A stretch of 64,000 bases of DNA from Comamonas granuli NBRC 101663 (lineage in GTDB: Bacteria > Pseudomonadota > Gammaproteobacteria > Burkholderiales > Burkholderiaceae_C): the NCBI RefSeq assembly GCF_000739995.1, contig NZ_BBJX01000001.1, positions 1 to 64,000 on the forward strand, given 5' to 3'. This document shows, piece by piece, positions 1 to 64,000 of the stretch. Below the pieces are notes generated by a model. The model was not told the DNA's origin. It was given only the letters and a program-made list of their open reading frames with translations, and searched no databases. Position 1 is the first letter of the stretch. Each line of letters starts with the position of its first letter. The position numbers and the translations under genes are program-made.

Positions 1-840
1 AGAAACGCGCTCCACGCGCACATCGCCGCCGGTGTAGGCCTGCAGCAGCACGTCCAGCGAAGGCCCGCCCGCGCCGCCGTAGTTGGACGATATGGCGTTC
101 AGCAAGCCGCCTTCATCGGATAGCGCCGCGCACCGGCCGCGCTGCTCGGTCAACACGGTTTGCACGCGCTCCACCGTGCTTTCGTTGACGTAGGCGCGCG
201 GGGGGTAGAGCTGCTCCGGCATGTCTGCCAGCTCCTCCTCGATCTGCTTGCGCAGGTGGTCGCGTTCCTCCTGGTTCTCTGCCTTGCCAGCCTGGGCTTG
301 CAGGCGCTTTACGGTGGCCTCGGCAACGGCAATGCGGGCGTTGTTGCCCGCAATCTCGCGCCGCATGCGGTCACCGGCCCGCTTCTCCCATGCCTCCAAT
401 GGCGCCACCAGCGCGGCCTTGATAGCCGATTTGCGCGAGCCGCTCGGCGCAACCGTCAGGCTCCAAAATGATGTGGATTCGGTGTAGCCCTCATGCACCT
501 GCACCACGTAGCGCCGCTGCGCGCAGGTGGCCACCACCGACAGCGCAAAGCCCACGGCCATGGCGGGCGGGGTCTGCGTGGCCTCGCACAGCGCCGCCAC
601 GTACTGCCCCAGCCAGCCGGGCAGCACATCGGCAGGTATCTCGGGCGGCACGGCACCGCCGACCATGGGGATGGGCCAGTCAGGCGCGGGAGCCGGGGCA
701 GCGGCGCGCGGTGCTGGAGGCTCCACAGGCGTGGCCTGGTCGATCTGTTCGCGCACTGCGTCCAGCCCCACCAGCACGGCCGCGTCGTTGAAATCGGTCA
801 GTTTGTCTTCTTGCAGCGGGGGGAATGTCTCAGACACCAT
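1..840 (-). CDS. DUF3987 family protein, partial (C-terminus beyond window)
   Basis: An uninterrupted frame of 280 codons runs from an ATG at 838-840 off the left edge. The start overlaps the end of the upstream primase-like gene by 11 bp, so the two are probably translated together. The N-terminal 60 residues are rich in Pro and Ala. Residues 131-138 (APSGSRKS) form the P-loop-like motif of DUF3987 proteins, in which Arg often replaces the usual Gly before Lys-Ser. An acidic, Lys- and Glu-rich stretch that could form a coiled coil follows at about 165-215. In satellites and prophages these putative ATPases commonly sit next to a Toprim or primase protein and are thought to act in element replication. 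The family call rests on motif and neighbourhood; the exact activity is unknown. Confidence 0.72.
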   Translation of the reverse strand, partial: MVSETFPPLQEDKLTDFNDAAVLVGLDAVREQIDQATPVEPPAPRAAAPAPAPDWPIPMVGGAVPPEIPADVLPGWLGQYVAALCEATQTPPAMAVGFALSVVATCAQRRYVVQVHEGYTESTSFWSLTVAPSGSRKSAIKAALVAPLEAWEKRAGDRMRREIAGNNARIAVAEATVKRLQAQAGKAENQEERDHLRKQIEEELADMPEQLYPPRAYVNESTVERVQTVLTEQRGRCAALSDEGGLLNAISSNYGGAGGPSLDVLLQAYTGGDVRVERVS

Positions 841-1726
841 GGCGCGCACCCCTCTCGAACCGGGGGACAGCCACAAAGCCACCCACAGCCCGCGCCGCCT
901 CGGTGGCCCTGGTCAGGCCCGGATTGCCAGGGGTCTGGCTGTCGTCGTCGGCGGCAACCACGATGCGCGCGTGAGGAAACTTTGCGCGCAGGGCGCGCGC
1001 CACCGGCATCAGGTTGCCCGCGTTGAAGGCGCAGGCCGTGGCGTCGCCCGTGGCCATGAAAACCGTGGCCGCGGTGGCGAAACCCTCGGCCAACAGCAGG
1101 CGATTGCCGGGCCTGCCCATGGCGTAGTAACAGCCCTGAATGCGTCCGCCGCTCAAGAAGCGCTTGGAGCCATCGGCGCCGATGAATTGCAGGGTATGCA
1201 GCGCACCAGCGGCGTCGCGCGCAGGAACGACCAATGCCCCGTTGAGCTGGCGCACACCAAAACCGCGAATGCCCTTGCGGCGCAGGTAGGGGTGTGCATC
1301 GTCTGCTGGCCTCGCTGCGCGCCAAAGCCTATCGGCCCGCTCGCGCGCCGCCCGATGCACTGCCACCTGTTCGGCGGCGCGCGCCGCCTGCATGGCCCTG
1401 AACTGGCGCTGCAGCTCCGCATGCTGCGCTGGCGTCAGCGGCTCATTTCCACCCGCTCGCCAGGTATGGGTTATGCCCGTTTTCCAGCTCCCGAAGGCCC
1501 CGGCCATGACGGGCTGGTCATGCAGAACAACCCAGCCGTTTTTGCTGCCAGGCTTGTCGCCGCGCACTCGGTAGCGGCGCAGCCTGCCATCGGGCATCAA
1601 GTCAATGTCTTTGAATGGCTCCAGGCCGACATGCCTCATGGCCTCGAACATCGAGGAAAATTCCCTGCACGCCCTGCGCAGGTCATTGACAGGCACCGCA
1701 TGCCTGTCGATAATTTTTTTGTTCAT
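830..1726 (-). CDS. Toprim-domain primase-like protein
   Basis: 298 residues from the ATG at 1724-1726, which has AGGAG about 8 bases upstream. A longer frame reaches 1783 but has no comparable ribosome site. The C-terminal half carries Toprim features: LLLAEGFATAATVF with the conserved Glu, then IVVAADDD with the Asp cluster. The middle has the HPYLRRKGI segment found in phage and plasmid primase-like proteins. These proteins act in initiation of element DNA replication. No clear zinc-finger domain is visible at the N-terminus, so the protein may be an accessory or degenerate primase. It overlaps the downstream DUF3987 start, consistent with a replication operon. Confidence 0.75.
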   Translation of the reverse strand: MNKKIIDRHAVPVNDLRRACREFSSMFEAMRHVGLEPFKDIDLMPDGRLRRYRVRGDKPGSKNGWVVLHDQPVMAGAFGSWKTGITHTWRAGGNEPLTPAQHAELQRQFRAMQAARAAEQVAVHRAARERADRLWRAARPADDAHPYLRRKGIRGFGVRQLNGALVVPARDAAGALHTLQFIGADGSKRFLSGGRIQGCYYAMGRPGNRLLLAEGFATAATVFMATGDATACAFNAGNLMPVARALRAKFPHARIVVAADDDSQTPGNPGLTRATEAARAVGGFVAVPRFERGARHGV

Positions 1727-1779
1727 TTTCCGCTCCTCACCGCCTCGGCCCCGCAATGGCCCAGGCGGTTTTTCTTTGC

Positions 1780-2064
1780 TCAATCACCCCTGGCGCTGGC
1801 GCCAGGAACAAAGCCGGCCTCAAGCTGGAACACGTTGCCCGCCTCGGACCGGGCCAGACATTCACCCGTCACCGGATCGAACACGCGCAGCACGCCAGGC
1901 CAGTCCACGCGCACCAGCACCGGCTTGCTGCCGGGCCTGCGCATGGTCTTGCTCAGCCATGGCTTGGCCGTGCTGTGCATTTCCGCGAACCGTGCAGCCT
2001 GGGCCAGGGTGCGACGGGCAGCAGCCTCGGCCGCGGCCTGCGCCTTTTGGTTGGGGTTCTCCAT
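1780..2064 (-). CDS. Hypothetical protein of the integrative element
   Basis: 94 residues if translation starts at the ATG at 2062-2064, which has AGGAG about 8 bases upstream; an in-frame GTG at 2073 lies too close to that site. The N-terminal third is rich in Ala, Gln and Arg and probably helical. The C-terminal half contains VLVRVDWPGVLRVFDPVTGE, which looks like a short beta-rich segment. No signal peptide or membrane segment is visible. It lies between an unknown gene and the primase-like gene on the same strand, so it is probably co-transcribed with the replication genes. I do not recognise the family. Confidence 0.6.
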   Translation of the reverse strand: MENPNQKAQAAAEAAARRTLAQAARFAEMHSTAKPWLSKTMRRPGSKPVLVRVDWPGVLRVFDPVTGECLARSEAGNVFQLEAGFVPGASARGD

Positions 2065-2096
2065 CGATGTCACTCCTGGGCAAACTGCCGCTCAAT

Positions 2097-2636
2097 TCAG
2101 ACATAACGCACCTCAACGGCGGTCTTTGCCGGCCGACCTGGCCTTTTTCTCTGCGGAACGACGGCGGCCTTGAACGCCTGAAAGGCGCTGTCCTGGCTCG
2201 CTTCAAAGTAGCGGGCCAAGCGTTCCGCCCGCACAAGACACCCTTCGGGCGAAAGTTCATAGAGCGCCCGGGCGATCTCAAGCCGCTTTTGCCGGATGCT
2301 CCACGCATCCTCCAGGCAGGTAGAGCGCAGGCACCACCAGTCGCCCGTAATCCACACCGACATGGGGCCTTTGATGCCGTCTGGCCGCTTGCGCCCCAGC
2401 CAATAGGACGCGCCGCCACTGCACCATTCGACTTTCTGTTTACCCTGGGGCCACACGGTGCCGGGCGGTATAACGCCTTCTGCTTCCAGTTGGGCGCGAG
2501 TGCCTTCGTACTCCCAGAACCGAAAGCCACGCTTGTAGATCGTGATCTTTAGTTCGCGCCCGGGAATAGGCAACTGCGCCGCAGCGGCGCCAGGAAAATG
2601 GGGGGGTTGCGTCGCGGCAATGTCGCGGGTGCTCAT
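2097..2636 (-). CDS. Hypothetical protein of the integrative element
   Basis: 179 residues. Its ATG overlaps the stop of the upstream small gene (ATGA at 2633-2636), a typical coupled start. The N-terminal half holds aromatic motifs such as YKRGFRFWEYEG and a Trp-rich region around ITGDWWCLRSTCLEDAW. The C-terminus is basic (RKRPGRPAK), which could bind nucleic acid. No signal peptide or transmembrane helix is evident. The position between the regulatory end of the element and its primase gene suggests a role in replication or its control, but no family could be assigned. Confidence 0.6.
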   Translation of the reverse strand: MSTRDIAATQPPHFPGAAAAQLPIPGRELKITIYKRGFRFWEYEGTRAQLEAEGVIPPGTVWPQGKQKVEWCSGGASYWLGRKRPDGIKGPMSVWITGDWWCLRSTCLEDAWSIRQKRLEIARALYELSPEGCLVRAERLARYFEASQDSAFQAFKAAVVPQRKRPGRPAKTAVEVRYV

Positions 2637-2884
2637 GCTGCACCCCCTTGCAGCGCATCAGCGCATGCCAGCAGCTCGGCGGCCACAGCCCGGGCCTGCT
2701 CCGCGGTGAAGGCCATGCGGCAAGACTGCACGTCCCCCTGCAGGCCGAGCAGCACGCTGCCGCTCGGTCGAACGGCGTGCACGGTAAGCAGATCGCCACT
2801 TGGCAGCAGGGCCTGAGAATCGCGCGGGCTCAGGGCATTTGACCCTGGCTCGCTCGTGTGGGTGGTGAAGATGACGGCGCTCAT
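2633..2884 (-). CDS. Small hypothetical protein
   Basis: 83 residues. The chosen start is the ATG at 2882-2884, which overlaps the stop of the gene upstream (ATGA). An open frame extends further upstream, but only through the coding region of that neighbour. The C-terminal part, FTAEQARAVAAELLACADAL, looks like a single amphipathic helix and ends in GGAA, as does the preceding protein. No known domain is recognised. It sits in a tight run of short genes joined by 4-bp overlaps, so it is probably a regulatory or accessory protein of the element. Confidence 0.55.
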   Translation of the reverse strand: MSAVIFTTHTSEPGSNALSPRDSQALLPSGDLLTVHAVRPSGSVLLGLQGDVQSCRMAFTAEQARAVAAELLACADALQGGAA

Positions 2885-3108
2885 GCTGCTCCCCCTTGCG
2901 CCAGGACAGCCAGACGACGCAGGGCCGATAGCGCCTGAGCGCTCTTGCGCGCTGCGCCTGCATGGTTGCCCTTGCGGGTGTAGTAGGTGGCCATCGCGCA
3001 AGCGTTGATGGCCTCGCCATGCAAGGCGACAGGGTCAAAGTGGGGGGTGTTGCCCGTGCCGGGCTTGGATGCGGGCGCAATGCGGCCCACGGGTGCGGTG
3101 TTAGCCAT
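2881..3108 (-). CDS. Small hypothetical protein at head of element operon
   Basis: 75 residues from the ATG at 3106-3108, preceded by AAGGAG with a 6-base gap, a strong ribosome site. The C-terminal half (ARKSAQALSALRRLAVLAQ) is helical and basic. The same frame stays open upstream to about 3411 through the hairpin-rich segment, so a longer Ash-like product with an upstream start cannot be excluded; the ribosome site favours the short form. The next gene overlaps its stop codon by ATGA. Function unknown. Confidence 0.6.
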   Translation of the reverse strand: MANTAPVGRIAPASKPGTGNTPHFDPVALHGEAINACAMATYYTRKGNHAGAARKSAQALSALRRLAVLAQGGAA

Positions 3109-3407
3109 GAATGGCTCCTTCGGAACAGGTTTGAAACCTGCCGCCCTCATCGCCAAATGAGGGTGGCAGACCGTGTCAGGTTGGCGAACCGGCCGAAGGA
3201 ACCGGCACACCCTTGCGGGTGTCCCAACACGGCCCGCCGTAAAGGTAGCCGTGCGCCACACGCAGCATGTGGGCATGAAAAAAGCCGCTGTCCAAAAAAA
3301 GGGCGCGGCTGCTGCGCCTTCGGTGATCGGGTCGCCAAACCCGTGGTGTTTTTCAACACCGGGGTGGAATGTAGCACGGCTTGCCGCCGCTGTGTCAGGC
3401 GCCGCGT
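3109..3407 (-). other. Hairpin-rich leader between alpA-like gene and the element operon
   Basis: This 299-base gap contains at least four short inverted repeats: CAGGTTTGAAACCTG (3126-3140), CCCTCAT/ATGAGGG (3144-3163), ACACCC/GGGTGT (3207-3222) and GGTGTT/AACACC (3345-3360). In P4-like satellites the corresponding position holds either a structured regulatory RNA or an Ash/Icd-like small gene. An open frame does cross this segment on the minus strand. I therefore record it as a structured leader of undecided nature. Confidence 0.45.
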
Positions 3408-3677
3408 TCATACGTGCGCCACCGTTTGCGTCAGCGCCTCGAAACGCTCGGCCCGCTGCGCATGGAGCTTGGCCACCAGCGCACGAATGGCCTCATCGGG
3501 TTGCCCCGCAACGCGCGCGGCCGTGACGGCTTCAACCTCGTAATCTGGCCAGCCCACAGAGCGCAGGCCAATGGCCACGGGCTTGGTCAGAAGCCCGGCT
3601 TGAACCGCGTTGTAAACCGATGTTTTGGACCGATGGCCCGTGATTGCAGTGACCCCACAGATTCGCAAAATTGCCAT
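3408..3677 (-). CDS. AlpA-family phage/element regulatory protein
   Basis: 89 residues. The N-terminus (MAILRICGVTAITGHRSKTS) and the following KPVAIGLRSVGWPDYEV match the small MerR-like helix-turn-helix of AlpA and excisionase proteins, including the conserved GWP..EV ending of the wing. The C-terminus (DEAIRALVAKLHAQR) forms the usual trailing helix. AlpA proteins activate integrase or excision genes of cryptic elements, or act as excision directionality factors. Its position between the integrase side and the replication operon fits that role. Confidence 0.85.
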   Translation of the reverse strand: MAILRICGVTAITGHRSKTSVYNAVQAGLLTKPVAIGLRSVGWPDYEVEAVTAARVAGQPDEAIRALVAKLHAQRAERFEALTQTVAHV

Positions 3678-4342
3678 CTTGGCCGCCCTTGTCTGTTGTT
3701 GGACATGGGGGCGAGTCTCAAATCTGAAGCCTTTGAAGTCACCGTCATTCGGTGTCAGTCTTTGTCATTTTGTTCGGGGTGCGCTTGATCCCATTCAGAT
3801 TGGGTTTGGCCATCTAGGAAGCGCTGTGGCCAAATTTCAGTTGCGCGTTTCAGGTCGCGTTCGATTTGCCTGCATGATTTATGGCGTTCCTCGGCGACCG
3901 TTGCCACAGCTTCAGCATGCGTCAACCCGCTTTCTCTGAGAGCCTTGACTTCATGGTGAATGTCCAGAATCACAAAGTCGACCTCCTCAACTAACTCGAA
4001 CGTTCCGTGCTCGGCAAAGCGTTGTAGGGCGCCCAAGAGCTCATCCGCGTTAGCATAAAAAAATTCCTGTTTCTCCGGTGGACTTTCAGGATTTAAACAA
4101 TGCCTCCCATCTGGCGAATTTTCAGCCAGCAGGTACTGGTCAACTATTTCCTGTGCGCGGGCTCTCTCTTCAGGACTGGCGCGCCGCCCTGTCTTTTTCT
4201 GTCTCATACGCTCCCCGTCTCGCACCTGAATAAGTAGCCATCGCCGCCAGGTCAGGGTGTCCCGGTTTTCGCCCTCGGGGATCAGTCTCGGGCTAGGCAT
4301 GGCTTCAAACGATGCGCACTTGGCGCCCGGCCTATGTACCCA
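3678..4342 (-). other. Lower-GC cargo slot between integrase and alpA-like gene
   Basis: Base composition drops visibly here compared with both flanks, most clearly from about 3780 to 4200. The interval holds a single gene (3755-4207). In P4-like elements the interval beside the integrase is a frequent place for exchangeable cargo genes. That comparison, and the idea that this segment arrived separately from the rest of the element, is an inference from composition and position. Confidence 0.4.
3755..4207 (-). CDS. Hypothetical protein (possible cargo gene)
   Basis: 150 residues from the ATG at 4205-4207, which has GGGGAG just upstream; an in-frame ATG at 4300 gives 181 residues but lacks a ribosome site. 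The protein is hydrophilic and highly charged, with a basic N-terminus (MRQKKTGRRASPEERARAQE) and long predicted helices, one of them around EVKALRESGLTHAEAVATV. Codon use is less GC-rich than in the neighbours. No domain is recognised and there are no membrane segments. It stands alone between integrase and alpA-like gene. Confidence 0.6.
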   Translation of the reverse strand: MRQKKTGRRASPEERARAQEIVDQYLLAENSPDGRHCLNPESPPEKQEFFYANADELLGALQRFAEHGTFELVEEVDFVILDIHHEVKALRESGLTHAEAVATVAEERHKSCRQIERDLKRATEIWPQRFLDGQTQSEWDQAHPEQNDKD

Positions 4343-5566
4343 TCAAGCGATACCAACGCGCAGCGGCACCACGTCCGCACCGCGACGGAGCTTGTCCAGG
4401 TGGTTTGCCCAGTCGCACATCATCACGCGCCGCTCTTGCAAATACAGCGCGTGGTTGTAGGCTGCGCTCACTTCGTTTCGCTCCTGGTGGGCGAGCTGCA
4501 GCTCAATGGCGTGGTGGGCGTAACCCTGTTCATGCAGGATGGTGGAAGCCATGCCCCGGAACCCGTGGCCGGTCATGCGGCCCTTGTAGCCCATGCGCTC
4601 CAACGCTTTCAGGATGGTGTTGTTGCTCATGGGCTTGGCGTGGTCACGCTCGCCAGGGAACAGCAGCTCGCGCCCGCCTGAGAGCGTATGCAGCACCTTC
4701 AGCACCTCCACGGCCTGCGGCGACAGGGGCACGATGTGGGGCGTTTTCATCTTCATGCGCTCGGGTGGGATGCGCCACTCTGCGGCCTGCAGGTCGAACT
4801 CTGCCCAGCGTGCCGCGATCAGCTCGGACGTGCGCACGAAGGTGAGGGCCATCAACTGCATGGCCAGGCGCGTGTAGGGCCCGCCCTGGTATGCCTCGAT
4901 CTTGCGCAGCAGCTCGGGCAGCTCCTTTTCACCCAGGCGGGCGTAGTTCTCCTTCCTGCGGCTCTTGAGGGTGTCGCTGGGCTTCACGTCCGTGGCCGGG
5001 TTGCGCTCGATCAGGTCATGCGCCACGGCATACCGCATCACCTGGCCCGCCATCTGCAGCACGCGGTGTGCCAGGTCGATGGCGCCGCGTTCCTGCACGG
5101 CTTTTGCCATGCGCGTCAGGTCTTTGGCGGTCAAGCTGGCAATGGGTCGCGAACCCAGCAATGGGAAGGCGTCCGCCTCCAGGCGCTTGATGGCGTATTC
5201 AGCATGGCGCGGGCTTTTGCCGTCCCTCCAGTGCTCCCACCACAGCCGCGCCACGGCCTCGAAGGTGTTGGCCTGGTCGAACGCGCTGGCCGCCTTGGCT
5301 TCGCGCCGGAGCTGGCCGGGGTCTGTGCCGTTCTTCAGCGCCTTGCGGGCATCGTCTCGAGCCTCCCTGGCCTGCGCCAGCGACACTTCGGGGTACACGC
5401 CCAGCGCCAGGCGCTTTTCTTTGCCGCCGTACCGGTACTTCCAGCGCCAGTATTTGCCACCGGCTGCGGTCACTTCCAAGTAGAGGGCTTTTTCATCGGC
5501 CAGGCGGACGCTGGGGCGCCCCTCGGGGCAAGTGGCCTTCTTGCACGCTGTGTCGGTCAGGGGCAT
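4343..5566 (-). CDS. Tyrosine recombinase / P4-type integrase
   Basis: 407 residues. The N-terminal ~90 residues are the DUF4102 arm-binding domain, ending in the typical GVYPEVSLAQAREARDDARK stretch. A core-binding domain follows at roughly 100-185, then the catalytic domain. The catalytic set is visible: Arg245 (LTFVRTSEL), His334 and Arg337 (HGFR), His360 and the nucleophile Tyr370 (SAAYNHA). The start lies 177 bp from the 3' end of tRNA-Ser and the gene points away from it, the usual arrangement for integration into a tRNA gene. All key residues are present, so the enzyme is probably functional. Confidence 0.95.
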   Translation of the reverse strand: MPLTDTACKKATCPEGRPSVRLADEKALYLEVTAAGGKYWRWKYRYGGKEKRLALGVYPEVSLAQAREARDDARKALKNGTDPGQLRREAKAASAFDQANTFEAVARLWWEHWRDGKSPRHAEYAIKRLEADAFPLLGSRPIASLTAKDLTRMAKAVQERGAIDLAHRVLQMAGQVMRYAVAHDLIERNPATDVKPSDTLKSRRKENYARLGEKELPELLRKIEAYQGGPYTRLAMQLMALTFVRTSELIAARWAEFDLQAAEWRIPPERMKMKTPHIVPLSPQAVEVLKVLHTLSGGRELLFPGERDHAKPMSNNTILKALERMGYKGRMTGHGFRGMASTILHEQGYAHHAIELQLAHQERNEVSAAYNHALYLQERRVMMCDWANHLDKLRRGADVVPLRVGIA

Positions 5567-5676
5567 TTTGGGGGCACATTTTTGGGGGCATCGGAAAAGC
5601 CCGATTTATGCCCCCGATTGTGCCCCCCGGTTTGCGTGGCTTCAACTGCCTGCCTTTGTGCTTCTTTGGCCAAAAA

Positions 5677-5708
5677 AAACCCCGCTTACCTATAGGAAAG
5701 CGGGGTTT
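5677..5708 (-). terminator. Intrinsic terminator downstream of tRNA-Ser
   Basis: An 11-bp stem (AAACCCCGCTT / AAGCGGGGTTT) with a 10-base loop. On the minus strand it is followed by a run of T residues, so it should end transcription coming from tRNA-Ser before the integrase promoter. Confidence 0.85.
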
Positions 5709-5742
5709 ACTGGTCAGCTTTGTACGTCGTTGAACGTCAAAC

Positions 5743-5832
<90 letters not shown>

Positions 5833-5884
5833 GCAGCGTCGAAGCCCGCGATTCTAGCAGCAAATCCGAGCTTTGCGGCGGCCC

Positions 5885-6367
5885 TCAGGTCCGCGGCCGG
5901 CTCCGGTCGATGCGCACCACGGAGCTCTCCTTGATCTCCTCCATCACCACATAGCTGCTCGACTGCGCCGCCACCGGCATCTGCTTGAGCATGGTGCCCA
6001 GCATGTGCCGGTATTCGGACATGCCCGTCAGGCGCGCCTTGACCAGGTAGTCGAAGCTGCCCGAGACCAGGTGGCATTCGAGCACCTCGGGCATGTTCTG
6101 CAGTTCGTCGCGCACCTTCTTGAAGATGGGCTCGGACTTTTCCGACAGGGTGATTTCCACGAACACCAGCAGGCTTTTGCCCACGGCCGCGGGGTTGATG
6201 TGCGCGTGGTAGCCGGTGATGATGCCCAGGCTCTCCAGCCGCTTGACGCGCTGCGAGCACGGCGAGGTGGACAGGCCCACGCGCTCGCCCAGCTCGGTCA
6301 TGGTCAGGCGGCCTTCCTGCTGCAGGAGGTCGAGGATGCGGCGGTCGATGGTGTCGAGTTCAGACAT
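5885..6367 (-). CDS. Lrp/AsnC family transcriptional regulator
   Basis: 160 residues. The N-terminus is an AsnC-type winged helix-turn-helix (LDTIDRRILDLLQQEGRLTM, then ELGERVGLSTSPCSQRVKRL). The C-terminal ~80 residues form the RAM ligand-binding domain (HLVSGSFDYLVKARLTGM). Such regulators sense amino acids and often control the adjacent catabolic gene. It is divergent from dadA, with a perfect palindrome in the shared promoter region, so it probably regulates D-amino acid dehydrogenase and itself; alanine would be a reasonable effector. This pairing is known from DadR/Lrp-type systems, but the ligand here is inferred. Confidence 0.9.
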   Translation of the reverse strand: MSELDTIDRRILDLLQQEGRLTMTELGERVGLSTSPCSQRVKRLESLGIITGYHAHINPAAVGKSLLVFVEITLSEKSEPIFKKVRDELQNMPEVLECHLVSGSFDYLVKARLTGMSEYRHMLGTMLKQMPVAAQSSSYVVMEEIKESSVVRIDRSRPRT

Positions 6368-6395
6368 TGCTGCGGCAAAAGGTTTTTTGCGATTT

Positions 6396-6416
6396 TTGCA
6401 GCAATGATTGCTGCAA
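6396..6416. promoter_or_regulatory. Palindromic operator between lrp-type gene and dadA
   Basis: A perfect 10+1+10 palindrome, TTGCAGCAAT-G-ATTGCTGCAA, lies 28 bp upstream of the regulator start and 77 bp upstream of dadA. Its size and placement fit a binding site for the Lrp-type regulator. Confidence 0.65.
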
Positions 6417-6493
6417 TCAACGGCTAATTCAGCAAAAGATACGCGCGAAAATCCATAGAGTCACGCACATTCACCAAACAATGGAGACTGGAC

Positions 6494-7804
6494 GTGAAAA
6501 TTGTTGTTTTGGGATCAGGCGTGCTGGGGGTGGCTACGGCGTACTACCTGGCGCGCGCGGGCGCCGAGGTGACGGTGATCGACCGGCAGACCGGTCCGGC
6601 GCTGGACACCAGCTTTGCCAATGCCGGGCAGATCTCTTTCGGCTATTCCACGCCCTGGGGCGCCCCGGGCATTCCCGCCAAGGCCGTGAAGTGGATGTTC
6701 GAGCGCCATGCGCCGCTCTCGATCCGGCCCGATGGCACGCTGTTCCAGTTACGCTGGATGGCCGCCATGCTGCGCAATTGCTCGGCCGACCGCTACGCGG
6801 TGAACAAGGAGCGCATGCTGCGCCTGTCCAATTACAGCCGCGAATGCATAGGCCAGCTGCGCGCCGACACGGGCATTGCCTACGAGGGGCGCCAGGCGGG
6901 CACCTTGCAGCTGTTCCGCTCGCAAAAGCAGGTGGACCAGGCCCAGCGCGACATCCGCGTGCTCCAGGAATGCGGCATCGCCTACGAACTGCTGGACCGT
7001 ACGGGCGTCTGCCGGGCCGAGCCCGCCCTGGCCCAGGCCAGTGCCCCGATTGCCGGCGGCCTGCGCCTGCCGGCGGACGAGACCGGCGATTGCTTCCTGT
7101 TCACCAACGCCCTGGCCCGCCTGGCCGAGGGGCTGGGTGTGAAGTTCCGTTTCGGCACCGACGTCGAAGCCCTGCTGTCCGACGGCCAGGGCGCCATTGC
7201 CGGGGTGCAGCTGGCCACGCCCGAGCGGGAGGTGGTCAAGGCCGACCGCTATGTGCTGGCCATGGGCAGCTATTCGCGCCCGCTGCTGCTCTCCACGGGG
7301 CTGGACATTCCGGTGTACCCCGTCAAGGGCTACTCGCTCACCATCCCCATCCAGAACGCGGCGCTGGCACCCGTCTCCACCGTGCTCGACGAGACCTACA
7401 AGATTGCCCTCACGCGCTTTGACGACCGCATCCGCGTGGGCGGCATGGCCGAGCTCAGCGGCTTTGACCACACCCTGCGCCCGCAGCGCCGCGCCACGCT
7501 GGAAATGGTGACGCAGCAGCTCTTCCCCGGCGGCGACCTGCCGCGCGCCGAGTTCTGGACGGGCCTGCGTCCCATGACCCCCGACAGCACGCCCATCGTG
7601 GGCCGCACGCCCCTCAAGAACCTGTTCCTGAACACGGGCCACGGCACGCTGGGCTGGACCATGGCCTGCGGCTCCGGGCGCCTGCTGGCGGACCTGGTGA
7701 TGGGCCGCCCCACCGAAATCTCGACCGAGGGGCTCTCGGTGGACCGCTACCTGGGGGCATCGCGGGCGCCGGTGCGTGCCGCAGTGTCCGGGCAGGTGGC
7801 ATAA
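6494..7804 (+). CDS. dadA: D-amino acid dehydrogenase small subunit
   Basis: 436 residues with a GTG start preceded by GGAG at 6483-6486. It is an FAD-dependent oxidase/dehydrogenase: the N-terminal Rossmann motif [14 protein letters not shown] and the acidic VIDRQ strand end bind FAD. The C-terminal [16 protein letters not shown] and [16 protein letters not shown] segments are characteristic of DadA. It oxidises D-alanine and other D-amino acids to 2-oxo acids, passing electrons to the membrane quinone pool. No alanine racemase gene (dadX) follows. A strong terminator lies directly downstream. Confidence 0.93.
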
Positions 7805-7837
7805 GCCCCCTGGCGGGCCGCCGCCGCATGCAACAAC

Positions 7838-7861
7838 AAAGCCCGGCACGTGCCGGGCTTT
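7838..7861. terminator. Bidirectional terminator between dadA and serS
   Basis: Perfect 12-bp inverted repeat AAAGCCCGGCAC/GTGCCGGGCTTT between two convergent genes, with A/T tracts at both ends. Confidence 0.85.
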
Positions 7862-7891
7862 GTGGTTCGCGGCAGCGTTGACGCCGCGGCC

Positions 7892-9259
<1,368 letters not shown>

Positions 9260-9363
9260 TTAGATGGCCCCGCCCGCAGCGCCGCCGCCCCCTGTGGCGC
9301 CGCCGTGCTTTGCCGATAACATGGGCAGGCCCGCCCCGGCCGCGGGGCCTGCAGGAGGCTGCC

Positions 9364-10062
9364 ATGTTTTTTGTGTTCGGCCCGTCGGGACAGATGTACC
9401 GAGGCGGCCCCGAGAACCTCTCGCGCATCGCGTCGGTGCGCCGCGTGCAGCGGCCCCAGGCCCTGCGCACGCGCACCACGGACGAGGCGCCCGCCTTTTC
9501 CCTCGACACCCTGGCCCCGGGGCCGGCGCCGCCCGGCCCGCCACCGGCGGCAGCCGGCCACGCCAGCCTGCGCGCCCTGGACGCCGTGCTGGCCTACGCC
9601 CAGACCGGCCAGCCCACACCCCCCACGCGCCAGCCGCTCACGCGCGTGCGCGATGTGATGACGCCGCGCGCCCTGACGGTGCGGCCCGACGCCATCGTCA
9701 ACCACGCCTGGCAGCAACTGGCCGAGCACGGCGTGGCGCAGGCGCCGGTGGTCGATGCGCTGGGGCGCGTGGTGGGCCTGCTGCTGCGCGCCGACATGGC
9801 GCCGCTGGACCTGCTGCCCGAGCCCGGCCACATCCAGGCGGCCATTGCGCTGGCGCGGCGGCCCGTGGAGTCCGTGATGGTGAGCCCCGTGCCCGCCGTC
9901 GCCCCCGATACCGACCTGCGCCGCCTGGCCACGGTGCTGCTGGAGACGGGGCTGCCGGGCCTGCCAGTGACCGACGATCTGGGCGTGCCCGTGGGTTTTG
10001 TCTCGCGCACGGACATCCTGCGCGCCGTGGCGGCCGATCCGCCGCTGGACCTCTGGAGTTGA
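9364..10062 (+). CDS. Tandem CBS-domain protein
   Basis: 232 residues from the ATG at 9364, preceded by AGGAGG with a 5-base gap; an in-frame ATG at 9310 has no such site. The N-terminal ~95 residues are proline-rich and low in complexity. Two CBS repeats follow: VRDVMTPRALTVRPDAIVNH and VESVMVSPVPAVAPDTDLRR. The second ends with the SRTDILRAV signature. CBS pairs bind adenosine nucleotides and usually regulate an attached or partner protein; no effector domain is attached here. Similar stand-alone proteins are annotated as HPP/CBS signalling proteins without a defined partner. Confidence 0.88.
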   Translation: MFFVFGPSGQMYRGGPENLSRIASVRRVQRPQALRTRTTDEAPAFSLDTLAPGPAPPGPPPAAAGHASLRALDAVLAYAQTGQPTPPTRQPLTRVRDVMTPRALTVRPDAIVNHAWQQLAEHGVAQAPVVDALGRVVGLLLRADMAPLDLLPEPGHIQAAIALARRPVESVMVSPVPAVAPDTDLRRLATVLLETGLPGLPVTDDLGVPVGFVSRTDILRAVAADPPLDLWS

Positions 10063-10070
10063 AGAGGCGA

Positions 10071-10172
10071 CAACCCCCTGTGCGGCTGCGCCGCTTCCCC
10101 CTTCTCTCGGCTGGACGCCACCAGCGCTGCGGGGCGGCCCTTGCGCGGTGGCCGCTGGCCTGGGCCGCCCTC
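10071..10172 (+). repeat. Dispersed GC-rich intergenic repeat, copy A
   Basis: About 100 bp after the CBS gene resembles, in inverse orientation, 47305-47428. Shared blocks include CCCCCTGTG followed by GGCTGCGCCGCTTCCCCC-like sequence, a CTCTCG block, and GCGGGGCGGCCCTTGCGCGG near the end. It is non-coding and lies between convergent genes. Such repeats are common in Comamonadaceae intergenic spaces. Confidence 0.6.
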
Positions 10173-10202
10173 TAGCAAGCGTCCCGAACCTCGTTTCAAT
10201 AA

Positions 10203-10226
10203 GAAACGGGCCCAAGGGCCCGTTTC
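10203..10226. terminator. Terminator between CBS gene and ispH
   Basis: Perfect 11-bp inverted repeat GAAACGGGCCC/GGGCCCGTTTC with a 2-base loop, placed between convergent genes. Confidence 0.75.
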
Positions 10227-10233
10227 ATCCCCG

Positions 10234-10260
10234 CCAGCAGCTACTGAATCAATAGCAATT
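10234..10260 (+). repeat. REP-like palindromic repeat, copy 1 (partial)
   Basis: CCAGCAGCTACTGAATCAATAGCA matches the right half of the family seen in full at 48372-48438. It ends exactly at the ispH stop codon. Confidence 0.6.
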
Positions 10261-11228
10261 CATTCGCCGTCGCCCGGCGCCTGCGCGGCGCCGTCGAGCT
10301 TGAGGCCCTTGGGCAGCGGGAACTTGAGCGTCTCCTCGATGCCGCTGAGCTTGCGCACGGACACGGCGCCCAGGGCCTTGATGCGCTCGATCACCTGCTG
10401 CACCAGCACCTCGGGCGCCGAGGCGCCGGCCGTGAGGCCCACGCGCGCAATGCCCTCGAACCATTCGGCGCGCAGCTCGGCGGCCGAGTCCACCATGTAG
10501 CTGGTGGTGCCCATGCGCTGGGCCAGTTCGCGCAGACGGTTGCTGTTGGAGCTGGTGGGGCTGCCCACCACGATCAGCAGGTCCACCTGCGGGCTCAGCA
10601 ACTTGACGGCGTCCTGGCGGTTCTGCGTGGCGTAGCAGATGTCCTGCTGCTTGGGCTCGCGCACCTTGGGAAAGCGCGCGCGCACGGCGGCGGTGATCTC
10701 GGCGGCGTCGTCCACGGAGAGCGTGGTCTGCGTGACCACGGCCAGCTTGTCGGTCTGCGCGGGCTGCACGCGCGCCACGTCCGCCACGTCTTCCACCAGG
10801 TGGATGCCGCCGTCGAGCTGACCCAGCGTGCCCTCCACCTCGGGGTGGCCCTTGTGGCCGATCATGATGAACTCGTAGCCCTCCTGCGCCAGCTTGGCCA
10901 CCTCCACGTGCACCTTGGTCACCAGCGGGCAGGTGGCGTCGAAGATGTGAAAGCCGCGCGCGCGCGCCTCTTCCTGCACGGCCTTGCTCACGCCGTGCGC
11001 GCTGAAGATCAGCGTGGCGCCGGGCGGCACGTCGGCCAGGTCCTCGATGAAGATCGCGCCCTTGGCCTTGAGGTCGTTGACCACGTAGGTGTTGTGCACG
11101 ATCTCGTGGCGCACGTAGATGGGTGCGCCGAACTTGGCGAGCGCGCGCTCGACGATGTCTATGGCCCGGTCCACCCCCGCGCAGAAGCCGCGCGGCTCGG
11201 CCAGCAGGATCTCCTGGGGGTGGTTCAT
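10260..11228 (-). CDS. ispH: 4-hydroxy-3-methylbut-2-enyl diphosphate reductase
   Basis: 322 residues. IspH catalyses the last step of the MEP isoprenoid pathway, reducing HMBPP to IPP and DMAPP using a [4Fe-4S] cluster. The three cluster cysteines are visible at Cys16 (EPRGFCAGV), Cys100 ([12 protein letters not shown]) and Cys198 ([12 protein letters not shown]). The active-site HEIVHN, SAHG and [11 protein letters not shown] motifs are also present. Its start codon overlaps the stop of the upstream fkpB (ATGA), the same pairing as in E. coli. The product is soluble and cytoplasmic, and the length is normal. Confidence 0.97.
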
Positions 11229-11677
11229 AGAATCCCTATGACATGCACTTCAAAGGTCACCGGCTGGCCCGCCAGCGGGTGGTTGAAGTCGATGAGCAGC
11301 GCGTCCGCGCTCTCGGCATTGCCCACCTGCACCACCACGCCCGCGTAGGAGCCCATGCCATCGGGCGTGGAAAATTCCACCGCCTCGCCCACGTGGTACT
11401 GCTCGTCGGGGTCGCCCATCTCGTTCAGGAGCTTGCGCGCCACCCACTGCTGCATGGCCGGGTTGCGCTCGCCAAAGGCCTCGCCCGCAGGCAGGTCGAA
11501 CGTGGTGCGCGTGCCCTCGTGCAGGCCCACGAGGCGCTGCTCCAGCACGGGCGAGAGCTCGCTGTTGCCCAGCGTGAGCGTGGCCGGCTTGGCGCTGAAG
11601 GTGTTGACGACGTCGCCCGCAGGCCCCGCCAGACGGTAATGCAGGGTGAGAAAAGAACCCGGTTGAACAGTAGCCAT
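11225..11677 (-). CDS. fkpB: FKBP-type peptidyl-prolyl isomerase (SlpA/FkpB type)
   Basis: 150 residues, cytoplasmic (no signal peptide). The FKBP core is seen in [11 protein letters not shown], the [19 protein letters not shown] segment and the [13 protein letters not shown] signature; an IF-domain insertion ([13 protein letters not shown]) is typical of SlyD/FkpB proteins. It assists folding by cis-trans isomerisation of prolyl bonds. It lies immediately upstream of ispH with a 4-bp overlap, so both are translated from one message. Unlike SlyD, it has no histidine-rich metal-binding tail. Confidence 0.93.
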
Positions 11678-11721
11678 GGATGCCTCGATAAACTCGCGCC
11701 ATTCTAGTTTGGCCCCCCGCC

Positions 11722-12435
11722 ATGCCCCTGAAAGACCTTCCTGCCGACGCGCAGCCGCGCGAAAAGCTGCTCGCCCGCGGCCCCGCCGCGCTGGCCGACG
11801 CCGAGCTGCTCGCCATCCTGCTGCGCACCGGCATCGTGGGCAAGGGCGTGCTGCAAATGGCCCAGGAGCTGCTGCAGCCCCCGGCCCGCGACCCGGCCAG
11901 CGGCCAGGTGACGGGGGGCTTTGGCGGCATCGCCGGGCTGCTGCACGCGAGCAGCCAGGACCTGCAGCGCATCAAGGGCCTGGGCCCGGCCAAGCGCGCT
12001 GAACTCGTGGCCGTGCTGGAGCTGGCACGCCGCGCCCTGGCCCAGCAGTTGCGCGAGCGCGCGGTGTTCGACTCGGCCGACGCCGTCAAGCACTACCTGC
12101 AACTGCACCTGGCCAGCAAGGGGCACGAGGTCTTCGCCGTGCTGTTCCTCGACAGCCAGCACCGCCTGCTGGCGCTCGAAGAGCTGTTCCGCGGCACGCT
12201 CACGCAGACCAGCGTGTACCCGCGCGAAGTGGTGCTGCGCGCCCTGCACCACCACGCCGCCGCCGTGGTGCTGGCGCACAACCACCCCAGCGGCAGCGTG
12301 CAGCCCAGCCGGGCGGACGAGGCGCTCACGCAGGCCCTCAAGGCCGCGCTGGCCCTGGTGGACGTGCGCGTGCTCGACCATGTGATCGTGGCACCGGGCC
12401 AGGCGCTCTCCATGGCCGAGAAAGGCCTGGTGTAG
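11722..12435 (+). CDS. radC: RadC family JAB-domain protein
   Basis: 237 residues. The N-terminus has the UPF0758 helix-hairpin-helix-like region ([20 protein letters not shown], then [15 protein letters not shown]). The C-terminal JAB1/MPN-like metal-binding motif includes the LAHNHPSG box and a downstream Asp in [12 protein letters not shown]. The family was once linked to DNA repair in E. coli, but its biochemical role remains unclear; many homologues sit in mobile elements. Here it is a chromosomal copy, divergent from fkpB and followed 1 bp later by the Smr-domain gene. Confidence 0.92.
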
Positions 12436-12436
12436 C

Positions 12437-13306
12437 GTGAGCCTGCCCGGCCACACCGCCCTGCGCCTGGCGCTCGAGCGCGCCCGCGCGCCCCAGGCGG
12501 TGCGGCCACCGCCCGCCCCCCCGCTGGCGCCGCCCGCCAGCGCGCCGCCGCTGCCGCCCAGCCCGGTGCCACGCCCGCCGCGACCCGCCGCGGACGCCGC
12601 CCCCGCGCCGCGCAAGCCGCGGCGCAGCAGCGCCCCCCTGCCGCGCCGCGCCAGCGTGCGCGTGACCGACCTGCAGGACCTCGCCGCCATCGCCCGCCAC
12701 CTGCGCGCGGAACAGGCCCGCCTGGAGGCCGAGGAAAAGGCCCGGCGCGAGGCCGCCGCGCGCCGCGAGGCCGAGCGCCAGCAGTTCAGCCGCGCCGTGG
12801 GCCCCGTCACCCGGCTGCGCGAGCGCAACCTCGCCCGCCTGCGCCCGCCCCTGCCGCCGCCCCTGCCCGTGCAGCACGCACTGGACGAACAGCGCGTGCT
12901 GCAGGAGTCGATCAGCGACGACTTCGACGTGAGCACCCTGCTCGACACCGACGACCAGCTCAGCTTTCGCCGCCCCGGCATCGGCGTGGAAGTGACGCGC
13001 CGCCTGCGCGCCGGGCACTGGAGCATCCAGCGCCAGCTCGACCTGCACGGCCTGCGCGTGGACGAGGCGCGCGAGGCGCTGGGCGCGTTCATCCGCACCG
13101 CGCACAAGAACGGCATCCGCTGCGTGCGCGTGGTGCACGGCAAGGGCCTGGGCTCGCCCGGCAAGAGCCCCGTGCTCAAGAGCCGCGTGCAGCGCTGGCT
13201 GGTGCAAAAGCACGAGGTGCTGGCCTTTGTGCAGGCGCGGCCTGTGGACGGCGGCGCCGGGGCGCTGCTGGTGCTGCTGCAGCCCGTGGGCGGGCGCCCG
13301 CGCTGA
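12437..13306 (+). CDS. Smr-domain protein
   Basis: 289 residues from a GTG at 12437, one base after the radC stop. The first ~75 residues are a Pro/Ala-rich, basic, probably disordered segment; a charged helix follows at about 85-120. The C-terminal Smr domain carries QLDLHGLRVDEAREALGAFI and RVVHGKGLGSPGKSPVLKS, the two conserved DLHG and HGKG loops. Smr domains have nicking endonuclease activity and occur in MutS2 and in stand-alone YdaL/SmrA-type proteins. This is the stand-alone type, probably co-transcribed with radC. Confidence 0.9.
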   Translation: MSLPGHTALRLALERARAPQAVRPPPAPPLAPPASAPPLPPSPVPRPPRPAADAAPAPRKPRRSSAPLPRRASVRVTDLQDLAAIARHLRAEQARLEAEEKARREAAARREAERQQFSRAVGPVTRLRERNLARLRPPLPPPLPVQHALDEQRVLQESISDDFDVSTLLDTDDQLSFRRPGIGVEVTRRLRAGHWSIQRQLDLHGLRVDEAREALGAFIRTAHKNGIRCVRVVHGKGLGSPGKSPVLKSRVQRWLVQKHEVLAFVQARPVDGGAGALLVLLQPVGGRPR

Positions 13307-13325
13307 CGGCCGTTCGACCTGGGCA

Positions 13326-13386
13326 TAAAAAACGGCCCCAGCCCTTTTCTATCCAGCGCAAGCAGCTACTGAATCAGTAGCAAAAC
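13326..13386 (+). repeat. REP-like palindromic repeat, copy 2
   Basis: Runs from AAAAAACGGC to AGTAGCAAAA with the AGCGCAAGCAGCTA core. It contains the near-perfect palindrome GCTACTGAATCAGTAGC and lies between the Smr gene and the convergent hemoglobin gene. Confidence 0.75.
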
Positions 13387-13797
13387 TCAGCCGCCCTTGT
13401 TGCGCATCCAGTCGGCGGTGTTCAAGAAGCTCGCCTTCAGCCGCGTGCGCAGCGCCTCGGGCGTGGCGCATTCGCCCATGGCCTGGTCCATGCAGGCCAC
13501 CCACTGGTCGCGCTCCTTCACGCCGATGGCGAACGGCAGGTGGCGCGCGCGCAGGCGCGGGTGACCGAAGCGGCGCTCGTAGTGGTCCGGCCCACCCAGC
13601 CAGCCGCAGAGGAACCAGAACAGCTTGTCGCGCGCATCGGCCAGGGTGCTGCCGTGCGTGGCGCGCAGCGCGGCGTAGCCGGGCTCCAGGTCCATCAGGT
13701 CGTAGAAGCGGTCCACCAGGGCACGCACGGCGCTCTCGCCGCCCAGGCGCTCGAACGCGCTGGCTTCGCTGGGGGAGTCTGCAGGGTCCATGGTCAA
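13387..13797 (-). CDS. Group II truncated hemoglobin
   Basis: 136 residues. The segment LFWFLCGWLGGPDHYERRFG followed by HPRLRARHLPFAI is the group II (trHbO-type) signature, including the conserved Trp-Leu-Gly-Gly and the proximal His in RARHLPF. The family binds heme and oxygen and is implicated in oxygen or NO/peroxide handling. It is cytoplasmic, of normal size, and flanked by two REP-like repeats. There is no obvious operon partner; the next gene on this strand is gspC, about 70 bp upstream. Confidence 0.88.
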   Translation of the reverse strand: MTMDPADSPSEASAFERLGGESAVRALVDRFYDLMDLEPGYAALRATHGSTLADARDKLFWFLCGWLGGPDHYERRFGHPRLRARHLPFAIGVKERDQWVACMDQAMGECATPEALRTRLKASFLNTADWMRNKGG

Positions 13798-13814
13798 ATC
13801 GGGGTGCGAACCAG

Positions 13815-13853
13815 GACTGGAAAGCGCTGGCAGCTATCAATACAAGAGCAACG
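13815..13853 (+). repeat. REP-like palindromic repeat, copy 3
   Basis: AAAGCGCTGGCAGCTATCAA followed by TACAAGAGCAAC matches the right half of the family. It lies between gspC and the hemoglobin gene. Confidence 0.6.
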
Positions 13854-13867
13854 GGCGCTGTGCCCGG

Positions 13868-14308
13868 TCAGCGGCGCAGCGGCATCTCCAGCGTGACGCT
13901 GGCGGGCGCCTCCAGGGCCGGGCCCAGGCGCGCCGTGCGCGCGTCCAGCGCCTGCAGCACCAGGGCCTCGTCCACCCGCGCGCCCACGCGGTAGGGGCGG
14001 GCGGGCTTGCCGTCCACGGCGATGAGCGCGGCGCCGCTGCTGCCCCCCTGGCCCGCAAGCACGCCCACCAGCGCAAAGCGGCTCGCGGCCGGCGCGGTCT
14101 GCGCCGCCTGCGGCGCGGTGCCGCCCAGCAGGCGCGCCAGGGCCTGGACATCGGTGGCCACGGGCTCGGCCGCTGCGGGCGGCAGGGCCAAGGAGGGCGG
14201 TGGCGCCGACAGGCGCAGCCCCCAATAGGCCACGCTGGCGGCGGCCAGCGCCCAGGCGGCCAGCGTGCCCAGGCGCACGCCCCAGGTCGGATGAGATTCA
14301 CTGCGCAT
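13868..14308 (-). CDS. gspC: Type II secretion protein C (short GspC)
   Basis: 146 residues. One transmembrane helix lies near residues 15-32 (TLAAWALAAASVAYWGLRLS), followed by a Pro/Ala linker and the HR domain (RFALVGVLAGQG, then AALIAVDGKPARPYRVGARV). The HR domain binds secretin GspD across the periplasm. The PDZ or coiled-coil domain of long GspC proteins is absent, so this is the short form. It is transcribed opposite to gspG, so the two share a 65-bp intergenic region that must hold both promoters. All other gsp genes face the other way. Confidence 0.82.
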   Translation of the reverse strand: MRSESHPTWGVRLGTLAAWALAAASVAYWGLRLSAPPPSLALPPAAAEPVATDVQALARLLGGTAPQAAQTAPAASRFALVGVLAGQGGSSGAALIAVDGKPARPYRVGARVDEALVLQALDARTARLGPALEAPASVTLEMPLRR

Positions 14309-14373
14309 CGCGCGATTATCATTCAGCCGATGCGCAGGGCAGCCCGCCGCGCCCGTTCCACATCCACTGCCCC

Positions 14374-14814
14374 ATGAACCCTTCCGTTTCTTCCGTCCGC
14401 TCCCGCCTGGCCCGGGGTTTCACCCTGATCGAGCTGATGGTGGTGCTGGTCATCATCGGCGTGCTGGCCGCGCTCATCGTGCCCAATGTGCTGGACCGCG
14501 CCGACGACGCGCGCGTGACGGCAGCACGCACCGACGTCACCAACCTCATGCAGGCGCTCAAGCTCTACCGCCTGGACAATCTGCGCTACCCCACGGCCGA
14601 GCAGGGCCTGCAGGCGCTGATCGCCAAGCCCACCGCCGGCCCGCAGCCGCCCAACTGGAAGCCCTACCTGGAGAAGCTCCCCAACGACCCCTGGGGCCGG
14701 CCCTACCAGTACCTCAACCCCGGCATCAAGGGCGAGGTGGACGTGATGTCCTTCGGCGCCGACGGCCAAAGCGGCGGCGAGGGCAAGGATGCCGATATTG
14801 GCTCCTGGCAGTAG
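14374..14814 (+). CDS. gspG: Type II secretion major pseudopilin
   Basis: 146 residues. The prepilin leader ends in ARG, followed by FTLIELMVVLVIIGVLAALI: the mature protein starts at Phe with Glu at +5. The C-terminus carries the GspG calcium-binding loop region, with DPWGRPYQYLNPG and FGADGQSGGEGKDADIG. It polymerises into the pseudopilus that pushes folded substrates through GspD. Processing by prepilin peptidase (GspO/PilD) is required; no such gene is in the window. It is the first gene of the rightward gsp run. Confidence 0.96.
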   Translation: MNPSVSSVRSRLARGFTLIELMVVLVIIGVLAALIVPNVLDRADDARVTAARTDVTNLMQALKLYRLDNLRYPTAEQGLQALIAKPTAGPQPPNWKPYLEKLPNDPWGRPYQYLNPGIKGEVDVMSFGADGQSGGEGKDADIGSWQ

Positions 14815-14815
14815 T

Positions 14816-15012
14816 GGCCCCCACGGTCGCGCACTGCGTGTCGCTCCCTGCCCCCCAAGGGGGCCGCGTTTCGCCTGGGGGCGGCCCGGCGGTGAAACGG
14901 TGAGCCCCCACGGTCGCGCACTGCGTGTCGCTCCCTGCCCCCCAAGGGGGCCGCGTTTCGCCTTGGGGCGGCCCGGCGGCGAAACTGTGAGCCCCCACGG
15001 TCGCGCACGGCC
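14816..15012 (+). repeat. 87-bp tandem repeat, two copies plus a partial third
   Basis: The block beginning CCACGGTCGCGCAC recurs at 14821, 14908 and 14995, a period of exactly 87 bp (29 codons). Each full unit contains CTGCCCCCCAAGGGGGCCGC and ends in GGCCCGGCGG(T/C)GAAAC. The two full copies are almost identical. The array separates gspG from gspH. Because the period is a multiple of three, the gspH frame stays open through it. Confidence 0.85.
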
Positions 15013-15040
15013 CGTCTCACCCTCCAATCCTGCGCGGTCC

Positions 15041-15469
15041 ATGAGCCGGCAGGCACGCGGCTTCACCTTGCTGGAGTTGCTCGTGGTGCTGGCCATCGTG
15101 GGCCTGGCCCTGGGCGGGGCCAGCCTGGCGCTGCGTGACAGTGGCGCCGCCCTGCTCACGCGCGAAGGCGAGCGCCTGGCGGCCCTGCTGGAGGCAGGGC
15201 GCGCGCAGTCGCGCGCCAGCGGCGTGCCCGTGCGCTGGCAGGCCGATGCGCAGGGCTTTCGCTTCGAGGGCCTGCCGCGCGAGGCCCTACCCACGCACTG
15301 GCTGGACGCGCAGACCCGGGTGCAGGGCCCGCAGGCGGCGCTGTGGCTGGGGCCCGAGCCGCTCATCGGCCCGCAGGCGGTGCAGCTCGTCCACCCGGCC
15401 TGGCCCGGGCACAGCGTGCGCGTGGCCACCGACGGGCTGCGCCCCTTCGCCCTCGAGGCCGCGCCGTGA
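15041..15469 (+). CDS. gspH: Type II secretion minor pseudopilin
   Basis: 142 residues from the ATG at 15041; the frame is open further upstream only because it reads through the 87-bp tandem repeat. The class III leader MSRQARG is followed by FTLLELLVVLAIVGLALGGA, with Glu at +5. GspH is a minor pseudopilin near the pilus tip complex (H-I-J-K). The remainder is short and typical of the family. Its stop overlaps the GTG start of gspI (GTGA), implying coupled translation. Confidence 0.88.
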   Translation: MSRQARGFTLLELLVVLAIVGLALGGASLALRDSGAALLTREGERLAALLEAGRAQSRASGVPVRWQADAQGFRFEGLPREALPTHWLDAQTRVQGPQAALWLGPEPLIGPQAVQLVHPAWPGHSVRVATDGLRPFALEAAP

Positions 15470-15849
15470 CGGCAGCGCGCACCCGGGCCGCGCGCGCGCA
15501 GCGCGGCTTCACGCTGGTGGAGGTGCTCACGGCGCTGGCCATCGTCGCCATCGCGCTGCTGGCGGGGGCGCAGGCGAGCAGCGCCCTGGTGCGCAACAGC
15601 GCGCGCCAGGCGGACGTGCTGCTCGCCCAGCTGTGCGCCGAGAACGCCCTGGTGGCCGCGCGCCTGTCGCGCCAGATGCCCGCCATCGGCGACGGCATGC
15701 AGCCCTGCCCGCAGGCAGGGCGCAATCTCACGGTCAGCCTGGTGGTGCGGCCCACGCCCAACCCCTCGTTCCGGCGCGTGGACGCGCAGGTGCTCGACGA
15801 GGACCAGCAGCCCATGCTGCGGCTGTCCACCATCGTGGGGCGGCGCTGA
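15466..15849 (+). CDS. gspI: Type II secretion minor pseudopilin
   Basis: 127 residues from a GTG at 15466 that overlaps the gspH stop. The leader ends in RG and is followed by FTLVEVLTALAIVAIALLAG (Glu at +5). The conserved GspI C-terminal region is seen in LVVRPTPNPSFRRVDAQV. With GspJ and GspK it forms the tip that starts pseudopilus assembly. The gspJ start overlaps its stop by one base (TGATG). Confidence 0.9.
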   Translation: MTAARTRAARAQRGFTLVEVLTALAIVAIALLAGAQASSALVRNSARQADVLLAQLCAENALVAARLSRQMPAIGDGMQPCPQAGRNLTVSLVVRPTPNPSFRRVDAQVLDEDQQPMLRLSTIVGRR

Positions 15850-16511
15850 TGAAACCGGCGCGCGGCTTCACGCTGATCGAGCTGCTCGTGGCGATCGCCC
15901 TGCTGGGGCTGGTCGCGCTCATGAGCTGGCGCGGCCTCGACGCCATGGCGCGCACCCAGGAGCAGACGCGCGCGCACAGCGCACAGCTCATGGCGCTACA
16001 GGCGGCGCTCGCGCAGTGGAGCGCCGACCTCGACGCCCTGCTGCCGCTGGCGCACACCGTGCCCCTGGACTGGGACGGCCAGGTGCTGCGCCTGACGCGG
16101 CGTAGCCTGGGCGCGCCCGACGCCGGCGCGCTGGTCGTGGCCTGGACGCGGCGCACAGTGCAGGGCCAGGACCAGTGGCTGCGCTGGCAGTCGGCGCCGG
16201 TGCGCACGCGCGGCGACTGGCAGCAGGCCTGGCAGCAGGCTGCGCAGTGGGCGCGCAACCCCGGCGATGCCGAGCGCCGCCGCGAGGTGGTGCTGCTGCC
16301 GCTGGCCGACTGGCGGGTGTTCTACTACCGCGGCGACGCCTGGAGCAACCCGCAGTCCAGCCCCGACACGCCGCCGGGCGACGCGCCCACCGTGGGCACG
16401 CTGATCCCCGACGGGGTGCGCCTGCAGCTCGAACTGCCCCCCGGGCCGGGTGTGGCGGGCCCGCTGGTGCGCGACTGGGCCAACCCGCTGCGCGGCGGAG
16501 GCAAGTCATGA
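15849..16511 (+). CDS. gspJ: Type II secretion minor pseudopilin
   Basis: 220 residues from the ATG at 15849. The prepilin leader MKPARG is followed by FTLIELLVAIALLGLVALMS with Glu at +5. The C-terminal region (DGVRLQLELPPGPGVAGPLV) matches the end of the GspJ fold. It is a component of the tip trimer with GspI and GspK. It is linked to both neighbours by overlapping stop/start codons. Confidence 0.92.
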   Translation: MKPARGFTLIELLVAIALLGLVALMSWRGLDAMARTQEQTRAHSAQLMALQAALAQWSADLDALLPLAHTVPLDWDGQVLRLTRRSLGAPDAGALVVAWTRRTVQGQDQWLRWQSAPVRTRGDWQQAWQQAAQWARNPGDAERRREVVLLPLADWRVFYYRGDAWSNPQSSPDTPPGDAPTVGTLIPDGVRLQLELPPGPGVAGPLVRDWANPLRGGGKS

Positions 16512-17446
16512 GCGCGCGCCAGCGCGGCGCGGCCCTGCTGGCCGCCATGCTCACGGTCACGCTGGTGGCCACCTTTGCCGCGGCCGCGCTGTGGCAGCAG
16601 TGGCGCACCGTGGAGGTCGAGACCGCCGAGCGCGCGCGCGTGCAGTCGGCCTGGATACTCACCGGCGCGCTCGACTGGTCGCGCCTCATCCTCATCGAGG
16701 ACGGCCGCGCCGGCGGCCCCGACCACCTGGCCGAGCCCTGGGCCGTGCCGCTGGAGGAAGCGCGCCTGTCCACCTTTCTGGCGGCCGAGCGCAACGTCGC
16801 CCAGGTGGACTCCGGCACCGGCGAGGAGGCGTTTCTGTCGGGCCGCATCCTCGACCTGCAAGCGCGCCTGAACGTGACCAACCTGGTGCAGGGCGGCGCC
16901 GTGAACGACACCGCGCAGGCGCAGTTCCGGCGCCTGTTCACGCTGCTGGGCCTGCCCGTCTCGGAGCTGGACCTGCTCGTGCAGGGGCTGCGCCAGGCGC
17001 AGGTGGGCGGCGCCGAGGCCCCGGGCGCACCGCTGTGGCCCCAGAGCCTGCCGCAGCTTGTCTGGCTGGGCCTGGCGCCGCAGACGCTGGCGCTGCTGGC
17101 GCCGCACGCCACGCTGCTGCCCGAGCGCCGCGGCGTGAACCTCAACACCGCTGGGGCCGAGGTGCTGATGGCCGTCCTCCCCGGCCTGGACCGCGCGGGA
17201 GCCGAGCGCCTCATCACGGCGCGCCAGGCGCAGCACTTTCGCAGCCTGGAGGATGTGCGCGCGCTCCTGGGCAGCAGCGTGCCGCTCGATACCGGCGAAC
17301 TGACCGTGGCCTCCGCGTATTTCGAGGTGCAGGGCCGCCTGCGCCTGGGGCAGATGGTGGTGCAGGAGCGCTCCGTGGTGCGCCGCCAGGGCATGGAGGC
17401 CACCACCCTCGTGCGCGAGCGCGTGGGCGCGCTGGGCCTGCCCTGA
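16508..17446 (+). CDS. gspK: Type II secretion minor pseudopilin / tip protein
   Basis: 312 residues. The short basic N-terminus MSARQRGAALLAAMLTVTLV lacks the usual Glu at +5, as expected for GspK, the largest minor pseudopilin. A helical, SAM-like inserted region and a type II helix-hairpin-helix-like segment (VNLNTAGAEVLMAVLPGLDR) are visible. It caps the pseudopilus with GspI and GspJ. The ATG at 16508 overlaps the gspJ stop (ATGA). An 84-bp gap follows before gspL. Confidence 0.92.
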   Translation: MSARQRGAALLAAMLTVTLVATFAAAALWQQWRTVEVETAERARVQSAWILTGALDWSRLILIEDGRAGGPDHLAEPWAVPLEEARLSTFLAAERNVAQVDSGTGEEAFLSGRILDLQARLNVTNLVQGGAVNDTAQAQFRRLFTLLGLPVSELDLLVQGLRQAQVGGAEAPGAPLWPQSLPQLVWLGLAPQTLALLAPHATLLPERRGVNLNTAGAEVLMAVLPGLDRAGAERLITARQAQHFRSLEDVRALLGSSVPLDTGELTVASAYFEVQGRLRLGQMVVQERSVVRRQGMEATTLVRERVGALGLP

Positions 17447-17530
17447 CACGCCGCCGGCGCGCGGCAAGCCAGGCATTCCCGTACAAGAACCGCCAGACAA
17501 GCCCCCTACAATGGCCCGCGAATTGCGCCC

Positions 17531-18748
17531 ATGAGCACCCTGATCGTCCACCTCCCTCTGGCCCGCGCCAGCGCCGCCACCGAATACCGCTACACGCTGA
17601 GCCTGGACGGCCAGCAGGTCGCACGCCACGGCGTGGCCGCGGCGTCCATGCTGCCGCCCCCGGGGCGCACGGGCGAGACCGTGGCCCTGGTGCCGGTGCA
17701 GGCCCTGTCGTGGCAGCGCGTGGCCCTGCCCCCGGGCGTGGGCCCGCACAGCCCACGCCTGCGCAGCGTGCTCGAAGGCCTGCTCGAAGACCGCGTGCTC
17801 GACGAACCCGCGGGGCTGCACTTTGCCCTGGAGCCGCAGGCGCGCGCCGGCCAGGAGGCCTGGGTCGCCGTGTGCGAGCGCGCCTGGCTGCAGGCGGCCC
17901 TGCAGGCGCTGGAGGCGGCCGGCCGCCCCGTGGCACGCGTGGTGCCCGAGCTGGCGCCCGGCGCCCCGGCCGCCCTGCATGTGCTGGGCAGCACGGCCGA
18001 GGACGCCCTGCTCGCCTGCGCCCCCGGGCCGGAGCAGGGCCTGCGCCTGCTGCCGCTGGCCGCCGCCGGCCTGGCTCTCGCCGGGCTGGACGGCGCGAAC
18101 CCGCCGCCCGCCTACGCCGAACCCGCCGTCGCGGCACTGGCCGAGCAGGCCCTGGGCCGCAGCGTGCAGTTGCAGACCGAACACGAACGCGCCCTGCAGG
18201 CCGCGCAGGGAGCCTGGGACCTGGCCCAGGCCGACCTGGCGCGCAGCGCACGCGCACGCCGCCTGCGCCAGGCCTCCAGCCTGGCGGGCAGCCTGCTGCG
18301 CGCCCCGCAATGGCGCGCCGCCCGCTGGGGCGCGGCGCTGTGCGTGCTGGCGCACCTGGCCGGGCTCAACGCCTGGGCCTGGCAGGAGCGCCAGGCGCTG
18401 GCGGCCAAGCAGGCGGGCGTGCGCCAGGTGCTCACGGGCAGCTTCCCGCAGATCCAGGTCGTGGTCGATGCGCCGGTGCAAATGGAGCGCGAGCTCGCCC
18501 GGCTGCGCCAGGCCGCAGGCAGCCTCTCGGCGCGCGACTTCGAGGCCCTGCTGGCCGCTGCCGCCCAGGCCCTGCCGCCGGGGCCGCCGCCCACGGCCAT
18601 CGACTTCCGCCCGGGCGAGCTGCGGCTGCGCGGCATCGCCCTGCCGCCCGAGGCCCTGGAGGCCGCCCAGGCCCGCCTGCGCGGCACAGACCACACCCTG
18701 CACGGCGAGGCCGACGGCCTCGTGGTGCGCACCGCGTCCGCCCCATGA
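17531..18748 (+). CDS. gspL: Type II secretion inner-membrane protein L
   Basis: 405 residues. The N-terminal ~240 residues form the cytoplasmic actin-like domain that contacts the ATPase GspE. A single transmembrane helix lies around ARWGAALCVLAHLAGLNAWA. The periplasmic C-terminal ferredoxin-like domain follows. It anchors GspE to the inner-membrane platform together with GspM, whose start overlaps the gspL stop (ATGA at 18745). Confidence 0.9.
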   Translation: MSTLIVHLPLARASAATEYRYTLSLDGQQVARHGVAAASMLPPPGRTGETVALVPVQALSWQRVALPPGVGPHSPRLRSVLEGLLEDRVLDEPAGLHFALEPQARAGQEAWVAVCERAWLQAALQALEAAGRPVARVVPELAPGAPAALHVLGSTAEDALLACAPGPEQGLRLLPLAAAGLALAGLDGANPPPAYAEPAVAALAEQALGRSVQLQTEHERALQAAQGAWDLAQADLARSARARRLRQASSLAGSLLRAPQWRAARWGAALCVLAHLAGLNAWAWQERQALAAKQAGVRQVLTGSFPQIQVVVDAPVQMERELARLRQAAGSLSARDFEALLAAAAQALPPGPPPTAIDFRPGELRLRGIALPPEALEAAQARLRGTDHTLHGEADGLVVRTASAP

Positions 18749-19266
18749 GCACCTCCCCCCCTTCCTCCGCGGCGCTGCAGGCCGCCTGGCAGCGCCTCGC
18801 ACCGCGCGAGCAGGCCCTGGTGCGCACCGCCGCCGCCCTCGTGGGCCTGGCACTGCTGTGGTGGCTGCTGCTGGCCCCGGCGCTGCACACCCTGCGCAGC
18901 GCGCCCGCGCAGCACGCGCGGCTGGACGCCGAGCTGCAGCACATGCAGGCCCTGCAGGCCCAGGCGCAGCAACTGCAGGCCCAGCCGCGCGCCGCGCCGC
19001 AGGATGCGGCGCGCGCGCTGCAGGCCTCGGTGGCGCAGGCGCTGGGCCCGGGCGCGCGCCTCACGCTCGCCGGCGAACGCGCCAGCCTGGCCCTCCAGGG
19101 CGTGGGCGCCGACGCCCTGGCCGCCTGGCTGGTGCAGGAGCGCAGCAATGCGCACGCCGTGCCCCTGGAGGCGCATCTCACGCGCAGCGCAGCGCCCGCC
19201 GCGGGCGCCGCCGCCGGCCCCGTGCGCTGGGACGGCACGCTGGTGCTCACCCTGCCCGCGCCATGA
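18745..19266 (+). CDS. gspM: Type II secretion inner-membrane protein M
   Basis: 173 residues. A short cytoplasmic N-terminus with WQRLAPREQALVRTAAALV leads into one membrane helix (VGLALLWWLLLAPALHTL). A periplasmic coiled coil rich in Gln and Leu (HMQALQAQAQQLQAQ) and a ferredoxin-like C-terminal domain follow. It pairs with GspL in the assembly platform. It overlaps both gspL and gspN by 4 bp. Confidence 0.9.
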   Translation: MSTSPPSSAALQAAWQRLAPREQALVRTAAALVGLALLWWLLLAPALHTLRSAPAQHARLDAELQHMQALQAQAQQLQAQPRAAPQDAARALQASVAQALGPGARLTLAGERASLALQGVGADALAAWLVQERSNAHAVPLEAHLTRSAAPAAGAAAGPVRWDGTLVLTLPAP

Positions 19267-20093
19267 CGGCCATGCCCACCGCGCCCCGCAGACCCGGCCC
19301 GGCCACCCGCTGGGCCAGCCGTGCCGGGCGCGCGCCCTGGGGCTGGGCCCTGGCCGGGGTGCTGGCCGGTGCGCTGCCCGCCGTGGCCGTGTTTGCGCCC
19401 GCGCGCTGGCTCGCCGCCGCCGTCGCCCAGGCCAGCGGCCAGCAGGTGCTGCTGGCCGAGCCCAGCGGCACGCTGTGGTCGGGTTCGGCCCGGCCCGTGC
19501 TGACGGGCGGGCCGGCCAGCCAGGACCGCGCCGCCCTGCCCTCGCGCCTGCACTGGCGCCTGCGCCCCGCCTGGGACGGGCTGCGCGCCGAGCTCCATGC
19601 CCCTTGCTGCACCCCCGCGCCGCTGCGCCTGCAGCTGCACGCCGGCCTGCGCAGCCTGCGCCTGGACGTGGCCGATGGCCAGAGCCAATGGCCTGCCGCC
19701 ATGCTTGCCGGCCTGGGCACGCCCTGGAACACCCTGCAGCCGCAGGGCCGCCTGCTGCTGCAGACCCAGGGCCTGCAGGCCCAGTGGGCCGCCGGGCGGC
19801 TGGTGCTGGCCGGCAGTGTCCAGCTCGACGCGCTGGCCCTGTCCTCGCGCCTGTCCACGCTGCGCCCCATGGGCAGCTACCGCATCACGCTGCAAGGCGG
19901 CGAGGCCGTGGCGCTGCAACTGCAGACGCTGCAGGGCGCGCTGCAGCTGAGCGGCAGCGGCCAGTGGGTGGGCCGGCGCCTGCGTTTCACGGGCGAGGCC
20001 GTGGCCGCGCCGGGGCGCGAGGGCGCCCTGTCCAATCTGCTCAACATCATCGGGCGGCGCAACGGCGCGCGCTCGCTCATCACGCTGGGTTGA
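19263..20093 (+). CDS. gspN: Type II secretion protein N
   Basis: 276 residues. One N-terminal membrane anchor (GWALAGVLAGALPAVAVFAP) is followed by a periplasmic region with LLAEPSGTLWSGSARPVL, the GTLWSG box typical of GspN. A second conserved segment is SGSGQWVGRRLRFTGEAVAA. GspN is an accessory inner-membrane component present in some T2SS clusters; its exact role is unclear. The start overlaps the gspM stop, and gspD begins 5 bp after its end. Confidence 0.88.
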   Translation: MTAMPTAPRRPGPATRWASRAGRAPWGWALAGVLAGALPAVAVFAPARWLAAAVAQASGQQVLLAEPSGTLWSGSARPVLTGGPASQDRAALPSRLHWRLRPAWDGLRAELHAPCCTPAPLRLQLHAGLRSLRLDVADGQSQWPAAMLAGLGTPWNTLQPQGRLLLQTQGLQAQWAAGRLVLAGSVQLDALALSSRLSTLRPMGSYRITLQGGEAVALQLQTLQGALQLSGSGQWVGRRLRFTGEAVAAPGREGALSNLLNIIGRRNGARSLITLG

Positions 20094-20098
20094 CCCCT

Positions 20099-22318
20099 AT
20101 GACCTGCCTGCACTTGCCGACACGCCATTTTGCTATCACAACAATAGCTACTGCCGCTTTATGGATAGGCGCTGGAGGCATTATTCATGCCCAAACCGTG
20201 CTGCAACCCGGAACGGCCAGCGTGCGCCCGGGCGAGCCGGTGACGCTGAACTTCGCGAACGCCGAGATCGAGGCCGTGGCGCGCACCATGGCCACCATCA
20301 CCGGGCGCAATGTGGTGGTGGACCCGCGCGTGCGCGGGCAGCTCAACCTGGTGACCGAACACGCCGTATCGCCCGCCAAGGCGTTCGAGCAGTTCCTGGC
20401 CGCGCTGCGCCTGCAGGGCTTCACGGTGGTGGAGTCTGCCGGGCTCTACAAGGTGGTGCCCGAGGCCGACGCCAAGCTCCAGGGCGGCAGCGTGAGCGTG
20501 GCGCAGGGCGGCGCCAGCGGCCCCGCGGGCGGGCAGATCGTGACGCAGATCTACCGCCTCAACCACGAGAGCGCGGCCAACCTGGTGCCCGTGCTGCGCC
20601 CGCTGATCAGCCCGAACAACACCATCAACGTGAGCCCGGGCAGCAATGCCCTGGTCATCACCGACTACGCCGACAACCTGCAGCGCCTGGGCCGGATCAT
20701 CGCGGCCATGGACGTCTCTACCGCAAGCGACGTGGAGATCATCCCGCTCCGGCACGCCATCGCCAGCGAGCTGGCGCCGCTGGTGGCGCGCCTCATCGAC
20801 CCCGGCGCCAGCCCCGCGGGCGCGCCCGGCGCGCCGGGCCTGGCGGACACCTCGTTCAAGACCACCCTGCTGGCCGAGCCGCGCAGCAACGCCCTGGTGC
20901 TGCGCGCGGCCAACCCTGCGCGCGTGGCCCAGGTGCGCGCCCTGGTCGAGAAGCTCGACCAGCCGCCCACGCCCGGCAGCAGCGCCGCCAGCGGCAACAT
21001 CCACGTGGTCTACCTGAAGAACGCCGACGCCACCAAGCTCGCGGCCACGCTGCGCGCGGCCCTGGCGGCCGCCGGTGCGGCAGCAGGCGCCAGCACCGGC
21101 ACGGGCGCCGCCGCGCCGGCCAGCGGCGGCGGCACCTCGTCCATGACCATGACCGGCAGCGGCCTGAGCAGCACCGCGGCCGCGGCCTCGGGCGGCGGCC
21201 TGGGCACGGGCGCGAGCAGCAGCAGCGGCAGCACCAACCAGCCGTCCACGGGCGGCCAGATCCAGGCCGACCCGACGACCAACTCGCTCATCATCACCGC
21301 GCCCGAGCCGCAGATGCGCCAGTTGCGCGCCGTGATCGACCAGCTCGACGGGCGCCGCGCCCAGGTGCTGGTCGAGAGCCTGATCGTCGAGGTCAACGCC
21401 AACAAGCTCGCCGAGTTCGGCATCCAGTGGCAGGGCGTGATGGGCAAGCAGGGCGACGGCACGGTGGGCGTGATCGGCACCAACTCGGGGGTCACGGGAG
21501 CCAACATCCTGGGGGTGACGGCGGCCCTGGCCGCGGGCGACGCAGCCTCCATCGGCAAGGCCGTGGGCTCGCTGGGCGGCGGCCTGAACCTGGCGCTGGC
21601 GCCGCGCGTGGGCGGCCAGTACTACCTGGGCGCGCTGGCCAGCTTCCTGCAGAACAGCGGCGACGCCAACGTGCTCTCCACGCCCAACCTGATGACGCTG
21701 GACAACGAGGAGGCGAAGATCGTCATCGGCAACAACGTGCCCTTCGTCACCGGCTCCTACGCCAACACCGGCGGCAACAGCGGCGCGGTCAACCCCTTCA
21801 CCACCGTCGAGCGCAAGGACGTGGGCCTGATGCTCAAGGTGCGCCCGCAGATCAACGAGAACGGCACGGTCAAGCTCTCGATCTACCAGGAGGTCTCGAA
21901 GATCGACACCTCCACGCTCAAGGACCAGAACGGCCCCACGACGAGCAAGCGCTCCATCGAATCCAACGTGCTGGTCGATGACGGCAGCATCATCGTGCTC
22001 GGCGGCCTGCTCGAAGACAGCTACGCCCAGGCCGAGGACAAGGTGCCCTTCATGGGCGACATCCCGCTGCTGGGCAATCTGTTCCGCAGCGAGAACCGCG
22101 CGCGCCGCAAGACCAACCTGATGATCTTCCTGCGCCCCGTGGTGGTGCGCGACGCCGCCGCCAGCGACGCCCTGGTGCTCGACCGCTACGACAGCATCCG
22201 CGCGCTGCAGCAGCAGGTGCAGCCCGCACCCAGCAGCCTGCTGGGCACCGTGCAGGGCGCGCCGGTGCTGCCCGCGCTGCGCCTGGACCGCAACACCCCG
22301 CCGCCGGCCGCCCAGTGA
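20099..22318 (+). CDS. gspD: Type II secretion secretin
   Basis: 739 residues from the ATG at 20099. The signal peptide hydrophobic core ([16 protein letters not shown]) precedes a mature start near HAQ. N0 ([20 protein letters not shown]) and N1-N3 domains follow, N3 containing a long Gly/Ser/Ala-rich insertion (about residues 320-385). The C-terminal secretin barrel includes [28 protein letters not shown] and [20 protein letters not shown]. It forms the outer-membrane channel. The DNA encoding the signal core is a REP-like repeat (20127-20188), which is unusual. Confidence 0.95.
20127..20188 (-). repeat. REP-like palindromic repeat, copy 4, inside gspD
   Basis: Read on the plus strand: TTTTGCTATCACAACAATAG, then CTACTGCCGCTTTATGGATA, then GGCGCTGGAGGCATTATT. 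It is the family in reverse orientation, complete with the central GCGCT block and both flanks. It is AT-richer than its surroundings and supplies codons 11-30 of gspD. Confidence 0.75.
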
Positions 22319-22320
22319 CC

Positions 22321-23709
22321 ATGCGCCACCCCCTGCCCTACGCCTTTGCCCGCGCCGCCCAGTTGCTGCTGGAGGACGACGGCCGCCAGCCCGTGCTCTG
22401 GCACGGCCCCGCCCCCGACCTGGCGCTGCTGGGCGAGGTGCTGCGCAAGCACGGCGTGCGCCACCTGCAGATGCTCGACGCCCAGACCCTGGCCCAGCGC
22501 ATCAGCGCCGCCTATGCGCAGGGCGAATCGAGCGCCGCCACGGTGGTGAGCGAGGTCGAGTCCGACGCCGACCTCTCGCGCATGATGCAGGAGCTGCCCG
22601 CCGTGGAGGACCTGCTGGAGGCCGCCGACGACGCCCCCATCATCCGCATGCTCAACGCCCTGCTCACGCAGGCCGCGCGCGACGGCGCGAGCGACATCCA
22701 CATCGAACCCTACGAGCGCCTGAGCAGCGTGCGCTTTCGCGTGGACGGCACGCTGCGCGAGGTGGTGCAGCCCAACCGCGCGCTGCACGCGGCGCTGATT
22801 TCGCGCCTGAAGATCATGGCCGAGCTCGACATCTCGGAAAAGCGCCTGCCGCAGGACGGGCGCATCAGCCTGCGCCTGGGCACGCGCGCCATCGACGTGC
22901 GCGTCTCCACCCTGCCCAGCGCGCACGGCGAGCGCGCCGTGCTGCGCCTCCTGGACAAGAGCGAGAGCAAGCTGAGCCTGGAGGCCGTGGGCATGCAGGG
23001 CGACACGCTCGCACGCTTTACCAGCCTGATCGCGCAGCCGCACGGCATCGTGCTCGTCACCGGCCCCACGGGCTCGGGCAAGACGACCACGCTGTACGCT
23101 GCCCTGAGCCGCCTGGACGCGGCGCGCAGCAACATCATGACGGTGGAAGACCCCATCGAATACGAGCTGCCCGGCGTCGGCCAGACGCAGGTCAACCCGA
23201 AGATCGACCTGACGTTTGCCAAGGCCCTGCGCGCCATCCTGCGCCAGGACCCGGACGTGATCATGATCGGCGAGATCCGCGACTTCGAGACCGCGCAGAT
23301 CGCCATCCAGGCCTCGCTCACCGGCCACCTGGTGCTGGCCACGCTGCACACCAACGACGCCGCCAGCGCCGTCACGCGCCTGACCGACATGGGCGTGGAG
23401 CCCTTCCTGCTGAGCAGCTCGCTGCTGGGCGTGCTGGCCCAGCGCCTGGTGCGCAAGGTCTGCCACGCCTGCGCCGGCAAGGGCTGCGAGGCCTGCGGCC
23501 ACACGGGCTACGCCGGGCGCACGGGCCTGTTCGAGCTGCTGGTGGTGGACGACGCCCTGCGCGCGCTGATCCACAACCGCGCGAGCGAGGCCGAGATCCG
23601 CGGCGCTGCGCTCGCCGGCGGCATGCAGCTCATGCGCGAGGACGGCGAGCGGCTGATTGCCGCGGGCGTGAGCACGCGCGAGGAAGTGCTGCGCGTGACG
23701 CGGGATTGA
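22321..23709 (+). CDS. gspE: Type II secretion ATPase
   Basis: 462 residues from the ATG at 22321; a GTG at 22315 overlapping the gspD stop is an alternative. Walker A is GPTGSGKT at 248-255. It is followed by the Asp box ([17 protein letters not shown]), Walker B ([18 protein letters not shown]) and the His box ([14 protein letters not shown]). A four-cysteine zinc site, [12 protein letters not shown], is present near the C-terminus. It powers pseudopilus assembly from the cytoplasm, docking on GspL. It is the last gene of the run: the expected gspF does not follow. Confidence 0.95.
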
Positions 23710-23710
23710 T

Positions 23711-23778
23711 TTCTTTGAGCCGTTTGGGCCTCAGGCGCTGATTGGGCAAGCGCCGGCAGCTCTGTTTTTCATAGCTTG
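23711..23778 (+). repeat. REP-like palindromic repeat, copy 5
   Basis: TTTGAGCCGTTTGGGCCTCA, then GGCGCTGATTGGGCAAGCGC, then CGGCAGCTCTGTTTTTCATA. It lies between the convergent gspE and hisF. Confidence 0.75.
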
Positions 23779-23835
23779 CGTTGCGCCGGGTTGGCGGGCG
23801 CAGGCCAGGTTTCGGCCCCCGGCGCGAGCCCAAGC

Positions 23836-24636
<801 letters not shown>

Positions 24637-24730
24637 GCGCTGGCTCTTGAGAGATGGAAGAAGAAGGCCCGCAAGATACCACGGCCGCGCCCTGCCCGCG
24701 CCCCTGCACCGGCCCCCGCGGGGCCGGCGC

Positions 24731-26155
24731 TCAGCCCCGCGGGCCCTGGGGTGCCAGCGGCCGCTGCAGGGCAATGCCGTGGCGGCGCAGGCGCGCGTAG
24801 AGCGTGGGCTTGGCGATGCCCAGCGCCTGTGCCGCGCGGGTCACGTTGTACTGGTGCTGGCGCAGGGCCTGGGTGATCGCCTCGACCTCCATCTCGCGCA
24901 GGCTGCGCGCACGGGGCGCGGCGGCGTCGCCATGCGCCGCGCCGGCCCGCGCCGCGGATGGTGCGAGCCATGACAGGGTCTGCGCTTCGAGCCGGGAGCC
25001 GTCCGACAGGTGCACCAGGCGATCAAGGGCGTTTTCCAGTTCACGCACATTGCCCGGCCAGTCGTAGCGCATCAGGTGCGCCAGCAGATCGGGCGGCAGG
25101 GCCTGTGCGGGCCGGCCCAGGCGGGCGTAGTGCCGGTCCAGAAAGTACTGGGCCAGCAGCGCGATGTCCTGCGTCCGCGCGCGCAGCGGCGGCAGCGTGA
25201 GCGCGATGGCATGGCTGCGGTAATACAGATCGGGCCGGAACTCGCGCCGCTCGACCATGGCCAGCAGGTCGCGGTTGCTGGCGGCGATGATGCGCACATC
25301 CAGCGGCCGCGCCTGGGTCTCGCCCAGGCGGACCACCTCGCGTTCCTGCAGCACGCGCAGGAGTTTGGCCTGGATGTCCAGCGGCAGTTCGGACAGTTCG
25401 TCCAGGAACAGCGTGCCGCCGCTGGCGGCCTCGAACTTGCCCGGGCTGCCCTCGCGCCGGGCGCCGGTGAATGCGCCCGGCGCATGGCCGAAGAGCTCGC
25501 TTTCGATCAGGTCGCGCGGCAGGGCCGCGCAGTTGATGGCGATGAACGGCCCGTCGCTGCGGGCACTGGCGTTGTGGATGGCCTGGGCAAACACCTCCTT
25601 GCCCGTGCCGCTCTCGCCCAGGAGCAGGATGCTGGCGCTGCCCTGGGCTGCCTTCTGCGCCGCCGCGATGACCTCGCGCAAGACGGGGCTGCGGCCCACG
25701 ATGCTGTCGAAGGTGTAGCGGGCATGGTTGCCCGCGATGCGCCCGGCCAGGCGGCGCACGGCCTCGATCTCGCGGAAGGTGTTGACCACCGAGAGCACCC
25801 GCCCGTCCTCGGCCTTGACCGGCACGGCCGTATCGAGCACCTGCAATTGCAGGGTCGGGGTGGAAATGGTGCGCTCGCGATCGGTATATCCCTCTCCCGT
25901 GTGGAAGACCTGCGCCACCAGGGGGTCGAAATCCACCAGGGCGCCCAGCGGCCGCCCCATCGCCAGATGGCGCGGGAGCTTGAGCATGCGCGCCGCCGCT
26001 GCATTGATGTGGCGCACCACGCCGCCCGGCTCCAGCACCAGCAGGCCGTGCGGCATGTGATCGACGACCGTGCGCAGCTCTTCGGTCAGTTGGCGCTGGC
26101 GTGCGAGCGCTTCTTCCAGGGCGGTGGCGTGGCTGAAGGTCATGGGGAGGGCCAT
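24731..26155 (-). CDS. Sigma-54-dependent activator with PAS domain
   Basis: 474 residues. A PAS sensor (about 25-130, [20 protein letters not shown]) replaces a response-regulator receiver. The AAA+ core has Walker A GESGTGKE at 180-187, the sigma-54-contacting GAFTGA loop at 227-232, [20 protein letters not shown] (Walker B) and [11 protein letters not shown] Fis-type helix-turn-helix ends the protein ([20 protein letters not shown]). It is divergent from the CoA ligase gene, whose upstream region has a sigma-54 promoter and paired inverted repeats, so that operon is the probable target. Confidence 0.93.
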
Positions 26156-26162
26156 TCATGAT

Positions 26163-26193
26163 TTTGAACGTTCAAATTATGAACATCCGTTCA
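26163..26193. promoter_or_regulatory. Paired inverted repeats, probable activator binding sites
   Basis: TTTGAACGTTCAAA (26163-26176, perfect palindrome) and TGAAC-ATCC-GTTCA (26180-26193) share the half-site TGAAC. They lie 43-73 bp upstream of the sigma-54 promoter and just ahead of the activator start, in a locally AT-rich stretch. Confidence 0.65.
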
Positions 26194-26234
26194 AATTCCG
26201 TATTCAATGCGTCCGCAAGACGGCGAAAACGGGT

Positions 26235-26250
26235 GGGCACGGCTCTTGCA
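26235..26250 (+). promoter_or_regulatory. Sigma-54 (-24/-12) promoter
   Basis: GGGCACGGCTCTTGCA has the invariant GG (26236-26237) and GC (26248-26249) separated by exactly 10 bases, close to the TGGCAC-N5-TTGCA consensus. Transcription should start near 26262, about 24 bp before the CoA ligase ATG. Confidence 0.75.
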
Positions 26251-26285
26251 GAACCGGAGGGAATTGCCATAGCTGCACCCTGCCC

Positions 26286-27902
26286 ATGCCCCGTACAGCC
26301 CCCGACGCCATGCGCCACTCACTGGCCGACGAGCTGCGCCGCGCCGCCGCCGAGGCGCCCGCACGCCCCTTCCTCCGCATGGCCACGGGGGAGTGGACCT
26401 ATGCGGCCTTTGACGCCGAGACCGACCGCGTGGCCGCGGGCCTGCACGCCCAGGGCGTGGGGCCGGGCGACACCGTGAGCCTGATGCTGCCCAACTGCAT
26501 CGAACTGGCCGTGCTGTGGTTTGCCCTGTGCAAGCTCGGTGCGGTGGCGGCGCCGGTGAACACGGCGTTTCGCGGTGCCGCGCTCGCCGATGCGGTCAAT
26601 CTGGTGGCCAGCCGCAAGGCCGTGGTGCATGCCGACCTGCTCGAAGCCTGGACGGCGGTGCAGCCGCATCTGCACACGGTGCAGGCGGTGTTCGTCGCCG
26701 GCAGCGAGGCACCGCCCGCGGGCTGCCTGGCCTATGCGCAACTGCGCCGCGTGGCCCCCGACAGCCGCACGCTGCCGCGCCCGGCCGTCGGCTTTGATGC
26801 GCTGTGCCTGCTGCTCTACACCTCCGGGACCACGGGCCGCTCCAAGGCGGCGATGATTTCCCACCGCTTCGTGCTTGCGCAGGCGCGCCTGTTCATCGCG
26901 GGGCTGGAGCTGCGCAGCGACGACGTGCTCTACTGCCCCTACCCCATGTTCCACCTCGATGCCACGGTGCTGACCATCGCACCCGCGCTGCTCCTGCGCG
27001 GCGTGGCCGCGCTGGGCGAACGCTTCAGCGCCTCGCGCTACTGGGACGAGGTGCGCGCCCTGCAGGCCACGGTGTTCGACTTCATGGGCGCCACCATCAC
27101 CATGCTGTGGAAGCAGCCGCCCTCGCCGCGCGATCGCGACCACCGCGCACGCCTGGGCTGGGGCGTGCCCCTGCCCGCGTTCGCCCCGGCGTTCGAGCAG
27201 CGTTTCGGCTGCCGCCTGGTCGAGCTGTATGGCTCGACCGAGGCGGGCTGCGTGGCCTTCACGCCGCTGCACGCGCCGCGCCGCGAGGGCTCCTGCGGCA
27301 AACCCGTGGATGCCGTGCGCGTGCGCCTGGTCGATGAAGCGGGCTTCGAAGTGCCCGTGGGCACACCTGGAGAACTGCTCGTGCGCCCCGAGGAGCCCTC
27401 CCTGCTCATGCAGGGCTACTACGCCATGCCCGAAGCCACGCTGGACGCGTTCCGGGACCTGTGGTTCCACACCGGCGACGTGCTGCGCCAGGACGCCGAT
27501 GGCTACCTCTACTTCATCGGCCGGCGCAAGGACATGGTGCGCCGCCGGGGCGAGAACATTTCCTGCGCCGAGGTCGAGCTGGGCATTGCCGCCCACCCCG
27601 AGGTGCTCGAATGCGCGGTCTATGGCGTGCCCAGCGAGCTCACCGAGGACGAGGTCATGGCCGCCGTCGTGCTGCGCCCTGGCGCGCGCCTCACGCCCCA
27701 GGCCCTGGCCGAGCACTGCGCCGCCCACATGGCGCGCTTCATGGTGCCGCGCTATCTGCGCTTTCTGCCGGCCCTGCCCAAGACGCCCACGGACAAGGTC
27801 GAAAAATTCGTGCTGCAGGCACAAGGCATCGTCCCAGGCACCTGGGACCGCGAAACGGGGCGCGCACGGCCCCAGACCCTCCCGCCCCCGGGCGGACTTT
27901 GA
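26286..27902 (+). CDS. Acyl-CoA synthetase (AMP-forming), CaiC-like
   Basis: 538 residues from the ATG at 26286 (the ATG at 26310 is a possible alternative; neither has a strong ribosome site). The ANL-superfamily signatures are YTSGTTGRSKAAMISH (P-loop, A3), VELYGSTEAG (A5), LWFHTGDVLRQDADGYLYFI (A7), GRRKDMVRRRGENIS (A8) and the catalytic Lys in KTPTDKVEKF (A10). It activates a carboxylic acid as its CoA thioester. Resemblance to crotonobetaine/carnitine-CoA ligase is by motif only; the substrate is unknown. It forms an operon with the hydratase 15 bp downstream. Confidence 0.9.
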   Translation: MPRTAPDAMRHSLADELRRAAAEAPARPFLRMATGEWTYAAFDAETDRVAAGLHAQGVGPGDTVSLMLPNCIELAVLWFALCKLGAVAAPVNTAFRGAALADAVNLVASRKAVVHADLLEAWTAVQPHLHTVQAVFVAGSEAPPAGCLAYAQLRRVAPDSRTLPRPAVGFDALCLLLYTSGTTGRSKAAMISHRFVLAQARLFIAGLELRSDDVLYCPYPMFHLDATVLTIAPALLLRGVAALGERFSASRYWDEVRALQATVFDFMGATITMLWKQPPSPRDRDHRARLGWGVPLPAFAPAFEQRFGCRLVELYGSTEAGCVAFTPLHAPRREGSCGKPVDAVRVRLVDEAGFEVPVGTPGELLVRPEEPSLLMQGYYAMPEATLDAFRDLWFHTGDVLRQDADGYLYFIGRRKDMVRRRGENISCAEVELGIAAHPEVLECAVYGVPSELTEDEVMAAVVLRPGARLTPQALAEHCAAHMARFMVPRYLRFLPALPKTPTDKVEKFVLQAQGIVPGTWDRETGRARPQTLPPPGGL

Positions 27903-27917
27903 ACCCAGGAGACTCCC

Positions 27918-28679
27918 ATGCCCTTTGCGAGCCATACCATCGACGGCGCCGTCAGCATCGTGACCCTGCAGCGGCCCGAACGGCTCAACGCCATCAGCGG
28001 CAGCCTGCTGGTGGACCTGCACACCGCCCTGCAGGCCGCGCAGGCCGAGGCGGCCACGCGCGCCATCGTGCTCACCGGCGCGGGGCGGGCCTTTTGCGCG
28101 GGCGACGACCTCAAGGAGTTCGCCGAGCAGTCCGCCAGCCCGCAGGCCATCGCCGAACACTGCGAACGCATCCAGACCATCACCCGCGACATCATGTTCG
28201 GCCCCAAGCTGGTGGTGGGCGCGGTGCACGGCTATGCCGTGGGCGGCGGCCTGGAGTGGGTGCTCAACTGCGACCTCGTGGTGGCCGCCGACGACCTGGT
28301 GGGCTTCTTCCCCGAGATGGGCCTGGGCCATTTCGTGACCGGCGGCCTCACGCATCTGCTGCCCCAGGCGCTGGGGCACCAGCGGGCCATGGAGCTGATC
28401 GTGCTGGGCGAACGCCACAGCGCGCAGGACCTGCGCGCCCTGGGGCTGGTGAACCGGGTGGTGCCGCTGGCCCAGATGCTGCCAGAGGCCCTGGCCCTGG
28501 CCGCCGCCGTGGCCGCACGCTCACCCCACGCCAGCGCACTGCTCAAGCGCGCCTTCACGCGCGGCCAGGGGGAACGCGTGGAACAGGCGCTGGCGCTGGA
28601 GACCGCTGCCGCCCAGGCCTGCTTCGCGCATCCGGAAACCCACCAGCGCATCGCCCACTTCCTGCACGAGCGGCTCTGA
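27918..28679 (+). CDS. Enoyl-CoA hydratase/isomerase family protein
   Basis: 253 residues. The ATG at 27918 is preceded by AGGAG. The crotonase-fold oxyanion-hole segments are visible: ILTGAGRAFCAGDDLKEFAE and AVHGYAVGGGLEWVLNCDLV. The catalytic-loop region ADDLVGFFPEMGLGHF has Glu at one usual catalytic position, and FVTGGLTHLLPQALG follows. It probably acts on the CoA ester made by the preceding ligase, for example by hydration or isomerisation. Its stop codon lies in the 5-bp direct repeat flanking a MITE-like element. Confidence 0.9.
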   Translation: MPFASHTIDGAVSIVTLQRPERLNAISGSLLVDLHTALQAAQAEAATRAIVLTGAGRAFCAGDDLKEFAEQSASPQAIAEHCERIQTITRDIMFGPKLVVGAVHGYAVGGGLEWVLNCDLVVAADDLVGFFPEMGLGHFVTGGLTHLLPQALGHQRAMELIVLGERHSAQDLRALGLVNRVVPLAQMLPEALALAAAVAARSPHASALLKRAFTRGQGERVEQALALETAAAQACFAHPETHQRIAHFLHERL

Positions 28680-28680
28680 G

Positions 28681-28860
28681 AACGTGTCTACGATCTTTTC
28701 ATGGAGCCCGTTGCCCCGTAAAAGTGGCAGGTGCAAGGCAGCAAAAAGCCGCACTCGTCGTTGCGCTCCTTGCCCAGGCCGCCAGCATGGCCTGCGGCGC
28801 GCGCCTAGATTGCGGCTTTTTGCTGCCTTGCGGGCTCCATGAAAAGATCGTAGACACGTT
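28681..28860. mobile_element. MITE-like element, 180 bp, with 30-bp terminal inverted repeats
   Basis: The ends AACGTGTCTACGATC.../...GATCGTAGACACGTT are perfect inverted repeats for 30 bp (28681-28710 and 28831-28860). A second perfect 20-bp inverted pair lies inside (28734-28753 and 28811-28830). The element is flanked by the direct repeat CTGAG (28676-28680 and 28861-28865), consistent with a 5-bp target duplication. It has no plausible transposase gene, so it must be moved in trans. Confidence 0.8.
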
Positions 28861-28888
28861 CTGAGGCGGCGCCCGGCGCGCCGCGCCC

Positions 28889-29632
28889 TCAGGCGTCGGT
28901 CAGCTCGTCTGCGCGCGCCTGGGCGGCGGCGAAGTCCAGGTCGCCCGAGTAGATGGCCCGGCCGCAGATCACGCCCTCGACGCCCTCGCTCTCGACGGCG
29001 CAGAGGTTCTCGATGTCCTGCATGCTGCCCAGGCCGCCCGAGGCGATCACGGGGATGGTGAGCGCCTGCGCGAGCTTGACCGTGGCATCGATGTTGATGC
29101 CCGTGAGCATGCCGTCGCGGCCGATGTCGGTGTAGATGATGGATTCGACGCCCCAGTCCTGGAACTTGCGCGCCAGGTCGACGACCTCGTGGCCGGTGAG
29201 CTTGCTCCAGCCGTCGGTGGCGACCTTGCCGTCCTTGGCGTCCAGGCCCACGATGATGTGGCCGCCGAAGGCGGTGCAGGCGTCCTTGAGGAAGCCGGGA
29301 TTCTTCACGGCCGCCGTGCCGATGATGACGTAGCGCAGGCCGCCGTCGATGTATTTCTCGATGGTGTCGAGGTCGCGGATGCCGCCGCCGAGCTGCACCG
29401 GGATGTCCTCGCCCACCTCTTTCAGGATGGACTTGATGGCGGCGTAGTTCTTGGGCTTGCCGGCGAAGGCGCCGTTGAGGTCCACCAGGTGCAGGCGGCG
29501 CGCGCCCGCGTCGAGCCACTTGCGCGCCATCGCGGCCGGGTCTTCACCGAAGGTGGTCGATTGGTCCATATCGCCTTGCTTGAGGCGTACGCAATGGCCG
29601 TCCTTGAGGTCGATGGCGGGAATCAAAAGCAT
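28889..29632 (-). CDS. hisA: ProFAR isomerase
   Basis: 247 residues. It isomerises the aminoaldose ProFAR to the aminoketose PRFAR. It has a TIM barrel with the first catalytic Asp in [20 protein letters not shown] and the second in [14 protein letters not shown]. The phosphate loops LGGGIRD and IASGGLGS are present. It is preceded on the same strand by hisH with an 83-bp gap. Downstream lies the MITE-like element rather than hisF. Confidence 0.96.
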
Positions 29633-29715
29633 GGTGGTGCTGCAGGAGAAGGTGGGCTGTGGCTGCGGGCCGCCCGGACACGGGGTGGTGAAAGCTCGAT
29701 CAAGCGCTTGGGGCC

Positions 29716-30384
29716 TCAGGGGTTCCAGTGCAGAAAGTTGCGGTAGAGCTGCAGGCCCTGCTCCGCGCTTTTCTCCGGGTGGAACTGCGTGGCGAAAATA
29801 TTATCGCGTGCGACCGCCGATGCAAAGACGCCGCCGTAGTCGGTCTCGCCCGCGCAGTGGCGCGGGTCGCTGGGGCGTGCATGGTAGCTGTGCACGAAGT
29901 AGAAGTAGCTCTGGTCCGGCACGCCCGCCCACACCGGGTGCACGGCGCCTGCGTGCGGCACCTGGCGCACGGTGTTCCAGCCCATTTGCGGCACCTTGTA
30001 GCGGCTGCCGTCCTCCTGCGTGCGGCCGGCCAGCTCGAAGCGGACCACCTCGCCCGGGATCAGGTCCAGGCCGGGCGTGTCGCCCTCGGCGCTGTGCGTG
30101 AGCAGCATCTGCATGCCCACGCAGACGCCGAACAGCGGCTTGCTGGCGGCGGCCTCCAGCACGGATTCGAGCAGGCCGGATGCGCGCAGCTCGCCCATGC
30201 AGTCGGGCATGGCGCCCTGGCCCGGCAGCACGATGCGCTGGGCGGCGCGCACCTGCTCGGGCGCGCTGGTGACCACGACCTGCCAGGACGTGCCCTGCGC
30301 CGCCGCCTGCACCGCCTGCGAGACCGAGCGCAGATTGCCCATGCCGTAGTCCACGACCGCGACGGTATTTACTACTGAATTCAT
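29716..30384 (-). CDS. hisH: Imidazole glycerol phosphate synthase, glutaminase subunit
   Basis: 222 residues. It is a class I glutamine amidotransferase: the nucleophile Cys lies in [11 protein letters not shown], and the His-x-Glu pair in [14 protein letters not shown]. The N-terminus [14 protein letters not shown] is conserved. It feeds ammonia to HisF. The ATG (30382-30384) sits within REP-like copy 6, so the first few residues (MNSVVN) are encoded by repeat sequence rather than by ancestral coding sequence. Confidence 0.96.
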
Positions 30385-30428
30385 AGCTGCTCGCGCAGGT
30401 TGGATAAGCGCTGGAGGCCTATTTTGCC
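30367..30428 (-). repeat. REP-like palindromic repeat, copy 6, overlapping hisH start
   Basis: Plus strand: TTTACTACTGAATTCATAGC, then TGCTCGCGCAGGTTGGATAA, then GCGCTGGAGGCCTATTTTG. It fills the hisB-hisH gap and includes the hisH start codon and first codons. Confidence 0.75.
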
Positions 30429-30435
30429 CAGATTT

Positions 30436-31059
30436 TTACAAAGAACCCTTGGTCGAGGGGATGGCGCCCGCGCTGCGCGGATCGAGCTCCAGCGCCGCGC
30501 GCAGCGCGCGCGCGAAGGCCTTGAACACCGTCTCGCACTGGTGGTGCGCGTTCACGCCCTTGAGGTTGTCGATGTGCAGCGTCACGCCCGCATGGTTGAC
30601 GAAGCCCTGGAAGAACTCGTGCGTGAGCTGGGTGTCGAAGCCGCCGATGCTCGCCGCCGTGAACGGGATGTGCAGGTGCAGGCCCGGGCGGCCGGAGAAA
30701 TCGACCACCACGCGCGAGAGCGCCTCGTCCAGCGGCACGTAGGCATGGCCGTAGCGGCGCAGGCCCTTCTTGTCGCCCACGGCGCGTGCAAAGGCCTGGC
30801 CCAGCGTGATGCCTACGTCTTCCACGGTGTGGTGGCCGTCGATGTGCAGGTCGCCGTCGCAGCGCACTTCCAGGTCGATGAGGCCGTGGCGCGCGATCTG
30901 GTCGAGCATGTGGTCGAAAAAGCCGATACCGGTGTTCAGGCGCGCTTCGCCGCTGCCGTCGAGATTGACGCGCACGTGGATGCGCGTCTCGGCGGTGCTG
31001 CGGCTGACCTCGGCCGTGCGGGCCAGGGAGGCGGAGGGAACGAGGGCAGAAGATGTCAT
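30436..31059 (-). CDS. hisB: Imidazoleglycerol-phosphate dehydratase
   Basis: 207 residues, the monofunctional dehydratase without the histidinol-phosphatase domain seen in enterobacteria. The manganese-binding His motifs are present: [44 protein letters not shown] and [12 protein letters not shown]. It dehydrates IGP to imidazole acetol phosphate, the substrate of HisC. Its ATG overlaps the hisC stop (ATGA). Confidence 0.97.
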
Positions 31060-32156
31060 AGGGAAGCCTGGAGTGCCTGCAGCAGGATCGCATTGTCGGC
31101 GGCGGTGCCTACGGTCAGGCGCAGGCAGTTTGCCAGCAATGGATGCATTGTAGAAACGTTCTTGATCAAAACCTTGCGTTCGCGCAGAGCGGCGAAGGTG
31201 CGCGCCGCGTCCGACACGCGCACCAGCACCATGTTGGCCTCGCTGTCCCAGCATTTTTCAATGCCGGGCAGGGCGCGCAGGGCCGCCACCAGGGCGCTGC
31301 GCTGTTCGCGCAGCTCGCGCGCCTGCTCGGCAAACACGGGGGCATGCTCCAGGGCGAACAGGGCCGCCTCGCAGTTCAGCACGCTCACGTTGTAGGGCGG
31401 GCGCACCTTGTCGATCTCGCCCACCAGATCGGCCGCGCCGATCAGGTAGCCCAGGCGCACCCCGGCCAGGCCGAACTTGCTGAGCGTGCGCATGAGCAGC
31501 ACGTGCGCGTTGCGCTGCGGCTCGGCGCGCATGCGATCCAGCCAGGTGCGGCTGGCAAACGGCTGGTAGGCCTCGTCCACCACCACCAGCCCGCCCTGCG
31601 CGCCTGCGGCGTCGATGATGCGCTGCATCGCCCCCTCGTCCCACAGCGTGGCCGTGGGGTTGTTGGGGTAGGCCAGAAAGGTGATGGCGGGCCGGTGCTG
31701 CGCCAAGGCGGCCAGCATGGCGGCCTCGTCGAGCTCGAAATCGGGGGTCAGCGGCACGCCCACATAGCCCAGGCCCTGCAGTTGGGCGCTCATGGCGTAC
31801 ATCACAAAACCGGGCTCGGGCGCCAGCACCGTGGCGCCGGGCTGGGCGCAGGCCAGGGCCACCAGGCTGATGAGCTCGTCCGAGCCATTGCCCAGGATCA
31901 GCGCCTGCCCCGCGGGCAGGCCGGCGTGCTGCGCCAGCGCGGCGCGCAGGTCGGCATAGCGCGGGCCGGGGTAGCGGTTGAGCGCCAACGCGCCCAGGCG
32001 CTGGCCCAGCGCGGCCTGTAATGCGGGCGGCAGGGAAAACGGGTTCTCCATGGCGTCCAGCTTGAGGTAGCCGGTGGCGTCCTGCACCACATAGGCGTGC
32101 ATGGCGCGCACGTCAGGGCGGATGCGGTCGAGCGGGTGGGCGGGCACGGCAGTCAT
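31056..32156 (-). CDS. hisC: Histidinol-phosphate aminotransferase
   Basis: 366 residues. It is a fold-type I PLP enzyme, with [37 protein letters not shown] and the PLP-binding Lys in [20 protein letters not shown]. It converts imidazole acetol phosphate plus glutamate to histidinol phosphate. The ATG at 32154-32156 overlaps the stop codon of the upstream PIN-domain gene (ATGA), so hisC appears translationally coupled to vapC. In related genomes hisD normally precedes hisC. Confidence 0.96.
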
Positions 32157-32605
32157 TCGAGCGATTCCAGTTCAGCAGGCGAGGTGACAAACGGGTTGAG
32201 GGCGCGCACGGCGTCGTACTGGCGGCCATGCGGCAGCACGTCGCCCAGCACATAGCGGCAGCCCTGCTGGTGCGCCGAGGCCAGGATGAGCGCATCCCAG
32301 TAGCCCAGGCCGTAGCGGTCCTGCAGGTCCCAGGCGCCGTCCACGGTGTAGGCGTCCAGGTGCGGCGGCTGCCACACGCGCAGGCGGCGCACCTGGGCGC
32401 GCACCAGGTGCAGGGTCTGCGGCCCGGCAAAGCAGGCTACGGCGTTGTGGTACAGCTCGTTGAGCACCTGGGAGCTGATGCGCCCGCAGCGGCTCTGCCA
32501 GCACAGCGTGAGCCACTCGCGCGCGCGCGCCTGGCGGGCGCCATCGCGCTCGTCCACGCTGGCGAGCAGCACCGAGGTGTCGACGAAGAGCAGCGGCTGG
32601 GCCAT
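32153..32605 (-). CDS. PIN-domain toxin (VapC-like)
   Basis: 150 residues with the four acidic PIN residues: Asp9 (LLFVDTSVLL), Glu50 (QVLNELYHN), Asp104 (GYWDALILA) and Asp122 (LGDVLPHG). PIN-domain VapC toxins cleave tRNA or rRNA and are held inactive by the cognate antitoxin. The small gene 4 bp upstream encodes a ribbon-helix-helix protein, completing the pair. The stop codon overlaps the hisC start, which places a toxin gene at the head of the hisC-B-H-A run. All catalytic positions are intact. Confidence 0.9.
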   Translation of the reverse strand: MAQPLLFVDTSVLLASVDERDGARQARAREWLTLCWQSRCGRISSQVLNELYHNAVACFAGPQTLHLVRAQVRRLRVWQPPHLDAYTVDGAWDLQDRYGLGYWDALILASAHQQGCRYVLGDVLPHGRQYDAVRALNPFVTSPAELESLE

Positions 32606-32609
32606 GGCT

Positions 32610-32834
32610 TCAGCGCTCCTGCAGCTCGGGCCGTGCCAGGTAGGGCCGGGTGGATGCGCCCCAGGACTCGAACCCCAGCGCCTCGCGCATGGCCTGGGCG
32701 TAGGCGTCTTCCTGGCGCATCTTCTCGGCCAGCCACTCGCCCAGCAGGCGCGACACGCTGCTGCCGCGCTTGGCCGCCTCCACGCGCACCCACTCGGCGA
32801 CGGCGTCGTCCATGGTGATGGTGACGTTTTTCAT
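32610..32834 (-). CDS. Ribbon-helix-helix antitoxin (VapB-like)
   Basis: 74 residues from the ATG at 32832-32834. The N-terminus MKNVTITMDDAVAEWVRVEA and GSSVSRLLGEWLAEKM form a ribbon-helix-helix DNA-binding fold; the C-terminal ~30 residues would wrap the toxin. It lies 4 bp before the PIN gene. Two palindromes sharing CACGAA/TTCGTG half-sites stand directly upstream, the expected operator for autorepression. No strong ribosome site is visible. An upstream extension of the frame is open but crosses the operator. Confidence 0.85.
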   Translation of the reverse strand: MKNVTITMDDAVAEWVRVEAAKRGSSVSRLLGEWLAEKMRQEDAYAQAMREALGFESWGASTRPYLARPELQER

Positions 32835-32848
32835 GGGGCACAGGATAA

Positions 32849-32879
32849 CACGAAGTTCGTGGAACACGAGGTTCGTGTT
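32849..32879. promoter_or_regulatory. Double palindromic operator of the vapBC-like pair
   Basis: CACGAA-G-TTCGTG (32849-32861) and AACACGA-GGT-TCGTGTT (32863-32879) are adjacent palindromes 15 bp upstream of the antitoxin ATG, a usual layout for antitoxin/complex binding and conditional cooperativity. Confidence 0.75.
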
Positions 32880-32992
32880 ATTTCTTCTCGCCCCCATTCT
32901 GCGACCCTGGCGATAAGATGGCCGTTTTTGCGCCGCCCGATCTCCGGCCGGTTGCGCCTGCCCGAAGCGGCCTCCAACGAAATGGCCACGCC

Positions 32993-33265
32993 ATGACCTC
33001 CACGCCCCCACCCGCTCCACCCGCCCAGCCACGCAATCCCCTGCATGGCCTCACCCTGGAGGCCATCGTCACGGCGCTGGTGGCGCACTATGGCTGGGAG
33101 GAGCTGGGCAGGCGCATTCCGGTGCGTTGCTTCACCAGCGATCCCAGCGTGTCGTCCAGCCTGAAGTTCCTACGCAAGACGCCTTGGGCGCGCGAGAAGG
33201 TGGAGGGGTTGTACCTTTTCATGCAGCGGGACCAGCGGCGCGGCCAAGTACATCAAAACGCGTAG
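32993..33265 (+). CDS. VF530/DUF2132 family protein
   Basis: 90 residues. [40 protein letters not shown] and [20 protein letters not shown] match the conserved VF530 (DUF2132) core, a small helical domain suggested from structural work to bind DNA. The first ~17 residues are Pro-rich and the tail ([13 protein letters not shown]) is basic. It is divergent from the vapBC-like pair. The cellular function of the family is unknown. Confidence 0.82.
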
Positions 33266-33383
33266 CCCTGCCGCTGAATTCCAGAAGGCGTGAGCTTGAA
33301 GGAGCCGCACCACAGGGCGGCATCTCCATGCGTTCAAAAAGGCCCGGCCTGCCTGGCGGCGTGGGGTGGGGTGCAGCGGATCT

Positions 33384-33440
33384 GAACGCTCTGCTTTTGA
33401 TAGCTGTTTGCGCTTATCCAGAAAGCGTCAGAGTGCAATT
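33384..33440 (-). repeat. REP-like palindromic repeat, copy 7
   Basis: Plus strand: GCTCTGCTTTTGATAGCTGT, then TTGCGCTTATCCAGAAAGCG, then TCAGAGTGCAATTTTG. It keeps the palindromic core and both flanks. Confidence 0.7.
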
Positions 33441-33616
33441 TTGTTTGGGAATTTGCACCAGCAACCCGTGCATGTTCGCCCCCTGCTTTCCGCGAAGACC
33501 TGGCCCTGCTGCGCGAAACGGTGGCGCATAGCGGCCATTCTTGCCAAAGCACGTTTTTTCCCAGGAAAGCCGGCATGTCTGAAAAGGGCGCTGTGTGATG
33601 CATGCGGCGCCACACA

Positions 33617-33684
33617 TGTATAAAAAAACCCGTTTTCTATCCAAGTGCTGGCTGACACGTATAGAAAACCGGCTTTTCTATCCA
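33617..33684. promoter_or_regulatory. Repeated TTTTCTAT/ATAGAAAA motif upstream of fic remnant
   Basis: Two imperfect direct repeats with a 41-bp period contain TTTTCTATCCA (33633-33643 and 33674-33684). GTTTTCTAT (33632-33640) and ATAGAAAAC (33661-33669) are a perfect inverted pair. This looks like the operator-promoter of the fic gene. Confidence 0.55.
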
Positions 33685-33710
33685 CATCTCCACTCGCCAT
33701 AGGCCCCGCG

Positions 33711-34530
33711 ATGCCCCGGCTCCAATCGCTCGCTCTGTTGGACGCTGCCCGCTTCGACACGCCCGCCGTCCTCAAGAAGCTGGCCTGCAGCAGCCGCAGG
33801 CTGGCGGAGCTCTAGGGGATTGCGGCCTCCATTCCCAACCAGGGCATCCTGATCAATACCCTGGGCCTGCAGGAAGCCAAGGACAGCTCGGAGATCGAGA
33901 ACATCGTCACCACGCACGATGAGCTGTTCAAGGACGATGCTCTGCCCGAGGCCTTTGCCAACCCTGCCGCCAAGGAGGTGCGGCGCTACCGCCAGGCGCT
34001 GCGCGTGGGGTTTGAGCAAGTGCGGGCCAGCGGGCTGCTCACGGCCAACCACATCATTCAGATCCAGGGCGATCAAGATGGCGCTGGCGCACCACCAGTT
34101 TGAAAGCATCCACCCGTTTCATGACGGCAACGGCCGCACCGGGCGCATCGTGAATGTGCTGTATCTGGTGAAAGAGGGGCTGTTGGACATTCCGGTGCTG
34201 TACATGCGGGAAGCCGTGGAGCAAGCCGCCACCCACACTTTGGCCACCATCCATGCCATCAAAGCAGCGCTGTTTGACTACAAGCACCGCATCCGGGAAC
34301 AGCACAAGTTCTGCAGCCAGGATTTGATCAACAACCTGTTCACGCCCCCGTACACCAAGATCGACCTTGTGCAGCGCGACCTGGGTGTGTCACGGCTGAC
34401 AGCCACCAAGTACCTCGATGCGCTGGCGGCCACTGGCTTTGTGCAAAAGCAGAAGATCGGACGCGGCAACCACTGCGTCAACCAGGCGCTCAGCGCCATT
34501 TTGCTGGGTCAGATCGAGGCAAGGCCATGA
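33711..34530 (+). pseudogene. Fic-family protein gene, disrupted
   Basis: The frame from the ATG at 33711 gives Fic N-terminal sequence (GIAASIPNQGILINTLGLQE and EIENIVTTHDELFK). It is broken by a TAG at 33813-33815 where Fic proteins usually have Lys (ELKG), and ends at a TGA at 34101. From about 34078 the next frame continues with MALAHHQFESIHPF and HDGNGRTGR, the Fic catalytic loop, up to 34530. Sequence appears lost at the frame junction. Again, after IPVLY about 30 residues of the normal fold are missing before MREAVEQAA. The C-terminal winged-helix part is intact. The AMP-transfer function is almost certainly lost. Confidence 0.85.
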
Positions 34531-34580
34531 CCAAGGATCAACTCGAACGCGAAAAACGCGGGCCTGACGGCAAGATGTGA
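34527..34580 (+). other. 17-codon reading frame after fic remnant
   Basis: An ATG overlapping the fic stop (ATGA) begins a 17-codon frame, MTKDQLEREKRGPDGKM, ending in TGA. It could be the start of a truncated downstream gene, since fic genes often sit inside type I restriction loci, but nothing after 34580 supports a specific identity. The stretch 34581-34729 holds no recognisable gene. Confidence 0.3.
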
Positions 34581-34729
34581 GCGGCACCCACCGCTACGGG
34601 CCTGACATTGCCTTGAACGGTGCATCGCCGGAGTGTGACGCCGGAGCACGGCCAGCGAAGCCGACAAGTTCATCGCTTGGTCTGGACGTGGAATAAGGCA
34701 CCAAGGGCCCACGCCAGGACCTGCCCTGG

Positions 34730-36049
34730 TCAGGGCTTGAGCCGCATCTCCGCCGCCCGCGCATGCCCCTGCAGGCCCTCGCCGTGCGCCAGTACGCTGG
34801 CGATGCGGCCCAGCACCTGGGCGCCCTGCTCGCTCACCTCGATGAGGCTGCTGCGCTTCTGGAAGTCGTACACGCCCAGCGGACTGGAAAAGCGCGCCGT
34901 GCCGCTGGTGGGCAGCACGTGGTTGGGGCCGGCGCAGTAGTCGCCCAGGGATTCGCTGGTATAGGCCCCGAGGAAGATGGCGCCCGCGTGCTTGAGCAGC
35001 GGCTCCCAGCGGTGCGGCTCGCGGCTGCTGACCTCCAGGTGCTCGGGGGCGATGCGGTTGGAAATCTGGCAGGCCTCCTCCATGCTGCGCGTGTGGATCA
35101 GCGCGCCGCGGCCGGTCAGGCTCTTGGCGATGATCTCGGCGCGCGGCATCTCGGGCAGCAGGCGGTCGATGGCGGCCTGCACGGCGTCGATGTAGGCGGC
35201 GTCGGGGCACAGCAGGATGCTCTGGGCCAGTTCGTCGTGCTCGGCCTGGCTGAACAAGTCCATGGCCACCCAGTCGGCGGGCGTGCTGCCGTCGGCCAGC
35301 ACCAGGATTTCGCTGGGCCCGGCGATCATGTCGATGCCCACGGTGCCGAACACGTGCTTCTTGGCGCTGGCCACGTAGGCGTTGCCGGGGCCGGTGATCT
35401 TGTCCACCTTGGGCACCGTCTGCGTGCCGTAGGCCAGCGCGCCCACGGCCTGCGCGCCGCCGATGGTGAAGGCGCGCGTGACGCCCGCCACATAGGCCGC
35501 CGCCAGCACCAGCGGGTTCTTCTCGCCACGCGGCGTGGGCACGACCATGATGATCTCGCCCACCCCGGCCACGTGCGCGGGGATGGCGTTCATCAGCACG
35601 CTGCTCGGGTAGGCGGCCTTGCCGCCGGGCACGTAGATGCCCACGCGGTCCAGCGGCGTGACCTTCTGGCCGAGCAGCGAGCCATCCTCGTCGCGGTAGC
35701 TCCAGCTCTCGCCGCAGGCCTTCTTCTGGGCCTCGTGGTAGCTGCGCACGCGCGCTGCGGCGGCGCTCAGGGCTTGGCGCTGGGCCTCGGGAATGGCGTC
35801 GTAGGCGGCCTGCAGTTCGGCCTGCGTCAGCTCCAGCGCGGCCATGCCGTCGGCGCTCAGCCCATCGAAGCGCGCGGTGTATTCCAGCACGGCGGCGTCG
35901 CCGCGCTGCTGCACGTCGGCCAGGATGGCGGCGACGCGCTGCTCGATGGCGGCGTCCTGCTCCGCCGACCAGTGCAGACGCACCGCAAATTCAGCCTCGA
36001 AACTGGCTGCAGCGGTTGACAGACGGGCGGGAGCAGCTACGAATTTCAT
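34730..36049 (-). CDS. hisD: Histidinol dehydrogenase
   Basis: 439 residues from the ATG at 36047-36049. It is a zinc- and NAD-dependent enzyme that oxidises histidinol to histidine in two steps. Motifs include [20 protein letters not shown], the [16 protein letters not shown] and [16 protein letters not shown] stretches, [14 protein letters not shown] and APEHLEVSS. The reading frame stays open upstream through hisG, but conserved sequence begins after this ATG. The first ~15 codons ([16 protein letters not shown]) lie in REP-like copy 8. The gene is last in its block; hisC does not follow directly. Confidence 0.96.
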
Positions 36050-36055
36050 AGTATT
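36005..36055 (+). repeat. REP-like palindromic repeat, copy 8, overlapping hisD start
   Basis: GGCTGCAGCGGTTGACAGAC, then GGGCGGGAGCAGCTACGAAT, then TTCATAG aligns with copy 11 (GGCTGCAGCGCTTGTCCAGC...AGCAGCTAT). It spans the hisD start codon and the first ~15 codons. Confidence 0.65.
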
Positions 36056-36717
36056 CAGTCCTGACGGATCGCGGAGGCAAAGGCATCGATGATGCGGCGC
36101 AGCCGGGCCTGCTTGAGCTTGAGCGCGGCCTGGTTGACGACCAGGTGCGAGCTGATGTCCATGATCTGCTCGACCTCCACCAGGTGGTTGGCCTTGAGCG
36201 TGTTGCCCGTGGAGACCAGGTCCACGATGGCGTCGGCCAGGCCGGTGAGCGGCGCCAGTTCCATGCTGCCGTAGAGCTTGATGAGGTCCACGTGCACGCC
36301 CTTGGCGGCGAAGAATTCGCGCGCAATGCCGGGGTACTTGGTGGCCACCTTCAGGCGCGCGCCCTGGCGCACGGCCTGCTGGTAGTCGAAGTCGGCGCGC
36401 ACGGCCACGCTCACGCGGCAGCGCGCAATGCGCAGGTCCAGCGGCTGGAACAGGCCCGAGCGCGCCGCGCCGCCCCATTCGGCGCGGTGTTCGAGCAGGG
36501 TGTCCTTGCCGCACACGCCCATGTCGGCGCCGCCGTACTGCACGTAGGTGGGCACGTCGGAGGCGCGCACCAGCACCACGCGCACGTCGTCCTGGTTGGT
36601 GGGCAGGATGAGCTTGCGCGATTTCTCGGGGTCTTCCAGCACCTCGATGCCGGCCGCGGCGAGCAGCGGCAGGGTTTCTTCGAAGATGCGGCCTTTGGAC
36701 AGGGCAAGGGTGATCAT
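36055..36717 (-). CDS. hisG: ATP phosphoribosyltransferase (short form)
   Basis: 220 residues from the ATG at 36715-36717 ([20 protein letters not shown]). It catalyses the first step of histidine synthesis, ATP plus PRPP to phosphoribosyl-ATP. The PRPP-binding segment [20 protein letters not shown] is intact. The C-terminal regulatory ACT-like domain of long HisG is missing, so this is the short form that needs HisZ; hisZ is not in the window. It overlaps the murA stop by 4 bp and precedes hisD by 5 bp. Confidence 0.96.
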
Positions 36718-37985
36718 CGGATTCTCTCGATATCTGCGCCCAGGCCGCGCAGCTTGGCCTCCATGCAATCGTAGCCGCGGTCCAGGTGGTAGATGCGGTC
36801 CACCACGGTCTCGCCTTCGGCCACCAGCCCGGCGATGACCAGGCTGGCCGAGGCGCGCAGGTCGGTCGCCATGACGGTGGCGCCCGAGAGGCGCGCCGCG
36901 CCTTCGCTGATGGCCACGCGGCCGTCGACCTGGATGCGCGCACCCAGGCGCAGCAGCTCGTTGACGTGCATGAAGCGGTTTTCAAAAATGGTTTCGGTCA
37001 CCGTGGCCGTGCCTTGCGCCACGGTGTTGAGCGCCATGAACTGCGCCTGCATGTCGGTGGGGAAACCGGGGTACTCGGTGGTGCGAAAGCTCTGCGCCTT
37101 GAGCTGCGCGGCACCGGGGCTGCGCACGCGCAGGCCGCCGTCGGCCGTCTCCACCTGCACGCCGGCGTCGCGCAGCTTTTCGATCACAGCGTCCAGGTGG
37201 TCGGCGCGCGCGTGGCGCAAGAGCGCCTCGCCACCCGTGGCGGCCACGGCGCACAGAAAGGTGCCGGCCTCAATGCGGTCGGCCACCACGGTGTGCGTGC
37301 CGCCGCGCAGGCGCTCCACCCCCTGGATGCGGATGCGGCTCGTGCCGTGGCCCTCGATCTGCGCGCCCATGGCGATGAGCATCTCGGCCAGGTCGGTCAC
37401 CTCGGGTTCCTGGGCAGCGTTCTCCAGCACGGTCTCGCCCTCGGCCAGCGTGGCGGCCATGAGCAGGTTCTCGGTGCCGGTGACGGTGACCATGTCGGTG
37501 GTGATGCGCGCGCCCTGCAGGCGCGTGCGCCCCTGGGGCAGGCGGGCGATGATGTAGCCGTGCTCGACCACGATCTCCGCGCCCATGGCCTGCAGGCCCT
37601 TGATGTGCTGGTCCACCGGGCGCGAGCCGATGGCGCAGCCGCCGGGCAGCGAGACCGTGGCCTCGCCAAAGCGCGCCAGCAGCGGGCCCAGCGCCAGCAC
37701 CGAGGCGCGCATGGTCTTGACCAGTTCGTAAGGCGCCTCGGGGGTGGACAGGCCGCTGGCGTCGATGTGCACGCTGCCGTGCTCGGTGCGCTCGGCGCTC
37801 ACGCCCATGTTGCGGATGAGCTTGAGCATGGTGCTCACGTCCTGCAGGCGCGGCACGTTGCGCAGCGCCACCGGCTCGGCGGTGAGCAGGGCCGCGCACA
37901 GCTCGGGCAGCGCGGCGTTCTTGGCGCCGGAGATCACGGCCTCGCCCTGCAAGGGGTGGCCGCCGCGGATGAGGAGCTTGTCCAT
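36714..37985 (-). CDS. murA: UDP-N-acetylglucosamine 1-carboxyvinyltransferase
   Basis: 423 residues from the ATG at 37983-37985 ([20 protein letters not shown]); an upstream in-frame start at 38003 is less typical. It performs the first committed step of peptidoglycan synthesis, transferring enolpyruvyl from PEP to UDP-GlcNAc. The fosfomycin-target Cys is present in [15 protein letters not shown]. Other conserved segments are [16 protein letters not shown] and [16 protein letters not shown]-like [18 protein letters not shown]. It overlaps hisG (ATGA), the normal Burkholderiales arrangement. Confidence 0.97.
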
Positions 37986-38003
37986 GGTGGTATTCAGCAA
38001 CAA

Positions 38004-38056
38004 ATCGGGCTGTAGCGCTTATCCATCAAGCGCCAGAAGCTCTGTTTTTCATAGTA
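38004..38056 (+). repeat. REP-like palindromic repeat, copy 9
   Basis: ATCGGGCTGTAGCGCTTATC, then CATCAAGCGCCAGAAGCTCT, then GTTTTTCATAGTA. It fills the gap between the bolA-like gene and murA. Confidence 0.75.
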
Positions 38057-38057
38057 C

Positions 38058-38303
38058 TCAGCGGGCGCTGAGCTCGGCCCATTCGGCCGGGGTGTAGGTC
38101 TTCATCGACAGGGCGTGCACTTCGTCGTTCTGCATTTTGCTGCCCAGCGTGGCATACACGCGCTGGTGGCGCGCGATGGGGCGCTTGCCCTCGAACTCGG
38201 GCGAGACGATGGTGGCATACCAGTGCCGGCCGTCGCCTTCCAGGGTGATGTGCTCGCAGGCCAGGCCAGCGGTGATGAGGTCTTTGATTTGGTCAGCAGT
38301 CAT
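38058..38303 (-). CDS. BolA/IbaG family protein
   Basis: 81 residues from the ATG at 38301-38303 (MTADQIKDLITAGLACEHIT). The BolA fold is supported by the EGDGRHWYATIVSPEFEGKR segment and by RHQRVYATLGSKMQNDEVHALSM split around the conserved RHQ..Y loop. IbaG-type BolA proteins partner with monothiol glutaredoxins in iron-sulfur handling. The gene lies ahead of murA, as in many beta- and gammaproteobacteria, and is probably part of the same transcript. Confidence 0.9.
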   Translation of the reverse strand: MTADQIKDLITAGLACEHITLEGDGRHWYATIVSPEFEGKRPIARHQRVYATLGSKMQNDEVHALSMKTYTPAEWAELSAR

Positions 38304-38338
38304 GTCGGTGGTCCCTTGCGTGTGGGGCAATGCCCATG

Positions 38339-38412
38339 GTCAAAAACTGGCGCCCCCGGCCCGCGGCGCTGCGAGAGCGGGGACAGGCGCGCAGCAGCTC
38401 CAGCGGGATGGT
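38339..38412 (-). repeat. GC-rich intergenic repeat, partial copy
   Basis: GCGGCGCTGCGAGAGCGGGG followed by ACAGGCGCGCAGCAGC resembles the corresponding part of 47305-47428. It is short and degenerate, and lies between the exporter permease and the bolA-like gene. Confidence 0.4.
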
Positions 38413-38414
38413 CC

Positions 38415-39170
38415 TCACCCCCGGATCTTGTAGCCGCTGCGCAGCAGGTGCACCGCCAGCACGCTCACGCCCAGCCAGGCCGTGCCGACGATGGACAGGC
38501 TGAGCCAGGGCGAGGCGTCGCTCACGCCGAAGAAGCCGTAGCGGAAGCCGTCGATCATGTAGAAGAACGGGTTGAGGTGGCTCACCCCCTGCCAGAACGG
38601 CGGCAGCGAGGCGATGGAATAGAACACGCCCGAGAGGAAGGTCATGGGCACGATGATGAAGTTCTGGAAGGCCGCGAGCTGGTCGAACTTGTCGGCCCAC
38701 AGCCCGGCAATCACGCCCAGCGTGGCCAGCAGCGCCGCGCCCAGCAGGGCGAACGCGAAAATCCACAGCGGCGCGGCGAACTGCGGCGCGGCAAAGCCCA
38801 GCGTGACGACAAACACGCCCAGCCCGACCACCAGGCCGCGCACCATCGACGAGCCCACATACGCCACGAACCAGGCCCAGTGCGACAGCGGCGTGAGCAG
38901 TTGGAACACCAGGCTGCCCATGATCTTGCTCTGGATCAGGCTGGACGAGCTGTTGGCGAAGGCGTTCTGCAGCACGCTCATCATCACCAGGCCGGGCACC
39001 AGAAAGGCCGTGTAGCCGATGCGGTTGTACACCTTCACATGGTCTTCGAGCACATGGCCGAAGATCAGCAGGTACAGCACGGCGGTAAGCACCGGCGCCG
39101 CCACGGTCTGGAAGCTGACCTTCCAGAAGCGCAGCACCTCCTTGTAGAACAGCATCTGCCAGCCGGTCAT
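38415..39170 (-). CDS. ABC-2 type transporter permease (YadH-like)
   Basis: 251 residues from the ATG at 39168-39170, overlapping the ATPase stop (ATGA). Six hydrophobic segments fit an ABC-2 exporter, with conserved MSVLQNAFANSSSSLIQSKI and VPMTFLSGVFYSIASLPPFW. It forms an exporter with the adjacent ATPase. The substrate is unknown; the pair is usually found next to mla genes in Burkholderiales. Confidence 0.92.
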   Translation of the reverse strand: MTGWQMLFYKEVLRFWKVSFQTVAAPVLTAVLYLLIFGHVLEDHVKVYNRIGYTAFLVPGLVMMSVLQNAFANSSSSLIQSKIMGSLVFQLLTPLSHWAWFVAYVGSSMVRGLVVGLGVFVVTLGFAAPQFAAPLWIFAFALLGAALLATLGVIAGLWADKFDQLAAFQNFIIVPMTFLSGVFYSIASLPPFWQGVSHLNPFFYMIDGFRYGFFGVSDASPWLSLSIVGTAWLGVSVLAVHLLRSGYKIRG

Positions 39171-40096
39171 GCGTGCGCCCCTTCCTGCTGCGTGGCGGCG
39201 GTGGACATGACCTGCAGGAACACGTCCTCCAGGTCCGGGCGGCGGATTTCCATGTCCATCACCGGCACCCCGGCCTGGCGCAGCGCGGCCAGGTGGTGCT
39301 CGATCTCGCCCGCATCCTGCGCCGGCAGCTGCACGATGCGCCCGGTCACGCGCGCCTGCAGCGCCAGGGCCAGCGGCAGCTCGCTGTCCGTCTTGAACTG
39401 CAGCATGCTGCCCGTGGCCGCCTTGAGCAGTTCGCTGGTGCGCTCCAGCGCCACCACGCGGCCGCTCCTGAGCATGGCAATGCGCCCGCACAGGGCCTCA
39501 GCCTCTTCCAGGTAATGGGTGGTCAGCAGCACCGTGCGGCCCTCGCGGTTCAAGCGGGCAATGAACTGCCACAGCGTCTGGCGCAACTCCACATCCACCC
39601 CGGCCGTGGGCTCGTCGAGCACGATGATGGGCGGCTTGTGCACCAGCGCCTGCGCCACGAGCACGCGGCGCTTCATGCCGCCCGAGAGCTGGCGCATGTT
39701 GGCGCCGGCCTTGTCGGCCAGACCCAGGTTGGCGAGCAGCTCGTCGATCCAGTCGTCGCTGGCGCGCACGCCAAAGTAGCCGGCCTGAAAGCGCAGCGCC
39801 TCGCGCACATTGAAGAAGGGGTCGAACACCAGTTCCTGCGGCACCACGCCGAGCTGGCGCCGGGCGGCGGCGTAGTCCTGCTGCACGTCGTGGCCCAGCA
39901 CCGCAACGCTGCCGCTGCTGGCGCGCGTCAGGCCCGCCAGAATGCTGATCAGCGTGGTCTTGCCCGCCCCATTGGGGCCCAGCAGGCCGAAGAACTCGCC
40001 CTCCTCGATGTCCAGCGACACCCCGCTGAGTGCGTGAAAGGGCCCTCGGGGGGTGGAATAGGTCTTGGAGACGGACTGGAAGGATACGGCGGGCAT
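39167..40096 (-). CDS. ABC transporter ATP-binding protein (YadG-like)
   Basis: 309 residues. Walker A is GLLGPNGAGKTTLI, the signature is QLSGGMKRRVLVAQAL, Walker B is IIVLDEPTAGVDVE, and the switch His lies in LLTTHYLEEAE. A C-terminal extension of ~90 residues follows, as in CcmA/DrrA-like exporters. It energises the permease encoded immediately downstream. It is separated from mlaB by 51 bp and possibly belongs to the same transcript as the mla operon. Confidence 0.94.
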   Translation of the reverse strand: MPAVSFQSVSKTYSTPRGPFHALSGVSLDIEEGEFFGLLGPNGAGKTTLISILAGLTRASSGSVAVLGHDVQQDYAAARRQLGVVPQELVFDPFFNVREALRFQAGYFGVRASDDWIDELLANLGLADKAGANMRQLSGGMKRRVLVAQALVHKPPIIVLDEPTAGVDVELRQTLWQFIARLNREGRTVLLTTHYLEEAEALCGRIAMLRSGRVVALERTSELLKAATGSMLQFKTDSELPLALALQARVTGRIVQLPAQDAGEIEHHLAALRQAGVPVMDMEIRRPDLEDVFLQVMSTAATQQEGAHA

Positions 40097-40147
40097 GGGA
40101 ACCGGCGATTTTACGTCCTGGGCCCGCTCCGGGCCGGCGCCGGCATT

Positions 40148-40441
40148 TCAATCCTGGGGATGCAGCAGGTCTTGCACCCCATACAGCCCCGCCATGCCCG
40201 CCAGCGCCTCGGGCAGGCCCTGCACCGCAAAGCCGCGGCCCGCGGCCAGGGCCGCACGGCGGCATTCGAGCAGCACGGCCAGCGCCGAGGAGTCGAACAC
40301 GCGCAGCGCGCGCGCATCCACCTGCACTGCGCCGTCGGGGGCCGCGGGCAAGGCCTGCAGCAGTTGCTCCAGGGTGGCGCGCGCCTGGCGGTGGGTGAGC
40401 TCGGGGGGCAGCACCAGCATGGGCAGTCCGTCTGCGCGCAC
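40148..40441 (-). CDS. mlaB: MlaB-like STAS-domain protein
   Basis: 97 residues from a GTG at 40441; the ATG at 40420 (MLVLPPEL) is an alternative. The STAS fold is recognised by VDARALRVFDSSALAVLLEC with the conserved Asp-Ser-Ser. In the Mla complex MlaB is a cytoplasmic subunit bound to the ATPase MlaF and needed for its activity. It is the last gene of the mla run, 3 bp after mlaC. Confidence 0.85.
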   Translation of the reverse strand: MRADGLPMLVLPPELTHRQARATLEQLLQALPAAPDGAVQVDARALRVFDSSALAVLLECRRAALAAGRGFAVQGLPEALAGMAGLYGVQDLLHPQD

Positions 40442-40444
40442 CGC

Positions 40445-41092
40445 TCAGCCGCGGGCGGCGTTGCCCTTGTTGCGCGCGCTCAGGGTCTGGATCAGGCCGT
40501 CGATACCCTTGGCGTTGATCTCCTGCGCGAACTGGCTGCGGTAGGTCTCGACCAGCCAGGCGCCCAGCACGTTGAGGTTGTAGATCTTCCAGCCCGCGCC
40601 CTGGCCGGGCGTCTTCTCCAGGCGGTAGTCGAGCTGCACCGGGTCGCCGCGGCCGCGCACCTCGGTGCGCACGAGCACGTCCTTGTCCTCGGGGCCCGCG
40701 CGCAGGGGCTTGACGCTCACGGTCTGGTCGCTCACCTGCGCCAGCGCGCCCGCGTAGGTGCGCACCAGCAATTGCTTGAACTCCTCCTGCAGGCGCTGCT
40801 GCTGCTCGGCGCTGGCCTGGCGCCAGCCGGGGCCGACGGCGGCCGCCGTCATGCGGCGGAAGTTGACATTGGGCATGATGACCCGGTCGACCAGCACCAT
40901 GATCTTGTCCACATCGCCGGCCTTGATGGACTTGTCGCTGCGCAGCGCGTCCAGCACCTCGCTGGAGAGGCGCTGCACCAGGGCATCGGGGGCCTCGTCG
41001 GCGGCCTGCGCGGGCAGTGCGCCGCCCAGGGCCAGGGTGGCGGCGGCGGCCAGGGCGGCAGCGGCACGGGCGAGAAACCAGCGTTTCGTCAT
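40445..41092 (-). CDS. mlaC: Periplasmic phospholipid-binding protein MlaC
   Basis: 215 residues from the ATG at 41090-41092 (MTKRWFLARAAAALAAAATL). The Sec signal peptide ends near ALPAQA-ADEAP. The mature protein has the MlaC/Ttg2D family stretches IMPNVNFRRMTAAAVGPGWR, LLVRTYAGALAQVSDQTVSV and WKIYNLNVLGAWLVETYRSQ. It shuttles phospholipid between MlaA at the outer membrane and MlaD at the inner membrane. Confidence 0.93.
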   Translation of the reverse strand: MTKRWFLARAAAALAAAATLALGGALPAQAADEAPDALVQRLSSEVLDALRSDKSIKAGDVDKIMVLVDRVIMPNVNFRRMTAAAVGPGWRQASAEQQQRLQEEFKQLLVRTYAGALAQVSDQTVSVKPLRAGPEDKDVLVRTEVRGRGDPVQLDYRLEKTPGQGAGWKIYNLNVLGAWLVETYRSQFAQEINAKGIDGLIQTLSARNKGNAARG

Positions 41093-41118
41093 CGTCGTAT
41101 CTCCGGAAGGGGCGCCCA

Positions 41119-41838
41119 TCACTGTTCGGGCTCGGGCGGCAGGGTGCCGTCGCCCTGCGCAGCCGGGGCACGGCGCAATTGCAGGTAGACGTCGCGCGTG
41201 AAGCTGTATTTGTCCAGCGCGGCCTCGTCGAGCACGCTTTCCGCACGCAGCAGGTTGGCGCGCGTGTCCACGGCGCGCAGCACGTACAGGCCATTGCGCG
41301 TCGCAGTGGGCGAGACCTGCTGCAGCGGGTAGCCGCGCCAGTCCAGCGGCAGCGCCAGCGTGTCGCGCACCGTCGAAGGCCCGAGGATGGGCAGCACGAA
41401 GTATGGCCCCGTGGGCACGCCCCAGCGCCCCAGCGTCAGGCCGAAGTCCTGCTTGTGGCGCTCGATGCCCAGGTCGCTCGCCACGTCAAGCACGCCGCCA
41501 AACCCCAGCAGGGTGTTGAAGCTGACGCGGAAAAAGCTGGCCATGGCCGCCTCGCCGCGCAGTTGCAGGCTGTTGTTGACGAAAGACCAGGCATCGCCGA
41601 GGTTGCCGAAGAAGTTGCTCACCCCGGTGCGCACCGGCGCGGGCAGGGCCTGCTGGTAGGCCGTGGCCACGGGTTTGAGCACGGCCTCGTCCACCGCGTC
41701 GTTGAAGCGCGTCATGCTGCGGTTGTAGGCCTCCAGCGGGTCGTCGGCCTGCGCCGCACCGGCATGGGCGGCGCCAGTCAGGGCCAGCGCCAGGAGGGCC
41801 CGGGCCGCGCGGCCCCGGGGAGAGGTGGTGGTGTTCAT
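41119..41838 (-). CDS. mlaA: MlaA/VacJ family outer-membrane protein lacking a lipobox Cys
   Basis: 239 residues. The MlaA core is clear: DDPLEAYNRSMTRFNDAVDE, FFGNLGDAWSFVNNSLQLRG, TLGRWGVPTGPYFVLPILGP and STVRDTLALPLDW. It removes mislocalised phospholipid from the outer leaflet together with a porin. The signal sequence (ARALLALALTGAAHAGAAQA) contains no Cys, whereas MlaA is usually a lipoprotein with an LSGC-type lipobox. A signal peptidase I site (AHA or AQA) is more likely, so membrane anchoring would differ. Its ATG overlaps the mlaD stop. Confidence 0.92.
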   Translation of the reverse strand: MNTTTSPRGRAARALLALALTGAAHAGAAQADDPLEAYNRSMTRFNDAVDEAVLKPVATAYQQALPAPVRTGVSNFFGNLGDAWSFVNNSLQLRGEAAMASFFRVSFNTLLGFGGVLDVASDLGIERHKQDFGLTLGRWGVPTGPYFVLPILGPSTVRDTLALPLDWRGYPLQQVSPTATRNGLYVLRAVDTRANLLRAESVLDEAALDKYSFTRDVYLQLRRAPAAQGDGTLPPEPEQ

Positions 41839-42308
41839 TTCTTGCTGTCCGCGCCTTCGGCGGCCTTGCTGAAGAGGAACTGGCTGATGAGATTCTCCAG
41901 CACCAGGGCCGACTGGGTGGAGGCCACCGCGTCGCCCGGCGCGAGGGTGGCTTCGTCCGCGCCGGCCTCGATGCCGATGTACTGCTCGCCCAGCAGGCCG
42001 CTGGTCAGAATCTTGAGCGAACTGTCCTTGGGGAAAGCATAGCGTTTGTCCAGAGCGAGCGTGACCTGGGCCTGGTAAGTTTTGTCATCGAATGTGATGG
42101 ACTCCACGCGCCCCACCACCACGCCCGCGCTGCGCACCGCGGCCTGCGGCTTGAGCCCGCCGATGTTGTCAAAGCGCGCCGTGACGCGGTAGCCGCGGTC
42201 GAAATTCAGGCTCAGGAGGTTGGCCGACTGCAGCGCCAGGAACACCAGCGCCGCGGCGCCCAGCATCACGAACAGGCCCACCCAGACATCGTTCTTGTGC
42301 GGTTGCAT
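41835..42308 (-). CDS. mlaD: MCE-domain lipid transport protein MlaD
   Basis: 157 residues from the ATG at 42306-42308, with AAGGA upstream. An N-terminal membrane helix (DVWVGLFVMLGAAALVFLAL) precedes the MCE domain (FDNIGGLKPQAAVRSAGVVV, then GRVESITFDD) and a C-terminal helix (LVLENLISQFLFSKAAEG). MlaD hexamers form the periplasmic ring on MlaE. It sits in the mlaF-E-D-A-C-B order. Confidence 0.95.
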   Translation of the reverse strand: MQPHKNDVWVGLFVMLGAAALVFLALQSANLLSLNFDRGYRVTARFDNIGGLKPQAAVRSAGVVVGRVESITFDDKTYQAQVTLALDKRYAFPKDSSLKILTSGLLGEQYIGIEAGADEATLAPGDAVASTQSALVLENLISQFLFSKAAEGADSKK

Positions 42309-42322
42309 CGCATTTTTCCTTG

Positions 42323-43105
42323 TCAAACGCTGAACATCAGTGCCGTGAGCACGAAATCCAGCCCCAGCACGGCCAGCGAGGCCATCACCACGGTGCGCGT
42401 GGTCGCGTGCGCCACACCCTCGGGCGTGGGCCGGGCCGTGTAGCCCTGCAGCAGCGCCACGAAGGTGACGGTGAAGCCGAACACCACGCTCTTGGCCACG
42501 CCGTTGCCCACGTCGCTGAACACGTCCACGCCGCCCTGCATCTGGCTCCAGAAGGAGCCGCTGTCCAGCCCGATCATGGGCACGGCCACCACCCAGCCGC
42601 CGGCCACGCCCACGGCATTGAACACCGCGCACAGCACCGGCATGGCGACGACGCCCGCCCAGAAGCGCGGCACGAGGATGCGGCGCACCGGGTCCACGGC
42701 CATCATCTCCATGGCGCTGAGCTGCTCGCCCGCGCGCATGAGGCCGATCTCGGCCGTGAGCGAGGTGCCCGCCCGCCCAGCGAACAGCAGCGCGGTGATG
42801 ACGGGCCCGAGCTCGCGCAGTAGGCTCAGGGCGACGAGCTGGCCCAGCGCCTCGGTCGAGCCGAAGTCCTGCAGCGTGTAGTAGCCCTGCAGCGCCAGCA
42901 CGAAGCCGACGAACAGCCCCGAGACGGCGATGATGGCCAGCGAGTAGTTGCCCAGGAAGTGCACCTGGTCGCGCACCAGGCGCGGGCGGCGCAGCGCCTC
43001 GGGCGCCAGCCCCAGCAGGCGCAGGAACAGGCGCGCGCCCAGGCCGACGCCGGCCAGCCTGCGCCGCACGGCAAAGCCCAGGCTCGCGGGGTGGTACCAC
43101 TTCAT
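42323..43105 (-). CDS. mlaE: Phospholipid ABC transporter permease MlaE
   Basis: 260 residues from the ATG at 43103-43105, overlapping the mlaF stop. An N-terminal amphipathic segment leads into the five-helix permease. Conserved stretches are LVALSLLRELGPVITALLFA, GRAGTSLTAEIGLMRAGEQL and SAMEMMAVDPVRRILVPRFW. It is the inner-membrane channel component of Mla, paired with MlaF ATPase and the MlaD ring. No frameshifts are seen. Confidence 0.96.
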   Translation of the reverse strand: MKWYHPASLGFAVRRRLAGVGLGARLFLRLLGLAPEALRRPRLVRDQVHFLGNYSLAIIAVSGLFVGFVLALQGYYTLQDFGSTEALGQLVALSLLRELGPVITALLFAGRAGTSLTAEIGLMRAGEQLSAMEMMAVDPVRRILVPRFWAGVVAMPVLCAVFNAVGVAGGWVVAVPMIGLDSGSFWSQMQGGVDVFSDVGNGVAKSVVFGFTVTFVALLQGYTARPTPEGVAHATTRTVVMASLAVLGLDFVLTALMFSV

Positions 43106-43935
43106 GGCCGCCCCCCGCTGCCCGGGCCGAAGTCCTGAGCCACCTCCGGCCCCGGGTAATGGAAGGGCACGGGCCCCACCGGCAGGGCATGGACGAACTG
43201 GTGCACCAGCGGGTCCGCGCTGGCCAGCACCTGCGCCGGCGTGCCCTGGGCCGCCACGCAGCCCGGCCCCAGGATGACGACATGGTCCGCGAGGCGGAAG
43301 GTCTCCTCCAGGTCGTGCGACACCACGATGGTCGTCAGCCCCATGGCGTCGTTGAGCTGGCGGATGAGCTGGGCCGCCGTGCCCAGGGAAATCGGGTCCA
43401 GCCCGGCAAAGGGCTCGTCGTACATGATGAGCTCGGGGTCCAGCGCAATGGCGCGCGCCAGCGCCACGCGCCGCGCCATGCCGCCCGAGATCTGGCTGGG
43501 CATGAGGTCGCGTGCGCCGCGCAGGCCCACGGCGTGCAGCTTCATGAGCACGATGTCGCGCACCAGCGCCTCGGGCAGATCCGTGTGCTCGCGCAGCGGG
43601 AAGGCGACGTTGTCGAGCACGCTCATGTCGGTGAACAGCGCGCCGAACTGGAACAGCATGCCCATGCGCCGGCGCGCCGCGTAGAGCTGCGCCGGGTCCA
43701 TGCGGCCCACGTCCTGGCCGTCGAACAGCACCTGCCCGGCCTGCGCGCGCTGCTGCCCGCCGATCAGGCGCAGCACCGTGGTCTTGCCGCCGCCCGACGC
43801 CCCCATGATGGCCGTGACCTTGCCGCGCGGCACCGCGAGCGACAAGTCGCGCAGCACCACGCGCTCGCCGTACCCGAAGGTGACGTTGCGCAGTTCCACG
43901 AGAGCGGCAGAAGGCGGCGGGACGCTGGATGGCAT
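43102..43935 (-). CDS. mlaF: Phospholipid ABC transporter ATPase MlaF
   Basis: 277 residues from the ATG at 43933-43935; an upstream in-frame start at 43971 is less likely. Walker A is IMGASGGGKTTVLRL, the signature is QISGGMARRVALARAIALDP, Walker B is LIMYDEPFAGLDPIS, and the switch His lies in IVVSHDLEETF. It is the first gene of the operon, so its promoter should lie in the 388-bp space shared with the divergent speD. Confidence 0.95.
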   Translation of the reverse strand: MPSSVPPPSAALVELRNVTFGYGERVVLRDLSLAVPRGKVTAIMGASGGGKTTVLRLIGGQQRAQAGQVLFDGQDVGRMDPAQLYAARRRMGMLFQFGALFTDMSVLDNVAFPLREHTDLPEALVRDIVLMKLHAVGLRGARDLMPSQISGGMARRVALARAIALDPELIMYDEPFAGLDPISLGTAAQLIRQLNDAMGLTTIVVSHDLEETFRLADHVVILGPGCVAAQGTPAQVLASADPLVHQFVHALPVGPVPFHYPGPEVAQDFGPGSGGRP

Positions 43936-44079
43936 GAGCAAGAAAGAGGCCTGCGCGGCGCACCCGGGCAAGCTATGGGGCCGCCAAGGCGCGAACCGGC
44001 AAACCGTACATCATAGGGGTAAACCCCCTTGTCCCTACGGCGGCACCTGCAATTCCGGCGTTTGCATATTGCCATTGGC

Positions 44080-44323
44080 TATAATCGTGGGTTCGAGAAA
44101 TGTCACGCTCGCCTGGCCGAGCGGATTGCTGTCAGCGTTGCATGTGCGCTTGGGTGTGCGCAGCGGAACGAAGGCGCGGCAAGGGCCTCCCGGCCTGCGG
44201 CATTCCCCCTTCTTCCACGCAGTACCCCCACGCGGCAGCGCACCGGGCGGCGCCTGCAGGTGCTCGTGCACTTGCCGGGTTTGCCGTTATGTCACAACCC
44301 CGCGAAGAAAGGTCCTGCGCGCA
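44080..44323 (+). promoter_or_regulatory. Promoter -10 and long leader of speD
   Basis: The 388-bp gap between mlaF and speD contains a perfect TATAAT at 44080-44085 on the plus strand, without a strong -35 box at 17 bp. If used, it gives a leader of about 230 bases before the speD ATG. A short reading frame (ATG at 44100) runs the length of the leader and its TGA overlaps the speD ATG. A small GGGG-TAAA-CCCC hairpin lies at 44016-44027. No known riboswitch is recognised. Confidence 0.5.
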
Positions 44324-44734
44324 ATGAAGAATCTCCAGTCCGTCGTCCCCATCCCGGCACCCGTCCCCCCCCGCCATGCCACCGGCCTGCACCTGATCGG
44401 CGACCTCTACGGCTGCCTGTGCGACAGCCGCCTGATGCTCGACGCCGCCCACCTGGAGAGCTTTTGCAAGGACCGCGTGGCGGCCGCCGGCCTGACCACC
44501 GTGGGCAGCCTGTTCCACAGCTTTGGCGAGGGCGGCGGCGTCACCGGCGTGGTGGTGCTGGCCGAGTCGCACCTGTCCATCCACACCTGGCCCGAGGCGG
44601 GCTACGTCACGCTGGACGTGTACGTGTGCAACTACACCGAGAACAACCGCCCCAAGGCGCAGAAACTCTTCGACGACCTGCAGGCCGCTTTCAACCCGGC
44701 CGACCCGCACCTGCACCGCGTCGACCGCGCCTGA
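44324..44734 (+). CDS. speD: S-adenosylmethionine decarboxylase proenzyme (class 1B)
   Basis: 136 residues. The self-cleavage site is Glu81-Ser82 in LAESHLSIHTWPEAGYVTLD; Ser82 becomes the pyruvoyl cofactor. The active-site Cys lies in VYVCNYTE, and the N-terminal GLHLIGDLYGC is conserved. It decarboxylates AdoMet to provide the aminopropyl donor for SpeE. Its TGA overlaps the speE ATG (TGATG), so the pair is coupled. Confidence 0.94.
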   Translation: MKNLQSVVPIPAPVPPRHATGLHLIGDLYGCLCDSRLMLDAAHLESFCKDRVAAAGLTTVGSLFHSFGEGGGVTGVVVLAESHLSIHTWPEAGYVTLDVYVCNYTENNRPKAQKLFDDLQAAFNPADPHLHRVDRA

Positions 44735-45696
44735 TGAGCGGCGAGCCCACCGTGCAGGCCACACGTTACCTGGCCGAGCGCCTGAACGCCGATTTCGGCT
44801 TCTACCTGAGCGAGCGCCGCCTGCTGGACCAGCGCCAGTCGGCCTGGCAGCACATCGAGGTCTTCGAGAACCCGCAGTTCGGGCGCGTGATGCGCATCGA
44901 CGGCTGCTTCATGACCAGCGAGCGCGACGAGTTTTTCTACCACGAGCCCATGGTGCACCTGCCGGCCATCGGCCACGCGGGCGTGCGCCGCGCGCTGGTG
45001 GTGGGCGGGGGCGACGGCGGTGCGGCCGAGGAGCTGCTCAAGCTGCCCGGCATGGAGCGCGTGGTGCTGGCCGAACTCGACGCCGAGGTGGTCGCCATGG
45101 CGCGCGCGTGGCTGCCCAGCATCCACCGCGGCGCCTTCGACGACCCGCGCCTGGAGCTGCGCCTGGGCGATGCGCGCGCCTTCATCGGCCAGACCGAGGA
45201 GCGCTTCGACCAGATCATCCTGGACCTGACCGACCCCTTCGGCCCGGCCGTGGAGCTCTACACCGTGGAGTTCTACGCCGCCTGCCGCCGCGCGCTCAAC
45301 CCTGGCGGCGTGCTCTCGCTGCACCTGGGCTCGCCCGTGCACCTGCCCGAGAGCCTGGGGCGCATCGCCGCCTCGGTGCGCGCGGTGTTCCCCATCTTCC
45401 GCCCCTACCTGCAGTACGTGCCGCTGTACGGCACGCTGTGGTGCATGGGCATGGCATCGGACAGCACGGACCCTGCCCGGCTCAGCGCCGACGAGGTGGA
45501 CGCGCGCATTGCCGCGCGCGGCCTGCGCGACCTGCAGCTCTACAACGGCGCCATGCACCAGGCGCTGCTGGCGCAGCCGAACTTCGTGCACGCGCTGCTG
45601 GATGCGCCAGCGCGGCCGCTGCACAGCGGCGATGCGCTGGACGAGGTGCGCGACCCCGCGGAGTTGCCGGAAGTGGTGGTGTCTGCCGTTGGGTGA
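44734..45696 (+). CDS. speE: Spermidine synthase (polyamine aminopropyltransferase)
   Basis: 320 residues. The aminopropyltransferase motifs VVGGGDGGAAEELLKLPGME, VVLAELDAEVVAMARAWLP and IILDLTDPFGPAVELYTVEF include the decarboxylated-AdoMet-binding GGGDG loop and the catalytic Asp. It transfers an aminopropyl group to putrescine or a related diamine. It is somewhat longer than E. coli SpeE, with a C-terminal extension after LWCMGMASD. It is translationally coupled to speD. Confidence 0.93.
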   Translation: MSGEPTVQATRYLAERLNADFGFYLSERRLLDQRQSAWQHIEVFENPQFGRVMRIDGCFMTSERDEFFYHEPMVHLPAIGHAGVRRALVVGGGDGGAAEELLKLPGMERVVLAELDAEVVAMARAWLPSIHRGAFDDPRLELRLGDARAFIGQTEERFDQIILDLTDPFGPAVELYTVEFYAACRRALNPGGVLSLHLGSPVHLPESLGRIAASVRAVFPIFRPYLQYVPLYGTLWCMGMASDSTDPARLSADEVDARIAARGLRDLQLYNGAMHQALLAQPNFVHALLDAPARPLHSGDALDEVRDPAELPEVVVSAVG

Positions 45697-45707
45697 TTTT
45701 TAGTCCA

Positions 45708-45765
45708 ATCACCCTCTAGCGCTGATGGATCAAGCGCTGGCAGCTATTCTTTTTGATGCTATGGG
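45708..45765 (+). repeat. REP-like palindromic repeat, copy 10
   Basis: CAATCACCCTCTAGCGCTGA, then TGGATCAAGCGCTGGCAGCT, then ATTCTTTTTGATGCTAT. It lies between the convergent speE and the ABC ATPase gene. Confidence 0.7.
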
Positions 45766-45843
45766 CCGGGATGTGCGCCCCTTCGCTGCACGCCCCCCCA
45801 GGGGCGCAGGCGCAGCGCGCCGCGCAAGTTCGGCCCTCAAACC

Positions 45844-46596
45844 TCACAGCATGTGCTGCAAGAACGCCCGCGCCCGCTCGTGCCCCGGGTCGGCAAAGAA
45901 ATCGGCCGCCGCCCGCGCCGCGATCAGCTCGCCCTGGTCCATGAAGGCCACGCGGTGCGCCACCTCGCGCGCAAAGCCCATCTCGTGCGTGACCACCAGC
46001 ATGGTCATGCGCTCCTCGGCGAGCTCGCGCATGGTGCGCAGCACCTCGCCGGTGAGCTCGGGGTCCAGCGCCGAGGTGGGCTCGTCGAACAGCATGATGT
46101 CCGGCTGCATGCACAGCGCGCGCGCGATGGCCACGCGCTGCTTCTGCCCGCCCGACAGGCGCGCGGGGTAGTTGTCACGCTTCTGGGACAGGCCCACCTT
46201 GGCCAGCAGCGTCTCGGCGCGGGCGATGGCGGCCTCGCGCGCCAGGCCCTGCACCACCATGGGGGCCTCGATGAGATTCTCAAGCACGGTGAGGTGCGGG
46301 AACAGGTTGAAATGCTGGAACACCATGCCGGTCTTGGCGCAGATGCGACGCAGCGCCGCGTCGGGGGCGTAGCTGCAGCGGCCCTGGGCATCGGTGGTGG
46401 CGAGCACCTCGCCCTCGATGGCGATGTGCCCGCTGTCGATGGTCTCCAGGTGGTTGAGGCAGCGCAAAAAGGTGCTCTTGCCCGAGCCCGAGGGCCCGAT
46501 CACGGCCACCACCTCGCCGGGGGCGACCGCGAGCGACACGCCGCGCAGCACCTCGTTGTGGCCGAAGCGCTTGCGCACGTCGCGCGCCTCGATCAT
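45844..46596 (-). CDS. Amino acid ABC transporter ATP-binding protein
   Basis: 250 residues from the ATG at 46594-46596 (MIEARDVRKRFGHNEVLRGV), with GAGG upstream; a start at 46626 would overlap the permease. Walker A is IGPSGSGKSTFLRCLNHLE, the signature is RLSGGQKQRVAIARALCMQP, Walker B is IMLFDEPTSALDPE, and the switch His lies in VVTHEMGFA, typical of polar amino acid (GlnQ/HisP-type) importers. It energises uptake with the permease and binding protein encoded upstream. Confidence 0.94.
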   Translation of the reverse strand: MIEARDVRKRFGHNEVLRGVSLAVAPGEVVAVIGPSGSGKSTFLRCLNHLETIDSGHIAIEGEVLATTDAQGRCSYAPDAALRRICAKTGMVFQHFNLFPHLTVLENLIEAPMVVQGLAREAAIARAETLLAKVGLSQKRDNYPARLSGGQKQRVAIARALCMQPDIMLFDEPTSALDPELTGEVLRTMRELAEERMTMLVVTHEMGFAREVAHRVAFMDQGELIAARAAADFFADPGHERARAFLQHML

Positions 46597-46606
46597 GGGC
46601 GCGGCC

Positions 46607-47260
46607 TCACTGGTCCAACTTGGCATAGCGTTTCTCCAGGCGCTGGAAGCCCCAGGTGAGCACCAGGGTCATGAGCAGATAGAAGGCCGCGGCGACGATG
46701 AAGGGCGTGGTGGTGAAGTCGCGCTGCACGATGCCGCGCGCGGCGCGCAGCAGGTCGTTGAGCGCCAGCACGTAGATCAGCGAGGTGTCCTTGACCAGGG
46801 TGATGGTCTCGTTGCTCATGGGCGGCAGGATGGAGCGCACCATCTGCGGCAGCACGATGCGGCGCATGGTCTGGCCGTAGCCCATGCCCAGCACCTTGGC
46901 GGCCTCGTACTGGCCGCGGTCCACCGACTGGATGCCGGCGCGGAAGATCTCGGCAAAGTAGGCCGCGTAGTTCAGCGCGAACGCCGCCACGGCGGCCGGG
47001 AAGTCCGGCAGGCGCACGCCCACCACGGGCACGAAGGGCAGCGCGAAGTAGATGAACAGCATCTGCAGCATGAGCGGCGTGCCGCGCATGAGCCAGATGT
47101 AGCCGTTGACGGCCGCCGACAGCGCCTTCCAGTGCGACACCCGCGCCAGCGCCAGCACCAGCCCCAGCGGCACCGCCAGCACCAGCGTGATGACGAACAG
47201 CTTGAGGGTCACGGCGGCGCCCTGCGCCAGCGGCCCCAGGAGGGAAAGAACGTAGTCCAT
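46607..47260 (-). CDS. Amino acid ABC transporter permease
   Basis: 217 residues with about five hydrophobic helices. The HisM/GlnP-type signature is present: YIWLMRGTPLMLQMLFIYFA near the N-terminus and EAAKVLGMGYGQTMRRIVLP as the EAA loop that contacts the ATPase. A single permease gene suggests a homodimer. It lies between the binding protein and the ATPase gene, transcribed leftward with them. Confidence 0.94.
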   Translation of the reverse strand: MDYVLSLLGPLAQGAAVTLKLFVITLVLAVPLGLVLALARVSHWKALSAAVNGYIWLMRGTPLMLQMLFIYFALPFVPVVGVRLPDFPAAVAAFALNYAAYFAEIFRAGIQSVDRGQYEAAKVLGMGYGQTMRRIVLPQMVRSILPPMSNETITLVKDTSLIYVLALNDLLRAARGIVQRDFTTTPFIVAAAFYLLMTLVLTWGFQRLEKRYAKLDQ

Positions 47261-47304
47261 AGCGGCAACGGTTCAGAGTGTTTGACGGCCCACTGCCGTC
47301 ACAA

Positions 47305-47428
47305 CCGGCGCGGCCCAGACCAGCGACCGCCGCGCAAGGGCCGCCCCGCCGCGCTGGCGGTGTCCCCCTGCCCGCAGCGCGCAGCGCTGCGAGAGCGGGG
47401 GGAAGGCGCGCAGCGCCACAGGGGGGTG
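47305..47428 (-). repeat. Dispersed GC-rich intergenic repeat, copy B
   Basis: The reverse complement shares with 10071-10172 the blocks CCCCCTGTGGCGCTGCG, CTTCCCCCCGCTCTCG and GGCGGGGCGGCCCTTGCGCG. It lies between the binding-protein gene and the permease gene and may form strong secondary structure in the transcript. Confidence 0.6.
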
Positions 47429-47432
47429 TGCC

Positions 47433-48227
47433 TTATTTGATGATGTTCTTGCCGAACCACTGCTCGGCAATCTTCGCGGCGCTGCCGTCCTGCTTCATGT
47501 CGGCCAGGGCCTTTTCCAGCTTGCCGTGCAGCTCGGTGTCGTCCTTGCGCAGGCCCACGCCGTATTCCTCGGTGCCGAAGTTGTCGTCGAGCACGGCATA
47601 CTGGTCGGGCTTCTTGGCCACATAGTAGCGGCCCACCACCTCGTCCACCACCACGGCTTCCAGGCGGCCGGCGGAGAGGTCCATCAGCGCGGTCACGTTG
47701 TCGCCGAAGGTCTTGAATTCCTTGAAGGACTGGAAGACGGCCGCTTCCTTCTTGATGGCGTCCACGGCGCTGGAGCCGTCCTGCGCGCCCACGACCTTGC
47801 CGGCCAGGTCGGCCTTGGTCTTGATGGCGGAGCCGGCGGGCACCACGATGATCTGGTGGTTCTCCATGTAGGGCGCGGAGAACAGGATGTTCTGCTTGCG
47901 CTCTTCGGTGATGGTCAGGCCGTTCCACAGCGCGTCCACGCGCTTGCCCGAGAGCTCGGCCTCCTTGGCGCTCCAGTCGATGGGCTTGAACTCCACCTCC
48001 ACGCCCAGGCGCTTGGCGGCTTCCTTGGCCATGTCGATGTCAAAGCCCACGAGCTCGTTCTTTTCGTCGCGGAAACCCATGGGCGGGAAGTTGTCGTCCA
48101 GGCCGACGACGATCTTGGTGACGGCGGCCGGTGCGGGCGCGGCCGCAGGGGCTGCGGCCTCTTGTTTGGAACAAGCCGCCAGCAGGGCGCCCACGGCAAC
48201 CAGCGCAATTGCAGCAAACTTTTTCAT
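47433..48227 (-). CDS. Amino acid ABC transporter substrate-binding lipoprotein
   Basis: 264 residues from the ATG at 48225-48227. The signal peptide MKKFAAIALVAVGALLAAC ends in a lipobox (LAAC), so the mature protein is anchored by its Cys20. The SBP family 3 features are NFPPMGFRDEKNELVGFDID, MAKEAAKRLGVEVEF and SGKRVDALWNGLTITEERKQ. It captures a polar amino acid (cystine or glutamine class; not resolvable from sequence). The gap to the permease gene is filled by a GC-rich repeat. Confidence 0.93.
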   Translation of the reverse strand: MKKFAAIALVAVGALLAACSKQEAAAPAAAPAPAAVTKIVVGLDDNFPPMGFRDEKNELVGFDIDMAKEAAKRLGVEVEFKPIDWSAKEAELSGKRVDALWNGLTITEERKQNILFSAPYMENHQIIVVPAGSAIKTKADLAGKVVGAQDGSSAVDAIKKEAAVFQSFKEFKTFGDNVTALMDLSAGRLEAVVVDEVVGRYYVAKKPDQYAVLDDNFGTEEYGVGLRKDDTELHGKLEKALADMKQDGSAAKIAEQWFGKNIIK

Positions 48228-48371
48228 GGTGCAAGAATCCTTGGGGAAATGACACGGACGGCCGGAAAGCACTGCAGGCGCCACGCCTGGCAGAAGCCTC
48301 CGGTCTAGGGAAAACCCGCAATTGTCCCATCAATGGCGCACGCGCGCGCCCCATGCCCCCGCAGGCCGCGA

Positions 48372-48438
48372 CGCATCAGCATGAAAAACGGCTGCAGCGC
48401 TTGTCCAGCAAGCGCAAGCAGCTATACAAAAAATAGCA
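48372..48438 (+). repeat. REP-like palindromic repeat, copy 11 (reference copy)
   Basis: GAAAAACGGCTGCAGCGCTT, then GTCCAGCAAGCGCAAGCAGC, then TATACAAAAAATAGCAACC. The core GCGCTT-GTCCAGC-AAGCGC is a clean hairpin with a 7-base loop. It lies between gltD and the binding-protein gene. Confidence 0.8.
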
Positions 48439-48488
48439 ACCGATTCTCCCTGCGCGCGGTGCGCCAGGAGAACCGACGGGCACGCCGG

Positions 48489-49967
48489 TCAGCGTGGCAG
48501 GTCGGACTGCCCCATCAGGAACTCATCCACCGCGCGCGCGGCCTGGCGGCCTTCACGGATGGCCCAGACCACCAGCGACTGGCCGCGGCGCATGTCGCCG
48601 GCGGCAAACACCTTCGGAACACTCGTGGCGTAGCCGCCGCTGAAGTCGGTGCTGGCGCGGGCGTTGCCGCGGGCGTCCTTGTCCACGCCGAAGGCATCGA
48701 GCACGGCGGCCACGGGGCTCACGAAGCCCATGGCCAGCAGCACCAGGTCGGCCGGGTAGGTCTTCTCGGTGCCGGCGATCTCGTGGAACTTGCCGTCTTT
48801 GAACTCCACGTGCACGGTCTTGAGGCCGGTGACCTTGCCGTTCTTGCCGGTGAACTCCTTGGTGGCGATGGCGAACTCGCGCGCGCAGCCCTCCTCGTGG
48901 CTGGAGCTGGTGCGCAGCTTGGTCGGCCAGTAGGGCCAGACCAGCGGCTTGTTCTCCTGCTCGGGCGGCATGGGCATGAGCTCGAACTGCGTGACGCTGG
49001 CCGCGCCGTGGCGGTTGCTGGTGCCCACACAGTCGCTGCCGGTGTCGCCGCCGCCGATGACGATGACATGCTTGCCGTCGGCCCGGATCTGGCCCTTGAG
49101 CTTGTCGCCCGCGTTGACCTTGTTCTGCTGCGGCAGGAACTCCATGGCGAAGTGGATGCCGCCCAGCTCGCGGCCCGGCACGGGCAGGTCGCGCGAGGCT
49201 TCGGCGCCGCCGGCGAGCAGCACGGCGTCGAAGTCCTGCGCCAGCTGCGCGGGCGTGACGGTCTCCTTGGCCCAGTTGGTCACCTTGCTGCCCGGGCCCA
49301 GGCCCTGCTCGGCGCTGCCCACGAACACGCCGGTGCGGATGGTGACGCCCTCGGCCACGAGCTGCGCGACGCGGCGGTCGATGTGCGCCTTGTCGAGCTT
49401 GAAGTCGGGAATGCCGTAGCGCAGCAGGCCGCCCACGCGGTCGTTCTTCTCGAACAACGTCACCGCGTGGCCCGCACGCGCCAGTTGCTGCGCGGCCGCC
49501 AGGCCCGCCGGGCCGGAGCCGACCACGGCCACCTTCTTGCCGGTCTGGCGCGCGGCCGGCTGCGGCAGCACCCAGCCGTGCTCCCAGGCGCGGTCGATGA
49601 TGGCGTGCTCGATGCTCTTGATGCCCACGGGGTCGTTGTTGATGTTGAGCGTGCACGCGGCCTCGCACGGCGCGGGGCAGATGCGGCCGGTGAACTCGGG
49701 GAAGTTGTTGGTGCTGTGCAGCACGGCGCTGGCGCTCTTCCAGTCCTGGTGGTACACGAGGTCGTTGAAGTCCGGGATGATGTTGTTCACCGGACAGCCG
49801 TTGTTGCAGAACGGCGTGCCGCAGTCCATGCAGCGCGCGGCCTGGGTCTTGGCCTGCGCGTCATCGAGGCCGATGACGAATTCCTTGTAGTGCCTGACGC
49901 GCTCGGCGGGCGGTGCGTAGCCCTCTTCGATGCGCCCGTATTCCATGAAACCGGTGGTCTTGCCCAT
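48489..49967 (-). CDS. gltD: Glutamate synthase (NADPH) small subunit
   Basis: 492 residues. The N-terminal cysteine clusters [17 protein letters not shown] and CPAPCEAAC bind [4Fe-4S] centres. The FAD-binding [17 protein letters not shown] and NADPH-binding [18 protein letters not shown] motifs follow. The C-terminal [20 protein letters not shown] closes the FAD site. It passes NADPH electrons to GltB. It lies 68 bp downstream of gltB on the same strand. Confidence 0.96.
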
Positions 49968-50035
49968 GATCGTGGTGTCCTGTGCTTGTGCATGCGGTGC
50001 CGCGGCGGCCGGGCCCGGGGCCCGGCGCGCGGAGG

Positions 50036-54769
<4,734 letters not shown>

Positions 54770-54784
54770 GGCGCGCTTCCTCAA

Positions 54785-54911
54785 AAATTCGCAGGGAAGC
54801 GAAGATTAATGCATTACGTCATGCACCGCAAGCATAGCTACATGTTTTTAATTGGGGTCAGATACAAATTTCAATCTCTATTTTTCACAAATTCATTAAT
54901 TAGGGACATAT
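54785..54911. other. AT-rich spacer with a GGGGTCAG motif
   Basis: An abruptly AT-rich stretch between gltB and the RAYT gene. It contains AATTGGGGTCAGATACAAAT, resembling GGGGTCAG-type motifs that often accompany stand-alone Y1 transposase genes. It also contains the gltB promoter region. No gene is seen. Confidence 0.4.
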
Positions 54912-54962
54912 TAAATTGATAGCTGCTGACGCTTGTCGGACTGCGCCTGGAGCGCTATTTCA
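54912..54962 (-). repeat. REP-like palindromic repeat, copy 12, at the RAYT gene end
   Basis: Plus strand: AAATTGATAGCTGCTGACGC, then TTGTCGGACTGCGCCTGGAG, then CGCTATTTC. It ends within the stop codon of the RAYT gene. Confidence 0.7.
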
Positions 54963-55667
54963 TTCGGCTTTTTCAACCTGCGCGGTGACAGATGGCCTGC
55001 CAGGGCGCCCCCGGCTCATGCGGCGGCCGGTACGCGCCTGCAGCGCGGCGATGAAGTCCGGCTCGCCCAGCGCCCAGCCGGTGTGGGTGTGGTGGCCCAG
55101 TTGCACGCTCTCCTGGGTACCTATGCCGGCCTGAACCAGCGCGGCATAGGCCGACTCGCGTGCAAACGGGGTATTGCCCAGGGCCCAGTACAGCGCATGC
55201 GGGGTCACCAGCGCATCGGCCTGCTGCCCCACGCTGCACAGATGGCTGGACCAGCGGTACTGCGCCGGCAGCGCCACCATGCCCGCACGCACGGGGTTGA
55301 GGTCGATGTAGACCATGCAGGCCAGCAGATAGCGCTCGGACTGCACGATGGCCGAGCGGTAGCGCCCCTCCCACAGCGTGCCCGTGCGCCCATGGCGCCG
55401 GTTGAAGTAGCGCACATAGGCGCGCCCCACGGCCTGCATCATCTGCGGCAGGCCGGTTTCTGTCTCGGGCGTGACCAGCAGGTGGAAGTGGTTGTCCATC
55501 AGCACGTAGGCATGGACGGCAACCCGCTGTGCCCGCGCATGCTCGGCCAGCAGCTCCCGCATGCGCTCGAAATCCTGCGCATCGATAAAGATACGCTGCC
55601 GGTTGGTGCCGCGCTGGATCACATGGTGCGGAAAACCGGGGATCGTGAGGCGCGGCAGGCGGGCCAT
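54960..55667 (-). CDS. REP-associated tyrosine transposase (RAYT, Y1 family)
   Basis: 235 residues from the ATG at 55665-55667, preceded by AAGGAG with a 7-base gap. The N-terminal GFPHHVIQRGTNRQRIFIDA is characteristic of the family. The HUH metal motif is DNHFHLLV (His60, His62). The catalytic Tyr is in AVGRAYVRYFNRR, followed by GTLWEGRYRSAIV and YIDLNPVRAGMV. RAYTs are single-strand nucleases related to IS200/IS605 transposases that process REP hairpins. A REP-like copy lies at its 3' end, and the family is dispersed through this window. The gene is intact. Confidence 0.92.
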   Translation of the reverse strand: MARLPRLTIPGFPHHVIQRGTNRQRIFIDAQDFERMRELLAEHARAQRVAVHAYVLMDNHFHLLVTPETETGLPQMMQAVGRAYVRYFNRRHGRTGTLWEGRYRSAIVQSERYLLACMVYIDLNPVRAGMVALPAQYRWSSHLCSVGQQADALVTPHALYWALGNTPFARESAYAALVQAGIGTQESVQLGHHTHTGWALGEPDFIAALQARTGRRMSRGRPGRPSVTAQVEKAE

Positions 55668-55716
55668 GGTCAAGCTCCTTGGGGTGCAGGCGGCCGACGG
55701 GCCGGGCCCTCATTCT

Positions 55717-55733
55717 GTGGGACAGGGTCCCAC
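55717..55733. repeat. Hairpin upstream of RAYT gene
   Basis: GTGGGAC-AGG-GTCCCAC, a perfect 7-bp stem with a 3-base loop, 50 bp before the RAYT start. It could be a cis element for the transposase or part of its promoter. Confidence 0.45.
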
Positions 55734-55828
55734 GCGGGCCGGGTCGCATTATGGTGCACGCCTGTCCACAGGCGCCGCAGCGGATGCTATGCTGCAGACC
55801 TTTCCAACCCGTTCGACCGGACTCCTTT

Positions 55829-56158
55829 ATGCCCTCCTCTCGCATCTTGTTGGCCGCCGGTATGCTGGCCTTGACCGGGCTCACCGCATGCACCAGCCAT
55901 GGCATGTATGGCACGACCCAACACCGCCAGCACCAGGCGTTCAAGATCGACGGAGATACGGCGGCCCGGGTGCAGGCGCGCATACAGGCGGACAACCGCC
56001 TGCCACTGCGCTACACCGTCGCAGTGAACGCGAAAGACGGCATGGTCGAATTGCTCGGTGAGGCGCGCAGCGCCGAAGAACGCCAGCAGGCGGAGGCCAT
56101 CGCCTCCAGCACATATGGCGTCACCCAGGTCAAGAACCTGATGACCCTGCGCCGCTAG
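55829..56158 (+). CDS. BON-domain lipoprotein
   Basis: 109 residues from the ATG at 55829 (MPSSRILLAAGMLALTGLTA). The signal peptide ends in a lipobox LTAC, giving a lipid-anchored mature protein. Residues ~45-109 form one BON domain (VQARIQADNRLPLRYTVAVN and STYGVTQVKNLMTLRR). BON proteins such as OsmY act in envelope stress protection. The 3' end overlaps the convergent methyltransferase gene by 29 bp. Confidence 0.82.
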   Translation: MPSSRILLAAGMLALTGLTACTSHGMYGTTQHRQHQAFKIDGDTAARVQARIQADNRLPLRYTVAVNAKDGMVELLGEARSAEERQQAEAIASSTYGVTQVKNLMTLRR

Positions 56159-57062
56159 AGGCGCTTTCGGGTTCCGCGCGCAGGCCAAAGCGCTGGCCCA
56201 GCGCCTGCTCCAGGCCGAACTCGCGCAGGATGGCCTGCAGGCGCTCTGCGGCGCTGCGCTTTTTCTGGCCGGTGTAGCGCGCGAGGATCAGCTCGTTCTT
56301 CAGGCTGTGCTCCCAGCCCACGAGTTCGGTCACCGTCACCTGGTAGCCCTGGGCCTCCAGATAAAGGCAGCGCAGCACATTGGTGATCTGGCTGCCCAGT
56401 TCGCGCGTGTGGATAGGATGGCGCCACAGCTCGGCCAGCGGCGTGCGCGCCAGTTGCAGGGCCTTGTTCTGGCGCAGGCAGGCCGCCACTTCGGCCTGGC
56501 AGCAGGGCACCAGCACCATGGCCCGGGCCTGCTTTTGCAGACCAAAGGCAATGGCATCGTCCGTGGCCGTGTCGCAGGCGTGCAGGGCCGTGACCATGTC
56601 AAAGCGCTCCGGCAGCTCCTGGGCCTGGGCGGCCTGGGCGGCCGAGAGGTGGAGAAAGCTCATCCGCTCAAACTGCAGTTGCCGGGCCAGCGCACGCGAG
56701 CGTTCCACCAGTTCCGCCCGGGTCTCGATGCCGTAGATATGCCCGCGCCCCAGGTCTTTGAAGAACAGGTCGTAGAGGATGAAGCCCAGGTACGACTTGC
56801 CCGCCCCATGGTCTGCCAGCAGCGGCGCATGGCCCTGGGCGGCAAATTCCTGCAGCAGGGGTTCGATGAACTGGTAAAGGTGGTAGACCTGCTTGAGCTT
56901 GCGGCGCGAATCCTGGTTCAGGCGCCCATCGCGGGTCAGGATGTGCAGCTCCTGGAGCAAAGGCACCGATTGCCCGGGCCGCAGTTGCGGCAGTTGTTCG
57001 TGCAGGTCCGGCCGGGCGGTGTCGCCGGTGGCGGGTGAATGCTTGCGCAGCGCTTTTTTCAT
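56130..57062 (-). CDS. SAM-dependent methyltransferase-like protein (Methyltransf_32 type)
   Basis: 310 residues. LLADHGAGKSYLGFILYDLF corresponds to the SAM-binding loop (D.GaGkg.l), followed by YGIETRAELVERSRALA. A later FDMVTALHACDTATDDAIAF and MVLVPCCQAEVAACLRQ match the conserved HACD and PCCQ motifs of this family. The target is unknown; family members are annotated as RNA or general methyltransferases. The C-terminal tail after LGQRFGLRAE is low in complexity and overlaps the convergent BON gene. It is 25 bp upstream of dgt on the same strand. Confidence 0.8.
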   Translation of the reverse strand: MKKALRKHSPATGDTARPDLHEQLPQLRPGQSVPLLQELHILTRDGRLNQDSRRKLKQVYHLYQFIEPLLQEFAAQGHAPLLADHGAGKSYLGFILYDLFFKDLGRGHIYGIETRAELVERSRALARQLQFERMSFLHLSAAQAAQAQELPERFDMVTALHACDTATDDAIAFGLQKQARAMVLVPCCQAEVAACLRQNKALQLARTPLAELWRHPIHTRELGSQITNVLRCLYLEAQGYQVTVTELVGWEHSLKNELILARYTGQKKRSAAERLQAILREFGLEQALGQRFGLRAEPESASSGAGSSGS

Positions 57063-57087
57063 GGTGGTGGGTCCTGGCGGGAGGTCT

Positions 57088-58266
57088 TCAGCCCGCGCCC
57101 AGCAGACGCTGGCCGGTGAGCGCCTCGTGCTCCTTGGCGGCGAAGCGGTCGGTCATGCCCGCAATGAAGTCTGCCACGGCGCGGGCGCGCGCCTCCTGGC
57201 TGGGGGCTTGCGCCCAGCGCTCGGCGAACTCCGGTTTCATGCTCTGCGGCTGCTGCATGTAGGCCGCAAACAATTCCTGCACCACCTGGCGCGCGCCGTC
57301 GGTGGTCTGCACCACCTGCGGGTGGCGGTAGAGGTTGGCAAAGAGAAAACGCTTGAGCCCCTGGGACTGCTGCTGCATCTGCGGGCTGAAGCGCACGAGC
57401 ACGGGCATCTGGCGCACCGCGTCCACATGCGCTGGCGCGTGCTCGTCCAGGGCCTGCCGGGTGGCATCGATCACGTCATAGACCTGGTCGCTGAGCATGC
57501 GCCGTATGGTCTCGTAGAGCAGGCGGCGCCGCTCCCCGGCTCCCGCCAGCGCCGGATACTCGGCCAGCGCCTGGACCCGGTAGCGCTCGAACAGGGGCAC
57601 GTCCTGCAACTGCTCCAGGCGCAGCAGACCGGAGCGCACGCCGTCGTCGATGTCGTGCGCGTTGTAGGCAATCTCGTCGGCCAGATTGCACAACTGTGCC
57701 TCCAGGCTGGGTTGGCGGCGCTGCAGAAAGCGCGCGCCCACCCCGCCGGGCTCCTGCGCCTCCAGCTGCGCGGCGTGGGCGGCGGAGCAGTGCTTGAGTA
57801 TGCCCTCGCGCGTTTCGAAGCAGAGGTTCAAGCCGTCGTACTGCGGATAGCGCTGCTCCAGGTGGTCCACCACCCGCAGGCTTTGCAGGTTGTGCTCGAA
57901 GCCGCCGTACCCAGCCATGCAGGCGTTCAGGGCGTCCTGCCCGGCATGGCCAAACGGGGTATGCCCCAGGTCATGGGCCAGGGCGATGGTCTCGACCAGG
58001 TCCTCGTTCAGGCGCAAGGAGCGCGCCACGGAGCGCGCCAACTGCGCCACTTCCAGCGAGTGCGTGAGCCGGGTACGGAACAGGTCGCCCTCATGGTTGA
58101 GGAACACCTGGGTCTTGTACACCAGCCGCCGAAACGCCGTGGAATGCACGATGCGGTCGCGGTCGCGCTGGAACGGCGTGCGTGTGGGCGCAGGAGGCTC
58201 GGCAAAGCGGCGCCCGCGCGAGCGCTCTGGGGCGCAGGCGTAGGGCGCGAAACAGCTTTCAGACAT
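57088..58266 (-). CDS. dgt: Deoxyguanosinetriphosphate triphosphohydrolase-like protein
   Basis: 392 residues from the ATG at 58264-58266 (MSESCFAPYACAPERSRGRR). The HD-domain metal residues are seen in RTRLTHSLEVAQLARSVARS and ALAHDLGHTPFGHAGQDALN, plus LADEIAYNAHDIDDGVRSGL. It hydrolyses dNTPs to the deoxynucleoside and triphosphate; this type is broader in substrate than E. coli Dgt. It follows aroB in the order pilQ...aroB-dgt that is conserved in betaproteobacteria. Confidence 0.92.
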   Translation of the reverse strand: MSESCFAPYACAPERSRGRRFAEPPAPTRTPFQRDRDRIVHSTAFRRLVYKTQVFLNHEGDLFRTRLTHSLEVAQLARSVARSLRLNEDLVETIALAHDLGHTPFGHAGQDALNACMAGYGGFEHNLQSLRVVDHLEQRYPQYDGLNLCFETREGILKHCSAAHAAQLEAQEPGGVGARFLQRRQPSLEAQLCNLADEIAYNAHDIDDGVRSGLLRLEQLQDVPLFERYRVQALAEYPALAGAGERRRLLYETIRRMLSDQVYDVIDATRQALDEHAPAHVDAVRQMPVLVRFSPQMQQQSQGLKRFLFANLYRHPQVVQTTDGARQVVQELFAAYMQQPQSMKPEFAERWAQAPSQEARARAVADFIAGMTDRFAAKEHEALTGQRLLGAG

Positions 58267-58283
58267 CAAAAACGCAGCGAACA

Positions 58284-58318
58284 AGCATCTGACAATCGCC
58301 AGTAGCTATATTTTAGAT
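58284..58318 (+). repeat. REP-like palindromic repeat, copy 13 (partial)
   Basis: CATCTGACAATCGCCAGTAG followed by CTATATTTTAGATAGCAATC matches the right half of the family, in the gap between aroB and dgt. Confidence 0.55.
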
Positions 58319-58323
58319 AGCAA

Positions 58324-59424
58324 TCAGGCGCAACACGCATCGATGACCTCGCGCACCAGGGCATCGGCCACCGGCCTGAGCACGGCCTTGCCCGGACCGT
58401 CGATGAGCACGAAGCGGATCTCGCCCGCCTCGGCTTTCTTGTCCACACGCATGAGCTCCAGGTAGCGCCCGGCGTTGTCCCGGGCGTCGAGCACGGCGCC
58501 GCGTACCGGCAGCCCGGCGCGCGCGATCAGGCGGCGCAGGCGCTGCACCAAGGCGGCATCGGCCATGCCCAGCCGCTGCGACAGTTCGGCGGCCATGACC
58601 ATGCCCGCCCCGACAGCCTCGCCGTGCAGCCAGGCACCGTAGCCCAAACCCGCCTCGATCGCGTGCCCGAAGGTGTGGCCGAAGTTCAGGATCGCACGCA
58701 GCCCCGCTTCGCGCTCGTCTTGGCTCACCACCCAGGCCTTGATCTCGCAACTGCGCCGCACGGCATGCGCCAGGGCGCCGTGCTCACGCGCCAGCAGCGC
58801 GTCCATGGAGGCCTCAAGCCAGGCCATGAATTCCATGTCGGCGATCGGACCGTACTTGATGACCTCGGCCAAACCCGCCGACAGCTCCCGCTGCGGCAGG
58901 GTATCGAGCGTCGCCAGATCACAGACCACCAGGCGCGGCTGGTAGAACGCGCCAATCATGTTCTTGCCCAGCGGATGGTTGATGCCCGTCTTGCCCCCCA
59001 CGCTGGAATCCACCTGCGATAGCAGCGTGGTCGGCACCTGCACAAACGGGACGCCGCGCATGTAGCACGCCGCGGCAAACCCCGTCATGTCGCCCACCAC
59101 GCCGCCGCCCAGGGCAAACAGCACCGTCTTGCGATCACAGCCGTGCTGCAGCAGGGCATCGAAGATGAGGTTCAGGGTTTGCCAGTTTTTGTGCTCTTCG
59201 CCGTCGGGGAGTTCAAGAACATGCACCTTGGGGTAGCGCTTGGCTAAACCGCGCACCCAGTTCTCCGCATAGAGTGGTCCGACCACCCGGTTGGTGACGA
59301 TCAGCGCGCTGGATGCCTCTGGCAACGCAGGATGGCTGTGCACGACCTCCAACATCCGGGGAAGAACCAGAATGTCATAAGAACGTGCACCAAGATCAAT
59401 GGAAACAGTATCTGGATGATTCAT
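58324..59424 (-). CDS. aroB: 3-dehydroquinate synthase
   Basis: 366 residues. The NAD-binding and active-site segments are [60 protein letters not shown] and [15 protein letters not shown]. The zinc ligands lie in [12 protein letters not shown] and [23 protein letters not shown]-type segments. It is the second step of the shikimate pathway, converting DAHP to dehydroquinate. The shikimate kinase gene aroK, which usually lies directly upstream, is not here; a lipoprotein gene with two terminators takes that place. Confidence 0.96.
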
Positions 59425-59465
59425 TGCTCAGACGGGTGATGGCATGACATGGCTTCACAGAAAAC

Positions 59466-59493
59466 AGCAAACCCCGGTATCCCGGGGTTTGCT
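59466..59493 (-). terminator. Terminator downstream of the Ig-like lipoprotein gene (distal)
   Basis: Perfect 12-bp stem AGCAAACCCCGG/CCGGGGTTTGCT with a 4-base loop, followed on the minus strand by TGTTTTCTG. Confidence 0.8.
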
Positions 59494-59501
59494 GCTCAGA
59501 T

Positions 59502-59527
59502 ACCAGCACTGCAGCGGCAGTGCTGGT
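59502..59527. terminator. Second hairpin between lipoprotein gene and aroB
   Basis: ACCAGCACTGC/GCAGTGCTGGT, an 11-bp perfect stem with a 4-base loop, 4 bp after the lipoprotein stop codon. It lacks a T run, so it may stabilise the 3' end rather than terminate alone. Confidence 0.55.
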
Positions 59528-59530
59528 GGG

Positions 59531-61009
59531 TCACCTGACCGTGACCGTCACATCGGCAGAGAGGGTGGGGTTATTGGCATCCCGCACCGTCACCGTGACT
59601 GTGACCGGCGCTCCCAGCGGAGCTGCCACTGTACCACCCTTGATCGTCAAGACATTGCCAGCGACCGTGGCCGTTGCAAGCTGCGGATCGGAAGATGTCA
59701 CGACATACGTGCCAGAGCCGCCCGTGATCACCACGTTGTTGGACGTCGCTGTGTTCACGCCATCCTCGACATTGACTGCAACCGCCGCCGGAGTGACTGC
59801 CAAACCCGCATTGCCACAAGCCGGACCGTTGTCCTTGATGACGACTTGAGCCGTGCCCGTGGAGCGCATGGAGTCGACGACCGTCACCGTGATCTCTGTG
59901 TCACCCGGCACGCAGCGTGTCCCACCCGTTCCAGTGACGAGGCGCACCTTGGGGTTGGTAGTGCATCCGGCCGTTTCGGGGCGCAGGTATGTTGGATCAG
60001 ATGTAAAGATACACACTTCCCCGACCGCACCAAAAATAGTGAAATCGATGGGCTGCGTGTCATTCTCCGAAATGACGATGGCGCTGGGCGAGAAACGGAT
60101 ACCCGTGGTCGCCGTATTGACTTCCACTTCAATCTTCACCGTCTGCCCCGTAGCGTCTGCCACTGTGACATCCAGTTTCGATGCCAGCAGCCCCTCAATT
60201 TCCAACTCATCGCCGCGAATCGTCGCTTTGATAGCCGCAGGTATTCCACCCGCGACCTTGTAAGGAGGCTGGCCACCGGAAATCTTTCCAATCGCTTTGA
60301 GCCCAACAGGAACCGTCAGCTTATCCGGAGATATTCTCAACTCTGGGGCACCCACATTCACGGCAATACCTTTGGTCCTCCCAGCCGCATCGCGAATGAC
60401 GACAGCAGTTTCCCCGATCGCGACACCGGTGATCTTCCATTGCTTGGCAGAGACCATTTCTACACGGGCCACGTTGGTGTCCGCTATGGTCACCGTATAA
60501 GGTGCACTGCCACCGCCAAGGTCAAAAGTACGCGCCGCATCTGCACCAACGCCAAGGGTCAGCGCATCGGGAGCCGATGTGTACAAATCGACAGGTTCAG
60601 GCGGATCTGTCCGGACGTAGAAAGTGATCTGCTTGTCATCTGCGTCGCGGACCGTGATTTTCGTTTGCTTGGGCCCGTCAACCCAAGAAACCACGAAGAG
60701 ATCCGAAGCCTCCGTGTCACCCACCTTGGCCCAAGTCAACCCCACGACACCTGTTTCTTCCACATTCACCAGATAGCTGCGTTTCTCCGTGCCGCTGGCA
60801 CCGCCTTGAGTACGCCCCCCAGTGATCTTGAAGAGCCGCCCCTGATTGGCCCGGATTCTCACCGGATTGGCGAGAGTGCCTTCGCCCGCCGGCACGTCCA
60901 CACTGAACGGTAGCGTCCCTATGGGCTCGCCACCCGAGCCGCCCCCGCCACCGCAAGCGGTAAGAAATGCCACCATCAGCAGCGTCAGAAATTTGAATAG
61001 TATCCGCAT
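59531..61009 (-). CDS. Large lipoprotein with Ig-like repeats, next to pilQ
   Basis: 492 residues from the ATG at 61007-61009, with AGGA upstream. The signal peptide MRILFKFLTLLMVAFLTAC ends in a lipobox, followed by a GGGGG linker. The rest is beta-rich with several bacterial-Ig-like modules, e.g. LTLGVGADAARTFDLGGGSA, LRISPDKLTVPVGLKAIGKI and LAVTPAAVAVNVEDGVNTAT, and four C-terminal-half cysteines that could form disulfides. It lies 25 bp after pilQ and is probably co-transcribed. Base composition is lower in GC than the genome. I do not recognise a specific family; a surface or pilus-associated role is inferred from the neighbourhood. Confidence 0.82.
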   Translation of the reverse strand: MRILFKFLTLLMVAFLTACGGGGGSGGEPIGTLPFSVDVPAGEGTLANPVRIRANQGRLFKITGGRTQGGASGTEKRSYLVNVEETGVVGLTWAKVGDTEASDLFVVSWVDGPKQTKITVRDADDKQITFYVRTDPPEPVDLYTSAPDALTLGVGADAARTFDLGGGSAPYTVTIADTNVARVEMVSAKQWKITGVAIGETAVVIRDAAGRTKGIAVNVGAPELRISPDKLTVPVGLKAIGKISGGQPPYKVAGGIPAAIKATIRGDELEIEGLLASKLDVTVADATGQTVKIEVEVNTATTGIRFSPSAIVISENDTQPIDFTIFGAVGEVCIFTSDPTYLRPETAGCTTNPKVRLVTGTGGTRCVPGDTEITVTVVDSMRSTGTAQVVIKDNGPACGNAGLAVTPAAVAVNVEDGVNTATSNNVVITGGSGTYVVTSSDPQLATATVAGNVLTIKGGTVAAPLGAPVTVTVTVRDANNPTLSADVTVTVR

Positions 61010-61034
61010 TGCTTTTCCTATCACTATCTAAAAA

Positions 61035-63170
61035 TCATCGCACGGATACACGGTCCGTGATCACCTTGGGGGTAATAAAAACCAGCATTTCCCTCTTCTT
61101 GCTTTCCTTGTTGGTGGTCTTAAACAAATTTCCTAGAACAGGCACATCTCCCAGAAATGGCACTTTTGTTTCTCCGTCGGTCTCTTCAATTTCAAAAATA
61201 CCACCAATCACCACCGTACCGCCATTCTCTACCAACACCTGTGTTTTCACTCGCTTGGTATTAATGGCACGAACGTTCTGCAATATCTCTCCCGGACTAT
61301 CCTTATTTACCGTCAAATCCATGATGATATTTCCCTCAGGTGTAATCTGGGGAAGAACTTCCAATTTCAACACGGCTTTCTTGAATGCAATGACCGTGGC
61401 CCCGTTGGGCGCAGTCACCGGATACGGAAACTCCGTTCCTTGCTCGATCTCTGCCTTGGTTTGATCGGCAGTCACCACCCGTGGGCTCGATACCACCTTG
61501 CCTTTGCCATCCGCCTCCAAAGCAGAAATTTCCAGATTCAAAAATCGATTGGCTGCGGAATTAAAAATGGAAATCGCAAAACTTCCCGGGTCATAGCCTC
61601 CGATAGCCTGGGCCGGCATATTGATAAAATTGCCCAGCGGATTAACCGCACCTCCAGCGCCAGTGCTTGCCACTACATTGCTGTAGCTGGTTCCAAAGCC
61701 GATCCGATTTCCACCGGTGGCACCATATCCACCATCACCCCCGCGATTGGCACGCAAGTCCGTCGCACCCAGCCTGACCCCCAGCGACCGCCCGAACGTA
61801 TCCGAGGCCTCCACGATACGCGCCTCGATCATCACCTGGCGCACCGCCACGTCCAGCGACGCAAGCAGTTTGGTAACCTCTTCCAGCTTGCTGGGCGTAT
61901 CGGTCACGAAAATCTGGTTGGTGCGGGGCTCGGCAATCGCCGTGCCGCGCTCGGAGAGAAAGCGGTTGCTGGTACTGCCCGTGCCACCGCTGCTGGTGGT
62001 GAGCTGGGTCACCATGTCCACTGCCTTGGCATAGTTGAGCTGGAAGGCCTGCGTACGCAGGGGCTCCAGCTTCTGGATGGTCTGCGCCGCTTCGAAATCC
62101 TTCTTGGTGCGCTCGTCGATTTCATCCTTGGGGGCGATCCAGAGCACGTTGCCCGTCTTGCGCATGCCCAGGCCTTTGGCATCCATGATGATTTGCAGGG
62201 CCTGGTCCCAGGGCACGTCCTGCAGGCGCAGGGTCATGGCACCGGTGACCGTGTCGGAGGTCACGATATTGGTGTTGGTGAAATCGGCGAACACCGCCAG
62301 CAGCGAGCGCAGCTCGATGCTCTGGAAGTTGAGCGACAGCTTCTCGGTGCTGTAGCCTGGCCCCTGGCTGAGCTTGTTCAGATCCACCTTCTTCTGACGC
62401 ACCTCGACCACGAACTGGTTGTCGCTCTGGTAGGCGCTGTGCTCCCATTCACCCACAGGCTCGATGACCATGCGCACCTTGTCGCCCTGCTGGGTGGTGG
62501 TCACCATCTGTACCGGGGTGCCGAAATCGGCCACGTCAAGTTTGCGGCGCAACCCCTCGGGCAGCGAAGAGCGGATGAACTCCACCGTCAGGCCCTTGCC
62601 CTGCTGGCGCAGGTCCACGCCGACCTGGTTGCTGGCCAGGCCCACCACGATGCGCCCGGCGCCATCGGGCCCGCGTCGGAAATCCACATCCTTGATCGGC
62701 ATGATGTCGGTAGTGCCGCTCTCAGCAAACACCGCGGGCTGAGCTGCCTGTGCGGCCGCAACCGCCGCCACGGGGTCGAGCTGGATGAGCACGGATTTGC
62801 CTTGCAGCTCCGCGCGGTAGGAGGTCGGCTGCTTGAGATTGAGCACCACACGCGACCGCCCACCCGCCTGCACCACATTGATGGACTTCAGGTTGCCCTG
62901 GTTCACCTCCACCGCCGACCGGCCCATGGCATTGGTCGCTCCAGGGAAATCCAGGGCGATGCGTGCAGGGGCCTGGGTGGCAAAACCGTTGGGAACGGCA
63001 GCCAGGGGCTCGGACAAATCGATGCGCACCACTTCAGCGCCCGCCTGCAGCGAGCCCATGACGGACTGGATGGCCGTCTCTGCCCAGGCCGCCGTGGCGT
63101 GCAGGGTACAGGCGGCCACCAGGGCGCCGCCTTTCATCCATTGCATGATTGCCATTTTGTTGTGCTTCAT
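61035..63170 (-). CDS. pilQ: Type IV pilus secretin PilQ
   Basis: 711 residues. A signal peptide (MQWMKGGALVAACTLHATAA) is followed by two AMIN domains (VVRIDLSEPLAAVPNGFATQ, then VGVDLRQQGKGLTVEF). An STN-type N-domain (LSLNFQSIELRSLLAVFADF) and the C-terminal secretin barrel come next (ITPEGNIIMDLTVNKDSPGE, then VPFLGDVPVLGNLFKTTNKE). It is the outer-membrane pore for type IV pili. Codons 1 to ~478 are GC-rich like the genome; from ~61735 downward they become clearly AT-richer, suggesting a recombinant C-terminal half. The start overlaps the pilP stop. Confidence 0.95.
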   Translation of the reverse strand: MKHNKMAIMQWMKGGALVAACTLHATAAWAETAIQSVMGSLQAGAEVVRIDLSEPLAAVPNGFATQAPARIALDFPGATNAMGRSAVEVNQGNLKSINVVQAGGRSRVVLNLKQPTSYRAELQGKSVLIQLDPVAAVAAAQAAQPAVFAESGTTDIMPIKDVDFRRGPDGAGRIVVGLASNQVGVDLRQQGKGLTVEFIRSSLPEGLRRKLDVADFGTPVQMVTTTQQGDKVRMVIEPVGEWEHSAYQSDNQFVVEVRQKKVDLNKLSQGPGYSTEKLSLNFQSIELRSLLAVFADFTNTNIVTSDTVTGAMTLRLQDVPWDQALQIIMDAKGLGMRKTGNVLWIAPKDEIDERTKKDFEAAQTIQKLEPLRTQAFQLNYAKAVDMVTQLTTSSGGTGSTSNRFLSERGTAIAEPRTNQIFVTDTPSKLEEVTKLLASLDVAVRQVMIEARIVEASDTFGRSLGVRLGATDLRANRGGDGGYGATGGNRIGFGTSYSNVVASTGAGGAVNPLGNFINMPAQAIGGYDPGSFAISIFNSAANRFLNLEISALEADGKGKVVSSPRVVTADQTKAEIEQGTEFPYPVTAPNGATVIAFKKAVLKLEVLPQITPEGNIIMDLTVNKDSPGEILQNVRAINTKRVKTQVLVENGGTVVIGGIFEIEETDGETKVPFLGDVPVLGNLFKTTNKESKKREMLVFITPKVITDRVSVR

Positions 63171-63712
63171 TTCTTCGCCTCCTCCTGCAACTCGAGCGAT
63201 GTGGTGCGTTCAATCCAGTCCCCCGAAGGGTCCTGCACAATTTCGCGCAGTTGGATGGACGTTTCAGTGATGGCGGTGATCCGCCCAAAATTCTGGCCGA
63301 GGTAATTCCCCGCCTGGACCTGGTAAAGCAGCTTGTCCACCTTGAGCAGCGCCGTGGGCTTGCCCTCCTTGTTCAGGCTGCCCACCATGGCCATGGCGTC
63401 GAGCGGAAAGGCTTCCAGCGGCTCCTTGCGCCGTGCCAGTTCGGGAGCGATGAGCGCGGCGTTCGACGCCATCTGCGTCGATTCACGGCGCAACGCCTGC
63501 GTCAAACGCTGCGGGTCAAAAGGGTCCATGGCCGAATCCACGCCATAGCCCACCGGCTCGAAGGGCTTGGGCTCGGTCAGCGGCGTGACGCGGGGCCGGG
63601 CTTCGGCACGCTCACTGGCCATCCATTGCCGCAGGTCGTCCTGGTCGGAGGCGCCGCAGCCCCAAAGTGGCAATGCCGCGAGCGCAACCCATGCGATGTG
63701 GCGCATCCTCAT
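63167..63712 (-). CDS. pilP: Type IV pilus assembly lipoprotein PilP
   Basis: 181 residues. A lipobox (LPLWGC) ends the signal peptide. The mid region has the PilP motif FEPVGYGVDSAMDPFDPQRL. The C-terminal HR-like beta domain starts at PLEAFPLDAMAMVGSLNKEG and binds PilQ, with VQAGNYLGQNFGRITAI typical of the family. It links the PilN/PilO inner-membrane complex to the secretin. It overlaps pilQ and pilO by 4 bp each. Confidence 0.95.
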   Translation of the reverse strand: MRMRHIAWVALAALPLWGCGASDQDDLRQWMASERAEARPRVTPLTEPKPFEPVGYGVDSAMDPFDPQRLTQALRRESTQMASNAALIAPELARRKEPLEAFPLDAMAMVGSLNKEGKPTALLKVDKLLYQVQAGNYLGQNFGRITAITETSIQLREIVQDPSGDWIERTTSLELQEEAKK

Positions 63713-64000
63713 TTCTTCGCTCCCTTCGCTGCGTCGCGCTGTGCCTGGATTTCTTCGTTATCCAGGTAGCGGAAGGTGCGCGCCGTCACGTCCATGACCA
63801 GGCCGCCGCCGCCCGCCTTGTCCTTGGACGGAACCGTAATGGCAATATCATTGAGCGTGACGATGCGCGAGAGGTGCGCGACGTCGGAGGCAAAGGCGCC
63901 CATGTCGTGGTAACGGCCCGTGACGCGGATGGCAATGGGCAGCTCGGCGTAGTATTCGCGCACCACCACCTGGCCGGGTCGGAACAAGTCGAACTGCAGG
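63709..64000 (-). CDS. pilO: Type IV pilus assembly protein PilO, partial (N-terminus beyond window)
   Basis: The last ~97 codons of a gene entering from the right edge. YYAELPIAIRVTGRYHDMGA, FASDVAHLSRIVTLNDIAI and VMDVTARTFRYLDNEE match the ferredoxin-like periplasmic domain of PilO. The N-terminal membrane helix and coiled coil are outside the window. Its stop overlaps the pilP start (ATGA), part of the standard pilM-N-O-P-Q operon. Confidence 0.93.
   Translation of the reverse strand, partial: LQFDLFRPGQVVVREYYAELPIAIRVTGRYHDMGAFASDVAHLSRIVTLNDIAITVPSKDKAGGGGLVMDVTARTFRYLDNEEIQAQRDAAKGAKK

Follow-up and report, generated by a model that had tools for sequence, protein, structure and literature searches.

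The leader of the type II secretion system (T2SS) secretin GspD of Comamonas granuli NBRC 101663 is very probably a translated, repeat-derived signal peptide, encoded by one copy of a REP-like repeat that is dispersed through the genome. The window analysed here is the stretch of DNA from position 1 to 64,000 of contig NZ_BBJX01000001.1, and gspD lies at 20099-22318 on its plus strand, starting with the ATG at 20099. The product of 739 amino acids matches the GspD family TIGR02517 over residues 50-692 with 611.9 bits, against a cut-off of 351.35. The stop codon of the preceding gene (20091-20093) comes before this start; from its position that gene is presumably gspN, and its stretch gave no match in NCBIfam.

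GspD requires a Sec signal. Using the translation and the Kyte-Doolittle profile, we propose a signal peptide of 31 residues (20099-20191, plus strand) with predicted cleavage before QT. The N-terminus consists, in order, of 11 residues, 20 repeat-encoded residues, QT and the N0 region. Residues 12-31, which make up the hydrophobic core and cleavage region of the presumed signal peptide, are encoded by the repeat; an initial annotation of this DNA had recognized this arrangement, although it assigned it to codons 11-30. The maximum 12-residue hydropathy mean in the first 34 residues is 1.79, no second hydrophobic segment was seen ahead of the N0 region, and the composition of the leader fits a putative Sec signal peptide. 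Established GspD biology leads us to infer that the leader works as a Sec export signal. The repeat, of about 65 nt, would have been captured at the 5' end of gspD in its hydrophobic, signal-peptide-like frame, and would now supply, on translation, the h- and c-region of the secretin's export signal.

The repeat in gspD was detected by an ungapped match, by nhmmer and by a position weight matrix (PWM). The ungapped match covers 20130-20194 on the plus strand and ends with codon 32, so that the match proposed initially stands but its span, given as 20127-20188, does not. Seventeen copies, 10 from the window and 7 from elsewhere in the same genome, went into an nhmmer profile, from which the gspD copy was excluded in every round. 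This profile finds the leader at 20131-20194 over model positions 3-66, with 38.9 bits and an E-value of 3.8e-11; the top-scoring copy reaches 65.8 bits with the same profile. The PWM score of the leader, 63.2, was reached by none of 1000 synonymous recodings under either of two null models. Recodings with the gene's own codon usage scored 3.0 ± 4.8 (n = 1000; observed z 12.5), and those with equal use of synonyms 17.4 ± 8.4 (n = 1000; observed z 5.4). Both results confirm that this stretch belongs to the dispersed family and that a profile from the other copies scores it. Signal peptides are alike in composition and this frame of the repeat is hydrophobic anyway, and on these grounds hydrophobic, Ala-rich leaders might resemble the repeat by accident or convergence. 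We give such an origin practically no credence in view of the failure of all recodings under two nulls, the rare codons of the leader and the about 30 relatives that carry the match in one phase; at the DNA level, chance similarity is ruled out by the synonymous recodings.

The window holds 10 copies of the repeat at E ≤ 1.2e-9, that of gspD included, and three partial ones at E ≤ 1.6e-4, in agreement with the 13 copies counted at the outset. In the whole genome at least 150 matches were found, all at E ≤ 6e-9, and the family is therefore high-copy and dispersed, as in REPs of the GTAG/RAYT type; the genome stretches examined contain 144 distinct copies. The consensus of about 65 nt has G or C at 26 of 65 bases (40% GC). 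Among 16 aligned copies AGC is invariant and ATAGCT nearly so, and the tag at the hairpin foot is most commonly ATAG, with GTAG and AGAG as minorities. On the minus strand of the window, copies lie at 13320-13382 (45.0 bits), 37992-38056 (56.2 bits), 45696-45759 (44.8 bits) and 48376-48438 (51.0 bits), and at 23714-23776 (44.2 bits), just past the open reading frame (ORF) 22315-23709 downstream of gspD, presumably gspE. A further minus-strand copy (35989-36055, 43.7 bits) lies in the reading frame of a histidinol dehydrogenase ORF (PF00815), at its N-terminal end; the true start of this ORF is not established. Plus-strand copies are found at 33385-33445 (34.2 bits), at 30370-30434 (59.5 bits), where an ORF on the opposite strand, with a GATase domain (Pfam), has its 5' end, and at 54909-54966 (41.0 bits), overlapping the 3' end of a RAYT-like ORF. 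This ORF (54960-55673, minus strand) encodes a Y1 transposase and is the sole match in the genome to PF01797 (51.2 bits, cut-off 23); with NF047646, the model for REP-associated tyrosine transposases, it scores 79.4 bits, just under the cut-off of 80.

Two other repeats were observed in the window. Tandem GC-rich repeats of 87 nt, two copies and part of a third, occupy 14817-15023 and are possibly BRE-like. A 35-nt inverted repeat (28676-28710 and 28831-28865) is 97% complementary, with its arms 120 nt apart.

In gspD, the REP-like repeat is read in the one of its six frames that is often hydrophobic (18 residues in the consensus). Of 125 non-coding copies from this genome, 20% are free of stops in the ATA frame and reach a 12-residue hydropathy mean above 1.6 there, against 0-6% for the other five frames. 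One codon of this frame is TGN or another G codon in 101 of the 125 non-coding copies, 30 of which have TGA, whereas most coding leaders have Leu there, as TTA (12), TTG (5), CTA (4) or CTT (2; n = 32). Leu in leaders where repeats have mostly TGC or TGA is what selection for a signal peptide would require. The six stem pairs of the hairpin are kept at 0.94 in the non-coding copies, with no excess over the conservation of the arms alone, and at 0.84 in 18 coding copies. These observations bear on the direction of the capture, since a repeat that spells out a nearly complete signal peptide in one of its frames, and that is shared by two leaders of one genome (gspD and the M16 peptidase described below), could itself have come from a signal-peptide-coding segment. 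We consider this reverse direction very improbable: TGA interrupts the ATA frame in those 30 non-coding copies, the stem is better kept in non-coding than in coding copies, and the internal coding copies use several frames.

The gspD copy is one of many in frame in this genome. A placement test based on codon usage, which covered 143 of the 144 distinct copies, located 8 inside genes and in frame. Another 20 have coding sequence on both sides on a single strand and 7 have it on both sides but on different strands, while 59 have it on one side and 49 on neither. By our own reading of frames and family matches, about 18 of the 144 copies, gspD included, lie in a coding frame, a list in which some N-terminal copies may precede the true start. 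The cases include DapF, MutS, AcnA, RpoN, linkers of Lpd and of an E2 subunit and a thioredoxin-TPR protein, as well as YhhN, TrmJ, GluQRS, EarP, an MmeI-type protein, the M16 peptidase, two lipoprotein-like leaders, CinA and HisD. In-frame copies of this genome lie in MutS (L178), DapF (L156), AcnA (L235), TrmJ (L102), EarP (L110) and RpoN (L218), and in relatives REP copies occur in the UvrA (L143) and RecB (L148) ORFs.

A second presumed signal peptide, that of an M16 peptidase of the same genome (L193:797-1699, corresponding to C27:17186-18088), is REP-derived in the same frame as gspD. Its leader, ML-AIKNIAVRALLVSAAALFVQN-PAWA, has a PWM score of 70.9, above the 63.2 of gspD. A match to this peptidase was found in 33 of 60 family genomes; among the 30 loci listed, the leader PWM score is above zero in 19 and an in-frame ATAGC is present in 16. 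Positive leaders among these 30 occur in all 16 repeat-rich genomes (at least 24 copies) and in 3 of the 14 poorer ones. Near the start of an ORF in a Rhodoferax-labelled genome (L136:783-1709), we also noted a REP-like segment, NALNLIAACALLTGASASFSLE; this ORF gave no match in NCBIfam.

In GluQRS (L201:365-1321), the in-frame REP corresponds to about 15-20 extra residues at one site. Among the relatives L280-L308, compared by eye at the protein level, the insert is present in 16 of 29, partial in one and a gap in 12, which to judge from this alignment shows that a REP probably entered the gene as an insertion. GluQRS is thus comparable to the Rickettsia palindromic elements (RPE), as an in-frame repeat in a conserved protein with homologues that do not have it. 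The insert occurs in 13 of 13 repeat-rich and 4 of 17 poor genomes, in a set that leans to genes like that of this genome because it holds the best-scoring 30 of the 59 genomes with a match.

For the comparison of gspD leaders, one genome per species was scanned and the best 80 of 582 relatives were kept, a sample that therefore leans to kin of the window. About 31 leaders among the loci of these 80 have the same repeat DNA at the same position and in the same frame. Thirty of the 80 leaders score higher than every one of 300 recodings with host usage; for 29 of them, no more than 2 of 300 recodings with equal usage come as high, while 38 do so for L022. When stretches of 48 nt were scanned without gaps, each of the 30 rows with a score of at least 24 was in one phase; L082 is among them, yet is not REP-like by PWM. 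REP-like leaders occur in genomes labelled Acidovorax, Paracidovorax, Simplicispira, Giesbergeria, Comamonas, Xylophilus, Rhodoferax and Curvibacter, and in one Hydrogenophaga (L040). L054, misplaced in the PWM test by the window-protein anchor, has an in-frame ATAGC and was counted as REP, and L027, with no leader on its contig, was left out of the leader counts. The initial proposal, that a repeat was taken over as an export signal, is supported; what does not hold is an isolated capture, because REP-like leaders are shared across genera, and the direction from repeat to leader is itself the reading we favour. With the same DNA, position and frame in many Comamonadaceae, the capture would be old.

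Leaders with DNA unlike the repeat were found in the other Hydrogenophaga-labelled genomes, in Lampropedia, in the other Ramlibacter and in Delftia. Some (L023, L037, L044 and L053) are alike at the protein level by eye, yet are written in host codons. Homologues without the repeat carry different leaders, in more host-like codons, the outcome of a comparison that the initial annotation had proposed. In three relatives (L063:1445-1507, L087:1498-1551 and L060:1439-1500), a REP-like stretch in reverse orientation was seen at the C-terminal end of the gene upstream of gspD, presumably gspL; it is in the coding frame, with no length change by eye relative to the window gene.

Among relatives, conservation of the leader is highest in the ATAGCT block (20144-20149, plus strand in the window), which consists of the rare Ile codon ATA followed by GCT. 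In a set of 32 leaders, that of the window and those of 31 relatives, 31 have ATA as the codon of this block and one has GTA, followed by GCT in 27 leaders and by GCA in 5; elsewhere in the same genes ATA accounts for 7 of 1143 Ile codons, a contrast that is inflated because the set was chosen for REP-likeness. An in-frame ATAGC is present in 31 of the 32 REP-like leaders against 2 of 48 others (L054, and L014 at another place), and GC3 is 0.44 in the 32 leaders against 0.88 in the remainder of the genes; it is 0.74 against 0.86 for the 48 other leaders, some windows of which extend before the start codon. In 26 selected leaders, a rare synonym (less than 15% usage) forms a majority of at least 60% in 5 of 21 columns, against 0 of 657 in the remainder, and ATA stands in 26 of 26, against no ATA in any of the 29 well-filled Ile columns of the remainder, again with the inflation that selection as REP-like brings. 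Once the ATA and GCT columns are left out, leaders show a synonymous agreement of 0.654 and the remainder of the gene one of 0.653, so that the strong conservation is concentrated in this block; for all leader columns, pooled leader usage predicts an agreement of 0.46, below the 0.654 observed.

Such a conserved block might indicate that selection acts on the leader DNA as a REP, one possibility being that a factor linked to the family uses it as a binding site or as an mRNA element; its nucleotides would then be kept for regulation as well as for the peptide. In its favour, AGC is invariant and ATAGCT nearly so in repeats, ATAGC is nearly so in leaders, 17 leaders retain most of the stem (0.88 of six pairs), and the repeat DNA is lost from leaders where the family is gone. 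However, the GCTAT arm that faces ATAGC varies without compensation, and the hairpin has no covariation in leaders or in repeats (arm-shuffle 0.29 and 0.35). Nor would the RAYT-like protein account for a coupling between leader and family: a relative at E ≤ 1e-20 was found in 32 of 34 repeat-rich genomes and in 16 of 16 repeat-poor genomes tested, so that its presence does not explain repeat abundance, and RAYT presence is not supported as the cause of the coupling. We regard selection of the leader as a REP as unlikely.

The DNA of the leader is associated with the abundance of the repeat. Repeats were counted in all 80 genomes with a covariance model from 16 non-gspD copies, the highest counts (at least 119 to at least 146) being lower bounds, and genomes with at least 24 copies were called repeat-rich. 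For 79 relatives and the window, a REP leader is found in 32 rich genomes and 1 poor one (L025), and a non-REP leader in 3 rich (L043, L044 and L065) and 44 poor ones (Fisher 9e-18). A strict 12-base pattern was discarded as a measure of richness in favour of the covariance model, because it misled for 6 of 48 genomes examined; these six leader-positive genomes have 0-10 strict matches but 24-118 copies by the covariance model. They were the apparent cases of the same codons in relatives without the family, and no such relative was found, apart from two qualified exceptions: L025 (5 copies), with a weak, decayed leader that keeps an in-frame ATAGC, and L014 (4 copies), with an in-frame ATAGC at another place in an otherwise unlike leader.

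We propose that as long as the repeat family persists the leader would keep repeat DNA and rare codons, and that once the family is gone it would be recoded or become unlike the repeat. Our preferred cause is that the leader and the dispersed copies exchange sequence, through gene conversion or through re-capture, and that selection retains those changes that leave a working signal peptide. Scored on a quick tree of the mature part of GspD, 7 independent pairs on well-supported branches typically give 6 concordant and 0 opposed (median p 0.03, range 0.03-0.125). Repeat variants of the clades were also compared, with log-odds built from 58 and 29 repeats: the mean is +0.5 for 22 Acidovorax-side leaders, 9 of which are below zero, and -6.0 for 8 Rhodoferax-side leaders, 2 of which are above zero. 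Base 26 after the ATAGCT start is G in 85% of Rhodoferax-side repeats and C in 88% of the others, and it is G in 5 of the 8 Rhodoferax-side leaders. In these alignments leaders tend to resemble the repeat variant found in their own clade, which speaks for exchange or re-capture rather than for one frozen capture; the exceptions in both clades mean that exchange is not proved and that a single capture with slow decay is possible. Taken alone, exchange between leader and dispersed copies is a tentative explanation, to which we give less than even weight.

The association may instead reflect shared ancestry, after a single ancient capture and vertical descent with independent decay of leader and family. 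Consistent with such a history, position and frame are the same in relatives, the GspD tree has only 10 changes of leader state, and repeat-poor genomes among the loci listed retain the GluQRS insert and a positive M16 leader in the 4 and 3 cases given above. It accounts less well for the ATA shared by all selected leaders and absent from the well-filled Ile columns of the remainder, for about six of seven independent pairs changing with repeat richness and none against, and for the tracking of clade variants, with the exceptions stated. We hold this history to be plausible, though doubtful. Under the preferred explanation by exchange, repeats in repeat-rich Comamonadaceae would keep rewriting their own protein-coding copies, and the export signals of secretion proteins would evolve in concert with a repeat as well as with the genes they belong to, giving way to ordinary codon-optimised signal peptides where the repeat is lost; this wider picture is conceivable and we advance it with reserve.

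Several known repeat systems offer points of comparison. The palindromic elements of Rickettsia, attributed to Ogata et al. in 2000, are reportedly the classic case of in-frame repeats in conserved proteins. The likeness to the present family is one of description, in-frame repeats in conserved proteins; the host is unrelated, and here the leader DNA tracks repeat abundance. REPs of the GTAG and CGTC types have been described in frame inside ORFs, many of them DNA repair genes including uvrA and recB, with the warning that for many cases N-terminal REPs may be extragenic (Di Nocera et al. 2013, PMC3733652). The present repeats resemble those portrayed in that source as high-copy short palindromes, some in frame, here in MutS and in the UvrA and RecB ORFs of relatives. 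They differ in that a copy at the N-terminus, presumed to act as an export signal, is conserved between genera; the main text of PMC3733652 contains neither the term 'signal peptide' nor the names Acidovorax, Comamonas, Polaromonas or Rhodoferax. An RU-2 repeat in YPO1552 of Yersinia, where homologues of other genera have unrelated signals, is related in passages of Delihas 2007 (PMC2759123; also PMC2229807) as a case of a single, putatively exported protein that Y. pestis and Y. pseudotuberculosis have in common (PMC2759123). By comparison with that account, a secretin and a peptidase are concerned here, across genera and with conservation at the nucleotide level. The BRE of Betaproteobacteria, of about 90 bp and 69% GC in Bordetella, is likewise a dispersed repeat reported in Comamonadaceae with some copies within coding sequences, according to sections of PMC3110155. 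An identity with BRE was rejected, by description only, because about 65 nt and 40% GC do not agree with the about 90 bp and GC-rich sequence given there. The portions of PMC2755013 concerned contain nothing on such repeats. In the open-licence literature searched, there was no paper on this repeat, the only precedents being those of Di Nocera, Ogata, Delihas and BRE; no cross-genus conservation of a repeat-derived leader in a T2SS secretin; and neither a recurrence in a second protein nor a coupling of leader DNA to the repeat population.

These data suggest that repeat DNA can supply working protein parts. For signal peptides they offer a concrete, testable origin, a dispersed repeat with one frame that is already signal-peptide-like, and in gspD the repeat-derived coding sequence has persisted in several genera, within a secretion component that is itself conserved. 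The finding also bears on the annotation of gene starts in Comamonadaceae. Finally, protein-coding leader DNA is here tied to the repeat population of its genome, which bears on concerted evolution in bacteria.
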